The position numbers and the translations under genes were made by a program. 47,212 nt of DNA. It comes from an uncultured beta proteobacterium (GTDB lineage: Bacteria; Pseudomonadota; Gammaproteobacteria; Burkholderiales; Rhodocyclaceae). The notes under the pieces are model-generated. The model made no database searches and was not told where the DNA came from. It saw only the letters and a program-made list of their open reading frames with translations. Positions 1-47,212 of the stretch are shown here, piece after piece; position 1 is the stretch's first letter, and every line of letters starts with the position of its first letter. The stretch covers positions 1 through 47,212 of the forward strand of contig CAIXSK010000062.1 of assembly GCA_903922075.1 (NCBI GenBank), read 5' to 3'.

Positions 1-78
1 ATCACAATTTTTACAAACGTTTACCGACGTTTGTTGGGAAATTGGCTACGCTTCGGAAACGCCTGCTAGAATTCCCGA

Positions 79-1284
79 ATGATCAAGCAGATTCGCACCG
101 AACAGCTCAAGCCGGGCATGTACATCCACGACCTCAATTGTGGCTGGCTCGATCATTCCTTCGTTTCCAACGCCTTTGCCGTGCGCGACCAGGCGACGGT
201 AGACAAGATCATCAGCCTGGGCATCCGCGAGCTCTACATCGACACGCTCAAGGGCGCCGATGTCTGGGAAGCCCGGCCGCAGTCCGAGGTCAATGCCGAA
301 CTCGAAAAACGCCTGCAGGAAATCGCCCAGAAGCGCGCCGAAAAGCCGGTCGTCATCGAACTGAAGGACGAAGCGGCGCGCGCCCGCCGCCTGCATGCCG
401 AAGCCAACAAGACGGCCCGGCTGGTCCTCGACGACATCCGGCTCGGCCAGAAGATCCAGATCGACCGCGTCGAACCGCTGGTCGACAACATGGTCGAGTC
501 GGTCTTCCGCCATCAGGACGCCTTGCTGCCGATGGCCCGGCTGAAGAACATCGACGACTACACCTTCGAGCACTCGGTCGGCGTCGCCGCGCTGCTGATC
601 GCCTTCGGCCGCACGCTCAAGCTGTCCAAGGAAACGATCCGCGAAATCGCCCTCGGCGGCCTGCTCCACGACATCGGCAAGGCGCACGTGCCGGAAGCCA
701 TCCTCAACAAGCCGGGCAAGCTGACCGACGACGAATTCGCCAAAATGAAATCGCATGTCAATGAAAGCCTGCGCCTGCTGCAGGGCGTGCCGGGAATCAG
801 CGAGGTGACACGCCAGGTCGTCGCCCAGCATCACGAACGCATCGACGGCAGCGGCTACCCGAACCGCCTGGCCGGTCAGGCCATTTCGCAGTATGGCCAG
901 ATGGCGGCCATTGTCGACGTCTACGACGCGATCAGTTCGGACAAAGTCTACTGCCGCGGCATGCCGCCGACCCAGGCGCTGAAGAAGCTGCTCGAATGGA
1001 GCAAGCACCACTTCGACCCGCAACTGGTCCAGACCTTCATCCGCGCCATCGGCATTTACCCGACCGGCACCCTGGTCCGCCTGGAAAGCAACCGCATGGG
1101 CGTCGTCGTCGAGCAGAACGAGAACAACCTGCTCGAACCCGTGGTCCGCATTTTTTACCACGCCGGCAAGCAGCACTACGTCCCGCCGGAACTCGTCGAT
1201 CTGTCCAAGGTGCAGGACCGTGTCGCCAGTTGCGAGAATTACGACAAATGGAAAATCGACCCCCACCAGTGGTTGCCCTCCTGA
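79..1284 (+). CDS. HD-GYP domain protein (probable cyclic-di-GMP phosphodiesterase) with N-terminal DUF3391-like region
   Basis: 401 aa ORF; HD motif 'GGLLHDIGKAHVPEAILNKPGKL' and GYP-like 'HHERIDGSGYPNRLAG'. Confidence 0.93.
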   Translation: MIKQIRTEQLKPGMYIHDLNCGWLDHSFVSNAFAVRDQATVDKIISLGIRELYIDTLKGADVWEARPQSEVNAELEKRLQEIAQKRAEKPVVIELKDEAARARRLHAEANKTARLVLDDIRLGQKIQIDRVEPLVDNMVESVFRHQDALLPMARLKNIDDYTFEHSVGVAALLIAFGRTLKLSKETIREIALGGLLHDIGKAHVPEAILNKPGKLTDDEFAKMKSHVNESLRLLQGVPGISEVTRQVVAQHHERIDGSGYPNRLAGQAISQYGQMAAIVDVYDAISSDKVYCRGMPPTQALKKLLEWSKHHFDPQLVQTFIRAIGIYPTGTLVRLESNRMGVVVEQNENNLLEPVVRIFYHAGKQHYVPPELVDLSKVQDRVASCENYDKWKIDPHQWLPS

Positions 1285-1880
1285 GCCTGCTGCTCGCGCT
1301 GCCGGTCACCGCGCTGGCCGCCGATGCTGGCCGCGAGGTCGCCTGGCAGGAGCGCCTGGGCCGGGCTGCGGCGATGCAGGAAGAGAGCAGGGCCATGCAT
1401 GGCGCAGCGAGCAAGTTGCTCGAACAGAAAAACCTCGAATGCGCCAAGGACTTCCTGGTCAATGCCTGCCGCCACGAGGCCCACCAGACCTACCTGAAGA
1501 GCAGCCGCGAGGCCCATCGCCTCGAAAACGACGGCAAGGCCCTCGCCCGCGAAGTGAAGAATGAACAGGCGGCGGAGCGCCGCCAGCGCGTGGTCGACGA
1601 GGCGCCGCAACGCGAAACGGAGCGCCACGAGCGCGCGGCGGAAATCGCGGCGGCCCGTCAGGCGGCCGAGCGCAAGGCGGAAAAAGCGCGGGTCGACAAG
1701 GCGCGCCAGGCCGCCAATGGCGAGCGGCGCAAGGCGCGCGAGGCCGAGAAGCTGCGCCGCAAGCAGGCCGCGCACCAAGCCCGGGTAGCCGAAAAGAAGC
1801 GGGAGGCGGCGCAGCGGGCCGAGAGCGAAGCCAGGCGTCGGGCCGGGCAAGAAGCGGCCAAGGCTGCGGCGAACCGGTAA
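1248..1880 (+). CDS. Secreted/periplasmic Lys/Arg/Ala-rich coiled-coil hypothetical protein
   Basis: In-frame ATG at 1248 (MENRPPPVVALLSLLLALPVTALAADA) gives a signal-peptide-like N-terminus followed by a charged coiled coil; the longer ORF start at 996 overlaps the HD-GYP gene and is unlikely. Confidence 0.6.
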   Translation: MENRPPPVVALLSLLLALPVTALAADAGREVAWQERLGRAAAMQEESRAMHGAASKLLEQKNLECAKDFLVNACRHEAHQTYLKSSREAHRLENDGKALAREVKNEQAAERRQRVVDEAPQRETERHERAAEIAAARQAAERKAEKARVDKARQAANGERRKAREAEKLRRKQAAHQARVAEKKREAAQRAESEARRRAGQEAAKAAANR

Positions 1881-1893
1881 CAGCCAGCCCACC

Positions 1894-3108
1894 ATGATCC
1901 GCAAGCTCACCATCGACCAGTTGCTGCCCGGCATGTATGTCGTGGACCTGCACAAGCGCTGGCTCGACCATTCGCTGTGGATCAAGCGCTTCGCCGTGCG
2001 CGACGAGGCGCACATCTGGAAACTGCGGGAAGAGGGCATCAGCGAAGTCAGCATCGATACCGACAAGGGCATCGATCTGCCGCCGACGCCGATCGCCCGC
2101 ATCAACGAGGTCGAGCGGCGGATCAAGTCGCTGGCCGAGATCAAGGCCGAAGTGCCGCGCACGGTCTCGCTCGGCGAGGAGCGCCGGCGCGCCACCCGGC
2201 TGCTCGGCGAAGCCAGCGGCACGGTCAGCCTGCTGATGCTCTCCGCCCGGGCCGGCCAGCACGTCGATGCGGCGCACCTTGAGCCGATCATCGGCAAGAT
2301 GATGGAATCGGTGATCCGCAACCCCGATGCCCTGGTGCCGCTGGCCCGCCTCAAACGCCAGGAAGCCTACGCCAGCGAACACGCCGTGGCGACGGCCGCG
2401 CTGATCATCGCCTTCGGCCGCCAGCAGGGCATGCCCGAACCCGAAATCGAAAAGCTGGCGCTCGGCACCATGGTCAAGGACATCGGCCAGTCGGCCCTCG
2501 ATTCGCGGCTGATCACCAAGCCCGGCATGCTGTCCAAGGCCGAGTATTCCATCGTCCAGAGCCACGTCGAGGAAGGCCTGGCCGTGCTCGAAGCCACCTC
2601 GCGGCTGGCCGAGACCTCGGTCGCCGTCGTCCTCGAACACCACGAACGCTACAACGGCTGCGGCTACCCCTACCGGATGGCCGGCGACGATATCTCGGTC
2701 GCCGGCCGCATGGCCGCCATCGTCGACACCTACGACGCGATGACCTCGGCGCGCCCCTACCGCGCCGCCATGGCGCCGTCGCACGCCCTGCGCCAACTCT
2801 ACGACGAGAGCGGCACCCAATACGATCCGGCACTGGTCGCTGCCTTCATCAAGACCGTCGGCATCTACCCGGTCGGCACCCTGGTCCGGCTCGAAAGCGG
2901 GCATCTCGCCGTCGTCGAGCAGCTCCACCCCGACAACATGCTGACCCCCATCGTCCGCGTCATCTACCACACCGGTCGCCGGCAATACGTCACGGAACCG
3001 GTCGAAGTCGACCTGGCGCGCAAGATCGGCAACCACTACGGACTGATCGTCCGCGCCGAAAGCTACGAGCAATGGGGCATCAGCCCCCTGCGCTGGCAAC
3101 CTGCCTGA
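1894..3108 (+). CDS. HD-GYP domain protein, paralogue of the upstream gene
   Basis: 404 aa; same layout as 79..1284; 'LEHHERYNGCGYPYRMAG'. Confidence 0.92.
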   Translation: MIRKLTIDQLLPGMYVVDLHKRWLDHSLWIKRFAVRDEAHIWKLREEGISEVSIDTDKGIDLPPTPIARINEVERRIKSLAEIKAEVPRTVSLGEERRRATRLLGEASGTVSLLMLSARAGQHVDAAHLEPIIGKMMESVIRNPDALVPLARLKRQEAYASEHAVATAALIIAFGRQQGMPEPEIEKLALGTMVKDIGQSALDSRLITKPGMLSKAEYSIVQSHVEEGLAVLEATSRLAETSVAVVLEHHERYNGCGYPYRMAGDDISVAGRMAAIVDTYDAMTSARPYRAAMAPSHALRQLYDESGTQYDPALVAAFIKTVGIYPVGTLVRLESGHLAVVEQLHPDNMLTPIVRVIYHTGRRQYVTEPVEVDLARKIGNHYGLIVRAESYEQWGISPLRWQPA

Positions 3109-4117
3109 TCAACTTCCTGATCGGCGTCGGCACCCCGGCGTCGGCGGCACGGGCAATCGCCACCCACTCAAAGCCGCTTTCGGCCACCCCGGACTGGGGA
3201 GAGACCCGGCACAACACCGGTTCCAGGGTTAGCCGGAAATGCGTGAAGGCGTGTTTGAGCGCAGGCAGATTTCGCGTTTCCCTGAGCTGCAGGCCCAGTC
3301 GGGCCGCCACCGCGGCCGGCTCGCCTTCCGGCGGCACCAGCAGTCCGCCCCACAGCCCGGCCGGCGGGCGGCGCTCGAACAGCAGGCGCTGGCCGTCGGA
3401 GAACAGCACGAAGGTCGCGCTGCGTTCCGGCACCTTGGCGCGTGGCCTGGCGGTTGGCAACTCGGCCTGCCGGCCCTCGCGCCGAGCAACGCAGCCGGCG
3501 GCCACCGGACAATCGGCGCAGCGCGGCCGACTACGCGTGCATAGCGTCGCCCCCAAGTCCATCAGCCCCTGCGTATAGACCTCGATGTCGCCATCCGGCA
3601 GCAGCGACTCGGCCAGCGCCCAAAGCCGGCGGTCGATGGCTGTGGAGCCAGGAAAACCATCGACGCCGAACTGTCGGCACAGCACCCGCTTGACGTTGCC
3701 GTCGAGAATCGCCGCCCGGCGCCCGAAAGCGAAAGCCGCGATGGCCGCCGCCGTGGACCGGCCGATGCCGGGCAGGGCGGCCAGCACCTCGACCGAATCG
3801 GGAAATTTGCCGCCATGCGCCGCGGCAAGCTGCTGCGCGCAGCGATGCAGGTTGCGCGCCCGGGCGTAATAACCGAGCCCGGCCCAATGCTCGATCACCG
3901 CCTCGACCGGCGCCGACGCCAGCGCCCGCACATCGGGAAAGCTGTCGAGAAAACGCGCGTAATAGGGGATCACCGTGCTGACCTGCGTCTGCTGCAGCAT
4001 GATCTCCGACAGCCAGATGCGATAAGGATCGCGGGTCCTCTGCCAGGGCAGGTCATGGCGGCCGGCCACCTTCTGCCAGGCGATCAGTTGTTCGGTGAAA
4101 GGGTTGATAGCGATCAA
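3080..4117 (-). CDS. mutY: A/G-specific adenine glycosylase MutY
   Basis: 'YRIWLSEIMLQQTQVSTVIPYYARF', HhH 'LPGIGRSTAAAIAAFAFG', Fe-S cysteines 'CTRSRPRCADCPVAAGC'; TTG start at 4117 inferred because the longer ORF runs antisense into the next gene. Confidence 0.9.
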   Translation of the reverse strand: MIAINPFTEQLIAWQKVAGRHDLPWQRTRDPYRIWLSEIMLQQTQVSTVIPYYARFLDSFPDVRALASAPVEAVIEHWAGLGYYARARNLHRCAQQLAAAHGGKFPDSVEVLAALPGIGRSTAAAIAAFAFGRRAAILDGNVKRVLCRQFGVDGFPGSTAIDRRLWALAESLLPDGDIEVYTQGLMDLGATLCTRSRPRCADCPVAAGCVARREGRQAELPTARPRAKVPERSATFVLFSDGQRLLFERRPPAGLWGGLLVPPEGEPAAVAARLGLQLRETRNLPALKHAFTHFRLTLEPVLCRVSPQSGVAESGFEWVAIARAADAGVPTPIRKLIRQVASAGG

Positions 4118-4186
4118 ATTCTGTCTCGACGCAAGCTGCGGGAGCACGGATAATACGGCCTCTTTTCCTCCCGGCCTACGCCCCCG

Positions 4187-4687
4187 ATGACCCAGCCGCA
4201 ACACGACAGCCGCGCCCTGCGCAACGCCCTTGGCCGCTTCGCCACCGGGGTTGCCGTCGTCACGGCCATCGATCCGGACGGCCACCCGATCGGCCTGACC
4301 GTCAATTCCTTCGCGGCCGTCTCGCTCGACCCGGCGCTTGTCCTCTGGTGCCTGGACAACAGCTCGCACAACCTCGAAGCCTTCCGCCGCGCCAGCCACC
4401 ACGCCATCAACATCCTGGCCGCCGACCAGCAGGACATCTCCAACCGCTTCGCCACCTGGCCCGCCGACCGCTTCGCCGGCCTGCCCTGGCACCCCGGCGC
4501 TGGCGGCGCACCGCTCTTCCCCGGCTGCTGTGCCACCTTCGAAGTCGCCAACGAAACCGCCCACGCCGGCGGCGACCACACCATCTTTGTCGGCCGCATC
4601 GAACGCTTCGGCGAACGCGTCGATCTCGCCCCGCTGCTCTACCACGCCGGCCGCTACGCCTTCCTCGCCGACGCCCAGGACGATTGA
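4187..4687 (+). CDS. Flavin reductase family protein
   Basis: 166 aa; 'LRNALGRFATGVAVVTAIDPDGHPIGLTVNSFAAVSLDPALVLWCLD' typical of flavin reductase-like domains. Confidence 0.88.
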   Translation: MTQPQHDSRALRNALGRFATGVAVVTAIDPDGHPIGLTVNSFAAVSLDPALVLWCLDNSSHNLEAFRRASHHAINILAADQQDISNRFATWPADRFAGLPWHPGAGGAPLFPGCCATFEVANETAHAGGDHTIFVGRIERFGERVDLAPLLYHAGRYAFLADAQDD

Positions 4688-4729
4688 ACCGGGCGCCATC
4701 TGCGCTTAGAATGCAGCCTCTTGCCCAGA

Positions 4730-4803
4730 GCGGGCGTCGTATAATGGTAATACCCTAGCTTCCCAAGCTAGAGCCGTGGGTTCGATTCCCATCGCCCGCT
4801 CCA
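4730..4803 (+). tRNA. tRNA-Gly (anticodon CCC), encoded CCA
   Basis: Acceptor GCGGGCG/CGCCCGC, anticodon arm CTAGC-TTCCCAA-GCTAG, T-arm GTGGGTTCGATTCCCAT, discriminator T followed by CCA. Confidence 0.95.
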
Positions 4804-4826
4804 CATCGAATACTCGCAGGTCGTTG

Positions 4827-4831
4827 ATCTG
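4827..4831. repeat. Left copy of 5-bp target-site duplication (ATCTG)
   Basis: ATCTG immediately precedes TGTGCCGTTA; the same 5-mer immediately follows the inverted terminus at 33736-33740. Confidence 0.93.
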
Positions 4832-4908
4832 TGTGCCGTTAAGCATAAAGTGTCCGCCCGGACAGCTTATGCTTTATTTCCCGATAAGACACATTTTGCT
4901 TTATCGGA
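4832..4908. repeat. Left transposon end with three TnsB-site-like repeats
   Basis: L1 4832-4855 (reverse complement GGACACTTTATGCTTAACGGCACA); L2 4860-4883 GGACAGCTTATGCTTTATTTCCCG; L3 4886-4908 AAGACACATTTTGCTTTATCGG. Confidence 0.85.
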
Positions 4909-4957
4909 AATTTATGGCTGTCGTCAGACGGTTTTCCCGGGCCCCCAAGCACCAGAC

Positions 4958-4988
4958 GTAAAAAAACCGGCCATGTAGCCGGTTCTTT
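4958..4988 (-). terminator. Rho-independent terminator of the tnsAB-tnsC-tniQ operon
   Basis: Stem AACCGGC-CATGTA-GCCGGTT (4965-4984) with an A-tract on + (T-tract on -) just downstream of the tniQ stop. Confidence 0.8.
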
Positions 4989-5009
4989 GTACATTTCGAA
5001 TTTGTTCGG

Positions 5010-6347
5010 TTATTTTGCGGCTTCAGACTCGAAATCTGGCCTCATCAGGTGACTTTGTACGTCCTTGAGATTCAGGAGGAGATTGCTCAAGGGCGCCAGA
5101 ATTGGAGCTGGCACCCGGGCGATGACCTCACGTAGGGTGACCGACTTTCCCTCTGCCCAAATATCAATGCAAGCCTGCTCGAGATGCGGCCATGCATTGA
5201 CAACATGTTCATCCTGACGCCGGCGTAGATAGTCCTTCCAGCGCTCGCCGAGTTGCCGAGTGAGCATATTCGCGCGTAGATACAGCAGTCTGGTATCGAT
5301 ATTTAGTCGCTGTGCTGCCTCTCGCACGGTGATTGGCGTCGGCAACACAAGAAATGCCTGGAGTTGGTTTTCAATTTCTGTCCAGTTTCGCTCACGCTTC
5401 ACCGTGCGAGTTCGTGGTTTGGGCTGGGGCAGGTTCAGAACTAGCTGAGGCTCAATTTGCGGGCACACCCACGTCGATAAATCTCCGCTCAAAAGCTGTG
5501 TCAGGCTGGCTCCACTGTGAGCTGCAATCTTTAGGCTGGCCTTCAGGGTTGGTGTGCCATCACCCTTCAACCAGTTGTGGACAGTGCTTTTGGCGACGCC
5601 AATACGTCGAGCGAAGAGAGCACTTTGCCCGTTGTCCATCTCCTCGATGATTTGCGATATTGCATTGATGAGGTTGTCGCGCGTTGGTGTGCTCGCCAAA
5701 GTTTGCTGAGCATGAACCAACTCACCAATTTGCCGTGCGGCCCATCGTTCAGCAGGGTCGATTGTGGTAGTAGCTGGCATTTCCCCCGCTTTCCCAAGGA
5801 ACTCTCCACAATGAGTGCACCAGCCGGGAACTACATAGGCAGCGGTATGACGAATATTGTCTTTACCGCAATGAGGGCAATGTGTCTCGAGCGAGCAAGC
5901 GTGTCGCGAACAAACGGAAACCTCAGCAGACTCCCAAGCCAGGCGGAAATAGGGTTCCCGGCCTTGTGCAAGGTCCTCGGCAAAGCAGGAAGGACAGAAT
6001 TGGCCTCGCGTGACGATGGAAAGGCCACTTCGGGAAATGACGTATTGCCATGGCAGGAAGGTTAATTTGTCCAGGTTCGGGACAGCGGTGAGTTCTGACA
6101 GAGCGGCCGACCAGGTTTCAGCCGACTCACAAGTGCTAGCCAATCGCCGTTGGTGCCAGTCGAATTGCTGGCTGACATCGTGCTCGATACGTTGTGCAAT
6201 CGAGCGCGAGAGCGCCAAGGTGGATACCGAGTGAGATACTGCGAGCCGGCAGAAGTAGCTGGGTAGGCTTTCAACATCGCCGGTGCCTTCGCCCAAAGGT
6301 TGAAGGGCATGCAACTCGGAGCGTGGGTTGTTGAGCACGGAATTCAT
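5010..6347 (-). CDS. tniQ: TniQ/TnsD-family target-selection protein
   Basis: 445 aa; TniQ-type N-terminus 'ESLPSYFCRLA' and zinc-binding clusters 'FCPSCF', 'CSRHACSLETHCPHCG', 'CTHCG'; C-terminal HTH-like extension; 4-nt overlap with the upstream ATPase gene. Confidence 0.88.
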   Translation of the reverse strand: MNSVLNNPRSELHALQPLGEGTGDVESLPSYFCRLAVSHSVSTLALSRSIAQRIEHDVSQQFDWHQRRLASTCESAETWSAALSELTAVPNLDKLTFLPWQYVISRSGLSIVTRGQFCPSCFAEDLAQGREPYFRLAWESAEVSVCSRHACSLETHCPHCGKDNIRHTAAYVVPGWCTHCGEFLGKAGEMPATTTIDPAERWAARQIGELVHAQQTLASTPTRDNLINAISQIIEEMDNGQSALFARRIGVAKSTVHNWLKGDGTPTLKASLKIAAHSGASLTQLLSGDLSTWVCPQIEPQLVLNLPQPKPRTRTVKRERNWTEIENQLQAFLVLPTPITVREAAQRLNIDTRLLYLRANMLTRQLGERWKDYLRRRQDEHVVNAWPHLEQACIDIWAEGKSVTLREVIARVPAPILAPLSNLLLNLKDVQSHLMRPDFESEAAK

Positions 6348-7384
6348 GCGGCCTCCCGGGTACGGTGCGGCTTGGCCGTCTTGATGGGCGGCAAATTCCG
6401 GGTCAGGCTCGGATTGATAGCGGCCTCACCCTCGAGAATTTCCTCAAGGATTCGGGTTCTCTGGGCATCGGTCAGCAGGGCGCGCTCCAATGCTTTAACC
6501 GTCCATCGCCCATCGGCTTCTGCAAACCTGGCGGCGCGCGTCAGAACGCTGCTCAAGGTGCCGACGCAACCCAGCGTGTTCTCGTGGAGCGCCTGGGCAT
6601 ATTGAACCAGCTGGTCGCCCCACACATGCGGGAGTACAGACTGAAACTTTTGCACGCAGGCGGTGAATGCCAATACATCTTCGGGACGGTCCTGTCGGTA
6701 ACGCTCGCAGTGCACAACGTGAATGCGCCGTGCCAATTGCCCAGAGAGTGAAACTAGCTGGTAAAGGTCATACGAGCCCACCATGACTATCTGGGAGCAT
6801 CCCTTGTTGGCCAAAGATTTCAACGTGTCCAACTGGATTTCAAGGCGGCTCCGCCGCGTTTGACGAATGATGTGTGCTGCCTCGTCGATGACGACAAAGC
6901 GCGTATCACGTTCCTTCAGGCAGCGCTCTACCGCGGTCCGCAGGCCCGCCAATCCACCAGGGCTGATTCCGCGCGGGCGGACCATTTTCCCTGTGGTTGG
7001 GTCAATCCCATACGCAACTTTTGGGGCACTCAAATCTTCCCCAAGTTCGGCAAGTGCCTGGGTATAAAACAGGCGCCAGGAGAAATCATCCTCGCCCGAT
7101 GACGGGGCCTCTACATAGACAGCAGGAATCAATCCCGCATCCTTATTCATCTCGGAGGTGGCCCCTTCCAAGGCCTGTTCGACCATGTAGCGGGCCAATG
7201 TGGTTTTGCCTGCCCCGGTCGGGCCAATCACGAGCAGGATGCTGTCCTGGCTGCCCGGGTAAATCAGGGTATTGAGCTCATCAATGACCTGCTTGATGCG
7301 GGTGTGTTTGATGCGCAGGTTCAGCAGAGATTCGGCTGAGGCGGGAACCGGCGTCAAGGCGGGTTGAGAAGGTTTGTGAATCAT
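6344..7384 (-). CDS. tnsC: TnsC/TniB-like AAA+ transposition ATPase
   Basis: 346 aa; Walker A 'VIGPTGAGKTTLARY', Walker B 'RFVVIDEAAHI'. Confidence 0.9.
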   Translation of the reverse strand: MIHKPSQPALTPVPASAESLLNLRIKHTRIKQVIDELNTLIYPGSQDSILLVIGPTGAGKTTLARYMVEQALEGATSEMNKDAGLIPAVYVEAPSSGEDDFSWRLFYTQALAELGEDLSAPKVAYGIDPTTGKMVRPRGISPGGLAGLRTAVERCLKERDTRFVVIDEAAHIIRQTRRSRLEIQLDTLKSLANKGCSQIVMVGSYDLYQLVSLSGQLARRIHVVHCERYRQDRPEDVLAFTACVQKFQSVLPHVWGDQLVQYAQALHENTLGCVGTLSSVLTRAARFAEADGRWTVKALERALLTDAQRTRILEEILEGEAAINPSLTRNLPPIKTAKPHRTREAA

Positions 7385-7392
7385 AGGTCACC

Positions 7393-10098
7393 TTAAAAAG
7401 TGTCAAAGTCAGGAAGGGTTTGCGGTGCTGTCGCCTCAGGCAGCGAACCGCTGGAAGGGATGGAAGGTGATGACCTGTCTTCCGCCATGGATGGGGCGGT
7501 ACTCGATGTTTCCTTGGTGAGGCTGAATTTTTTCAGGGGAGCAACGGGATTGATGCTGCCCACTTGCAACGTGTTGTAGAGCGATTTGTTTTCTTGCTGC
7601 CGCTCCAGTGCGGCGGCCAGCGCACCCTCAGGTGTGAAGACCTGCATGAACTCCCGTAGGCGCTGGCTGGCTTGCGCATCGTTCGCGTCAGCGCCACTGC
7701 GGCGGGTGTATTCCTCAGTCAGGGCACGCCGCTCGATTTCGGTCAGTTGGCCCAAGCCGACCAAGTTGCGACAGGTCGCGTGGAGCCAGCGGTCTTTGAA
7801 GCGAACGTACACGGATGAGGCATCCCACGGGTCATAGCGGACGGGTAGACTTTGACCGGCGACGCGAGGGTCGCGGAATTCCGGGTGCCAGTACAACTGC
7901 TCATTCACCTTGACGCCGCGTTGGCGGTTGACGAGGCGAACACCACCGTAGTCGACCGGCGGGCAGGTCGCAATCAGGAAATCCTGGTTGAAGAGAATCT
8001 GCCGCTGCGGGCGGGAGCCACTTTCTTTCAAGCCACGCTGAAATGCTTCTCGGGGGCTGCAATCCAGCGCGGGATGGCGCTCGTTGTCGTAATACTCGGT
8101 GGCCCAGTATTCAAGGCCAAAGTACATCGCTTCCAGTGTCCATTCCGCAAAATTCACCGGCAGATGCTTGCCGGTCACCATCCGCACGTTCTTGGTGGCT
8201 TTGGTGTTGCCGGGCAAGTTATGGACATATTCGCTGTGCGCCCGTCCGAACATGCGTTCGAGAACCGCGCCATGCCGCGGCTGGCCGGCCGGCCGAAAAC
8301 GCAGATGGACTCCCATCACCTGGAGGAAGGTTTCAAACGCTGACGACATGAAATCGCGGCCGTTATCGACCACGATGAACTCAGGCAATCGTCCGAAGCG
8401 GTTGACCATGTCGCGTATCACCATCATCACGGAGTGATAGGACGGTGGGTCGAAGGTCAGATATATCGCGACGACACGGCGCGACCAGGCGTCGACGGCC
8501 AGAGAGAGCCAAGGGCGCCCCAAGGGTTTGCCGGAACGGCTGGAAACCAACTCGATGTCGAGCTGGGTATGGTCGATATGTACATACTGAAACGGACGGC
8601 TACCATGGACGGGCGTGTCGGCGTACAGAACATCGACAAACTCACTCATCTGATAGGCCATTCGTTTGCCATGACGAACGCGCAGGTCGTGCGCAGTTTC
8701 TTCGGCCTTGATGCGGGCGATGAGGGTCGGGTAGGACGGCGCCTTGATACCGGCTTCGTCACAGGCCGCCTTCAGAATTCGGTAGCACGCCTTGTAGTTG
8801 ATGGCTTCATGGCTGCGCCAGTGAGTCTCGATGACATTCTTGAGAACGTCATCCTGCGTTTCCGTCAGTCGGGCGGTGCGATTGCCTCGAGCATCCGTAC
8901 GCGGCACCAGGGCCAGCACTTCATGGCCGCCATTGGCCAGGGCCGCATTCTGACGGGCTTGCCAGCGGCGTTGGGTACGGTCGCAGACGATGGCCAGGTG
9001 AGTGTCCGACTGCAATATGGCCTGGCGCTGCAACGCAACGTCTAACTGAGCCTGCGTATAACGGGCCAGGTCCAGTTTGCTACTTCCAGCCTCGATAACC
9101 GGTGAAATGCGCCCATTTCGAAGGGCATCTGTTAGCCATTCACGGGATAGTGTTACGGGTGAGCCAGCGCGGCGGGTGCAGACGACTTCCGATTCGCCGA
9201 CGAGAGACATCGTCAGTTCCTGGGATTCGTACTCGAAGCGAGTTCCCTCGGAAATATCGAGGACGAAATGTTCCTGGCCAGGAACTGAACCGACATGAAC
9301 CTCGCCCGCCATGAAGTCGCGTACCGTGGTGTCGCGGTAAAGCCGGCAACGTCTGGGCTCCATCAGGGTTTCACGGTCGAGGTCGGCAACAACCTGATGG
9401 TCGGCAACGGCCTTGAGCAGGACGTCTGCGGAGAAGCCATAGGGTTCGACCATCAATTCGGCCAGATAACAGGCGCCATGTTGTGAAAGTGCCGCCGTCA
9501 GACGCTGCAAGTCACCTTCAGGGCAGGGCTCTGCCGCAGGGTGGAAATAGTCTGCGAGGTGCAGTAGGTTTTCTACACGACGACGAGGGAAGGCTTCATC
9601 GCTGTAGATTCGATAGCGGATGCCCAGTTCTGCTAGCTGACGTTCAATCTGGGGAGATGACCACGTCCCGTCTGTGGCTTTGATATAGCGATACGGGTAT
9701 CTCTCCGCCAGTCGAGTCAACTTCTGCTCCGACTTCCACTCTTCGAGGGTAAAACCGTCCTCTTGAATGACCAGAAAGTCTGGGAAATGCTGAATCTTGC
9801 GAATCTCACCAGTGGCAGTATCTACGAGCTCCAGTTTTAGCTCGCAGGGCTGCGCGTAATACTCGATGACCTGCTTGTTGAACTCATGGTCGACGGCGGC
9901 GGCAAACTCGATATGCCGGCTCTCCGTTCGGATTTCACGTCCCATCTTCCGGCTGGCCATCAATGTAATGACATTCCCGCCACGCGATTTAACCTCGCGT
10001 ACAGGGGCCAGGGTGCGTGCCTTCAAAATGAGTTCGCGCCCGGCACGAGGTGTGCCGAGGTGCTCGAAGAGTTCGGTAATCTGTTCCTTGTTCAACAT
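7393..10098 (-). CDS. tnsAB: TnsA-TnsB fusion transposase (PD-(D/E)xK endonuclease + DDE/Mu-type integrase)
   Basis: Start at 10098 (MLNKEQITELFEHLG). TnsA-like 'ESRHIEFAAAVDHEF...HFPDFLVIQEDGFTLEEWKSEQKL'; DDE residues in 'HIDHTQLDIEL', 'FIVVDNGRDFMS', 'HGAVLERMFGRAHSEYVH'. Confidence 0.9.
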   Translation of the reverse strand: MLNKEQITELFEHLGTPRAGRELILKARTLAPVREVKSRGGNVITLMASRKMGREIRTESRHIEFAAAVDHEFNKQVIEYYAQPCELKLELVDTATGEIRKIQHFPDFLVIQEDGFTLEEWKSEQKLTRLAERYPYRYIKATDGTWSSPQIERQLAELGIRYRIYSDEAFPRRRVENLLHLADYFHPAAEPCPEGDLQRLTAALSQHGACYLAELMVEPYGFSADVLLKAVADHQVVADLDRETLMEPRRCRLYRDTTVRDFMAGEVHVGSVPGQEHFVLDISEGTRFEYESQELTMSLVGESEVVCTRRAGSPVTLSREWLTDALRNGRISPVIEAGSSKLDLARYTQAQLDVALQRQAILQSDTHLAIVCDRTQRRWQARQNAALANGGHEVLALVPRTDARGNRTARLTETQDDVLKNVIETHWRSHEAINYKACYRILKAACDEAGIKAPSYPTLIARIKAEETAHDLRVRHGKRMAYQMSEFVDVLYADTPVHGSRPFQYVHIDHTQLDIELVSSRSGKPLGRPWLSLAVDAWSRRVVAIYLTFDPPSYHSVMMVIRDMVNRFGRLPEFIVVDNGRDFMSSAFETFLQVMGVHLRFRPAGQPRHGAVLERMFGRAHSEYVHNLPGNTKATKNVRMVTGKHLPVNFAEWTLEAMYFGLEYWATEYYDNERHPALDCSPREAFQRGLKESGSRPQRQILFNQDFLIATCPPVDYGGVRLVNRQRGVKVNEQLYWHPEFRDPRVAGQSLPVRYDPWDASSVYVRFKDRWLHATCRNLVGLGQLTEIERRALTEEYTRRSGADANDAQASQRLREFMQVFTPEGALAAALERQQENKSLYNTLQVGSINPVAPLKKFSLTKETSSTAPSMAEDRSSPSIPSSGSLPEATAPQTLPDFDTF

Positions 10099-10160
10099 CG
10101 CTGACCTAAAAATCCTGCTGATGTGAACGTGTAGGAACGGCACCTGCGCTAGAATGACGA

Positions 10161-10180
10161 TTCGGTCGTATATGACCGAT
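10161..10180. promoter_or_regulatory. Palindromic putative operator between divergent tnsAB and the DUF6471-like gene
   Basis: ATTCGGTC-GTATAT-GACCGATT; perfect CGGTC/GACCG arms in the intergenic region. Confidence 0.55.
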
Positions 10181-10222
10181 TTGTGGCTTCTTGCCCCTAT
10201 CGTCACCTTGAGCCAGAACCCA

Positions 10223-10534
10223 ATGCGCGAATCGAAATCCACCCAAAAGAGAGTCACGGGGCCGCTGAAGCTTCGACCGGAGGTTGCCTACACACCATGG
10301 GAGGACCGAGCGAAGGAGGTGTTGGTCGAGGAGATGCGGAAGAGGAAACTTGGCTACAAGGAGTTGGCCCGGCTCTTGGAGCCTTACGGCATCGATGAGA
10401 CACCAGACCAAATTAACCGCAAGGCGAACCGGAAGCGGTTTTCGGCGGCGTTCCTGTTGGCGTGCCTGGCAGCGATGGAGGTGACTGCAGTCGAGGTGCC
10501 GACTCAGCTTGGGGTGCCGAAATCGTACAAATGA
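10223..10534 (+). CDS. DUF6471-like small DNA-binding/regulatory protein
   Basis: 'LGYKELARLLEPYGIDETPDQINRKANRKRFSAAFLLACLAAM' resembles the DUF6471 family; divergent from tnsAB; ATG at 10223 preferred. Confidence 0.7.
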   Translation: MRESKSTQKRVTGPLKLRPEVAYTPWEDRAKEVLVEEMRKRKLGYKELARLLEPYGIDETPDQINRKANRKRFSAAFLLACLAAMEVTAVEVPTQLGVPKSYK

Positions 10535-10730
10535 AAGTGAACTACCCTCTGAACTTGCCTGCTTCTGCCAATTTGGCGAATGCCAATGTGCTTGTTTCTG
10601 CATCTTTCCCCCAATCTTGTCCGTTCACAAAATGGGGACCCACCGATTGTCTGGATGACAAGCCGGGTGCAGAAAGCACAGCAAATATCAAGTTGGCTCA
10701 ATAGCCTGTATGAAAATTAAATCAAACATC

Positions 10731-10760
10731 GTTGCCTAGCAAGCCCAGATGCTAGGCAAC
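10731..10760. repeat. Perfect 11-bp inverted repeat with 8-nt loop upstream of hsdM
   Basis: GTTGCCTAGCA-AGCCCAGA-TGCTAGGCAAC; no T-tract on either strand immediately after. Confidence 0.75.
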
Positions 10761-10873
10761 GCCTCCAATTGTTCGAATGAGTTGTACTTCCTGAGTTTCC
10801 GCTACCATGTCGTCTGAATAGATGCGCGCGGGCGGATTTCAGGCTGAGCGGCGCACAGAACCAGAAAAATGAC

Positions 10874-12619
10874 ATGAACCACCAAGCCCTTTCTTCCTTT
10901 ATTTGGTCTGTTGCCGACCTCTTGCGCGGCGACTACAAGCAATCCGAGTACGGCAAGGTCATCCTGCCCTTTACCGTCCTACGTCGCCTCGATTGCGTGC
11001 TGGAGGCCACCAAGCCCGCCGTGTTGGCCGAGTTCGAGGCCAAGTTCAAAGCGGGGCTCAACCCCGACCCGTTCCTGCTGCGCAAGTCAGGGCAGAGCTT
11101 CTACAACATTTCGCCGCTCGACCTCGGCAAGCTGCTGGGTGACCAGGACCACATCCGAGAAAACCTTTACGCCTACATTCAGGGCTTTTCGCCGGCCGCA
11201 CGGGACATCTTCGAGCGCTTCGAATTCTTCACCCAAGTCGAGCGCCTAGCCAAGGCAGGGCTGCTCTATCTGGTGACCGAGAAGTTTGCCAACATCGACC
11301 TGCACCCGGATGTCGTCGATAACGCCCAGATGGGCCTGGTCTTCGAGGAATTGATTCGCAAGTTCGCTGAAATCTCCAACGAGACCGCCGGGGAGCACTT
11401 CACGCCCCGCGAAGTCATCCGACTGATGGTGAACCTGTTGTTCATCGAGGACGACGACGTGCTCACCTCCGGCAATGCCGTGGTGCGTACCCTGTACGAC
11501 CCGACGGCTGGCACGGGGGGCATGCTTTCAGTGGCCGGGGAATACCTGTTGGAACACAACCCAGCGGCCCGTCTGACCCTGTTCGGCCAGGAACTCAACG
11601 ACGAGTCGTACGCCATCTGCAAGGCCGACATGCTCATTAAGGGCCAGGACGTGGCCAATATTGTGGTCGGCAACACTCTCTCGGACGATGGCCACAGCGG
11701 CCGCAAGTTCGACTACATGTTGTCGAACCCGCCTTTCGGTGTTGAGTGGAAGAAGGTCGAAAAGGAGGTCCGCAAGGAATACGAGCAGAAGGGCTTCGAC
11801 GGCCGTTTCGGTCCTGGCTTGCCGCGTGTGTCGGACGGCTCCATGCTGTTCCTACTGCACCTCATCAGCAAGATGCGTCCGGCCGTCGATGGCGGCAGCC
11901 GCATCGGCATCGTGTTGAACGGCAGTCCGCTTTTCACCGGTGGTGCCGGGAGTGGAGAGAGTGAAATCCGCCGCTACGTTCTGGAAAACGACCTGGTGGA
12001 AGCCATCATCGGCCTGCCCACCGACATGTTTTATAACACAGGCATCGCCACTTACGTCTGGATACTCTCCAACAAGAAACCGGCTGCCCGCAAAGGCAAG
12101 GTCCAGCTCATCGACGCCAGTGTCTATTGGCAGAAGATGCGTAAGAGCCTGGGCAGCAAGCGCAAGGAGATGAGTGACGAGCATATTGCCAAAGTTACCA
12201 AGCTGTTCGGCGAGTTCATCGAGGCCGAGGAGGACGGGAAACCTATTTCCCGCATCTTTAACAACGCCGACTTCGGCTACACCACCATCACGGTTGAGCG
12301 CCCACTACGCGACGAAGCTGGCAATGTTGTGCTCGGCACCAAGGGCAAGCAGAAGGGCAAGCCACAGCCGGATTCGGCGCTACGCGATACCGAGAACGTC
12401 CCGCTCAACGAGGGCATCGACGCCTACTTCGCCCGCGAAGTGTTGCCCCATGCGCCGGATGCCTGGATAGATACCGAAAAATCCAAGGTCGGCTACGAGA
12501 TTCCCTTCAACCGCCATTTCTACGTCTTCACCCCACCGCGCAGCCTGCATGAGATTGATGAAGAACTGAAGGGTGTGACTGCCAATATTATGCGGATGCT
12601 GGAAGGACTGGCGGAATGA
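10874..12619 (+). CDS. hsdM: Type I restriction-modification DNA methyltransferase subunit HsdM
   Basis: 581 aa; '[22 protein letters not shown]' (motif I), '[16 protein letters not shown]' (NPPF). Confidence 0.95.
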
Positions 12620-12755
12620 AGTGCCCCTGGCATATCCAAATATGGCTTGAGTTTTCTTATCAGGAAACCGATAATGCGCTTAACAACACCCGCCAAGGCT
12701 ATGCGCGAAAGCGTATCCTCAAACCGGCGGGTTCCTCGTTTACGGGGCGCGAAAA

Positions 12756-13655
12756 ATGAAGAGCGCCTTTACTAAACCCGCCACCACCTACGCCGAACAA
12801 GTTGCCAAGCTCCAGCAACGCGGCATGCTGTTCTCTGACCCGAACAAAGCGGCGTTTTACCTCCAGCATCTCAACTATTATCGCCTTGCAGCCTACTGGC
12901 TCCCCTTCGAGGCCGACCACGGCACTCATACATTTCTACCAGGGAGTCAATTCGACAATGTTCTGAATCTTTACATATTTGACCGCGAACTGCGCCTGCT
13001 GGTGCTAGATGCCATCGAACGCATCGAGGTCTCGGTCCGCAGCCAATGGGCCTACCAGATGGCTCACCTCCATGGGCCGCATGCACATCTCGACCCCGCG
13101 CTGGCCAAGGATTGGACAAACTGGGTCAGCGACAGCCATCAATTGCTGGGTGAAGTGGAGCGCTCGAAGGAAAACTTCATTGAGCACCTGAGGCAAACCT
13201 ATAGCGATGCTCTGCCGCCCCTATGGGCCGTTTGCGAAATCATGTCGCTCGGACTGCTCTCACGCCAGTACAAGAACCTCAAGCCCATGGCAACGCGCAG
13301 GGCCATTGCCAGCCAGTACAGCCTTGACCAGCAGGTTTTTGAATCCTGGCTGCACCATCTGACCTTCGTCCGCAATGTCTGCGCCCACCACAACCGGCTG
13401 TGGAACCGCGAATTCACGATTACTCCGCAACATCCCCGTAGCAAGCCCCGCATCCTCAGCGGTGAATTCATTGGCAGTTCACGCAAGCTCTATAACACCT
13501 TGGTCATCCTTACGCACTTTATGGACACCATCGCGCCCGGCCATCACTGGCGGCAGCGCTTAAAAACTCTGCTCACGCAGCACGCCATCCCTGTTCAGGC
13601 GATGGACTTCCCGGCCGATTGGGAAGAACGAGCGATTTGGCAGGAGGCAGCATAA
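12756..13655 (+). CDS. Abi_2 (AbiD/F-like) abortive infection protein, HEPN-type
   Basis: 299 aa; '[20 protein letters not shown]' and HEPN R-x4-H in '[13 protein letters not shown]'; TAATG overlap with hsdS. Confidence 0.88.
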
Positions 13656-14983
13656 TGGGCTTGCTAAGGTATCCAGAGAGCAAGGAAAGCGGGGTTGCCT
13701 GGTTGGGGAAAGTGCCGTCGCATTGGCAGGTGCATCGCCTGAAGAACTTGTTTGAAATTCGTAAGCGCATTGTGGGTGAAGAAGGACATCAGGTCTTATC
13801 CATAACACAGCGAGGCATAAAGGTTAAGGACATTGAGAGCAATGACGGCCAACTCTCGATGGACTACTCAAAGTACCAAATAGTGCACCCAGGTGACTTT
13901 GCGATGAATCACATGGACTTGCTAACCGGGTTCGTCGACATTTCGCCGTACGCTGGCGTAACCAGCCCCGACTATCGGGTTTTTGCTGTGCGAGATGGCG
14001 TGCAGTGCGAGCCGAGATATTTCCTCTACCTATTGCAGAACGCCTACCGACAGAAAATCTTCTACGCCTTTGGTCAAGGAGCCTCTGAATTCGGCCGCTG
14101 GCGCTTCCCGACTGACCAATTCAACGACTTTCGATTTCCGTGCCCTCCATCTAGCGAACAAACCGCCATCGCCACCTTCCTCGACCGCGAAACCGGGAAA
14201 ATCGACGCTCTGGTTGCCGAACAGGAAAAGCTCCTCGCTCTGCTCGCCGAAAAGCGCCAGGCCACCATTTCCCATGCGGTCACCAAGGGCTTGAATCCGG
14301 ATGCGCCGATGAAAGATTCCGGCGTAGCTTGGCTGGGAAAGGTGCCGGAGCATTGGGGCATGAAGCGCATAAAGGACTGCGGATGTGAAGTAGTGGACTG
14401 CAAGAATAGAACTCCAGAACCCCATCCCGATGGGGACTACTTTGTAGTCAGAACGTCCTGCGTTAAGGACGGCAGGTTCGACCCGGAACCGGGGTATCGG
14501 ACTGATGAAAGAAATTTCATCGAATGGACCGCGAAGGGCAAACCGCAGACAGGAGACGTGCTCTTTACACGCGAAGCTCCTACAGGCGAGGCATGTCTAG
14601 CACCGCAAGGGCTCGATTTCTGTCTCGGGCAGCGAATGATGTACATCCGACCGCCAGAGCAGGTGCTACGCAGCGAATTCCTGCTCTACTCAATCTATGG
14701 TGGCCTTGCACGTGAGCGAATCAGCGAAAAATCGAAAGGAAGCACAGTCGGGCACCTGAGGGTAGGTGAAGTAGGAGAACTGCCGTTGCTTCTCCCCCCG
14801 CTTGACGAACAACGGGAGCTTGTTGAGTTCGTCGCTGACGAACTCAACAAGCTCCAATCGTTGGAAGTCGAATCCGAACGTGCAATCGCTTTACTTAAAA
14901 AACGCCGCTCTGCCCTCATCGCTGCCGCCGTCACCGGCCAAATAGACGTTCGCGGCCTCGTCATCGAACCGGAGGCTGCTTGA
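13655..14983 (+). CDS. hsdS: Type I R-M specificity subunit HsdS
   Basis: Two TRD halves, each introduced by 'SGVAWLGKVP(S/E)HW'; conserved-region helix 'SSEQTAIATFLDRETGKIDALVAEQEKLLALLAEKRQATISHAVTKGL'. Confidence 0.94.
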   Translation: MGLLRYPESKESGVAWLGKVPSHWQVHRLKNLFEIRKRIVGEEGHQVLSITQRGIKVKDIESNDGQLSMDYSKYQIVHPGDFAMNHMDLLTGFVDISPYAGVTSPDYRVFAVRDGVQCEPRYFLYLLQNAYRQKIFYAFGQGASEFGRWRFPTDQFNDFRFPCPPSSEQTAIATFLDRETGKIDALVAEQEKLLALLAEKRQATISHAVTKGLNPDAPMKDSGVAWLGKVPEHWGMKRIKDCGCEVVDCKNRTPEPHPDGDYFVVRTSCVKDGRFDPEPGYRTDERNFIEWTAKGKPQTGDVLFTREAPTGEACLAPQGLDFCLGQRMMYIRPPEQVLRSEFLLYSIYGGLARERISEKSKGSTVGHLRVGEVGELPLLLPPLDEQRELVEFVADELNKLQSLEVESERAIALLKKRRSALIAAAVTGQIDVRGLVIEPEAA

Positions 14984-17900
14984 TGCCTGCCTTGCACCAG
15001 GAAATCCACTTCGAAGCTGCCATCTGCACTCACCTCGGCCAACATGGCTGGTTGTATGCCGAAGGCGATGCCGCCCACTACGACCGGCAGAACGCCCTGT
15101 TTTTGCCCGACCTGCTGACCTGGGTGGAAACCACCCAGCCTGAGGCTTGGCAGGCGCTGACCAAGACCCACGGCGCCATCTTGCGCAAGGTGCTGGCGGA
15201 GCGGGTGCGCAAATGCCTCAATGAGCAAGGTACGCTGGAAGTGCTGCGCCGAGGCGTCGAGATGGTCGGCCTCAATAAGCCACTGTCCCTGGTGCAATTC
15301 AAGCCGGCCCTAGGCCTCAACCCGGCCATCCAGGCCGCCTACGAAGCCAACCGCTTGCGCGTGGTGCGTCAGGTGCACCACTCGCTCAACAATGCCAATG
15401 AGGCGGTAGACCTGGTGCTGTTCGTCAATGGCGTCGCCGTGGCCACGGCTGAACTCAAATCTGACTTCACCCAGAGTGTCAGCGATGCGGTCGACCAGTA
15501 CCGTTTCGACCGTCATCCGCAGCCCAAGTGCGGCCACGTCGAACCACTGCTGGCTTTCCCTGGCGGTGCATTGGTACATTTCGCCGTCAGCCAGTCGGAA
15601 GTGATGATGAGCACCAAGCTGGCTGGCACCAGCACCGTATTCCTGCCCTTCAACCGGGGTAATGCCGGTGGTGCGGGCAATGCGCCCAATCCCTTCGGCT
15701 TCGCCACCCATTACTTGTGGGAGGAAGTCTGGCAGCGCGACAGCTGGCTGGAAATCCTTGGCCGCTACCTTATCGGCAAGCGCAACGACAAAAAGCAGCT
15801 CACCGGCCTCATCTTCCCCCGTTATCACCAGCTTGACGCCACCCGGAAGCTGGTAGCCGATGTGTTGGAGCAAGGCCCTGGTGAGCGCTACCTGATTCAG
15901 CATTCAGCCGGCTCCGGCAAGACCAACTCGATTGCCTGGTCCGCTCATTTCCTCGCCGACCTGCACGATGCGGCGCACCAGAAGGTTTTTGATAGCGTGC
16001 TGGTGGTGTCCGACCGTACCGTGCTCGACGCGCAATTGCAGGAAGCCATCTTCGACTTCCAGCGCACCACCGGCGTGGTGGCGACCATCACCGATGAGCA
16101 TGGCAGCAAGAGCGGCCAGCTCGGCCAGGCGCTCAAGGACGGCAAGAAAATCATCGTCTGCACCATCCAGACCTTCCCCTTCGCGCTGGAAGCCGTGCAG
16201 AAGCTCGCTGCCACCGAAGGCAAGCGCTTCGCAGTGATTGCCGACGAAGCCCACAGCTCGCAGACCGGTGAAGCGGCCGCCAAGTTGAAGCAACTGCTCT
16301 CGGCCGAAGAGTTGCAGGAACTCGCCGACGGCGGCGAGGTGGATACCGAAACCGTATTGGCTGCCCAGATGGCCGCCAAAGCCAGCCAGGAAAAGAACAT
16401 CACCTACCTGGCCTTCACGGCCACCCCCAAGCAGAAGACACTGGAACTGTTTGGCCGCAAGAACGCCGACGGCCTGCCCGAGCCTTTCCACGTCTATTCC
16501 ATGCGTCAGGCCATCGAGGAAGGTTTCATCCTCGACGTACTGAAGAACTACACCACCTACAAGATGGCGTTCAAGCTGGCCCACAACGGCGAGGAATACG
16601 ACGAGCAGCAAGTCGAGAAGTCGGAAGCACTCAAGGGCATCATGCACTGGGTGCGCCTGCACCCGTACAACATCAGCCAGAAGGTACAGACCGTCGTCGA
16701 GCACTTCCGCGAGAACGTGCAGCCGCTACTGAACGGCCAGGCCAAGGCCATGGTCGTGGTCAGTAGCCGCAAGGAAGCGGTGCGCTGGCAGAAGGCTATC
16801 AGCGCCTACATCGCCAAGCAGCAATACAAGCTTGGCGTGCTGGTCGCCTTCTCCGGCGAAATCAACGACCCCGACAGCTACCCGGAACCGGTCAGCGAAC
16901 ACAGCAAGCTGCTGAACTCCGGCCTCAAGGGCGACATCCGCGAAGCCTTCAAAGGACCGGACTATCACCTGCTGTTGGTGGCCAACAAGTTCCAGACTGG
17001 ATTTGACCAGCCCTTGCTGTGCGGCATGTATGTCGACAAGCGTCTGGCCGGCATTCAGGCAGTGCAGACGCTTTCGCGCCTCAACCGTGCCCACCCCGGC
17101 AAGGACACGACCTACATCCTCGATTTCGTCAATGAACCGCAGGACGTCCTGGCCGCCTTCAAGACCTATTACGAGACTGCGGAACTCGAAGCCAATACTG
17201 ACCCGCATCTGGTGCTCGACCTGCGGGCCAAGCTGGATGCGACCGGTTACTACGATGGCTTTGAAGTCGACCGCGTGGCGGAAGCCGAAACCAACCCGAA
17301 GGCCACTCAGGCCCAGCTCAGCGCTGCCATCGCTCCGGTGGCCGACCGTCTGCTGAAACGCTACAAGGCGGCACAACACGACAAAGCGATAGCCGAAGCC
17401 AACCACGACGAAAAAGCCGCCCAGGCCGCCAAGGACATCATGGCCGCGCTGACCCTGTTCAAGGGTGACATGGGCGCCTTCAATCGCCTGTATGCCTTCC
17501 TGTCGCAGATATTTGATTACGGCAATACGGACATTGAGAAGCGCTATCTCTTCTTCAAGCGCCTTATCCCGCTGCTCGACTTCGGACGTGAGCGGGAAAC
17601 CGTCGACCTCTCCAAGGTGACCCTGACCCATCACACCCTGAAGAACAAAGGTCAGCAGACCCTGGACCTGAAACAAGGTGAGGCGCAAAAGTTACCGCCG
17701 ATGACCGAAACCGGCAGCGGTACCCTGCACGACAAGGAAAAGGCCTTCCTCGATGAAATCATCCAGAAGGTGAATGGCCTGTTCGAGGGGGAACTCTCGG
17801 ACAATGACCAACTGGTCTACGTGAATGGTGTCCTGAAGGGGAAGCTGCTCGAGAACGAAACCTTGGTGCAACAGGCGGCCAACAACACCAAGGAGCAGTT

Positions 17901-18105
17901 CGCCAATTCGCCAGACCTGTCACAGGCAATCCTGCACGCCATCATGGATGCGCTGGATGCGCATACGGCGATGAGCAGCCAGGCGCTGAATTCGCAGCGG
18001 ATTCAGGATGGGTTGAAGGATACTTTGTTAGGGCCGGCGCAGTTGTACGAAACCTTGCGTGCCCGGTCACAAGCGCTGTCCGCTGAAAAGTATTCGAGAA
18101 TGTAG
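14983..18105 (+). CDS. hsdR: Type I restriction endonuclease subunit HsdR
   Basis: 1040 aa; nuclease-like 'ATAELKSDFTQSVSDAVDQYR', helicase 'IQHSAGSGKTNSIAW', 'VIADEAHSSQTG', 'FTATPKQKTLELFG'. Confidence 0.95.
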   Translation: MPALHQEIHFEAAICTHLGQHGWLYAEGDAAHYDRQNALFLPDLLTWVETTQPEAWQALTKTHGAILRKVLAERVRKCLNEQGTLEVLRRGVEMVGLNKPLSLVQFKPALGLNPAIQAAYEANRLRVVRQVHHSLNNANEAVDLVLFVNGVAVATAELKSDFTQSVSDAVDQYRFDRHPQPKCGHVEPLLAFPGGALVHFAVSQSEVMMSTKLAGTSTVFLPFNRGNAGGAGNAPNPFGFATHYLWEEVWQRDSWLEILGRYLIGKRNDKKQLTGLIFPRYHQLDATRKLVADVLEQGPGERYLIQHSAGSGKTNSIAWSAHFLADLHDAAHQKVFDSVLVVSDRTVLDAQLQEAIFDFQRTTGVVATITDEHGSKSGQLGQALKDGKKIIVCTIQTFPFALEAVQKLAATEGKRFAVIADEAHSSQTGEAAAKLKQLLSAEELQELADGGEVDTETVLAAQMAAKASQEKNITYLAFTATPKQKTLELFGRKNADGLPEPFHVYSMRQAIEEGFILDVLKNYTTYKMAFKLAHNGEEYDEQQVEKSEALKGIMHWVRLHPYNISQKVQTVVEHFRENVQPLLNGQAKAMVVVSSRKEAVRWQKAISAYIAKQQYKLGVLVAFSGEINDPDSYPEPVSEHSKLLNSGLKGDIREAFKGPDYHLLLVANKFQTGFDQPLLCGMYVDKRLAGIQAVQTLSRLNRAHPGKDTTYILDFVNEPQDVLAAFKTYYETAELEANTDPHLVLDLRAKLDATGYYDGFEVDRVAEAETNPKATQAQLSAAIAPVADRLLKRYKAAQHDKAIAEANHDEKAAQAAKDIMAALTLFKGDMGAFNRLYAFLSQIFDYGNTDIEKRYLFFKRLIPLLDFGRERETVDLSKVTLTHHTLKNKGQQTLDLKQGEAQKLPPMTETGSGTLHDKEKAFLDEIIQKVNGLFEGELSDNDQLVYVNGVLKGKLLENETLVQQAANNTKEQFANSPDLSQAILHAIMDALDAHTAMSSQALNSQRIQDGLKDTLLGPAQLYETLRARSQALSAEKYSRM

Positions 18106-18132
18106 CTTGAGTCTGTAGGCTGATTCTGCCAA

Positions 18133-19227
18133 TTAACAAGCAATTGGTATCCCTGCCGACGATTCCGATAGGACCGTCTTCCATCTCAAAAGCTCGACGG
18201 TGAGGTGTGTATCGGTGAGCTCAAATGCCGACACCCTCACGTCGCCTGAGACGTCATCACGCTGTAGCCGCTCCAAGGAGCGCTTCAGCCGTCGGCGAAA
18301 CTCGCGGAGTTCGCAGACCACACCGCTCCACTTGAAAAGGTCTTCAATTTTCACTGGGTATGGCTTGGCGTGCGTGCTGTAGTAGCTCGCCAGCCACGCC
18401 GGCAGGCCTGAGTATTCGTGCAGCGCGGTGTTGCTGACCGTACTCCAGGCCTCTGGCCCAAAAAGCCTGGCCATGGAGTCCAGAACGCGAAAGGAAATGA
18501 GGTCGCTGCCCTTCAACAATCGCTCCGGCGTATCTCGGCCTTGGTAGCCGTCATCGAATAAGACATCCAATAAGCGCGGCATCGGGATGTCCACGCGTTT
18601 CACCCGGATGCGCAGGTGGGCGGCATTGAGCCGAATGAGACTGTCACGGATGGCCCTGTGCGTGTTGGCGCAGTAGGTCACATTTAGGTCCCGCGCCAGT
18701 TGCCAGAAGGTCACGCTAACCCACCGCAACTCCCCACCTGGACAGAGGGGCCGCTCGTCACGGTAGTAGTTCAGACAGGCAGCAAAAACACGTCGGTCGT
18801 AATCACCCAGAGGGTGCCCCGTCAGTGTCAGGGACGTATCGCCCTGTACGCTTATCTCGACGTTCATCAGCGGCTTGTCGGTCACCTCGGAAGCTCCGAA
18901 CAAAGATGAGCGCAGCAAGGTATTCGGGATTCCCACCGTCGCTTCCCGCCAAGTAGGCAGGTAAACATCGTCGCCGCGCCGAACTGCCCGACGCTGCCGG
19001 GCCTGCCGCATCTCAGTGACTGAAGCGTTGTCGGGTAGCACCAGGACGGGTTCCTCCTCGGCAGCCATCTGCCGTAGCTGACTGCGTGCAACCGATTCGA
19101 GCGTTGCGGCTGCTGCATAGCTAAGGTCCTGGGTAAATATGTCCGTTGCGGTTTCAGCAGCGCGTCGCGCTGCCGCAGCTTGTGCCTGAAGCTCAGCAAT
19201 CTGCTCAGCGCTGCGCCGCTTGGCCAT
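18133..19227 (-). CDS. TrfA-family plasmid replication initiator
   Basis: 364 aa; 'YLPTWREATVGIPNTLLRSSLFGAS...LTLTGHPLGDYDRRVFAACLNYYRDE...VTFWQLARDL' resembles TrfA-type initiators. Confidence 0.8.
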   Translation of the reverse strand: MAKRRSAEQIAELQAQAAAARRAAETATDIFTQDLSYAAAATLESVARSQLRQMAAEEEPVLVLPDNASVTEMRQARQRRAVRRGDDVYLPTWREATVGIPNTLLRSSLFGASEVTDKPLMNVEISVQGDTSLTLTGHPLGDYDRRVFAACLNYYRDERPLCPGGELRWVSVTFWQLARDLNVTYCANTHRAIRDSLIRLNAAHLRIRVKRVDIPMPRLLDVLFDDGYQGRDTPERLLKGSDLISFRVLDSMARLFGPEAWSTVSNTALHEYSGLPAWLASYYSTHAKPYPVKIEDLFKWSGVVCELREFRRRLKRSLERLQRDDVSGDVRVSAFELTDTHLTVELLRWKTVLSESSAGIPIAC

Positions 19228-19411
19228 GTCGGGCTCCTGATGCGCGTTCAACGTAGGCGGCCAAGAGACCGCGAAGAACGACCGATGCACAGAGGCCTTG
19301 CACCGCGCAAAGCGAGGCAAATTCGTTCTTCAGGTCATCCGGAACCCAGACTTTCATCTGGACCGAGCCGGCACGATGCCGGTCGCCAGGTTTTTCGATT
19401 TTGGTTTTCAT
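19205..19411 (-). CDS. Small ribbon-helix-helix-like protein, translationally overlapped with the TrfA-like gene
   Basis: MKTKIEKPGDRHRAGSVQMKVWVPDDLKNEFASLCAVQGLCASVVLRGLLAAYVE; RHH-like 'VQMKVWVPDDLKNEFASLC'. Confidence 0.65.
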   Translation of the reverse strand: MKTKIEKPGDRHRAGSVQMKVWVPDDLKNEFASLCAVQGLCASVVLRGLLAAYVERASGARHGQAAQR

Positions 19412-19509
19412 GTGTCTTCTCCACTGGGACCCAATGGGGCCCCACATGAATCGGTATAGCGCGCTGGAGAGGCATGACGAACGACAGAACTTACCCAGAA
19501 TGGGTTCAA

Positions 19510-19597
19510 CGCTGCCTGAAAACACGTTTTACTTGGCGTCGAAACACACGCTGCTTGTCGTGGCCCCACATTTCGCTTGGCCTCAAAACACGCCATG
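19510..19597. repeat. Candidate iteron cluster: four degenerate 22-bp direct repeats
   Basis: 22-mers at 19510, 19532, 19554 and 19576 share C at position 6, T at position 8 and CAC at positions 14-16; approximate consensus CTTGGCSTSRAAACACRYNNTG; located upstream of the rep-like genes. Confidence 0.45.
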
Positions 19598-20200
19598 GCG
19601 CCCCCGCCAACAAAATCTCCCCAGCCGGCAAGGCGTTTTCAGGGGTATCCACCCCCGTAATCCTTAATCCTTTAATCACCCACCCCCGCCAGCATCTCTC
19701 TGGGTGTGCGCCTCACAACGTCGCAAAGCAGCGTGAACGTCAGGACCTTGAACATGGGTTCAACGTCTTTCCGGTGAGCAACCCGCTTCTGGCAACCAGG
19801 TGGCTGGTCAGGTCGCTCGTCAGTGGGCAGCGCTTACTCTAACTGGCAAGGCTCATTGGTATGCCGTCAGACAACAGCCCTGGCAGCCCTCATGCAGCCT
19901 GTGGAATGCGATGCCAGTTCCCTCGACTGAGACCATCAGCCAAGTAGAACGTAGCCAACGCCGATGACGATAAATTCCATACCGCCAAGGTTGGCACGCA
20001 AACCACATACCCTGCGCAACGCGTCAGGAGCGATGCCGACATGAGTATCGTTGCGTCTCGCTTCACTGGAGCGTAGCAGGCTTAACCGATGGGTTCGCAG
20101 TAGCAACACCTCAATGCCTTGGTTAAGCCATGCCCGGAAAGGACATCTACTCGCATTGGCCCACCAGTTCCCCGCTTTTCATGGGTGATACGATTACTGC

Positions 20201-22540
20201 ATGCAAGATACCTTGACTGCCCTTCAAAACGAGAACGCTCGCCTGATTGCCTTGCTCGAGGAACATGGTATCGAATGGCGCTTGCCTCAACCTCCAACAG
20301 CCACTGTGCCAGTCATTGAACCGGTTCTGCTGTCGACAGCAGAAAAAGTAGCGCTTTTCCGTGCTCTGTTTCGAGGCAGGACCGATGTTTATCCCGTTCG
20401 CTGGGAAAGCAAAACGACAGGAAAGGCGGGTTACTCGCCTGCCTGCGCCAATGAGTGGCGCTCAGGTATCTGCATCAAGCCGCGCGGAAAGTGTTCGGAC
20501 TGCGGGCAGCGGCTCTTGCTGCCGCTCACCGATTCGGTCCTTTATGACCATTTGGCCGGCGAACATACGGTCGGTGTCTATCCCTTGCTTGAAGACGATA
20601 CTTGCCACTTCCTGGCTGTCGATTTTGACAAGCAGGATTGGCGGGAGGATGCGCAGGCGTTTGCGCAGTCATGTCGAGCGCTTGGGGTGCCTGCTGCCTT
20701 GGAGATTTCCCGCTCCGGCAATGGTGCTCATGCCTGGATGTTTTTCGAGCACAAGGTCGATGCCAGGGATGCCAGGCGTCTGGGGAGTGCGCTCATCAGC
20801 CATACCTGTGCGCGTACCAAGCAATTACAACTGGAATCCTACGACCGTCTGTTTCCCAACCAGGACACCATGCCCAGGGGCGGTTTCGGCAACCTGATTG
20901 CGTTGCCGCTCCAGAAGCATGCCCGGGAAAAAGGAGGCAGTGTTTTCGTGGATGACGACCTTCAGGTTTACGCAGACCAATGGGCCTTCTTGGCATCGGT
21001 GAAGCGGATGAAGGTCGCAGATATGGAAGCAGTTATTTTCCAGGCCACGGGGAGTTCTCACCCCCTCGATGTGACGTTTATCGAGGAAGAAGATAACGAA
21101 ACACCGTGGAGGCGACCGCCGGCGGCGAGCAAAAAATTGGCTGGCATCATGCCCAAGCAGCTGCGTATAACGCTCGCCAATCAGCTCTACTTCGAGAAAG
21201 AGGCCATGCCACAAATCCTGGCCAACCGCCTCATTCGCTTGGCGGCCTTCCAGAATCCTGAGTTCTATAAGGCCCAGGCGATGCGTTTTCCGGTATGGGA
21301 TACACCTCGGGTCATCGGCTGCGCGGAGAACTATCCTCAGCATATCGCCTTGCCCCGTGGCTGCCTGGATGCCGTGCTCGAACTTTTGTCAGCGAACAGC
21401 ATCGAGCCAATCCTCGTTGACGAGCGTTTTTCGGGGGAGCCAATCGAAGCGCATTTTGAGGGATTGCTGCGTATCGACCAGGAAGCGGCTGTATCCGCCA
21501 TGATGCACCAGGAGGTTGGTGTCCTATGCGCGCCAACGGCCTTTGGCAAGACAGTAACGGCAGCGGCCATGATTGCCAGGCGAGGCATCAATACCCTTAT
21601 CCTGGTTCATCGGACCGAGTTATTGAAACAGTGGCAGGAACGGCTGAAAGCCCTTCTGGGCCTTGGCAAGGAAACGCTAGGTACCGTCGGGGGCGGCAAG
21701 TCGAAGGCCACTGGAAAAATCGACATTGCCGTCATGCAATCTCTCTCACGCAAGGGTGAGGTTAATCCCATTGTCGAGAACTACGGGCAAATCATTGTCG
21801 ATGAGTGTCACCATATCGGTGCTATTTCGTTTGATGCGCTATTGAGGCGGGCCAGGGCCAAGTACGTCCTTGGCCTGACCGCAACGCCAATACGCCGTGA
21901 TGGACAACATCCCATCATCTTCATGCAATGCGGACCGGTCCGGTACAAGGCGGAGCGACCGGCGACGGCGCCGCATCGACTGGAAGTGCATCCCCGGAAT
22001 CGTTTTCAGGGAATTGAGTTGCCGCCTGAGGCAGCCATTCAAGACGTGTTCCGGTACTTGGCAGCAGATACCAAGAGGACACGGGAAATTGCCCAGGAGG
22101 TCATCGACAACTTCAGGGCTGGCAGGAAAATTCTTGTGCTCACCGAGCGCACTGACCACCTCGATGAGCTGGAAAAAGCGCTTCTGCCAGAGATTCCCCA
22201 GCTTTTTCTGCTGCACGGCCGAATGTCGCGCAAGCAGCGTAACGCCATCACCGTGGATTTGGATGCCTTGCCACCTGATGTGCCCCGCGTACTTCTTGCC
22301 ACAGGTAAATTGGTGGGGGAGGGGTTTGACCACCCAGCCCTGGACACCTTGATACTCGCTATGCCCGTTTCCTGGAAAGGAACCTTGCAGCAATACGCGG
22401 GGCGCCTGCACCGCGAGCACAGCACGAAGTCGGACGTACGTGTCATCGATTTTGTGGACGCCAGCCACCCTGCGCTCAATCGGATGTGGGAGAAACGGCT
22501 CCGTGGCTACCGGGCGATGGGGTACGGCGTGGTTACCTAA
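20201..22540 (+). CDS. TOTE-type archaeo-eukaryotic primase fused to SF2 helicase
   Basis: 779 aa; 'CHFLAVDFDKQDW', 'ISRSGNGAHAWMFF', 'MPRGGFGNLIALPLQ' (AEP/TOTE); 'LCAPTAFGKTVTAA', 'IIVDECHHI', 'LGLTATPIRRDG' (helicase). Confidence 0.85.
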   Translation: MQDTLTALQNENARLIALLEEHGIEWRLPQPPTATVPVIEPVLLSTAEKVALFRALFRGRTDVYPVRWESKTTGKAGYSPACANEWRSGICIKPRGKCSDCGQRLLLPLTDSVLYDHLAGEHTVGVYPLLEDDTCHFLAVDFDKQDWREDAQAFAQSCRALGVPAALEISRSGNGAHAWMFFEHKVDARDARRLGSALISHTCARTKQLQLESYDRLFPNQDTMPRGGFGNLIALPLQKHAREKGGSVFVDDDLQVYADQWAFLASVKRMKVADMEAVIFQATGSSHPLDVTFIEEEDNETPWRRPPAASKKLAGIMPKQLRITLANQLYFEKEAMPQILANRLIRLAAFQNPEFYKAQAMRFPVWDTPRVIGCAENYPQHIALPRGCLDAVLELLSANSIEPILVDERFSGEPIEAHFEGLLRIDQEAAVSAMMHQEVGVLCAPTAFGKTVTAAAMIARRGINTLILVHRTELLKQWQERLKALLGLGKETLGTVGGGKSKATGKIDIAVMQSLSRKGEVNPIVENYGQIIVDECHHIGAISFDALLRRARAKYVLGLTATPIRRDGQHPIIFMQCGPVRYKAERPATAPHRLEVHPRNRFQGIELPPEAAIQDVFRYLAADTKRTREIAQEVIDNFRAGRKILVLTERTDHLDELEKALLPEIPQLFLLHGRMSRKQRNAITVDLDALPPDVPRVLLATGKLVGEGFDHPALDTLILAMPVSWKGTLQQYAGRLHREHSTKSDVRVIDFVDASHPALNRMWEKRLRGYRAMGYGVVT

Positions 22541-22714
22541 CTACAAAGAGCGCCAGCGTTGCTACATTCCAATGATGAACGCCCATCCTCCGGGGTTAGA
22601 GCCCAACCATCTTCATAAGCGCATCTAACGCGCCGGGCATCGGGGAGAGCGGTTTATGTTGTTCTTCCCATTATGACGAATGCCAAGATGTTTTCGACCT
22701 TAATTGCACCAATG

Positions 22715-23935
22715 CTAACTCTGGCTGAACATGCCATTGAGAAGGAGGGGAACCCCTGAAAACACCTCGCTCTCAGCGATGCTTTTCATCGCCTCCGGCC
22801 AGCAAATCCGTTCTTGCTCAAGCCGGATGTTGTTATTCCACCTACCGGTGCGTAGTCCTTCAAAAGCATCCCGCTCAGTTGGCGTCAGTAGGGGGAGTTC
22901 AGTTTCAGAAGACGGGATGCTCTCTTCAACCCATAAGTCCTGGTAGGCCAGCAATGTAGCCGAATCCATCATGACCGACAGAAGATTGGGGAAGTAGCTT
23001 CGTGCTCGATTGAGGATGGCAAATCCGTGTGTGTCGATGTCACCCCAGTAAAGCATGGAACAATCCTGTAACCAGGTTAAGCCCGACAGCAGGCTCACCG
23101 CGTTACCAAGGCGCATGAACGCTACCGTGTCTGGAATGTCCGCTAGGGCCAACCCGGTTTCCAGGTTTTCAACAATGATGACGCGCTTGGGGGTGATGGC
23201 TAGCTCGCTTAACTCTGTCACAGGGGCTTCAATATCTCTCAGACCACCGAGCATGCTACGCAACTTCGGGCAAAGAATTCGGGCGCGTATTCTGGGCACG
23301 GGCCGTTTCAAACCACATATTGAGTAGAAGTCGGCCACATCATCGATGGCGCGAATACTTCTCAGCAGGTCGGTCACAACGCCAGCCCTCTTTTCAAGCC
23401 ATTTGGTATCAAGGCCGGCAACTGGCAGTTGTCGGGGAGCCAAGCCCGAGGAGGGATTTTTCTCCAACCAGTCGAGCATAGAAAACAGACGTGTGAAATC
23501 AGTATCGGCGTAATCGGCCAAAACACCGAAATGTCGTCCCAGGACAGTGTGGGCTGCCAGCTGTGGCCAGCGGTCTACAAAACGCTGGTAACGCTCAGCG
23601 GCTGTTCTCCAGCGCTTACCTTGACCAATGAATGATGCAACGTCACTGGGTGCGGCGATTTCCAAACTGGCCGGCAAATTTTGAGTACCCAAGCGGGACC
23701 ATTGTCGAGATACCCAAGTCAGCTTGGCTGGGCCGTGCCAGTCGCTCCAGGCTTCAACCCAATGCCTGACTCCGCCAATATCCTGAGTGGCATCGGTTTC
23801 TGTTGGGATGCCGAGATTGACGGTTATCGGCCATTGGCCTTCTCCTAACAACCAAGCTTTGTGCTGGTTGGTGTATCGGCGGGTAAGCCATTCGATGACA
23901 TCTTTAGGCAGCAGCAGCTTCTTGGCCATTGCCAT
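22715..23935 (-). CDS. jetD: Wadjet nuclease subunit JetD (DUF3322/DUF2220, Toprim-like)
   Basis: 406 aa; 'VIIVENLETGLALADIPDTVAFMRLGNAV', 'MLYWGDIDTHGFAILNRARSYFP'; encoded directly after the SMC-like gene. Confidence 0.9.
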   Translation of the reverse strand: MAMAKKLLLPKDVIEWLTRRYTNQHKAWLLGEGQWPITVNLGIPTETDATQDIGGVRHWVEAWSDWHGPAKLTWVSRQWSRLGTQNLPASLEIAAPSDVASFIGQGKRWRTAAERYQRFVDRWPQLAAHTVLGRHFGVLADYADTDFTRLFSMLDWLEKNPSSGLAPRQLPVAGLDTKWLEKRAGVVTDLLRSIRAIDDVADFYSICGLKRPVPRIRARILCPKLRSMLGGLRDIEAPVTELSELAITPKRVIIVENLETGLALADIPDTVAFMRLGNAVSLLSGLTWLQDCSMLYWGDIDTHGFAILNRARSYFPNLLSVMMDSATLLAYQDLWVEESIPSSETELPLLTPTERDAFEGLRTGRWNNNIRLEQERICWPEAMKSIAESEVFSGVPLLLNGMFSQS

Positions 23936-26900
23936 CCTCCGGTTTCAACTTCAGGCGTTGGCTTTCTTCATCGTATTCAATCGGGATTGCAGCCGAGTAT
24001 TTCCGGTTCTTGATATGAATAAAGCAGGCACCGCCGATAAAGGGCTCGAGGGTCATCACCGATTTCAGCGGGGTGGCGACAATCATCTGGAAGCCGAAGG
24101 TCTTGAATATGTTCATCGCCATGGCGGTGAATTCGGCATCGGCTTTATCAAAGGCCTCATCCAGAACGACGGTTGAGAAGGTCGGCAATTCACGACCATG
24201 ACTGCCTAGTTGATAGCGCAGTGCTGCTGCCAGGCACGTCGCGGCCAATTTCTGGCGCTGGCCTCCTGACTTGCCTGCTCCACTGCGGTAGACCTCAATC
24301 TCGAGGCCGGAGGCATCAAGTTCTCGGGCAACAAATTCCACATGCTGTCGTACGTCGAGGACCAAAGCACGCCAGTTACGGTCGGCCGTTTCTTGGCTCG
24401 ATAGTTTCTTGACCAATTCATTGAGTACCGAGAAGCGAGACTCTGCCGCTTCCTTGTCCTGGCTAAAGGAGTGGCTCAGCGCATCCTTCAGGCTTTGTTT
24501 GAAGTCGAGAACATCTTTCAACATCCGGTCGTGTGTATCAATAACCAAATGGGTGCCGGGCCCGAATGGTGCGGTTTCCAGGCTTTCATTGACCACATCC
24601 ATACGGTCGCGGATGGCCTTTCGCTCCTGGTCGAGTTGGGTGGACAGGCGAGTCAGGTTTTGGTCGCTCTGCTCTTGCAATAGGCGCAGGAAGCGTTCCT
24701 CGAACTCTGGAAGCCCATCTTGTTCAAGGCGCCGCAGCTTGGCGAAGAAATCATCGGCACTGGCCATGGTGGGGTCGAGGCCGCCAGCCTCGGCTGGCCA
24801 GGTGGAAACAAACCGCTGGAAGCGCTCCTCAATAGCTCGGACATGGTTGTTAATTTGCTGGCCTAGGCCTTGGAGCTCTTTATTGATGCCTCTCACGACT
24901 TGCAGTGCGGCATTGGTCAAGTTTGTCAGGGTCAATGTGCTACTGGCTTCACCAAAGCGCTGATTGAGCGCTTCCATTTGTTGTGGGGCGATTGAGAATG
25001 CCAGAAGCTCAAACCGCAATGCGCCCATACTGATTTTGAGCTTTTCAAGCTCCGAACCTTTCGCAAGGAGGTTTGCTGCGTACGCATTTTGTTTGCGCTG
25101 CTCTGCGTCGTGTAGCTCAGCTTGCTTTTTGATTTGCTCGTCCAACGTAGCTAAGTCGGGATGTGCTTCGAGTTCCGTCCTGAGTTGTTCTTGCAGACTG
25201 GTGATGCGAGTCAGCATCGAGGCAACGTCCACCTCGCTCCATTGAAGATTGGCTAGGGTCTGACAGTGCAATAGCCGCTGCTCAGTCATTTCGCTGCGCG
25301 TTTGATGTGCTTCCAGCTCTTTGCGAAGCTTTTCGTGCTCAGTGGCCAATTCCAGGGCGCGACGTTCGTATAGCGTTCGTTTTGCCTTGTTGTCGAAACC
25401 CAGCACCCACTGGGTTTGGTCATCAATGCGGCGCCGGTCATCTTTCTCGTGGCGAATTGTGTTGTGCTTGACCTGTCCTTCTTTGGTGACGGCGCGTGTC
25501 GCATTGCGAAAAGCCTGAAGGCTGTCGACACACTCGTAGTTGAAGTGGGCTTTCAGCTCTTCACGCAGCCACTCCGTAAGTGGCCCGCGGGCAAATTTCA
25601 GTTTGCTGACGATTGAGTTCGCTCCAACCGTGCGCATCTCCGTGCTGCGTTCAATCACCCGCAAGTAAGTCAGTCGTTCCCCAATGTTTTGCTCATTGAG
25701 ATAAGCCGCGACAGCAGCGTAGTGCTTGTCCGGAACCAAGAGAGAGCGTGCAAATCCGCCGAGCACACGTTCAATAGCGCCTTGCCACTCATGCTCCTCC
25801 TCCTTCACCTCAATGAGTTCGCCCGCATAGGGCAGTTTTTCCTCGGGAATCTCCAAGGTTTTTGCCATGTGCTCCCGGATGCCCAGAAGGCGGGATGGGA
25901 TATTGGATGGATGCTTCTCCATCGCCGCAATTTCCTGGCGCGTCTCAGTAAAGTTACGTTCGCAAGTTTTGAGTTGGTCTCGCAGTTCAACGGTTTTCTC
26001 GAGCTGCTCTGCTCGCCTCTCCTTGGCGCCCAAAAGCTCTCGGCGAGCCTCATCGGCTCGTTCCGTGAATTCAGTGGCAGTGCTGGGATAGGGCCAACCG
26101 ATACCCTGGCAAGCGGTTTCCGCTTGGCTACGTTTACCGATGCGTGCATCGCGTTGCGACTCTGCTTCCTTGACGTCGCGACTTAATTGCTCGATGCGGC
26201 TACCGCCTGAATCAAGGCGCTTCTGTTGCAATCCCTGAAGGGTCTCAAATGCATTGCGTGTTGCACTCTCTTGCTCTTTTGCCTGGGCTTGCAGCCCCGC
26301 GATAGCCACTTCCTGCTCATGGATAGCAGTCGTCAAAAGGCGCTTTTTTTCTCGTTCTGAATAGGCATCGATGGCCAATGAGAGAGCTTCTAGCTCAGTT
26401 CTGGAGCGTTGGGTCGCTTCGAGCAGGAAGGATTCCGCTTGGGCGGGCTTGAGGGTTTCAATCTGCCGACGCGCTTCGACAACGGCTTTGTGCGCTTCAT
26501 TGAGTTCCTGGAACTGTGACACCAGGTTGTCGGCCAACTCGAACGTCTCGGGTGCGTCGAGCATGAAATCACGGAGGAAGGTATTGAGGTCTCCCAGATT
26601 CTTGGCGGATTGAGTCTTGTGCAGCAGGCGGAGCGCACGCTCGTTATCAATGTCGAGGAGTTGCCGAAAGCGTTCCTGATAGCTGCTGAATTCCTCCTTG
26701 ACCGTGGCATCAGGTAGGTCGAATTTGAAACGGCGTACCTCGAAATTGTGGTCCGCGAAAAACTGTAGTTCCCGAACGTCGAATGGGCGCTGGAGTATCA
26801 AATAGCGCTTGTGCACATCACCGAGTGAGCTACTCTTGCCGCGAATCCAAAAAACCTGGGCGAGAACAACGACACGCCCCGTTCCGTCGCGATAGGTCTC

Positions 26901-27284
26901 GGCAATGGCTGACCAAGTGGTTTCCGGCCGCAGATATTGGGAGACGTATTCACCCGCATCCCCTGTTTGCTGGGACCACGCCCCGCGGACATAGGTGATG
27001 AGGTTTCGGTCTTTGCCGTGGCGCTCGTCCTGACGAGCTGCTACGTTGAAGTCCACCCATTTGGGTGGGGTCAAAATGGCCGAATGGGCATCCAAAGCCG
27101 TCGACTTTCCGGAACCAGACGGGCCGAGAAATGCATAACCGCTGCGGGGAATCGAGAAATCGACGATGCCGTTAAAAGTGCCCCAGTTGAATAATTGGAT
27201 GTGGGTGAGGCGAAACTGGTTGATGTCAGCCGAGCCCTCTGCAAAGAAATTCAAGGTGCTCTGCGGGTTTCTATTCATGCTCAT
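23904..27284 (-). CDS. jetC: Wadjet SMC-like ATPase JetC
   Basis: Walker A 'FLGPSGSGKSTALDAHSAIL', long coiled coil, ABC signature-like 'KSGGQRQKLAATCLAAAL', Walker B 'STVVLDEAFDKADAEF'; start at 27284 or 27278 preferred over 27332. Confidence 0.92.
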   Translation of the reverse strand: MSMNRNPQSTLNFFAEGSADINQFRLTHIQLFNWGTFNGIVDFSIPRSGYAFLGPSGSGKSTALDAHSAILTPPKWVDFNVAARQDERHGKDRNLITYVRGAWSQQTGDAGEYVSQYLRPETTWSAIAETYRDGTGRVVVLAQVFWIRGKSSSLGDVHKRYLILQRPFDVRELQFFADHNFEVRRFKFDLPDATVKEEFSSYQERFRQLLDIDNERALRLLHKTQSAKNLGDLNTFLRDFMLDAPETFELADNLVSQFQELNEAHKAVVEARRQIETLKPAQAESFLLEATQRSRTELEALSLAIDAYSEREKKRLLTTAIHEQEVAIAGLQAQAKEQESATRNAFETLQGLQQKRLDSGGSRIEQLSRDVKEAESQRDARIGKRSQAETACQGIGWPYPSTATEFTERADEARRELLGAKERRAEQLEKTVELRDQLKTCERNFTETRQEIAAMEKHPSNIPSRLLGIREHMAKTLEIPEEKLPYAGELIEVKEEEHEWQGAIERVLGGFARSLLVPDKHYAAVAAYLNEQNIGERLTYLRVIERSTEMRTVGANSIVSKLKFARGPLTEWLREELKAHFNYECVDSLQAFRNATRAVTKEGQVKHNTIRHEKDDRRRIDDQTQWVLGFDNKAKRTLYERRALELATEHEKLRKELEAHQTRSEMTEQRLLHCQTLANLQWSEVDVASMLTRITSLQEQLRTELEAHPDLATLDEQIKKQAELHDAEQRKQNAYAANLLAKGSELEKLKISMGALRFELLAFSIAPQQMEALNQRFGEASSTLTLTNLTNAALQVVRGINKELQGLGQQINNHVRAIEERFQRFVSTWPAEAGGLDPTMASADDFFAKLRRLEQDGLPEFEERFLRLLQEQSDQNLTRLSTQLDQERKAIRDRMDVVNESLETAPFGPGTHLVIDTHDRMLKDVLDFKQSLKDALSHSFSQDKEAAESRFSVLNELVKKLSSQETADRNWRALVLDVRQHVEFVARELDASGLEIEVYRSGAGKSGGQRQKLAATCLAAALRYQLGSHGRELPTFSTVVLDEAFDKADAEFTAMAMNIFKTFGFQMIVATPLKSVMTLEPFIGGACFIHIKNRKYSAAIPIEYDEESQRLKLKPEDGNGQEAAAA

Positions 27285-28014
27285 CTCCCGTGCTTTGCTC
27301 TTCGTCATCGCCTTCCAGCGGGCCATTTGCATGGTGAGAAAGTCCGCGCTGCTGGATGTCCTGATAGGTGCGCGTGAGCGCTTGAATTTCCTCGGCCGGG
27401 AAAAGTAGTTTCAGCGTCGGTGAAACCTCGAAACGGTCATCCGCCCCGCGGATTTTCTGAAGAAAGTTGAGTTTCTTGGCTTTTTCAATGGCGCCTTGGC
27501 ATTGCTTGTCGAAACGCGCATGGTCGACATTGCCGGTCCGCTCGTAGACACTAAGGTGTTCAATCATCTCCAACCAAGAGACCACAGCACGGTTGCCATC
27601 AGTATTTGCCTGAATGAGCCGTTGGCGGAGGAAGAGGATGAGTACCGATTCCATGAAGGTGAGATTCGCCCGCCGTAACAAAATGGGAATCTCAATGTCG
27701 TCGGCCGCAACCTGGCGCGTAAATGCCACCTTCTGCTCTGGGTCAATCACTAACTCGAGAAAAAGCTCGTGCAGGCGCTGGCGGATGGCCGCTTCATCCC
27801 GTAGGAGCGTTGCCCAAAGGTTGGCCTGGCGCCGTCCGTCAACGGCAGGGCCGAGCAGGAGCTGAACAATTACCCGACGCGTTTCGAGGGGAAGCATTCC
27901 CATATCGCCGGGGAATACGGCAGCGTCTACCTCCTCCTTGCTCTGCGCTTGGTCAGTGGGTTCGTCCGGCTGAAGCGCTTCACTGGAGCAACTGTCATTC
28001 GTTGAATAGTTCAA
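27271..28014 (-). CDS. jetB: Wadjet subunit JetB (DUF4194)
   Basis: DUF4194-like 'AANLWATLLRDEAAIRQRLHELFLELVID...AFTRQV' located between jetA and jetC; start uncertain (TTG 28014 or ATG 28071). Confidence 0.85.
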   Translation of the reverse strand: MNYSTNDSCSSEALQPDEPTDQAQSKEEVDAAVFPGDMGMLPLETRRVIVQLLLGPAVDGRRQANLWATLLRDEAAIRQRLHELFLELVIDPEQKVAFTRQVAADDIEIPILLRRANLTFMESVLILFLRQRLIQANTDGNRAVVSWLEMIEHLSVYERTGNVDHARFDKQCQGAIEKAKKLNFLQKIRGADDRFEVSPTLKLLFPAEEIQALTRTYQDIQQRGLSHHANGPLEGDDEEQSTGDEHE

Positions 28015-29461
28015 GCATGCTCTCCCTGACAAAATAGATGGCCGGTACCTTGGCCTTTCGTTGTTTTTCATCGCTGCCGAGCCACGAGACAAGCTCGGTC
28101 TCGCTAGTGACTTCTCCGTGCTTGGCTCCTAACGCAACGTAGCCAACGACACTGCCAAAGCCCTGTTCCGCAGGAAACCTATTCAGCAACTGGCCAACAG
28201 TGATTTGTGACTGTTCGGAAAGCGCTTCTCTGAGATGTTGGCGCAAGGTGCGGAAATCGATTTCAGACTGGCGCACCAGCTCCTCTACGACATCAAGTCC
28301 CAGTTCCGACGGCTCCGCTTCTGGCATGGCGGTATCGGCAACATTCAGGCTCGGGTCGTGAAGTTCCCACTGGCTCACCGAGCGAAGGCGACTACTGGTT
28401 AGCGACAGGGAATAATCGAGCTGCGAGTTCGGGCGAATGGAGTCACGCGCCTGAAGAGCTGCCTGCTGCGCTTCGCGCAATAGACTGTGCAGACGTCGCT
28501 GTTCTTGGAACTCACGGCTCTGCACGAAGGTTTTGAGGCTACGGGCGAATTGCTGGACGACTTCATGCACACTGCCGCCTTCGGCCATCAAGGTTCCCGT
28601 CAGGTTTTGCAGGAAGCGTCGTTCCTTCAATTCCAAGCCGCGCGCAAACGCGCGGGAGGTGACAGATTCCAGGGACTCCATCAGCGTTGCCGCTTGCTCA
28701 CCATCCGTTAGCAGGCGCCAGAAGGCGTTAAAGGTTTTTCCATGCTCACTCTGGGCAATCAGGTCCACACCTGCAAACAACGCTTCCAGAACCTCGCCTC
28801 GACTGCCGTCGCTCTCCATCAAGCTTTGGCGGAGTCCTCGATTCAGCTTGTCGAACTCATCACGTACGTTGCGGAAATCTGAGGCCAATTCTTCGGCGAG
28901 GGCAATGATTTCGCGGACACGTTCGAGCGCCCGCTCTTCGGGGAGTGTTTTGACGCCCTCTCGTTCTAATGCCAGAAGTTCGGCATCGATGCGTTCTCGT
29001 TCAGCGATGAGCGTGGCTCGTCTCGTTTCTGGGTTGGCATCTGTCTCGTCGGCTAGGCGAGTTAGCTGCAGAATGACCGTGGCTAGACGACTTTCGGTGG
29101 CTGCGGTCCGGGGCTTCAACAAGCCATTCAAAAAGCGTAAAGCGCTCGTCGCTTCCGCGGTCAGTTCGAATTCTTCTTCACTTGCCCCAGCTGGAAATCG
29201 CCGGCTGAGCCAGCCTTCACCAATCCAGTCTGCAACGTAAGCTTGCGGTGTCTGCGGGAGGTCATGGCCATGAGCACGGAGCGTATCGATTTCTCGCGAT
29301 AAACGTTCGTGGAAAACCGAGCTGGGAAGGGTTTTCTCCTGTTCGAGCAGTAGGCATTGCATCAATCCCATTACCAATGGGGCCTTGTCGGCAGCCAGTA
29401 ATCGCCATAAAGGTCGGCTACGCAAGGCGATAAGAGCCGCTGAAGCACGCAGTGCTTTCAT
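27995..29461 (-). CDS. jetA: Wadjet subunit JetA (DUF3375)
   Basis: MKALRASAALIALRSRPLWRLLAADKAPLVMGLMQCLL... DUF3375-like; first gene of the jet operon. Confidence 0.9.
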   Translation of the reverse strand: MKALRASAALIALRSRPLWRLLAADKAPLVMGLMQCLLLEQEKTLPSSVFHERLSREIDTLRAHGHDLPQTPQAYVADWIGEGWLSRRFPAGASEEEFELTAEATSALRFLNGLLKPRTAATESRLATVILQLTRLADETDANPETRRATLIAERERIDAELLALEREGVKTLPEERALERVREIIALAEELASDFRNVRDEFDKLNRGLRQSLMESDGSRGEVLEALFAGVDLIAQSEHGKTFNAFWRLLTDGEQAATLMESLESVTSRAFARGLELKERRFLQNLTGTLMAEGGSVHEVVQQFARSLKTFVQSREFQEQRRLHSLLREAQQAALQARDSIRPNSQLDYSLSLTSSRLRSVSQWELHDPSLNVADTAMPEAEPSELGLDVVEELVRQSEIDFRTLRQHLREALSEQSQITVGQLLNRFPAEQGFGSVVGYVALGAKHGEVTSETELVSWLGSDEKQRKAKVPAIYFVRESMLELFNE

Positions 29462-29515
29462 TGGCGGCACCTTACATCATGGCTTGTTTTGAGCATTGTC
29501 CTATCCAAAATAGAT

Positions 29516-29538
29516 GAACGTATAAAAACTATACGTTC
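29516..29538. promoter_or_regulatory. Palindromic putative WYL-regulator operator, copy 1
   Basis: GAACGTATA-AAAAC-TATACGTTC, perfect 9-bp arms. Confidence 0.75.
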
Positions 29539-29549
29539 AAAATTGCCGT

Positions 29550-29568
29550 ACGTAAAGTTTTTATACGT
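29550..29568. promoter_or_regulatory. Second, inverted copy of the putative operator
   Basis: ACGTAAAGTTTTTATACGT; its reverse complement matches the copy-1 core at 18 of 19 positions. Confidence 0.72.
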
Positions 29569-29585
29569 GTGCTACAGTGGTTGGC

Positions 29586-30473
29586 ATGAAAAAGATGGCC
29601 AATCAACGCGCAGAACCGGACTTGCCTACCCGCTGGGGGCCTGAGAAACGGCTTGAGTTCATCGACTTTCGCTTGCGATGGGACGGTCGATTGAACCGGG
29701 GGGACATCTCCGATTTCTTCGGAATCTCGACACCACAAGCCTCCCTCGACATTGCTCGCTACCTAGAGATGGCGCCTCTGAATGCTGTTTACGACCGCAG
29801 TGAGCGAAGCTACGTCGCAACTCGAGACTTCCAACCGGTTTTCCCCTCCAGTCAGCCACAGAAATACCTCAATGACTTGCTAATGCAAGCATATGGCATA
29901 TTAGACCAAGGTGTCAGTTTTTCCGGGTGGCTACCATCAGTTGCCGTTGCACCGACGCCAGCCCGAACCTTGCGGGCCGAGACCCTGATTGCGTTGATAG
30001 GGTCAATACGGCGATGCCAGGCTCTTGAGATGGCTTATCAGTCGATGACGAGTCCGATTCCAAAAAAACGCCTTGTTTCCCCTCGAGCGCTAGGGTTCGA
30101 TGGGCACCGCTGGCATGTTCGGGTTTATTGTCACCAAGAGGACGGATTTCGGGACTTTGTTATTGCTCGGATTCTCTCGCTCGGAAATGAGCAGCAACCC
30201 CCAACAGTGCCGCCCATCGACCAGGATTGGGAGACCTTGGTTACCCTCGTATTGGCGCCAAACCCTGGATTGCCCGATGCACATCAGCGGGTTATTGAAC
30301 TGGACTATGGAATGGTGAATGGCGAGCTACGCTTTGAATGCAAACGAGCGCTGCTGCTTTACGTTGTTCGGAACCTTGGCTTGGATGGCGCAGAAGGGAA
30401 AGCTCCCAGGGTTCAACAAATTGTCCTGCGTAATCTTGCCGAGATTGCCCCACTTTTGCCCGCGCAGAACTAA
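29586..30473 (+). CDS. HTH-WYL transcriptional regulator (CapW/BrxR-like) divergent from jetABCD
   Basis: N-terminal winged-helix-like 'RLEFIDFRLRWDGRLNRGDISDFFGISTPQASLDIARYLEM'; WYL-like 'LVSPRALGFDGHRWHVRVYCHQEDGFRDFVIARIL'. Confidence 0.85.
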   Translation: MKKMANQRAEPDLPTRWGPEKRLEFIDFRLRWDGRLNRGDISDFFGISTPQASLDIARYLEMAPLNAVYDRSERSYVATRDFQPVFPSSQPQKYLNDLLMQAYGILDQGVSFSGWLPSVAVAPTPARTLRAETLIALIGSIRRCQALEMAYQSMTSPIPKKRLVSPRALGFDGHRWHVRVYCHQEDGFRDFVIARILSLGNEQQPPTVPPIDQDWETLVTLVLAPNPGLPDAHQRVIELDYGMVNGELRFECKRALLLYVVRNLGLDGAEGKAPRVQQIVLRNLAEIAPLLPAQN

Positions 30474-30474
30474 G

Positions 30475-31119
30475 TCACTGGTGATTAACGATGGGCAGAA
30501 TGTCCATAAAGTCCGTGTGCATCTGACGAACCTGCACCATGTTCTCTGGATTGCCCGAAAGAATCGCTAGTAACTGTGATGTCAGTGCAACAACGGCATT
30601 GGCGTTCCGAATGACGTCGTAAATCAATTGTGCCGGATAACCACTCATCGTTCGGGATAAGGGATGCAAACCGCCATGGGCATAACTGTTCATGGCCTTC
30701 CAGGTCACCTCTTTGTATTCCCGCAGCTGCGCGACGATGCCTGCCGGCGCATCAGGGTTGGCCTCCAGCTGCTTGAGCATTTCCGCCAGGCCTTCTCCCT
30801 CATTTGCTCGTTTCGCCGACTCCATGGTCAGAGGTTCGGATAGCTTTGTAACCCAGTTCTCGCTCGCCGCGTGGAGCAACCAGATTCCGCGCACTAGGCT
30901 TTCAAACTGGGGCCGGGTCAATGCAATCGCCGAAGAAAACAACCCTTGCTCGAACAGAACCAGCGCACTCACTGCATGCTCCAGCGACAGTAGCCCGGAT
31001 TGAAATGCGGTGATGAACCGTACGTCAGGGTAAGGAGTCAGGGTCTGTACGTGTTGTTGAACCCGCTCATGAAACGTAGCGGTTCGCTCAATGAGCTGGA
31101 GGAGTTTTTCTTCTGTCAC
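30475..31119 (-). CDS. Hypothetical protein, DUF5677/DUF6988-like
   Basis: 214 aa helical protein with 'EHAVSALVLFEQGLFSSAIALTRPQFESLVRGIWLL' and 'MNSYAHGGLHPLSRTM'. Confidence 0.6.
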   Translation of the reverse strand: MTEEKLLQLIERTATFHERVQQHVQTLTPYPDVRFITAFQSGLLSLEHAVSALVLFEQGLFSSAIALTRPQFESLVRGIWLLHAASENWVTKLSEPLTMESAKRANEGEGLAEMLKQLEANPDAPAGIVAQLREYKEVTWKAMNSYAHGGLHPLSRTMSGYPAQLIYDVIRNANAVVALTSQLLAILSGNPENMVQVRQMHTDFMDILPIVNHQ

Positions 31120-31192
31120 GACAATGATTCTAAGAAGGCCTATGCGATTATTTTATGCGGATTGGCTTGATGTATCTGGAAGGAATCGAAAG

Positions 31193-32389
31193 ATGGAGAA
31201 GACGGACAAGCCGGTTGACCGTGAAACCCTCTACAACGAGGTCTGGACGGACCCCGTAACGGTAGTAGCGCCACGCTACGGCCTCTCGGATGTTGGGCTC
31301 GCGAAAATCTGCCGAGCCTTGGCCATCCCCCTACCGAGCCGCGGCTACTGGGCAAAGGTGAAGGCGGGGCGCGTCATGGGGCGCGCACCGCTCCCTAGAC
31401 TCAAAACCCCAGGTCCGGTGCCGACTGGCTTGGTCAAGCTGCCTCCGGAAAAGGCCGCTGTACGCCAGGCAGCCAGACAATCGGCCGCCAAGATTCGCAA
31501 AGAAACGCCGCCATTGCCGCCACCGGAGGAGTCACAACCATCAGCTGCCCACCCGTTGGTTCGTGCCGCTGCCAAGCGTCTGAAACAACGGGATGGTTGG
31601 CCACCAGACACGTTGCTTCGCTCAGCCCCCAAAGAGGTGCTGCATCTTTCAGTGACGCGTGATGCACTCGACCGAGCACTCGGGATTACGGATGCCCTTA
31701 TAAAAGCGCTTATCCAGCGAGGCTTTGATGTGGAGGTCGATGGCGAGCGGGGGGCAACCACCCTGAAATACGTCGAAACCGGAACCAGGTTGGAGTTCAC
31801 GTTGACCGAATACATACGTCGAACGCGCCACGAAATTACTCCGGCAGAGGAGCGTGCCCGAAAACGCTACTGGGAACGTTCGCGCTGGGATAACTCAGTC
31901 AGTTATCCGCATGTGCCGATGTATGACTACACCCCAACTGGAACTCTCACCATTCAGATTGGCCGATGGCCATCACGAAACTGGAAGGACACTCCAAAAA
32001 CCCAACTCGAAAAACGCCTTGGAGAGGTTGTTGGTGGCATCGTAGCCCTTGCCCAGGAAACGCACGCCAAAGAGGTTGAAGAGGCGCGACGCAAAGAAGC
32101 GCACCGGTGCGCTGTGGAGCGCTATGAGTTTCTAACCAAACGACGCGAAGATGAAGTCGAACGCTTCAAGGAAGTCGAAGCCAGGGCGACAGATTGGGAG
32201 CGGGCCATGCGCCTGCGTGCGTTTGCGGACGCAGTTGAGGCTCAGGCCAAGTCGGCTGGCGAACTATCCACTGAATACGTGGAGTGGCTCGCTTGGACGC
32301 GTGCGAAAGCCGATTGGCTGGACCCACTGATTCTAGTCAGCGACCCGATTCTCGATGCCCCGGAACCCAAACGCCCCGGCTATTGGTAG
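31193..32389 (+). CDS. Conserved hypothetical protein with N-terminal HTH-like region
   Basis: 'MEKTDKPVDRETLYNEVWTDPVTVVAPRYGLSDVGLAKICRALAIPLPSRGYWAKVKAG', a recurrent but uncharacterised N-terminal motif; ATG at 31193 preferred. Confidence 0.65.
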   Translation: MEKTDKPVDRETLYNEVWTDPVTVVAPRYGLSDVGLAKICRALAIPLPSRGYWAKVKAGRVMGRAPLPRLKTPGPVPTGLVKLPPEKAAVRQAARQSAAKIRKETPPLPPPEESQPSAAHPLVRAAAKRLKQRDGWPPDTLLRSAPKEVLHLSVTRDALDRALGITDALIKALIQRGFDVEVDGERGATTLKYVETGTRLEFTLTEYIRRTRHEITPAEERARKRYWERSRWDNSVSYPHVPMYDYTPTGTLTIQIGRWPSRNWKDTPKTQLEKRLGEVVGGIVALAQETHAKEVEEARRKEAHRCAVERYEFLTKRREDEVERFKEVEARATDWERAMRLRAFADAVEAQAKSAGELSTEYVEWLAWTRAKADWLDPLILVSDPILDAPEPKRPGYW

Positions 32390-32416
32390 GAATTGCTGAC
32401 CCGATAAAGCAAGAAG

Positions 32417-32445
32417 CCCATGTCGCTGAACATGGGCTTCGTAAA
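32417..32445. terminator. Strong hairpin after the 31193-32389 gene
   Basis: AAGCCCATGT-CGCTGA-ACATGGGCTT; poor T-tract, so assignment as terminator is tentative. Confidence 0.45.
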
Positions 32446-32696
32446 TCTTGAACCTTGGCGCTCACGGCCAAGGTGAACGGTTCATTACCGTTGGGGTGCT
32501 ACTTGGTCATCTTGTCGAACTGCGGCGGATTTTCAGTCATGCTGCCTCCAATCGCGTTGTTCCTGAAGGGCCTGACCAACTGCCCGTCAGGCTTCAATTC
32601 CAGATTACTCCTCCAGACAAAAAAGTCTACTAGCGGTACGGAAAAACGGCCCGCCAACTGGCGAGCCGTTGTGGCACCGGTCTGTATCGGGCTGGG

Positions 32697-33371
32697 TTAG
32701 TCGTTGCTGGAGAATCCAAGCAGTTGCAGCACCGACAGGAAGAGGTTCAGCACATTCAGGTACATGCTGACCGCAGCCATCACATAGTTGTCTTCTTCGC
32801 CGCGCACCAGACGGCTGGTGTCGTACAGGATGAAGCCGGAGAACAGGAGCGCGGCAACTGCCGATACGCCAGCCTGCATGGCCGGGACAAACATCGCAGC
32901 AATGCTGGCCAGGATGACGACAATCAAGCCGGCGAACAGGAACCCGCCCATGCGGGAGAAATCCTTGCCGGTTTTATGGACGTAAGCCGTTAGCGCCAAG
33001 GTAACTGCGGTGGTTATCACGGCAGCGGTCAGCACCGTGCTGCTGCCTCCGGGCATGTTGATGTAGTGGGTCAGCGTCGGGCCGATACCCATACCGCTGA
33101 GGGCAGTAAAGGTGAGCATGGCCGGCACGGCTGCCGCAGTATCCCGTTTCTTGTGCAGATAGAACAGCGGAACCAGGCCAAGCAGGGTAAATACGATACC
33201 GGCCAGCGGACCAAAACCGGCCAGCATGCTGATACCAGCACCTACGCCGGCAACAGCCGTTGAAAGGGCGAGCAGTTGGTAGGTATTGCGAATAACACGG
33301 TTGGTGTCGGGCGCCGCAAACGTGCCATATTCGGTTCTGCTCAGGTCGATAACACGTGCTTCAGTGCGCAT
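32697..33371 (-). CDS. Bax inhibitor-1/YccA-family membrane protein
   Basis: 224 aa; seven-TM pattern; 'VIRNTYQLLALSTAVAGVGAGIS', 'LYDTSRLVRGEEDNYVMAAVSMYLNVLNLFLSVLQLLG'. Confidence 0.92.
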   Translation of the reverse strand: MRTEARVIDLSRTEYGTFAAPDTNRVIRNTYQLLALSTAVAGVGAGISMLAGFGPLAGIVFTLLGLVPLFYLHKKRDTAAAVPAMLTFTALSGMGIGPTLTHYINMPGGSSTVLTAAVITTAVTLALTAYVHKTGKDFSRMGGFLFAGLIVVILASIAAMFVPAMQAGVSAVAALLFSGFILYDTSRLVRGEEDNYVMAAVSMYLNVLNLFLSVLQLLGFSSND

Positions 33372-33603
33372 GGTGGATAACTCCTCCAGTGGTTGGTGAC
33401 GTCACTGTAAGTCGTAGCGCGTTACCAAAAAATCAATCCACTGCTGACCTTCGATTCGAAAAAACCGAACCAATGTAACTTGTTAGTGAGTTTTTGCAGG
33501 ATGCTGACCCCAATGGGCACCTTCATCCATTGGCCTGGGTGGCGAACGTGATTTTTGTGGGAAACAGGTCGAAATCTCCCTGTTTTCTATGGCAATATTT
33601 TTT

Positions 33604-33735
33604 GGACACCTTATGCTTTACTTTGAGCCGATAGGACAGGTTATGTTTTATCGGTACCCAAGGGACTCGGCGCAGAGCCTGATGGTGCGGACAGGTTATG
33701 CCTTACTTTCCGGTCACCTTACGGCTAACGGCACA
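33604..33735. repeat. Right transposon end with four TnsB-site-like repeats in the same orientation
   Basis: R4 33604 GGACACCTTATGCTTTACTTTG; R3 33634 GGACAGGTTATGTTTTATCGG; R2 33689 GGACAGGTTATGCCTTACTTTC; R1 33712-33735 GGTCACCTTACGGCTAACGGCACA. Confidence 0.9.
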
Positions 33736-33740
33736 ATCTG
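33736..33740. repeat. Right copy of target-site duplication (ATCTG)
   Basis: Identical to 4827-4831. Confidence 0.93.
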
Positions 33741-33752
33741 CAAAAGAAAAAG

Positions 33753-33777
33753 CCAACCGAGTCCGGTTGGTTTTTTT
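33753..33777 (+). terminator. Rho-independent terminator, probably the displaced tRNA-Gly terminator
   Basis: CCAACCG-AGTC-CGGTTGG followed by TTTTTTT, immediately beyond the right TSD. Confidence 0.8.
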
Positions 33778-33862
33778 GTTTCCCGGCAGGCTACTTGAAT
33801 TTATGTGTCCCAAGGGCTACATTGTTGGCCATTGAAGGCTAATTTGACGCCCGGGGGCTACA

Positions 33863-34126
33863 GTGACGACGCTATCCGATGTTGCCGAGATGCTCAGAAG
33901 TGCTCGCCGCGAAGCGGGGTTGAGCCAGGATGAACTTGCCCGGCGGGCGGGTGTTGCGCGCACGACTGTGGCGCGCATGGAAAACCTGGCCAAGGGTGAC
34001 ATGAGCGTGTCCGCGCTGGTGCGCTTGCTCGAAGCCGCTGGCTACGACCTGAAGCTGGTGAAGCCCGGTCACGCGCGCACGGTCGAGGACATCCTTGCCG
34101 AGCAACGCCGGGGTGATTCCGCATGA
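33863..34126 (+). CDS. hipB: HipB-like Xre-family antitoxin
   Basis: GTG start; HTH 'SARREAGLSQDELARRAGVARTTVARMEN'; ATGA overlap with hipA. Confidence 0.85.
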   Translation: MTTLSDVAEMLRSARREAGLSQDELARRAGVARTTVARMENLAKGDMSVSALVRLLEAAGYDLKLVKPGHARTVEDILAEQRRGDSA

Positions 34127-35472
34127 GGCTCGATGTTCAGGTCAGCGGCAAGACCGTCGCCCGGCTCTGGCGGGAGCGCGACGAGTACGTCCTGAAATAT
34201 CTGCCTGACACCGATCCGGCCGATTTCGTCAGCCTGACCATGCCGGTGCGTGATGAACCTTGGCGCTGGCCGCGTGACCTGCACCCGTTCTTTCGCCAAA
34301 ATCTGCCCGAAGGCTATCTGCTGAACATCATCCGCGAGGAGTTCGGGCCACTGATCGATGGCACGGATTTGTCCCTGCTGGCAGTTGTTGGTGGCACCGG
34401 CATCGGCCGTGTCACGGTCACGCCCGAGGGGGGCAAGCCCGGCGGGGAGATTGAGCCACTGCAGATCGAGAGCCTGCTGACGGCTGAGAACACCGCCGAG
34501 CATTTCGCATTGCTGGTCCGCCGCTATGCCCGCTCGTCGATTTCGGGCGTGGTGCCCAAGTTCATCGCGCCAGAAGAAACGCCCGACGAGGTGCTGGGAG
34601 CACTGGGCAAGCCCACGCTGCGCACCAGTCGCCACATCGTCAAAGGCTCGGACGACAGCACGCCCTACCTCGGCTTCAACGAGTTCTACAGCATGCGCGT
34701 GCTGGAGCGCCTGAATGTCGTACCGGTGGCCCGCACCCGCATGTCCGATGATGGCCGGGTGCTGGTGGTCGAACGCTTCGACGTGGACGAGCATGGCACG
34801 CCGACGCACGGACTCGAAGATGCCTGCGGGCTGCTTGGCCTGCCGCCTCACGAAAAATACGCGACCACCACAGAGAAAGTGCTGAACGCCACGCGTGCCT
34901 ACCTGCCGTCCGCACAGGTACGTGTCCAGTTGGAGCAATTTGGCTGGCAGGTTCTGGCCAACTATGTGGTGCGCAACGCGGACTGCCACGCCAAAAACAT
35001 CGCATTGTCCTACACCCGGCTTGGCGACGTAGCCTTTACGCCGGTCTATGACATCGTGACGACCCAGGCTTACCCACGCTACGCGAGCAACCCGCCGGGG
35101 CTGTCCATCGACGGCCGGCAGACCTGGGCGGCGGGCAAGGCGCTGCAGCGCTTCTTCAATGCGCGGCTCGGCATTGCGCCGCGACACTATGCTGAGATGG
35201 TCGAGCGTTTGTGCGAATCGGCAGTTGAGGTCGGCGAAGAAGTGATCGAAGCGGCCAGGAATGAGCCGCGCTGGCATCCGCTTGCCAAGCAGATGGTGCA
35301 TGCGTGGAATGAAGGCATGTCATCGCTGCGCGACCCGAAGAAGTCCGTAGCGCTCAGAGGCCTGGATGCCGCGATTACTGCGGCTGGCTTCTCCGAGCCC
35401 GAACCGCCCGAGCCGCCCCGCGTGACGACGGGCCGTTCCGAACTGCTGGCGTCGTCACGGCGGAAGCGCTGA
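34123..35472 (+). CDS. hipA: HipA-family Ser/Thr kinase toxin
   Basis: 449 aa; 'LPEGYLLNIIREEFG', 'SSISGVVPKFIAPEE', 'NYVVRNADCHAKNIAL', 'FTPVYDIVTTQAYP'. Confidence 0.9.
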   Translation: MRLDVQVSGKTVARLWRERDEYVLKYLPDTDPADFVSLTMPVRDEPWRWPRDLHPFFRQNLPEGYLLNIIREEFGPLIDGTDLSLLAVVGGTGIGRVTVTPEGGKPGGEIEPLQIESLLTAENTAEHFALLVRRYARSSISGVVPKFIAPEETPDEVLGALGKPTLRTSRHIVKGSDDSTPYLGFNEFYSMRVLERLNVVPVARTRMSDDGRVLVVERFDVDEHGTPTHGLEDACGLLGLPPHEKYATTTEKVLNATRAYLPSAQVRVQLEQFGWQVLANYVVRNADCHAKNIALSYTRLGDVAFTPVYDIVTTQAYPRYASNPPGLSIDGRQTWAAGKALQRFFNARLGIAPRHYAEMVERLCESAVEVGEEVIEAARNEPRWHPLAKQMVHAWNEGMSSLRDPKKSVALRGLDAAITAAGFSEPEPPEPPRVTTGRSELLASSRRKR

Positions 35473-35514
35473 TGTTTCGGAAACCCCGGTTGCCCCGATC
35501 CGAATCCCTTGCAC

Positions 35515-36150
35515 TCAGCCTAGCAGTTTTCGCTGGCTCAGATACTTCTCAAGAATTTCCAGCCGTGCCACCGGGTCGTCCAGTTCGAGCAGCTTTTGCT
35601 TGGCCAGGTTCTGGATCGGCAGGACTTCGGTGATTCGGTAGCCGACCCATTCGGCTTCGTCGTAGCGGTGCGGTTCGGGCATGCGTTCGCTGCCGAGGTC
35701 GCTGACGATGCGGCGGAGCAGGGGCAACAGGCGTTCGCGTTCGGGGGGCAGGGGCGTCGGGCCGGTTTCGGCCAGCAGTTCGACGGTGCCTTCGAGCAGG
35801 TTGCCGGGGCCGACGGTGCTGTCGATGATGCGGAAGCGGCGGCCGCCTTGGGCGGTGACCATCAGGATGCCGAGCTGTTCCATCTCCCAGCTGGCGATGC
35901 TGGCCAGGGTGCCGACCAGGTGCGGCACGGCGCTGCCGCCGACTTCGCTGCCTTTTTCGATCAGGCAGATGCCGAACGGCGTGTTGTCCTTCAGGCAGGC
36001 GGCGGCCATGTCAAGGTAGCGCTGCTCGAATATCTTCAGCGGCAGCAGGCTGCCGGGAAAAAGCACGGTGTTGAGCGGGAAGAGCGGGACGCGCAGCGTC
36101 TCGACGGTGGTGCCGGTCGGTGAGCGGACAAAATCGAACCAGCCCATCAT
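35515..36150 (-). CDS. LON substrate-binding (N-terminal) domain protein
   Basis: 'LRVPLFPLNTVLFPGSLLPLKIFEQRYLDM'. Confidence 0.9.
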   Translation of the reverse strand: MMGWFDFVRSPTGTTVETLRVPLFPLNTVLFPGSLLPLKIFEQRYLDMAAACLKDNTPFGICLIEKGSEVGGSAVPHLVGTLASIASWEMEQLGILMVTAQGGRRFRIIDSTVGPGNLLEGTVELLAETGPTPLPPERERLLPLLRRIVSDLGSERMPEPHRYDEAEWVGYRITEVLPIQNLAKQKLLELDDPVARLEILEKYLSQRKLLG

Positions 36151-36767
36151 TCGCCCCAGCGTTGGATCAGCGTGTGCGGCACGGCGAGCTGGTCGAGGAT
36201 GCGGGCGACGACGAAATCGACGATGTCACCGACGCTTTGCGGGTGGTGGTAGAAGCCGGGGCTGGGCGGCAGGATGACGGCGCCGGCCCGCGACAGGCGC
36301 AGCATGTTCTCCAGGTGGATGGCCGAGAACGGCGTTTCACGCGGGATCAGCACCAGTTTGCGGCCTTCCTTGAGGACGACGTCGGCGGCGCGTTCGATCA
36401 GCTTGTCGGCCAGGCCCTGGGCGATGGCGGCCAGGGTGCCCATCGAGCAGGGGCAGACGACCATGGCGTCGGGCGGGTTGGAGCCGGAGGCGACCGGAGC
36501 GAACCATTCCTCGCGGCCGAAAACGGCCAGTTTTTCCGGGGCGGCCGTAGGAAAACGGGCGAGCAGGGCGGCTTTGACTTCGGCCGGGCGCGACGACAGT
36601 TCGACATCCATTTCCTGCTTGGCGACGATCTGCGCGGCTTGCGAGTAGAGCAACTGGACGTTGCAGCCGGCGGCGAGCAGGCATTCGAGCAGGCGCAGGC
36701 CGTAGGGCATGCCGGAGGCGCCGGTCAGCGCGAGGCAGATGGTCTTGGGTGAGGAAATTTCAGGCAC
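36147..36767 (-). CDS. ubiX: UbiX flavin prenyltransferase
   Basis: 'ICLALTGASGMPYGLRLLECLLAAG', 'VVCPCSMGTLAAIAQGLADKLIERAADVVLKEGRKLVLIPRETPFSAIHLENML'. Confidence 0.95.
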   Translation of the reverse strand: MPEISSPKTICLALTGASGMPYGLRLLECLLAAGCNVQLLYSQAAQIVAKQEMDVELSSRPAEVKAALLARFPTAAPEKLAVFGREEWFAPVASGSNPPDAMVVCPCSMGTLAAIAQGLADKLIERAADVVLKEGRKLVLIPRETPFSAIHLENMLRLSRAGAVILPPSPGFYHHPQSVGDIVDFVVARILDQLAVPHTLIQRWGE

Positions 36768-37323
36768 GGGGGGCTTCCGAAAGCGCGGGTTCAGTCATCA
36801 GTTTAGCTGCGATCAGGCCATTGATGGTGCCGAATACCAGCGCCGCGCCGGCAAAGACCGGGGTGAGCAGGAAGACGCCGTCGTGCGGGATCAGCCAGGC
36901 GCGGGCGAGCAGCAGCTGACCGCCGATATGGGCGAAGGCGGCGAGGATGGACAGGCTGACCGGGCCGAACCAGCGTTTGGGCAGATGGCGGGCGAGACCG
37001 AGCGTGAGCAGGCTGAGCGTGGTGCCGGTCAGCGACAGGAAGAAGCCGGGGGCGAGGAAGAAGCCGAGCAGCAGGCTGCCGGCCAGCACGCGCAGGGCGC
37101 TGACCCAGACCGCGGTGCCCCAGCCGTAGCGGGCCAGCACAACGAGGGTGACGATGTTGGCCAGGCCCGGCTTGACGCCGGGCAGCGGCGAGGGGATCGC
37201 CGCGTCGACCAGCGACAGGCCGACCGCTGCGGTGGCCAGCCAGGCGACACGGCGGTCTTCGGCGGTGACGGCGAGTTGGGTCACCCCGGCGCCGGAGCCG
37301 TGCTCAGTAACTGATCGAGTCAT
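36760..37323 (-). CDS. Gx transporter family / heptaprenyl diphosphate synthase component I-like membrane protein
   Basis: 'LSLVDAAIPSPLPGVKPGLANIVTLVVLARYGW'; start uncertain. Confidence 0.8.
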   Translation of the reverse strand: MTRSVTEHGSGAGVTQLAVTAEDRRVAWLATAAVGLSLVDAAIPSPLPGVKPGLANIVTLVVLARYGWGTAVWVSALRVLAGSLLLGFFLAPGFFLSLTGTTLSLLTLGLARHLPKRWFGPVSLSILAAFAHIGGQLLLARAWLIPHDGVFLLTPVFAGAALVFGTINGLIAAKLMTEPALSEAPRA

Positions 37324-37681
37324 AGACCCTGGTCCGTCCGGCAATCTGGACGCTGACGCGGTTGGGGGCGCAGATGGCGATTTCGCCGGGGCGGATCAGC
37401 CAGCCCTGCTTGACGCAATATTGGCGTGGGCTGGGGTCGGCGACGACGCGGGCGCGGCCGGGTTCGACGGCGATCAGCGTGGTGCCGAGCGGGCCGGCGA
37501 CCGCGTACTGCTTGCGCGCCTTGAGGTCGACCTCGGCAAAGACGCGGCCTTCCTGGCGGATGATGGCGCGGTCGGCCAGGCCGCCTTGCCAGAAAAGCGG
37601 GAAGCTGGCGCCGACCAGCGCCGCGCTGGTCAGCATGACCAGCCAGTCGCCGGGGCGGATCAGGGGCAGCCAGGATTTCAT
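37304..37681 (-). CDS. NusG domain II-containing protein
   Basis: 125 aa; 'VEPGRARVVADPSPRQYCVKQGWLIRPGEIAICAPNRVSVQI'. Confidence 0.82.
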   Translation of the reverse strand: MKSWLPLIRPGDWLVMLTSAALVGASFPLFWQGGLADRAIIRQEGRVFAEVDLKARKQYAVAGPLGTTLIAVEPGRARVVADPSPRQYCVKQGWLIRPGEIAICAPNRVSVQIAGRTRVYDSISY

Positions 37682-37790
37682 CGGCTGGCAACGCCCAGCC
37701 GGGCGATTTCAATTTTGGCCATTTTTTCCGGCTGACCGTAGCATTCTGGGGTCAGGGCAGCCTGACCCCGACGCAGGCGCCGCATCATCG

Positions 37791-38642
37791 TCAGTTGCAG
37801 GCCAGCGTACGGTGGCGGACGAGGACGCGCACCCGGTCGCCGAAGGCGCGGGCCAGCCATTCGGCCATGTAAACCGAGCGGTGCTGGCCGCCGGTGCAGC
37901 CGATGGCGACCGTCAGGTAGTTGCGGTTGTCGCGGATGTAGCTGGGCAGCCAGGTGGCGACGAAGCGGTGGATATCGTCGCGCATCAAGGCGACCTCGCC
38001 GGCTGCTTCGAGAAAGTCGATGACCGGTTGGTCCTTGCCGGTCAGCGGGCGCAGGTCCGGGTCGTAAAACGGGTTGGGCAGGCAGCGGACGTCGAAGACG
38101 AGGTCGGCATCGAGTGGAATGCCATGCTTGAAGCCGAAGGACTCAAACATCAGCGTCAGGCCGCGGCCGGGCTCGACTTCGATGAACTGGCGGACCCATT
38201 CGCGCAGGCCGCTGGCCTTCATGCCGCTGGTGTCGATGCGGTGGCCGAGGGCGGCGATCGGTTCGAGCATGGTCCGTTCGGCGCGGATGGCTTCGTCCAG
38301 CGTCTGGTCGGCCGTCGCCAGTGGATGGCGGCGGCGCGATTCGGAATAGCGCTTGAGCAGCGTTTCCTCGTGTGAAAAGAGAAACAGGAAGGTGACGTCG
38401 ATGCCGACTGCCTTGAGCTTCTCGATCTTGGACGGCAGCAGGTCGATGCCGTGCCCGGAGCGGGCGTCGATGGCGACGGCGACCTTGCTCACGTTCTCGT
38501 CGCGGAGCATCCGGGCGAGCACGGTCAGCATGACGACCGGCAGGTTGTCCACGCAGTAATATCCGGAGTCTTCCAGGAGGTTCAGGGCGACGGATTTGCC
38601 GGAGCCGGAAAGACCGCTGATGAGAACGAGTTTCATGGGCAT
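37791..38642 (-). CDS. rapZ: RNase adapter protein RapZ
   Basis: 'LVLISGLSGSGKSVALNLLEDSGYYCVDNLPVVML', 'FESFGFKHGIPLDADLVFDVRCLPNPFYDPDLRPLTGKD', 'AIGCTGGQHRSVYMAEWLA'. Confidence 0.95.
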   Translation of the reverse strand: MPMKLVLISGLSGSGKSVALNLLEDSGYYCVDNLPVVMLTVLARMLRDENVSKVAVAIDARSGHGIDLLPSKIEKLKAVGIDVTFLFLFSHEETLLKRYSESRRRHPLATADQTLDEAIRAERTMLEPIAALGHRIDTSGMKASGLREWVRQFIEVEPGRGLTLMFESFGFKHGIPLDADLVFDVRCLPNPFYDPDLRPLTGKDQPVIDFLEAAGEVALMRDDIHRFVATWLPSYIRDNRNYLTVAIGCTGGQHRSVYMAEWLARAFGDRVRVLVRHRTLACN

Positions 38643-38706
38643 GCAGCATAATCAAGGCTACGCCCGGTATCAACAGCGGCATAATATAAATAAACAGGAG
38701 ACCCCC

Positions 38707-39879
38707 ATGCCCGCCCCGATTCCCCTGCTCGAATTGCCTTTCGTGGCCGAACTGACTGCGCTGCGCCGCGACATCCATGCCCATCCGGAACTGGCCTTCA
38801 ACGAGAACCGGACGGCCGACATCGTCGCCCGCGAACTGCAGCGCTACGGGCTGGAAGTCCATCGCGGCCTGGCCAAGACCGGCGTTGTCGGCGTGTTGCG
38901 TGCCGGAACCTCGCAAAAGATGGTCGGCCTGCGCGCCGACATGGACGCCCTGCCGCTCTGCGAACTGAACGAATTTCCGCATCACTCGAAGCACGCCGGC
39001 AAGATGCACGCCTGCGGCCACGACGGCCATACCGCGATGCTGCTCGGTGCTGCCCGCTACCTGGCCGAGCAGCCGGATTTCGATGGCATTGCCGTGTTCA
39101 TCTTCCAGCCAGCCGAGGAATCCGAAGGCGGCGCGGCGGTGATGATCGAGGACGGTCTGTTCGAAAAATTCCCGGTCGAAGCGGTGTTCGGCCTGCACAA
39201 CTGGCCGGGCATCCCGGTCGGTGAAATGGCGGTGATGCCGGGGCCGGTGATGGCCGGCACCTGCGCCTTCGAGATCACCGTGCGCGGTCACGGCTGCCAC
39301 GCCGCGATGCCGCACCAGGGCGTCGACTCCATCGTCGCCGGGGCGCAACTGGTCCAGGCGCTGCAGACCGTCGTATCGCGCACGCTGCACCCGGGCGAGT
39401 CGGCGGTGGTCAGCGTCACCCAGTTTCATGGCGGCGAGGCGTGGAACATCATTCCAGAAGAAGTCGTGCTGCGCGGCACCATCCGCAGCTTCAAGCCCGA
39501 GGTGCAGGAGACTGTCGAGCGCGCCATAGAGCGCCTGTGCGGCGGGGTCGCGGCGGCCAACGGGGCGCAGATCGGGGTCAGGTTCGACCACCGCTATCCG
39601 CCGACCGTCAACAGCGTTGCCGAGGCAAGGTTCTGCCAGGACGTCGCAACGCAAGTCTTTGGCGGCGAGCGAGTGCTTACTGACATTCTGCCGTCGATGG
39701 GCGCCGAGGACTTCGCCTACATGCTCAAGGAAAAGCCGGGCTGCTATGTCTGGCTCGGCAACGGCCCGGGTACCGGCGGCTGCACGCTGCACAACCCGCA
39801 CTACGATTTCAACGACGAGTTGCTGACCCTGGGTGCCAGCTACTGGGTGCAGCTGGTCCGCCGCTGGCTGCCGGCCTGA
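38707..39879 (+). CDS. M20-family amidohydrolase/peptidase
   Basis: 'LRRDIHAHPELAFNENRTADIVA', 'MHACGHDGHTAMLLGAARYLAE', 'PSMGAEDFAYMLKEKPGCYVWLGNG'. Confidence 0.93.
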   Translation: MPAPIPLLELPFVAELTALRRDIHAHPELAFNENRTADIVARELQRYGLEVHRGLAKTGVVGVLRAGTSQKMVGLRADMDALPLCELNEFPHHSKHAGKMHACGHDGHTAMLLGAARYLAEQPDFDGIAVFIFQPAEESEGGAAVMIEDGLFEKFPVEAVFGLHNWPGIPVGEMAVMPGPVMAGTCAFEITVRGHGCHAAMPHQGVDSIVAGAQLVQALQTVVSRTLHPGESAVVSVTQFHGGEAWNIIPEEVVLRGTIRSFKPEVQETVERAIERLCGGVAAANGAQIGVRFDHRYPPTVNSVAEARFCQDVATQVFGGERVLTDILPSMGAEDFAYMLKEKPGCYVWLGNGPGTGGCTLHNPHYDFNDELLTLGASYWVQLVRRWLPA

Positions 39880-40794
39880 TCAGCCGGCGAGGAGCATCCC
39901 GTCTTCCAGGCGCAGGGCGCCGACCAGTAGCAGTTCGCGTTCGACGCCGGCAATCAGCCGCTCAGCGGACAGGCTGAGAAAACGCGTGTTGACGTCGACG
40001 GCAAAGGGCAGGCCGAGGACGAAGGCCGGAAATTCGGCCCGGGCGATGCGGCGTCTTTCCAGCATCGCGAACGAAACGATGACCTTGATCGCATGCCAGG
40101 CCAGTTGCTCGATGCTGTCGCGGAAATGCCCGAGGCGCCGGAAGGCGCGCTCGAAAGCCGCATCGACGTTGCCGAACGGCCGGCCGTGGCCGGGGATCAC
40201 AGTGTCGATGGCCAGCCGGGAGAGCATCTCCAGCGTCGCCGCCGTGTGCGCCAGGCCGTCGGCTTCGCCGAGCAGTTCCGGGAAGATGACGCCGAAGCCG
40301 TTTTCCCAGAAGGCGTCGCCGGAAATCAGGATGCGTTCGTCCGGGCTGTAGTAGGCCAGCGCCTCCATGTCGTGCCCGGGCACGGCCAGCGCCTGCCAGA
40401 CCAGGCCGCCCATGTTGATCTCACTGCCGGCGGCAATCAGTCCGTCATGCTGAAAACGGGCACCCTGCTGGCCAAGCGGCGAAAGCAGCAGGGCGTCCTC
40501 GTCCCACTCGGCAATAGCGGCGTGCAGCCCGGTCGGTACGTCGATCCGGCATCCGAAAGCGGCCTTCAGGGCGGCATTGCCACCAATGTGGTCGGAGTGC
40601 GAGTGAGTATTCACTAGTCGCGCCAGGCTTTTGCCGTTGAGGGCATGGCGGACCAATTCGACGGTCTGTTCGGCGTGGGTGACGTAGCCGCTATCGACCA
40701 GCGTCGCCTGATTTCCGTCGAAGCACAGGACATTGTTGGCCGACAGCCAGCCGCGCTCCAGGACATGCAGCGAGGCCGGCAGCCGGGCGGTCAT
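39880..40794 (-). CDS. MBL-fold metallo-hydrolase
   Basis: 'VNTHSHSDHIGGNAALKAAFG', 'ISGDAFWENGFG', 'VIPGHGRPF'; start at 40794. Confidence 0.9.
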   Translation of the reverse strand: MTARLPASLHVLERGWLSANNVLCFDGNQATLVDSGYVTHAEQTVELVRHALNGKSLARLVNTHSHSDHIGGNAALKAAFGCRIDVPTGLHAAIAEWDEDALLLSPLGQQGARFQHDGLIAAGSEINMGGLVWQALAVPGHDMEALAYYSPDERILISGDAFWENGFGVIFPELLGEADGLAHTAATLEMLSRLAIDTVIPGHGRPFGNVDAAFERAFRRLGHFRDSIEQLAWHAIKVIVSFAMLERRRIARAEFPAFVLGLPFAVDVNTRFLSLSAERLIAGVERELLLVGALRLEDGMLLAG

Positions 40795-40973
40795 TCCGGC
40801 GCGTCCGCGGCGGGCTTGCCGGATGCCGGCGTATCGACCTGCGGACTGACCGCTTCGGCGACGATGCCCGGCTCGCCGAGCGGCGGCCGGCCGCAGCCGA
40901 GGCAGTAGCCGGAATCGGGGTCGGCCATGCAGACGCCGACGCAGATATAGTTGTCTTCTTGCTGGGTTTCCAT
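40791..40973 (-). CDS. Short DUF1289-like Cys-rich protein
   Basis: 'YICVGVCMADPDSGYCLGCGRPP'; overlaps the MBL start. Confidence 0.7.
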   Translation of the reverse strand: METQQEDNYICVGVCMADPDSGYCLGCGRPPLGEPGIVAEAVSPQVDTPASGKPAADAPE

Positions 40974-40979
40974 GGTTTG

Positions 40980-41183
40980 TTACCGGTCGCAGTTGCCGCG
41001 CAGTTCGCCTTCCCACGGATCGTGGTCGTGGCGGCGCCGGGCGGCGGCGTTAATGATGGTGACGCGTTGGGCATCGTCGATCCGCGTCCACCGGGCAATT
41101 TCGTCGAGCGTGCGGAAGCAGCCGCGGCACAGGCCACTGGCGGAATCCATCTGGCAGACGTTGATGCAGGGCGAGGCGATCAT
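40980..41183 (-). CDS. DUF1289 domain protein
   Basis: 'SPCINVCQMDSASGLCRGCFRTLDEIARWTRIDDAQR'. Confidence 0.85.
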   Translation of the reverse strand: MIASPCINVCQMDSASGLCRGCFRTLDEIARWTRIDDAQRVTIINAAARRRHDHDPWEGELRGNCDR

Positions 41184-42185
41184 TTAGATGAGCATGAAGC
41201 GGTGTTGTTGGTCGCGGACCATGTCGACGGCCTCGATGGCTTCGTCGCGGCTGATCCGGGCCAGCATGGCGAGGTGTAGACGTCGGTCGCGGGCGGTCAG
41301 TTCGGGGAAATTCAGCGTGTGGGCGTTGTATTCGTCGGCTTCGTCGCGGACGACGCCGAGCCGGTCGACGGTGATGCTGACCGGCGTCAGGTGCAGCGCC
41401 GGCTCCGGTGCCTGCAGATAGTCGGCCAGCGCGGCGAGCAACTGCTCCGGCAGCAGCGATTCGGCGGTGCGCCGCAGTTGGGCGTCGAGTTCGGCCAGGT
41501 GGCGGGTGCCGACCGCATATTCGCGCCCGCCCGAGCTGCCACGCAGCACCGTCAGGTGGGCGCGCTCGGCCGAGACGTCGGCGCGCAGGCCTTCGCGTTC
41601 GTGGCGCAGCGCCTCGACGTGGGCATGGAAGGTGTGGAGCAGGCTTTCCAGCGCCTTGCAGCGCAGGCCGTGCAGTGTCGCGTCGAGCTGGCAGCTGGGT
41701 TCGATCAGCGTTTGCCCGGAAAAATAGAGCACCAGCTGCGGCACGTCGTTGCGGATCACCTCCCCCTGCTGAGCCATGCCGAGCTGCTTCTTCTGCTGGC
41801 GGCGGGCGGCGAACATTGCGTAAAAATGGTCGCTGTCCCAGCTGCAGGGTTCGGCCAGATAGTCGCGGACGGCCTGGCTACGGCCGAGCATCTGGACGAT
41901 GTCGTCGGCCGTGGCGAAAAGCGCATGGACCAGCGGGTCGCTGGCGAAGGCCTGGCGGTTGATGTCGACCGGGCCGGGCAGGGCGGCGACCAGGCCGGCG
42001 CAATAGCCGAGGGCGTGCTGCAGCGGTCCGCTCAACTGTCTTTCGAAGCCGGGCGCTAGTCTGAGCAGCGGGTCGACCAGTTCGGCCACCCGGCCCAGCG
42101 CCTGGCGCACGGCCGGGTCGGGCGGTGGCGCCGGCTTCAGGAAATCGCTAACGGCGGAAAGCAGGCTCACGGCGTTTTGGCGCAC
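41184..42185 (-). CDS. Conserved hypothetical protein
   Basis: 333 aa intact ORF collinear with neighbours; no confident family. Confidence 0.7.
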   Translation of the reverse strand: MRQNAVSLLSAVSDFLKPAPPPDPAVRQALGRVAELVDPLLRLAPGFERQLSGPLQHALGYCAGLVAALPGPVDINRQAFASDPLVHALFATADDIVQMLGRSQAVRDYLAEPCSWDSDHFYAMFAARRQQKKQLGMAQQGEVIRNDVPQLVLYFSGQTLIEPSCQLDATLHGLRCKALESLLHTFHAHVEALRHEREGLRADVSAERAHLTVLRGSSGGREYAVGTRHLAELDAQLRRTAESLLPEQLLAALADYLQAPEPALHLTPVSITVDRLGVVRDEADEYNAHTLNFPELTARDRRLHLAMLARISRDEAIEAVDMVRDQQHRFMLI

Positions 42186-43072
42186 AGTGCCCGGCCGGCC
42201 CGGGCGCCGTTCGGGCGGTTGAGGGCGCTGGAAATCCAGTCGCCGACCGCGGCCAGTTTGGCCAGGTCAACACCGGTTTCAATGCCCAGGCCGTCGAGCA
42301 GGTAGACCACGTCCTCGGTCGCCACGTTGCCGGAGGCGCCTTTGGCGTAGGGGCAGCCGCCCAGCCCGGCGACCGAGCTGTCGAAGGTGGCCAGGCCCAG
42401 CTGCAGCGAGGCGTGGATGTTGGCGATGGCCATGCCGTAGGTGTCGTGATAGTGGCCGGCCAGCTTGCCGACCGGGATCGCGGCGGCGCAGGCGTCGAGC
42501 AGGCGGGAGATGCTGGCCGGGGTGCCGACGCCGATGGTGTCGCCGAGCGAGACTTCGTAGCAACCCATGGCGTACAGCGTTTTGGCGACGGCGGCGGCCT
42601 GGTGCGGCGCCACCGCGCCCTCGTAGGGGCAACCGACGACGCAGGAAACGTAGCCGCGGACCGGGATTTCCAGCGCGCTGGCGGCGGAAAGGATGGGTTC
42701 GAAGCGCTTCAGGCTCTCGGCAATCGAGCAATTGATGTTTTTGCGCGAAAAAGTCTCGGAAGCGGCGGCAAAAATGGCGACTTCGGTCGCGCCAGCCTCG
42801 ATGGCGGCGTCGAAACCCTGCAAATTGGGGGTCAGGGCGGCATAAGTCGCGCCGTTTTGTCGCCGGACGCCGCGCAGCACGGCGGCGTTGTCGGCCATCT
42901 GCGGCACCCACTTGGCCGAAACGAAGGCGGTCGCCTCGATGGCGCGCAGGCCGGCGTCGGTCAGGCGCTCGATCAGCTCGATCTTGGTCGCCGTCGGCAC
43001 GACTTCCGGCTCGTTCTGCAGGCCGTCGCGCGGGCCGACTTCGACGATCCTGACGCGTTTGGGCAGGCTCAT
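42167..43072 (-). CDS. Hydroxymethylglutaryl-CoA lyase
   Basis: '[31 protein letters not shown]', '[35 protein letters not shown]'. Confidence 0.94.
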
Positions 43073-43668
43073 AGCTGGCGTTCCTCCTGCAGCCACTTGC
43101 TGACCGGCTCGGCGCGGTAGGCCGCCATCGCGTCGAGCAGGCGGCCGATATCGGTCTCGGCCAGCGCCATCGCGCGGTTTTGTTGGCGCAGGAAGCCTTC
43201 GCGCACGGCGTGGTCGAACAAGGCAAGCAGCGGATCGTAGAAGCCATTGACGTTGAGCAGGCCGATCGGCTTGGCGTGGAAGCCGAGCTGGCCCCAGGTC
43301 AGGATTTCGCAGAATTCCTCGAAAGTGCCGAAACCGCCGGGCAGGGCGATGAAGCCATCGGCCAGCTCGGCCATCCGGGCCTTGCGGGTGTGCATCGAAT
43401 CGACCACTTCCAGCCGGGTCAGCGTCCGGTGGTCGACGTGGCGGCCGGCCACTTCCTTGCCGACCAGGGCCTCGGGGATGACGCCGATGACCGTGCCGCC
43501 AGCGGCCAGGCAGGCATCGGCGACGGCGCCCATCAGCCCGACGTTGCCGCCGCCGTAAACCAGTTCGATGCCGCGTTCGGCCAGCAGCCGGCCGAGTTGT
43601 TCGGCCGCGGCGCGGTAGCGCGGGTCGTGGCCGGCGTTGGAACCGCAGAAGACGCAGAGTCGGCGCAT
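43069..43668 (-). CDS. LOG family (TIGR00730-type) cytokinin riboside monophosphate phosphoribohydrolase
   Basis: '[14 protein letters not shown]', '[16 protein letters not shown]', '[38 protein letters not shown]'. Confidence 0.94.
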
Positions 43669-43670
43669 GC

Positions 43671-44276
43671 TCAGAAGCCTCCGGTCGCCAGCCAGTGTTC
43701 GATCTGCGGCAGGCGGTCGGCGCCGAAGAAGATTTCGCCGTCGATGATCACGGTCGGCGAGCCGAAAACGCCGCGGGCCATGGCCTGGTCGACTTCGTCC
43801 TTGAGGCGGGCCTTGATCTCGGGCGCCTGCACCGCCGCTTCGAGAATGCTACGGTCGATGCCATTTTTTGCCGAAATTTCAAAAATCGTTGCCGGGTCGG
43901 AAATGTCGCGGTCGTCGACGAACAGCGCGCGGTAAACGGCGTGGGCGAATTGCCGGGCCAGCGCGCAGTCCTGGCCGTGCAGCCAGTAATAGGCGCGGGC
44001 GGCGATCTGCGTCGGCAGCGGAAAATGGCTGGGCGCCTTGAACGGCACGCCGAGAAAACGGGCCGAACGGGCGAAGTCGCGCAGGTAGTAGGCGGCTTTC
44101 AGCGGTCCCTGCAGGGTCAGCGGGGCGCTGCCGGTGGTTTTGAAGATGGCGCCGAGCAGGATCGGGTGCCAGCGCACCTTGCGCTCGTATTGCGCCGCCA
44201 GGGCGTCGATCTTCTCGCTCATCAGGTAGCCGTAGGGGCTGGAGAAATCGAAGTAGAAATCGATCGGTTCGGCCAT
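43671..44276 (-). CDS. DsbA-family / 2-hydroxychromene-2-carboxylate isomerase-like protein
   Basis: '[23 protein letters not shown]', '[28 protein letters not shown]'. Confidence 0.9.
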
Positions 44277-44290
44277 CTCGGGTCTCCTCG

Positions 44291-45184
44291 TCAAGAATGG
44301 CGGGTCGTCATCCAGACGCCGCCAATGACCAGCATACCGCCGAACAGCACCGGCAGGCCAAGATGTTCATCAAGCAGCAGCGCCGCCTGCAGCACGGCAA
44401 AGACCGGCACCAGGTTGATGAATACCGAGGCGTGGCCGGCGCCCAGGCGATGCACGGCTTCAGTGAACCAGGTGTAGGCGATGGCGGTGCCGAACAGGGC
44501 GAGGAACAGCATGCTGGCCCACACCCGCCACGACCAGTCGGCCGGCGCGATGTCGCCGTGGACCAGTGCGGCGAGGCCGAGCAGCAGGGCGCCGGCCAGG
44601 CTGGCGTAGAGCGTCGTGGCCAGTGGCGAGAGGAGTTCCGTCGCCCGGCGGCCGATGAAGGTGTAGGCCGTCCACGTCAGCACGCAGCCGACGATCAGCC
44701 ATTCGCCGAGGCCGATCGTGCCGCGCAGCAGGGCCAGCGGGTCGCCGTTGCCGAGCACGGTCAGGCAGCCGGCCAGCGCGACGGCGCAGCCCAGCGCCTT
44801 GCGGCCATTCATTTTTTCCTGGCCGAGCAGCCAGGCGACCAGCACGACGACGACCGGATTGAGGGCGACGACCAGCGCCGCCCGCCCGGCCGGCAGGTGC
44901 TGCAGCCCGAAGAAGAAGCACAGGCCGTAGAGGAAGATGCCGAAGAAGCCCAGCCCCCAGATCACACCCCAGGCCCGGCCGCCTCGCGGCAGCGGGATGC
45001 GGCCGGTGCCCAGGCGGGCGACGACGGCCAGTGCGAGCGCGGCGATCAGGAAGCGGATCGCGGCGACGGCCAGCGGCGCTGAGAGTTCCTGGGCGATGAT
45101 CCGCCCAGCGATCCAGGTGCCGCCCCACAGGAACATCGCGCTGACCAGCTTGGCGTAGGTCAGCGAGCGGGCAGTTTCGGGCAC
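44291..45184 (-). CDS. EamA/DMT-family transporter
   Basis: 297 aa; two EamA-like halves, 'MFLWGGTWIAGRIIAQELSAPLAVAAIRFLIA'. Confidence 0.92.
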   Translation of the reverse strand: MPETARSLTYAKLVSAMFLWGGTWIAGRIIAQELSAPLAVAAIRFLIAALALAVVARLGTGRIPLPRGGRAWGVIWGLGFFGIFLYGLCFFFGLQHLPAGRAALVVALNPVVVVLVAWLLGQEKMNGRKALGCAVALAGCLTVLGNGDPLALLRGTIGLGEWLIVGCVLTWTAYTFIGRRATELLSPLATTLYASLAGALLLGLAALVHGDIAPADWSWRVWASMLFLALFGTAIAYTWFTEAVHRLGAGHASVFINLVPVFAVLQAALLLDEHLGLPVLFGGMLVIGGVWMTTRHS

Positions 45185-45188
45185 CTCG

Positions 45189-46337
45189 TCAGGCGCCCAG
45201 CGCCTTGAGCGCCGCGTCGTAACGGGTCAGCAGATCGGTCGGGCAATCGACGGTGATGCCCAGGTCGTGCATCAGGCCGTCCTTGAGGCCGTAGATCCAG
45301 CCGTGGATGGTCAGCTTCTGACCACGCGCCCAGGCATCCTTGACGACCGGGGTGTGGCACAGGCTGACCACCTGTTCGAGGACGTTCAGTTCGCACAGCC
45401 GGTCGTGGCGCTGCGCCTCGGGCAGGCCGTCGACCATCGCCTGGTGGCGGGTGTGCACCTGCTGCACGTTGTGCAGCCAGAAATCGACAATGCCGACCCG
45501 CGCCTTCTGCAGCGCGGCGCCGACGCCGCCGCAGCCGTAGTGGCCGACGACCATGATGTGTTTGACCTTGAGTACATCGACGGCGTACTGGATGACCGAC
45601 AGGCAATTGAGATCGGTATGCAGAACGATGTTGGCGACGTTGCGGTGGACGAAGACCTCGCCCGGCAGCAGGCCGACGATCTGGTTGGCCGGCACCCGCG
45701 AATCGGAACAGCCGATCCACAGGAATTCCGGCGTCTGCAGCTTGGCCAGCTTGTCGAAATAGCTCGGGTCGACTTCCTGCATGCGCTGGGCCCAGGCGCG
45801 GTTGAAGTCGAACAGGTGGGAGAGGTTCTCGTTGCGGATTTCCTGCTCCGACCAGTTTTCCAGGTCGAGGGCGAGGAACATCGTGCCTTCGACCGGCGTC
45901 TGGTAATAATTCGGCGCTTCGGTGAAGCCGAGTTCGCGGTAGAGCTTCACGGCCATGCGCATGTTGGGCAGGGTGTCGATGATTAGCTTGCGGTAGCCGA
46001 TCTCCTTGGCGGCCTTGATCGCCGCCAGCGCCAGCGCCGCACCGATGCCTTGGCGGCGTTCCTCGGGGGCGACGTAGAGGCGTTTCATTTCGCAGACGCC
46101 ATCGCTGTCGTTGAGCGGCCGGACGCCGACGCAGCCGACTGGCCGGCCGTCCAGCTCGGCATAGAACAGGCGGCCTTGCGGCGCTGCATAGGCGCCGGGC
46201 AGCGAGGCCATCTCCTGATCGAAGTTCTGGTACGACAGGTCGACCCCCAGCCAGCCGGCGTAATTGCGGAAGAACTGGCGGACATGTTCGAGGGCCTGGG
46301 CGTCGTCGGCGCTCAGCGTACGGAGGGTGAGAGGCAT
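45189..46337 (-). CDS. GNAT acetyltransferase fused to beta-carbonic anhydrase
   Basis: 382 aa single ORF; GNAT 'MKRLYVAPEERRQGIGAALALAAI' then beta-CA 'LWIGCSDSRVPANQIVGLLPGEVFVHRNVANIV', 'VVGHYGCGGVGAAL'. Confidence 0.92.
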   Translation of the reverse strand: MPLTLRTLSADDAQALEHVRQFFRNYAGWLGVDLSYQNFDQEMASLPGAYAAPQGRLFYAELDGRPVGCVGVRPLNDSDGVCEMKRLYVAPEERRQGIGAALALAAIKAAKEIGYRKLIIDTLPNMRMAVKLYRELGFTEAPNYYQTPVEGTMFLALDLENWSEQEIRNENLSHLFDFNRAWAQRMQEVDPSYFDKLAKLQTPEFLWIGCSDSRVPANQIVGLLPGEVFVHRNVANIVLHTDLNCLSVIQYAVDVLKVKHIMVVGHYGCGGVGAALQKARVGIVDFWLHNVQQVHTRHQAMVDGLPEAQRHDRLCELNVLEQVVSLCHTPVVKDAWARGQKLTIHGWIYGLKDGLMHDLGITVDCPTDLLTRYDAALKALGA

Positions 46338-46517
46338 GCGAACAACTCCTGATGAAACGGCAGAGGCTGCTTAGTTTACCCGTTCACCGCCAAGTTCCTT
46401 CGAGGTTCGGGTATTCCATCCTTGCCAGCCAGCCACCGGGCCGGGAGAATTGGCCGGTGGCCAAATCGGTCCGCCGTGCCGCCATCCCCGCCCTTTGTTT
46501 TTTCATCAAGGTTGTCC

Positions 46518-47212
46518 ATGTCCCTGCATTTTCCCCACGCCCATCCGCCGGCCGCCGGCGAGCTGACCGAAGTCGCTCCGGGGATCTTCTGGCTGCGCAT
46601 GCCGCTCCCCTTTCAACTCGATCACATCAATCTCTGGCTGTTGAAGGATGGCGACGGGTGGGTGATCGTCGATACCGGCTTCGCCGACGACGGCGTGCGG
46701 GCAAGCTGGTCGACGATACTCGACCGTCTCGACGGCCCGGTGAGGCGCCTGATCGTCACCCATTTCCACCCGGACCATCTCGGCCTGGCCACCTGGCTGA
46801 TGGAAAAAACCGGCGCCGCGCTGGTCATGACGACCGGCGAATTCCTGACCGCCCACGCGGTGTGGCACGAAGTCGGCGGCCACGGGGCACGCTTCATGGT
46901 CGAGCAATTCCGCCAGCACGGGCTCGACGAAGCCCATCTGGCCAGGTTTGCCAGCCGCGGTTCGGGCTACCGCAAGGCGGTGCCGGCGTTGCCCGAGTAC
47001 TACCAGCGGCTTAAGGCGGGCGACAATGCTACGGTCGATGGCAAAAATTGGCAGATTTTGATCGGCCACGGCCACGCGCCGGAGCACATGGCGCTTTACT
47101 GCGCCGAACTCGGCGTGTTAATTTCGGGCGACATGCTTTTGCCGAGAATTTCCACCAATATCAGCGTTTTTGCAGCGACGCCCGAGGCAGACGCGCTGCG
47201 CTGGTATCTGGA
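46518..47212 (+). CDS. MBL-fold metallo-hydrolase, truncated by window end
   Basis: Open frame from ATG 46518 (MSLHFPHAHPPAAGELTEVAPGIFWLRMPLPF...) with 'VTHFHPDHLGLATWLMEK' and 'ISGDMLLPRIS'; absent from the ORF track because it has no stop. Confidence 0.88.
   Translation, partial: MSLHFPHAHPPAAGELTEVAPGIFWLRMPLPFQLDHINLWLLKDGDGWVIVDTGFADDGVRASWSTILDRLDGPVRRLIVTHFHPDHLGLATWLMEKTGAALVMTTGEFLTAHAVWHEVGGHGARFMVEQFRQHGLDEAHLARFASRGSGYRKAVPALPEYYQRLKAGDNATVDGKNWQILIGHGHAPEHMALYCAELGVLISGDMLLPRISTNISVFAATPEADALRWYL

Follow-up and report, generated by a model that had tools for sequence, protein, structure and literature searches.

The 47,212-nucleotide stretch of DNA that was analyzed (the window) encodes a type I Wadjet system, with jetA to jetD in order and each product matching its type I model. 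Wadjet is a plasmid defense system that recognizes and cuts plasmid DNA. The start codons of jetA (29461, minus strand) and of a divergent gene for a WYL-domain transcription factor (29586, plus strand) are separated by a 124-bp intergenic region, and the two putative operator sites of the original prediction were confirmed to lie between them. The features of the locus are listed below.

22715 to 23935, minus strand: jetD (DUF3322/JetD_C), JetD1 match
23904 to 27332, minus strand: jetC (SMC-like ATPase), JetC1 match
27271 to 28092, minus strand: jetB open reading frame (DUF4194/MukE-like), JetB1 match, with homology starting at about residue 38 of the reading frame
27995 to 29461, minus strand: jetA (DUF3375) of type I Wadjet, JetA1 model match
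29515 to 29539, no strand: predicted operator site 1, TGAACGTATA-AAAAC-TATACGTTCA, perfect 10-bp arms, center at 29527
29528 to 29556, minus strand: predicted sigma-70-type jet promoter, −35 TTTACG (29556 to 29551), 17-bp spacer, −10 TATAGT (29533 to 29528)
29534 to 29554, no strand: weak intermediate register, 7/10 consensus positions, center at 29544, 17 bp from site 1 and 15 bp from site 2
29547 to 29571, no strand: predicted operator site 2, core CGTAAA-GTTTT-TATACG at 29551 to 29567, center at 29559
29570 to 29578, plus strand: WYL gene extended −10 (predicted), TGCTACAGT, 7 nt short of the ATG, leaderless-like
29586 to 30473, plus strand: WYL-domain transcription factor of the CapW/BrxR family, 295 amino acids, WYL Pfam match at 3.4e−10

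A TOTE-type archaeo-eukaryotic primase-helicase protein (20201 to 22540, plus strand; AEP-TOTE, E value of 4e−102) adjoins jetD and is a defense-island component without the WYL motif. A DUF6988 protein that matches the PADLOC candidate PDC-S52 is encoded convergently with the WYL gene (30475 to 31119, minus strand), and a HipA-like protein with an N-terminal coupling domain is encoded at 34123 to 35472 (plus strand).

The WYL protein and its relatives

The WYL protein combines winged helix-turn-helix (wHTH), WYL, and WCX domains with homology to CapW and BrxR, which places it in this family. Its closest solved relatives are the CapW proteins of P. aeruginosa (7tb5, E value of 2.6e−74) and S. 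maltophilia (7tb6, 7.4e−73), both matched over nearly the full length, followed by BrxR (7t8k, 1.6e−40). Residues R32, S42, Q45, and S47 of S. maltophilia CapW are required for DNA binding (PMC9122588); they align with R38, S48, Q51, and S53 of the window protein, and all four are kept. The product of 29586 to 30473 is the only WYL-domain protein found in the genome, the assembly of which is ~96% complete.

A search of viral contigs with the full-length WYL protein gave no matches. Stand-alone phage proteins of ~75 to 89 amino acids correspond to the wHTH domain of CapW/BrxR regulators only, without WYL or WCX, and are encoded by Stenotrophomonas phage Sonora (L087:1492-1719) and on viral contigs (L104:1947-2204, L105:1947-2213, and L106:337-558). 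The Sonora protein is 47% identical to the window WYL protein over 72 amino acids, with the recognition stretch FGISTPQAS unchanged, and this stretch reads FGISKPQAS in L104 and L105. None of these wHTH-only proteins matched a PHROG family. They could be ligand-blind repressors that hold WYL-controlled defense operons off, or they could be ordinary phage regulators.

Two palindromes between jetA and the WYL gene

The cores of the two sites are 17-bp palindromes, CGTATA-N5-TATACG in site 1 and CGTAAA-N5-TATACG in site 2, and both score 10/10 at the tested consensus positions. Site 1 was first described as GAACGTATAAAAACTATACGTTC at 29516 to 29538 with perfect 9-bp arms; the arms are indeed perfect, and their length is in fact 10 bp. 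Site 2 is ACGTAAAGTTTTTATACGT at 29550 to 29568, and over these 19 bp the two sites are inverted copies of each other at 18 positions, as had been noted, with 13 bp between the copies. Apart from one arm base, the 5-bp spacer (AAAAC versus GTTTT) is the only difference between them. The center-to-center distance is the predicted 32 bp (~3.05 helical turns), and the predicted 25-bp footprints are separated by 7 bp. None of 2,000 dinucleotide shuffles of the 124-bp intergenic region reproduced the 18/19 inverted match (shuffle maximum, 15), and in none of the 2,000 did a palindrome around a 5-bp spacer reach 10/10 (maximum, 9).

The sites are unique in the genome and conserved among close orthologs. 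No further match to the 19-mer was found at up to three mismatches in the window and the 3.27-Mb genome, and the 17-bp core CGTATA-N5-TATACG occurs at only two places in the genome at up to one mismatch, which are sites 1 and 2. Conservation was assessed in the window and two orthologous regions whose WYL proteins are 95 to 96% identical. Among these three close orthologs only, none of the 34 core bases varied, compared to 17 of 90 other intergenic bases (Fisher P = 0.0027), and the middle of the region (29537 to 29550) was variable.

The mutual inversion of the sites is real but a weak orientation signal, because each site is itself nearly palindromic. Only the window and two close relatives of it showed inverted identity at 18/19 positions; in other relatives the spacing is kept and the inversion is not. 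As a conserved feature, the 19-bp inverted pair was strong only in this close group, with a few other cases at other spacings. Since a strong inverted pair is not the rule among relatives, inversion was dropped as a defining feature, and a functional role for orientation was not supported. An inverted palindrome equals itself, and the pair should not be taken as evidence for looping or for binding that depends on orientation.

The sites overlap the promoter of the defense operon as predicted by consensus, a feature that the original prediction did not have. The scan found one jet promoter versus 0.3 expected (9/12 matches, with an imperfect −35), and it crosses both sites, with the −10 inside site 1 and the −35 inside site 2. 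In relatives L006, L008, L044, and L045, the corresponding distal site also contains a −10 hexamer. Site 2 abuts the predicted extended −10 of the WYL gene, which follows it directly and is unchanged in L003 and L004; consensus prediction gave no good −35 for this gene.

From its sequence, the WYL gene appears to lack a leader. Of eight divergent betaproteobacterial loci, six have a best −10 hexamer that ends 6 to 7 nt before the WYL ATG, without a clear ribosome-binding site (window, 29570 to 29586, and relatives L006, L007, L009, L045, and L094).

The sites resemble characterized operators of the family. Acinetobacter BrxR was crystallized on ATACCGTAAAAATAATTTACTGTAT, which consists of two 10-bp half-sites and a 5-bp spacer (PMC9122589; structures 7t8k/7t8l). 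The window sites share with this BREX operator the 10-5-10 geometry near the regulator gene, the core CGTAnA-N5-TnTAC, and promoter overlap, whereas Acinetobacter BrxR has one site and a WYL gene that is first in the same operon, and the window has two sites and divergent genes. CapW, the closest protein family, represses both divergent directions at CBASS loci, where its sites overlap the −10 of the divergent defense operon (PMC9122588), as the palindromes do here. The S. maltophilia CapW promoter likewise carries two palindromes, the second of which did not bind (PMC9122588). The window differs in that both sites have the full consensus and in that the putative target is Wadjet, not CBASS. 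The same site type was found at CBASS loci L082 and L103; the L082 WYL protein matches P. aeruginosa CapW (7tb5) at an E value of 5e−131, and its upstream region contains other, weak sites besides a strong one, in which a −10-like TATAAT of the cyclase operon lies. R-BOX1 and R-BOX2 of E. fergusonii pEFER BrxR are 11-bp inverted repeats with a 5-bp spacer, two in one island (PMC9122601). They are similar to the window sites in spacer and copy number, but they lie upstream of different genes, and no phased pair in one promoter region is described there. In the BrxR and CapW papers, most promoters have a single bound site (PMC9122588, PMC9122589).

Because the genome's sole WYL protein is a CapW/BrxR relative, and because the sites have matching geometry, invariant cores, and no other copies, sites 1 and 2 are very probably operators of the neighboring WYL protein, as had been proposed.

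Site spacing in related upstream regions

Upstream regions of CapW-like WYL genes were gathered from plasmids and by searching the order, the family, and the phylum, which gave 41 nonredundant relatives. More distant WYL homologs (26 to 38% identity) had different motifs, and most were excluded from the statistics. A palindromic EM motif, which A-tract spacers caused to shift by one base, was replaced by a fixed consensus. The best site scoring at least 8/10 served as the anchor (27 regions, window included), second sites were counted at 7/10 or better, and expectations came from 300 local shuffles. With this consensus, which was derived from sites 1 and 2 together with the BrxR site and hence is not independent of the window, a center distance of 17 bp was observed 11 times versus 0.39 expected, and 32 bp was observed 4 times versus 0.29 expected. 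A distance of 15 bp was also observed 11 times versus 3.2 expected, a figure that is inflated because neighboring arms share a CG, whereas sites 17 and 32 bp apart share no bases. Each of the three counts lay beyond all 300 shuffles.

As 15 plus 17 equals 32, the two strong sites of the window match registers one and three of the three-site arrays seen, for example, in the relatives L007 and L094 (both jetA) and L044 (CBASS neighbor). Two or three sites with moderate to high scores span 32 to 34 bp at the type I Wadjet loci L007 and L094 and at CBASS-type loci such as L044, L046, and L048, and L093 has adjoining sites at a 17-bp distance next to a gene of type III Wadjet.

The WYL gene of L093 is CapW-like (52% identical) and divergent from a type III jetA (PADLOC JetA3, E value of 3e−201), so CapW-type regulators stand at two Wadjet types. 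The jetA homologs L036 to L042 and L050 had no CapW-like neighbor within the flank examined; the pairing of WYL and jetA is therefore not universal for type I Wadjet.

The spacings raise the real, if tentative, possibility that CapW/BrxR-family operators are generally phased arrays (15, 17, and 15 + 17 = 32 bp) in which several dimers or alternative registers cover both divergent promoters, with the window as a two-site version. This arrangement was not part of the original prediction, and as a computational pattern the rule appears to be undescribed in the CapW/BrxR papers (PMC9122588, PMC9122589, PMC9122601).

A candidate repressor switch and its alternatives

In the reading that we consider highly probable, the 53-bp element would serve as the operator region for a bidirectional repressor switch under autoregulation, with two WYL dimers on one face of the DNA. 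The WYL protein would be a CapW/BrxR-type homodimer with N-terminal wHTH, WYL, and WCX domains, and one dimer would occupy each 25-bp palindromic site, side by side on the same helical face. The dimer on site 1 would cover the −10 of jetABCD, and the dimer on site 2 would cover its −35 and also the upstream portion of the extended −10 promoter that drives the WYL gene itself. Transcription of both the Wadjet operon and the regulator would be low while the sites are occupied. Binding of a ligand made during invasion to the WYL/WCX module would release the dimers, and the jet and WYL transcripts would both rise. The ligand of some WYL relatives is a nucleic acid.

Computation supplied the sequence features, their uniqueness and conservation, the protein family, and the promoter overlap by consensus, while family precedent in CapW/BrxR suggests dimerization, binding, repression, and derepression. 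Two dimers could plausibly sit on a single face at this distance of ~3 helical turns. Contact between neighboring dimers is also plausible because BrxR forms higher-order complexes at high concentration (PMC9122589) and bends DNA, and cooperativity between the two dimers is speculative.

The alternative that fares best, although unlikely, is a degenerate array of three or four sites centered at 29512, 29527, 29544, and 29559 (~15/17 bp apart). Dimers would then bind in alternative registers that partly exclude one another, or would nucleate a filament, and the strong sites would simply be registers one and three. The enrichment of 15-, 17-, and 32-bp spacings in the 27 anchored regions, the two or three sites over 32 to 34 bp in relatives that include L007, L094, L044, L046, and L048, and the weak 7/10 sites of the window at 29512 and 29544 are consistent with it. 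However, 7/10 sites are frequent by chance (~1.3 per 175 bp), the shared CG makes the 15-bp register partly automatic, and orthologs vary in the middle of the intergenic region. In relatives, the register equivalent to 29544 holds a real site; in the window, it may be a degenerate site or a chance match.

It is improbable that only the site over the jet −10 functions and that the second is a weaker or vestigial copy; S. maltophilia CapW, which binds one of two palindromes (PMC9122588), is a precedent for this, but both window cores match all tested consensus positions and are invariant among orthologs. Cooperative looping between the inverted sites, which the original prediction had offered, is very improbable. 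The integral helical phasing, the larger complexes of BrxR (PMC9122589), and its bending of DNA would suit a loop, but dimers with footprints 7 bp apart would touch side by side and make one unnecessary, relatives hold intermediate sites within the supposed loop, and 32 bp between centers does not fit a looped operator pair in the style of lac or gal. The least probable reading, an RNA hairpin or terminator (a terminator scan flagged 29539 to 29515 on the minus strand), was rejected because the predicted jet promoter spans the palindrome, so that the transcript would begin inside it, and this reading leaves the second copy and the conservation of both cores unexplained.

The proposed repressor switch is of a CapW/BrxR type that is already known, and its presence at a Wadjet locus is most likely what is new. 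Wadjet is among the systems co-located with BrxR homologs (PMC9122601); our literature search found this co-location only and no description of Wadjet transcriptional control. The locus represents a concrete, testable switch, with one regulator, two sites, two promoters, and no other sites in the genome. The spacing rule among relatives provides a motif for predicting promoters controlled by CapW/BrxR regulators and raises the issue of how an array is divided among several dimers. If the array is family-wide, release would be switch-like, and the arrangement would be common to Wadjet I, Wadjet III, CBASS, and other systems.
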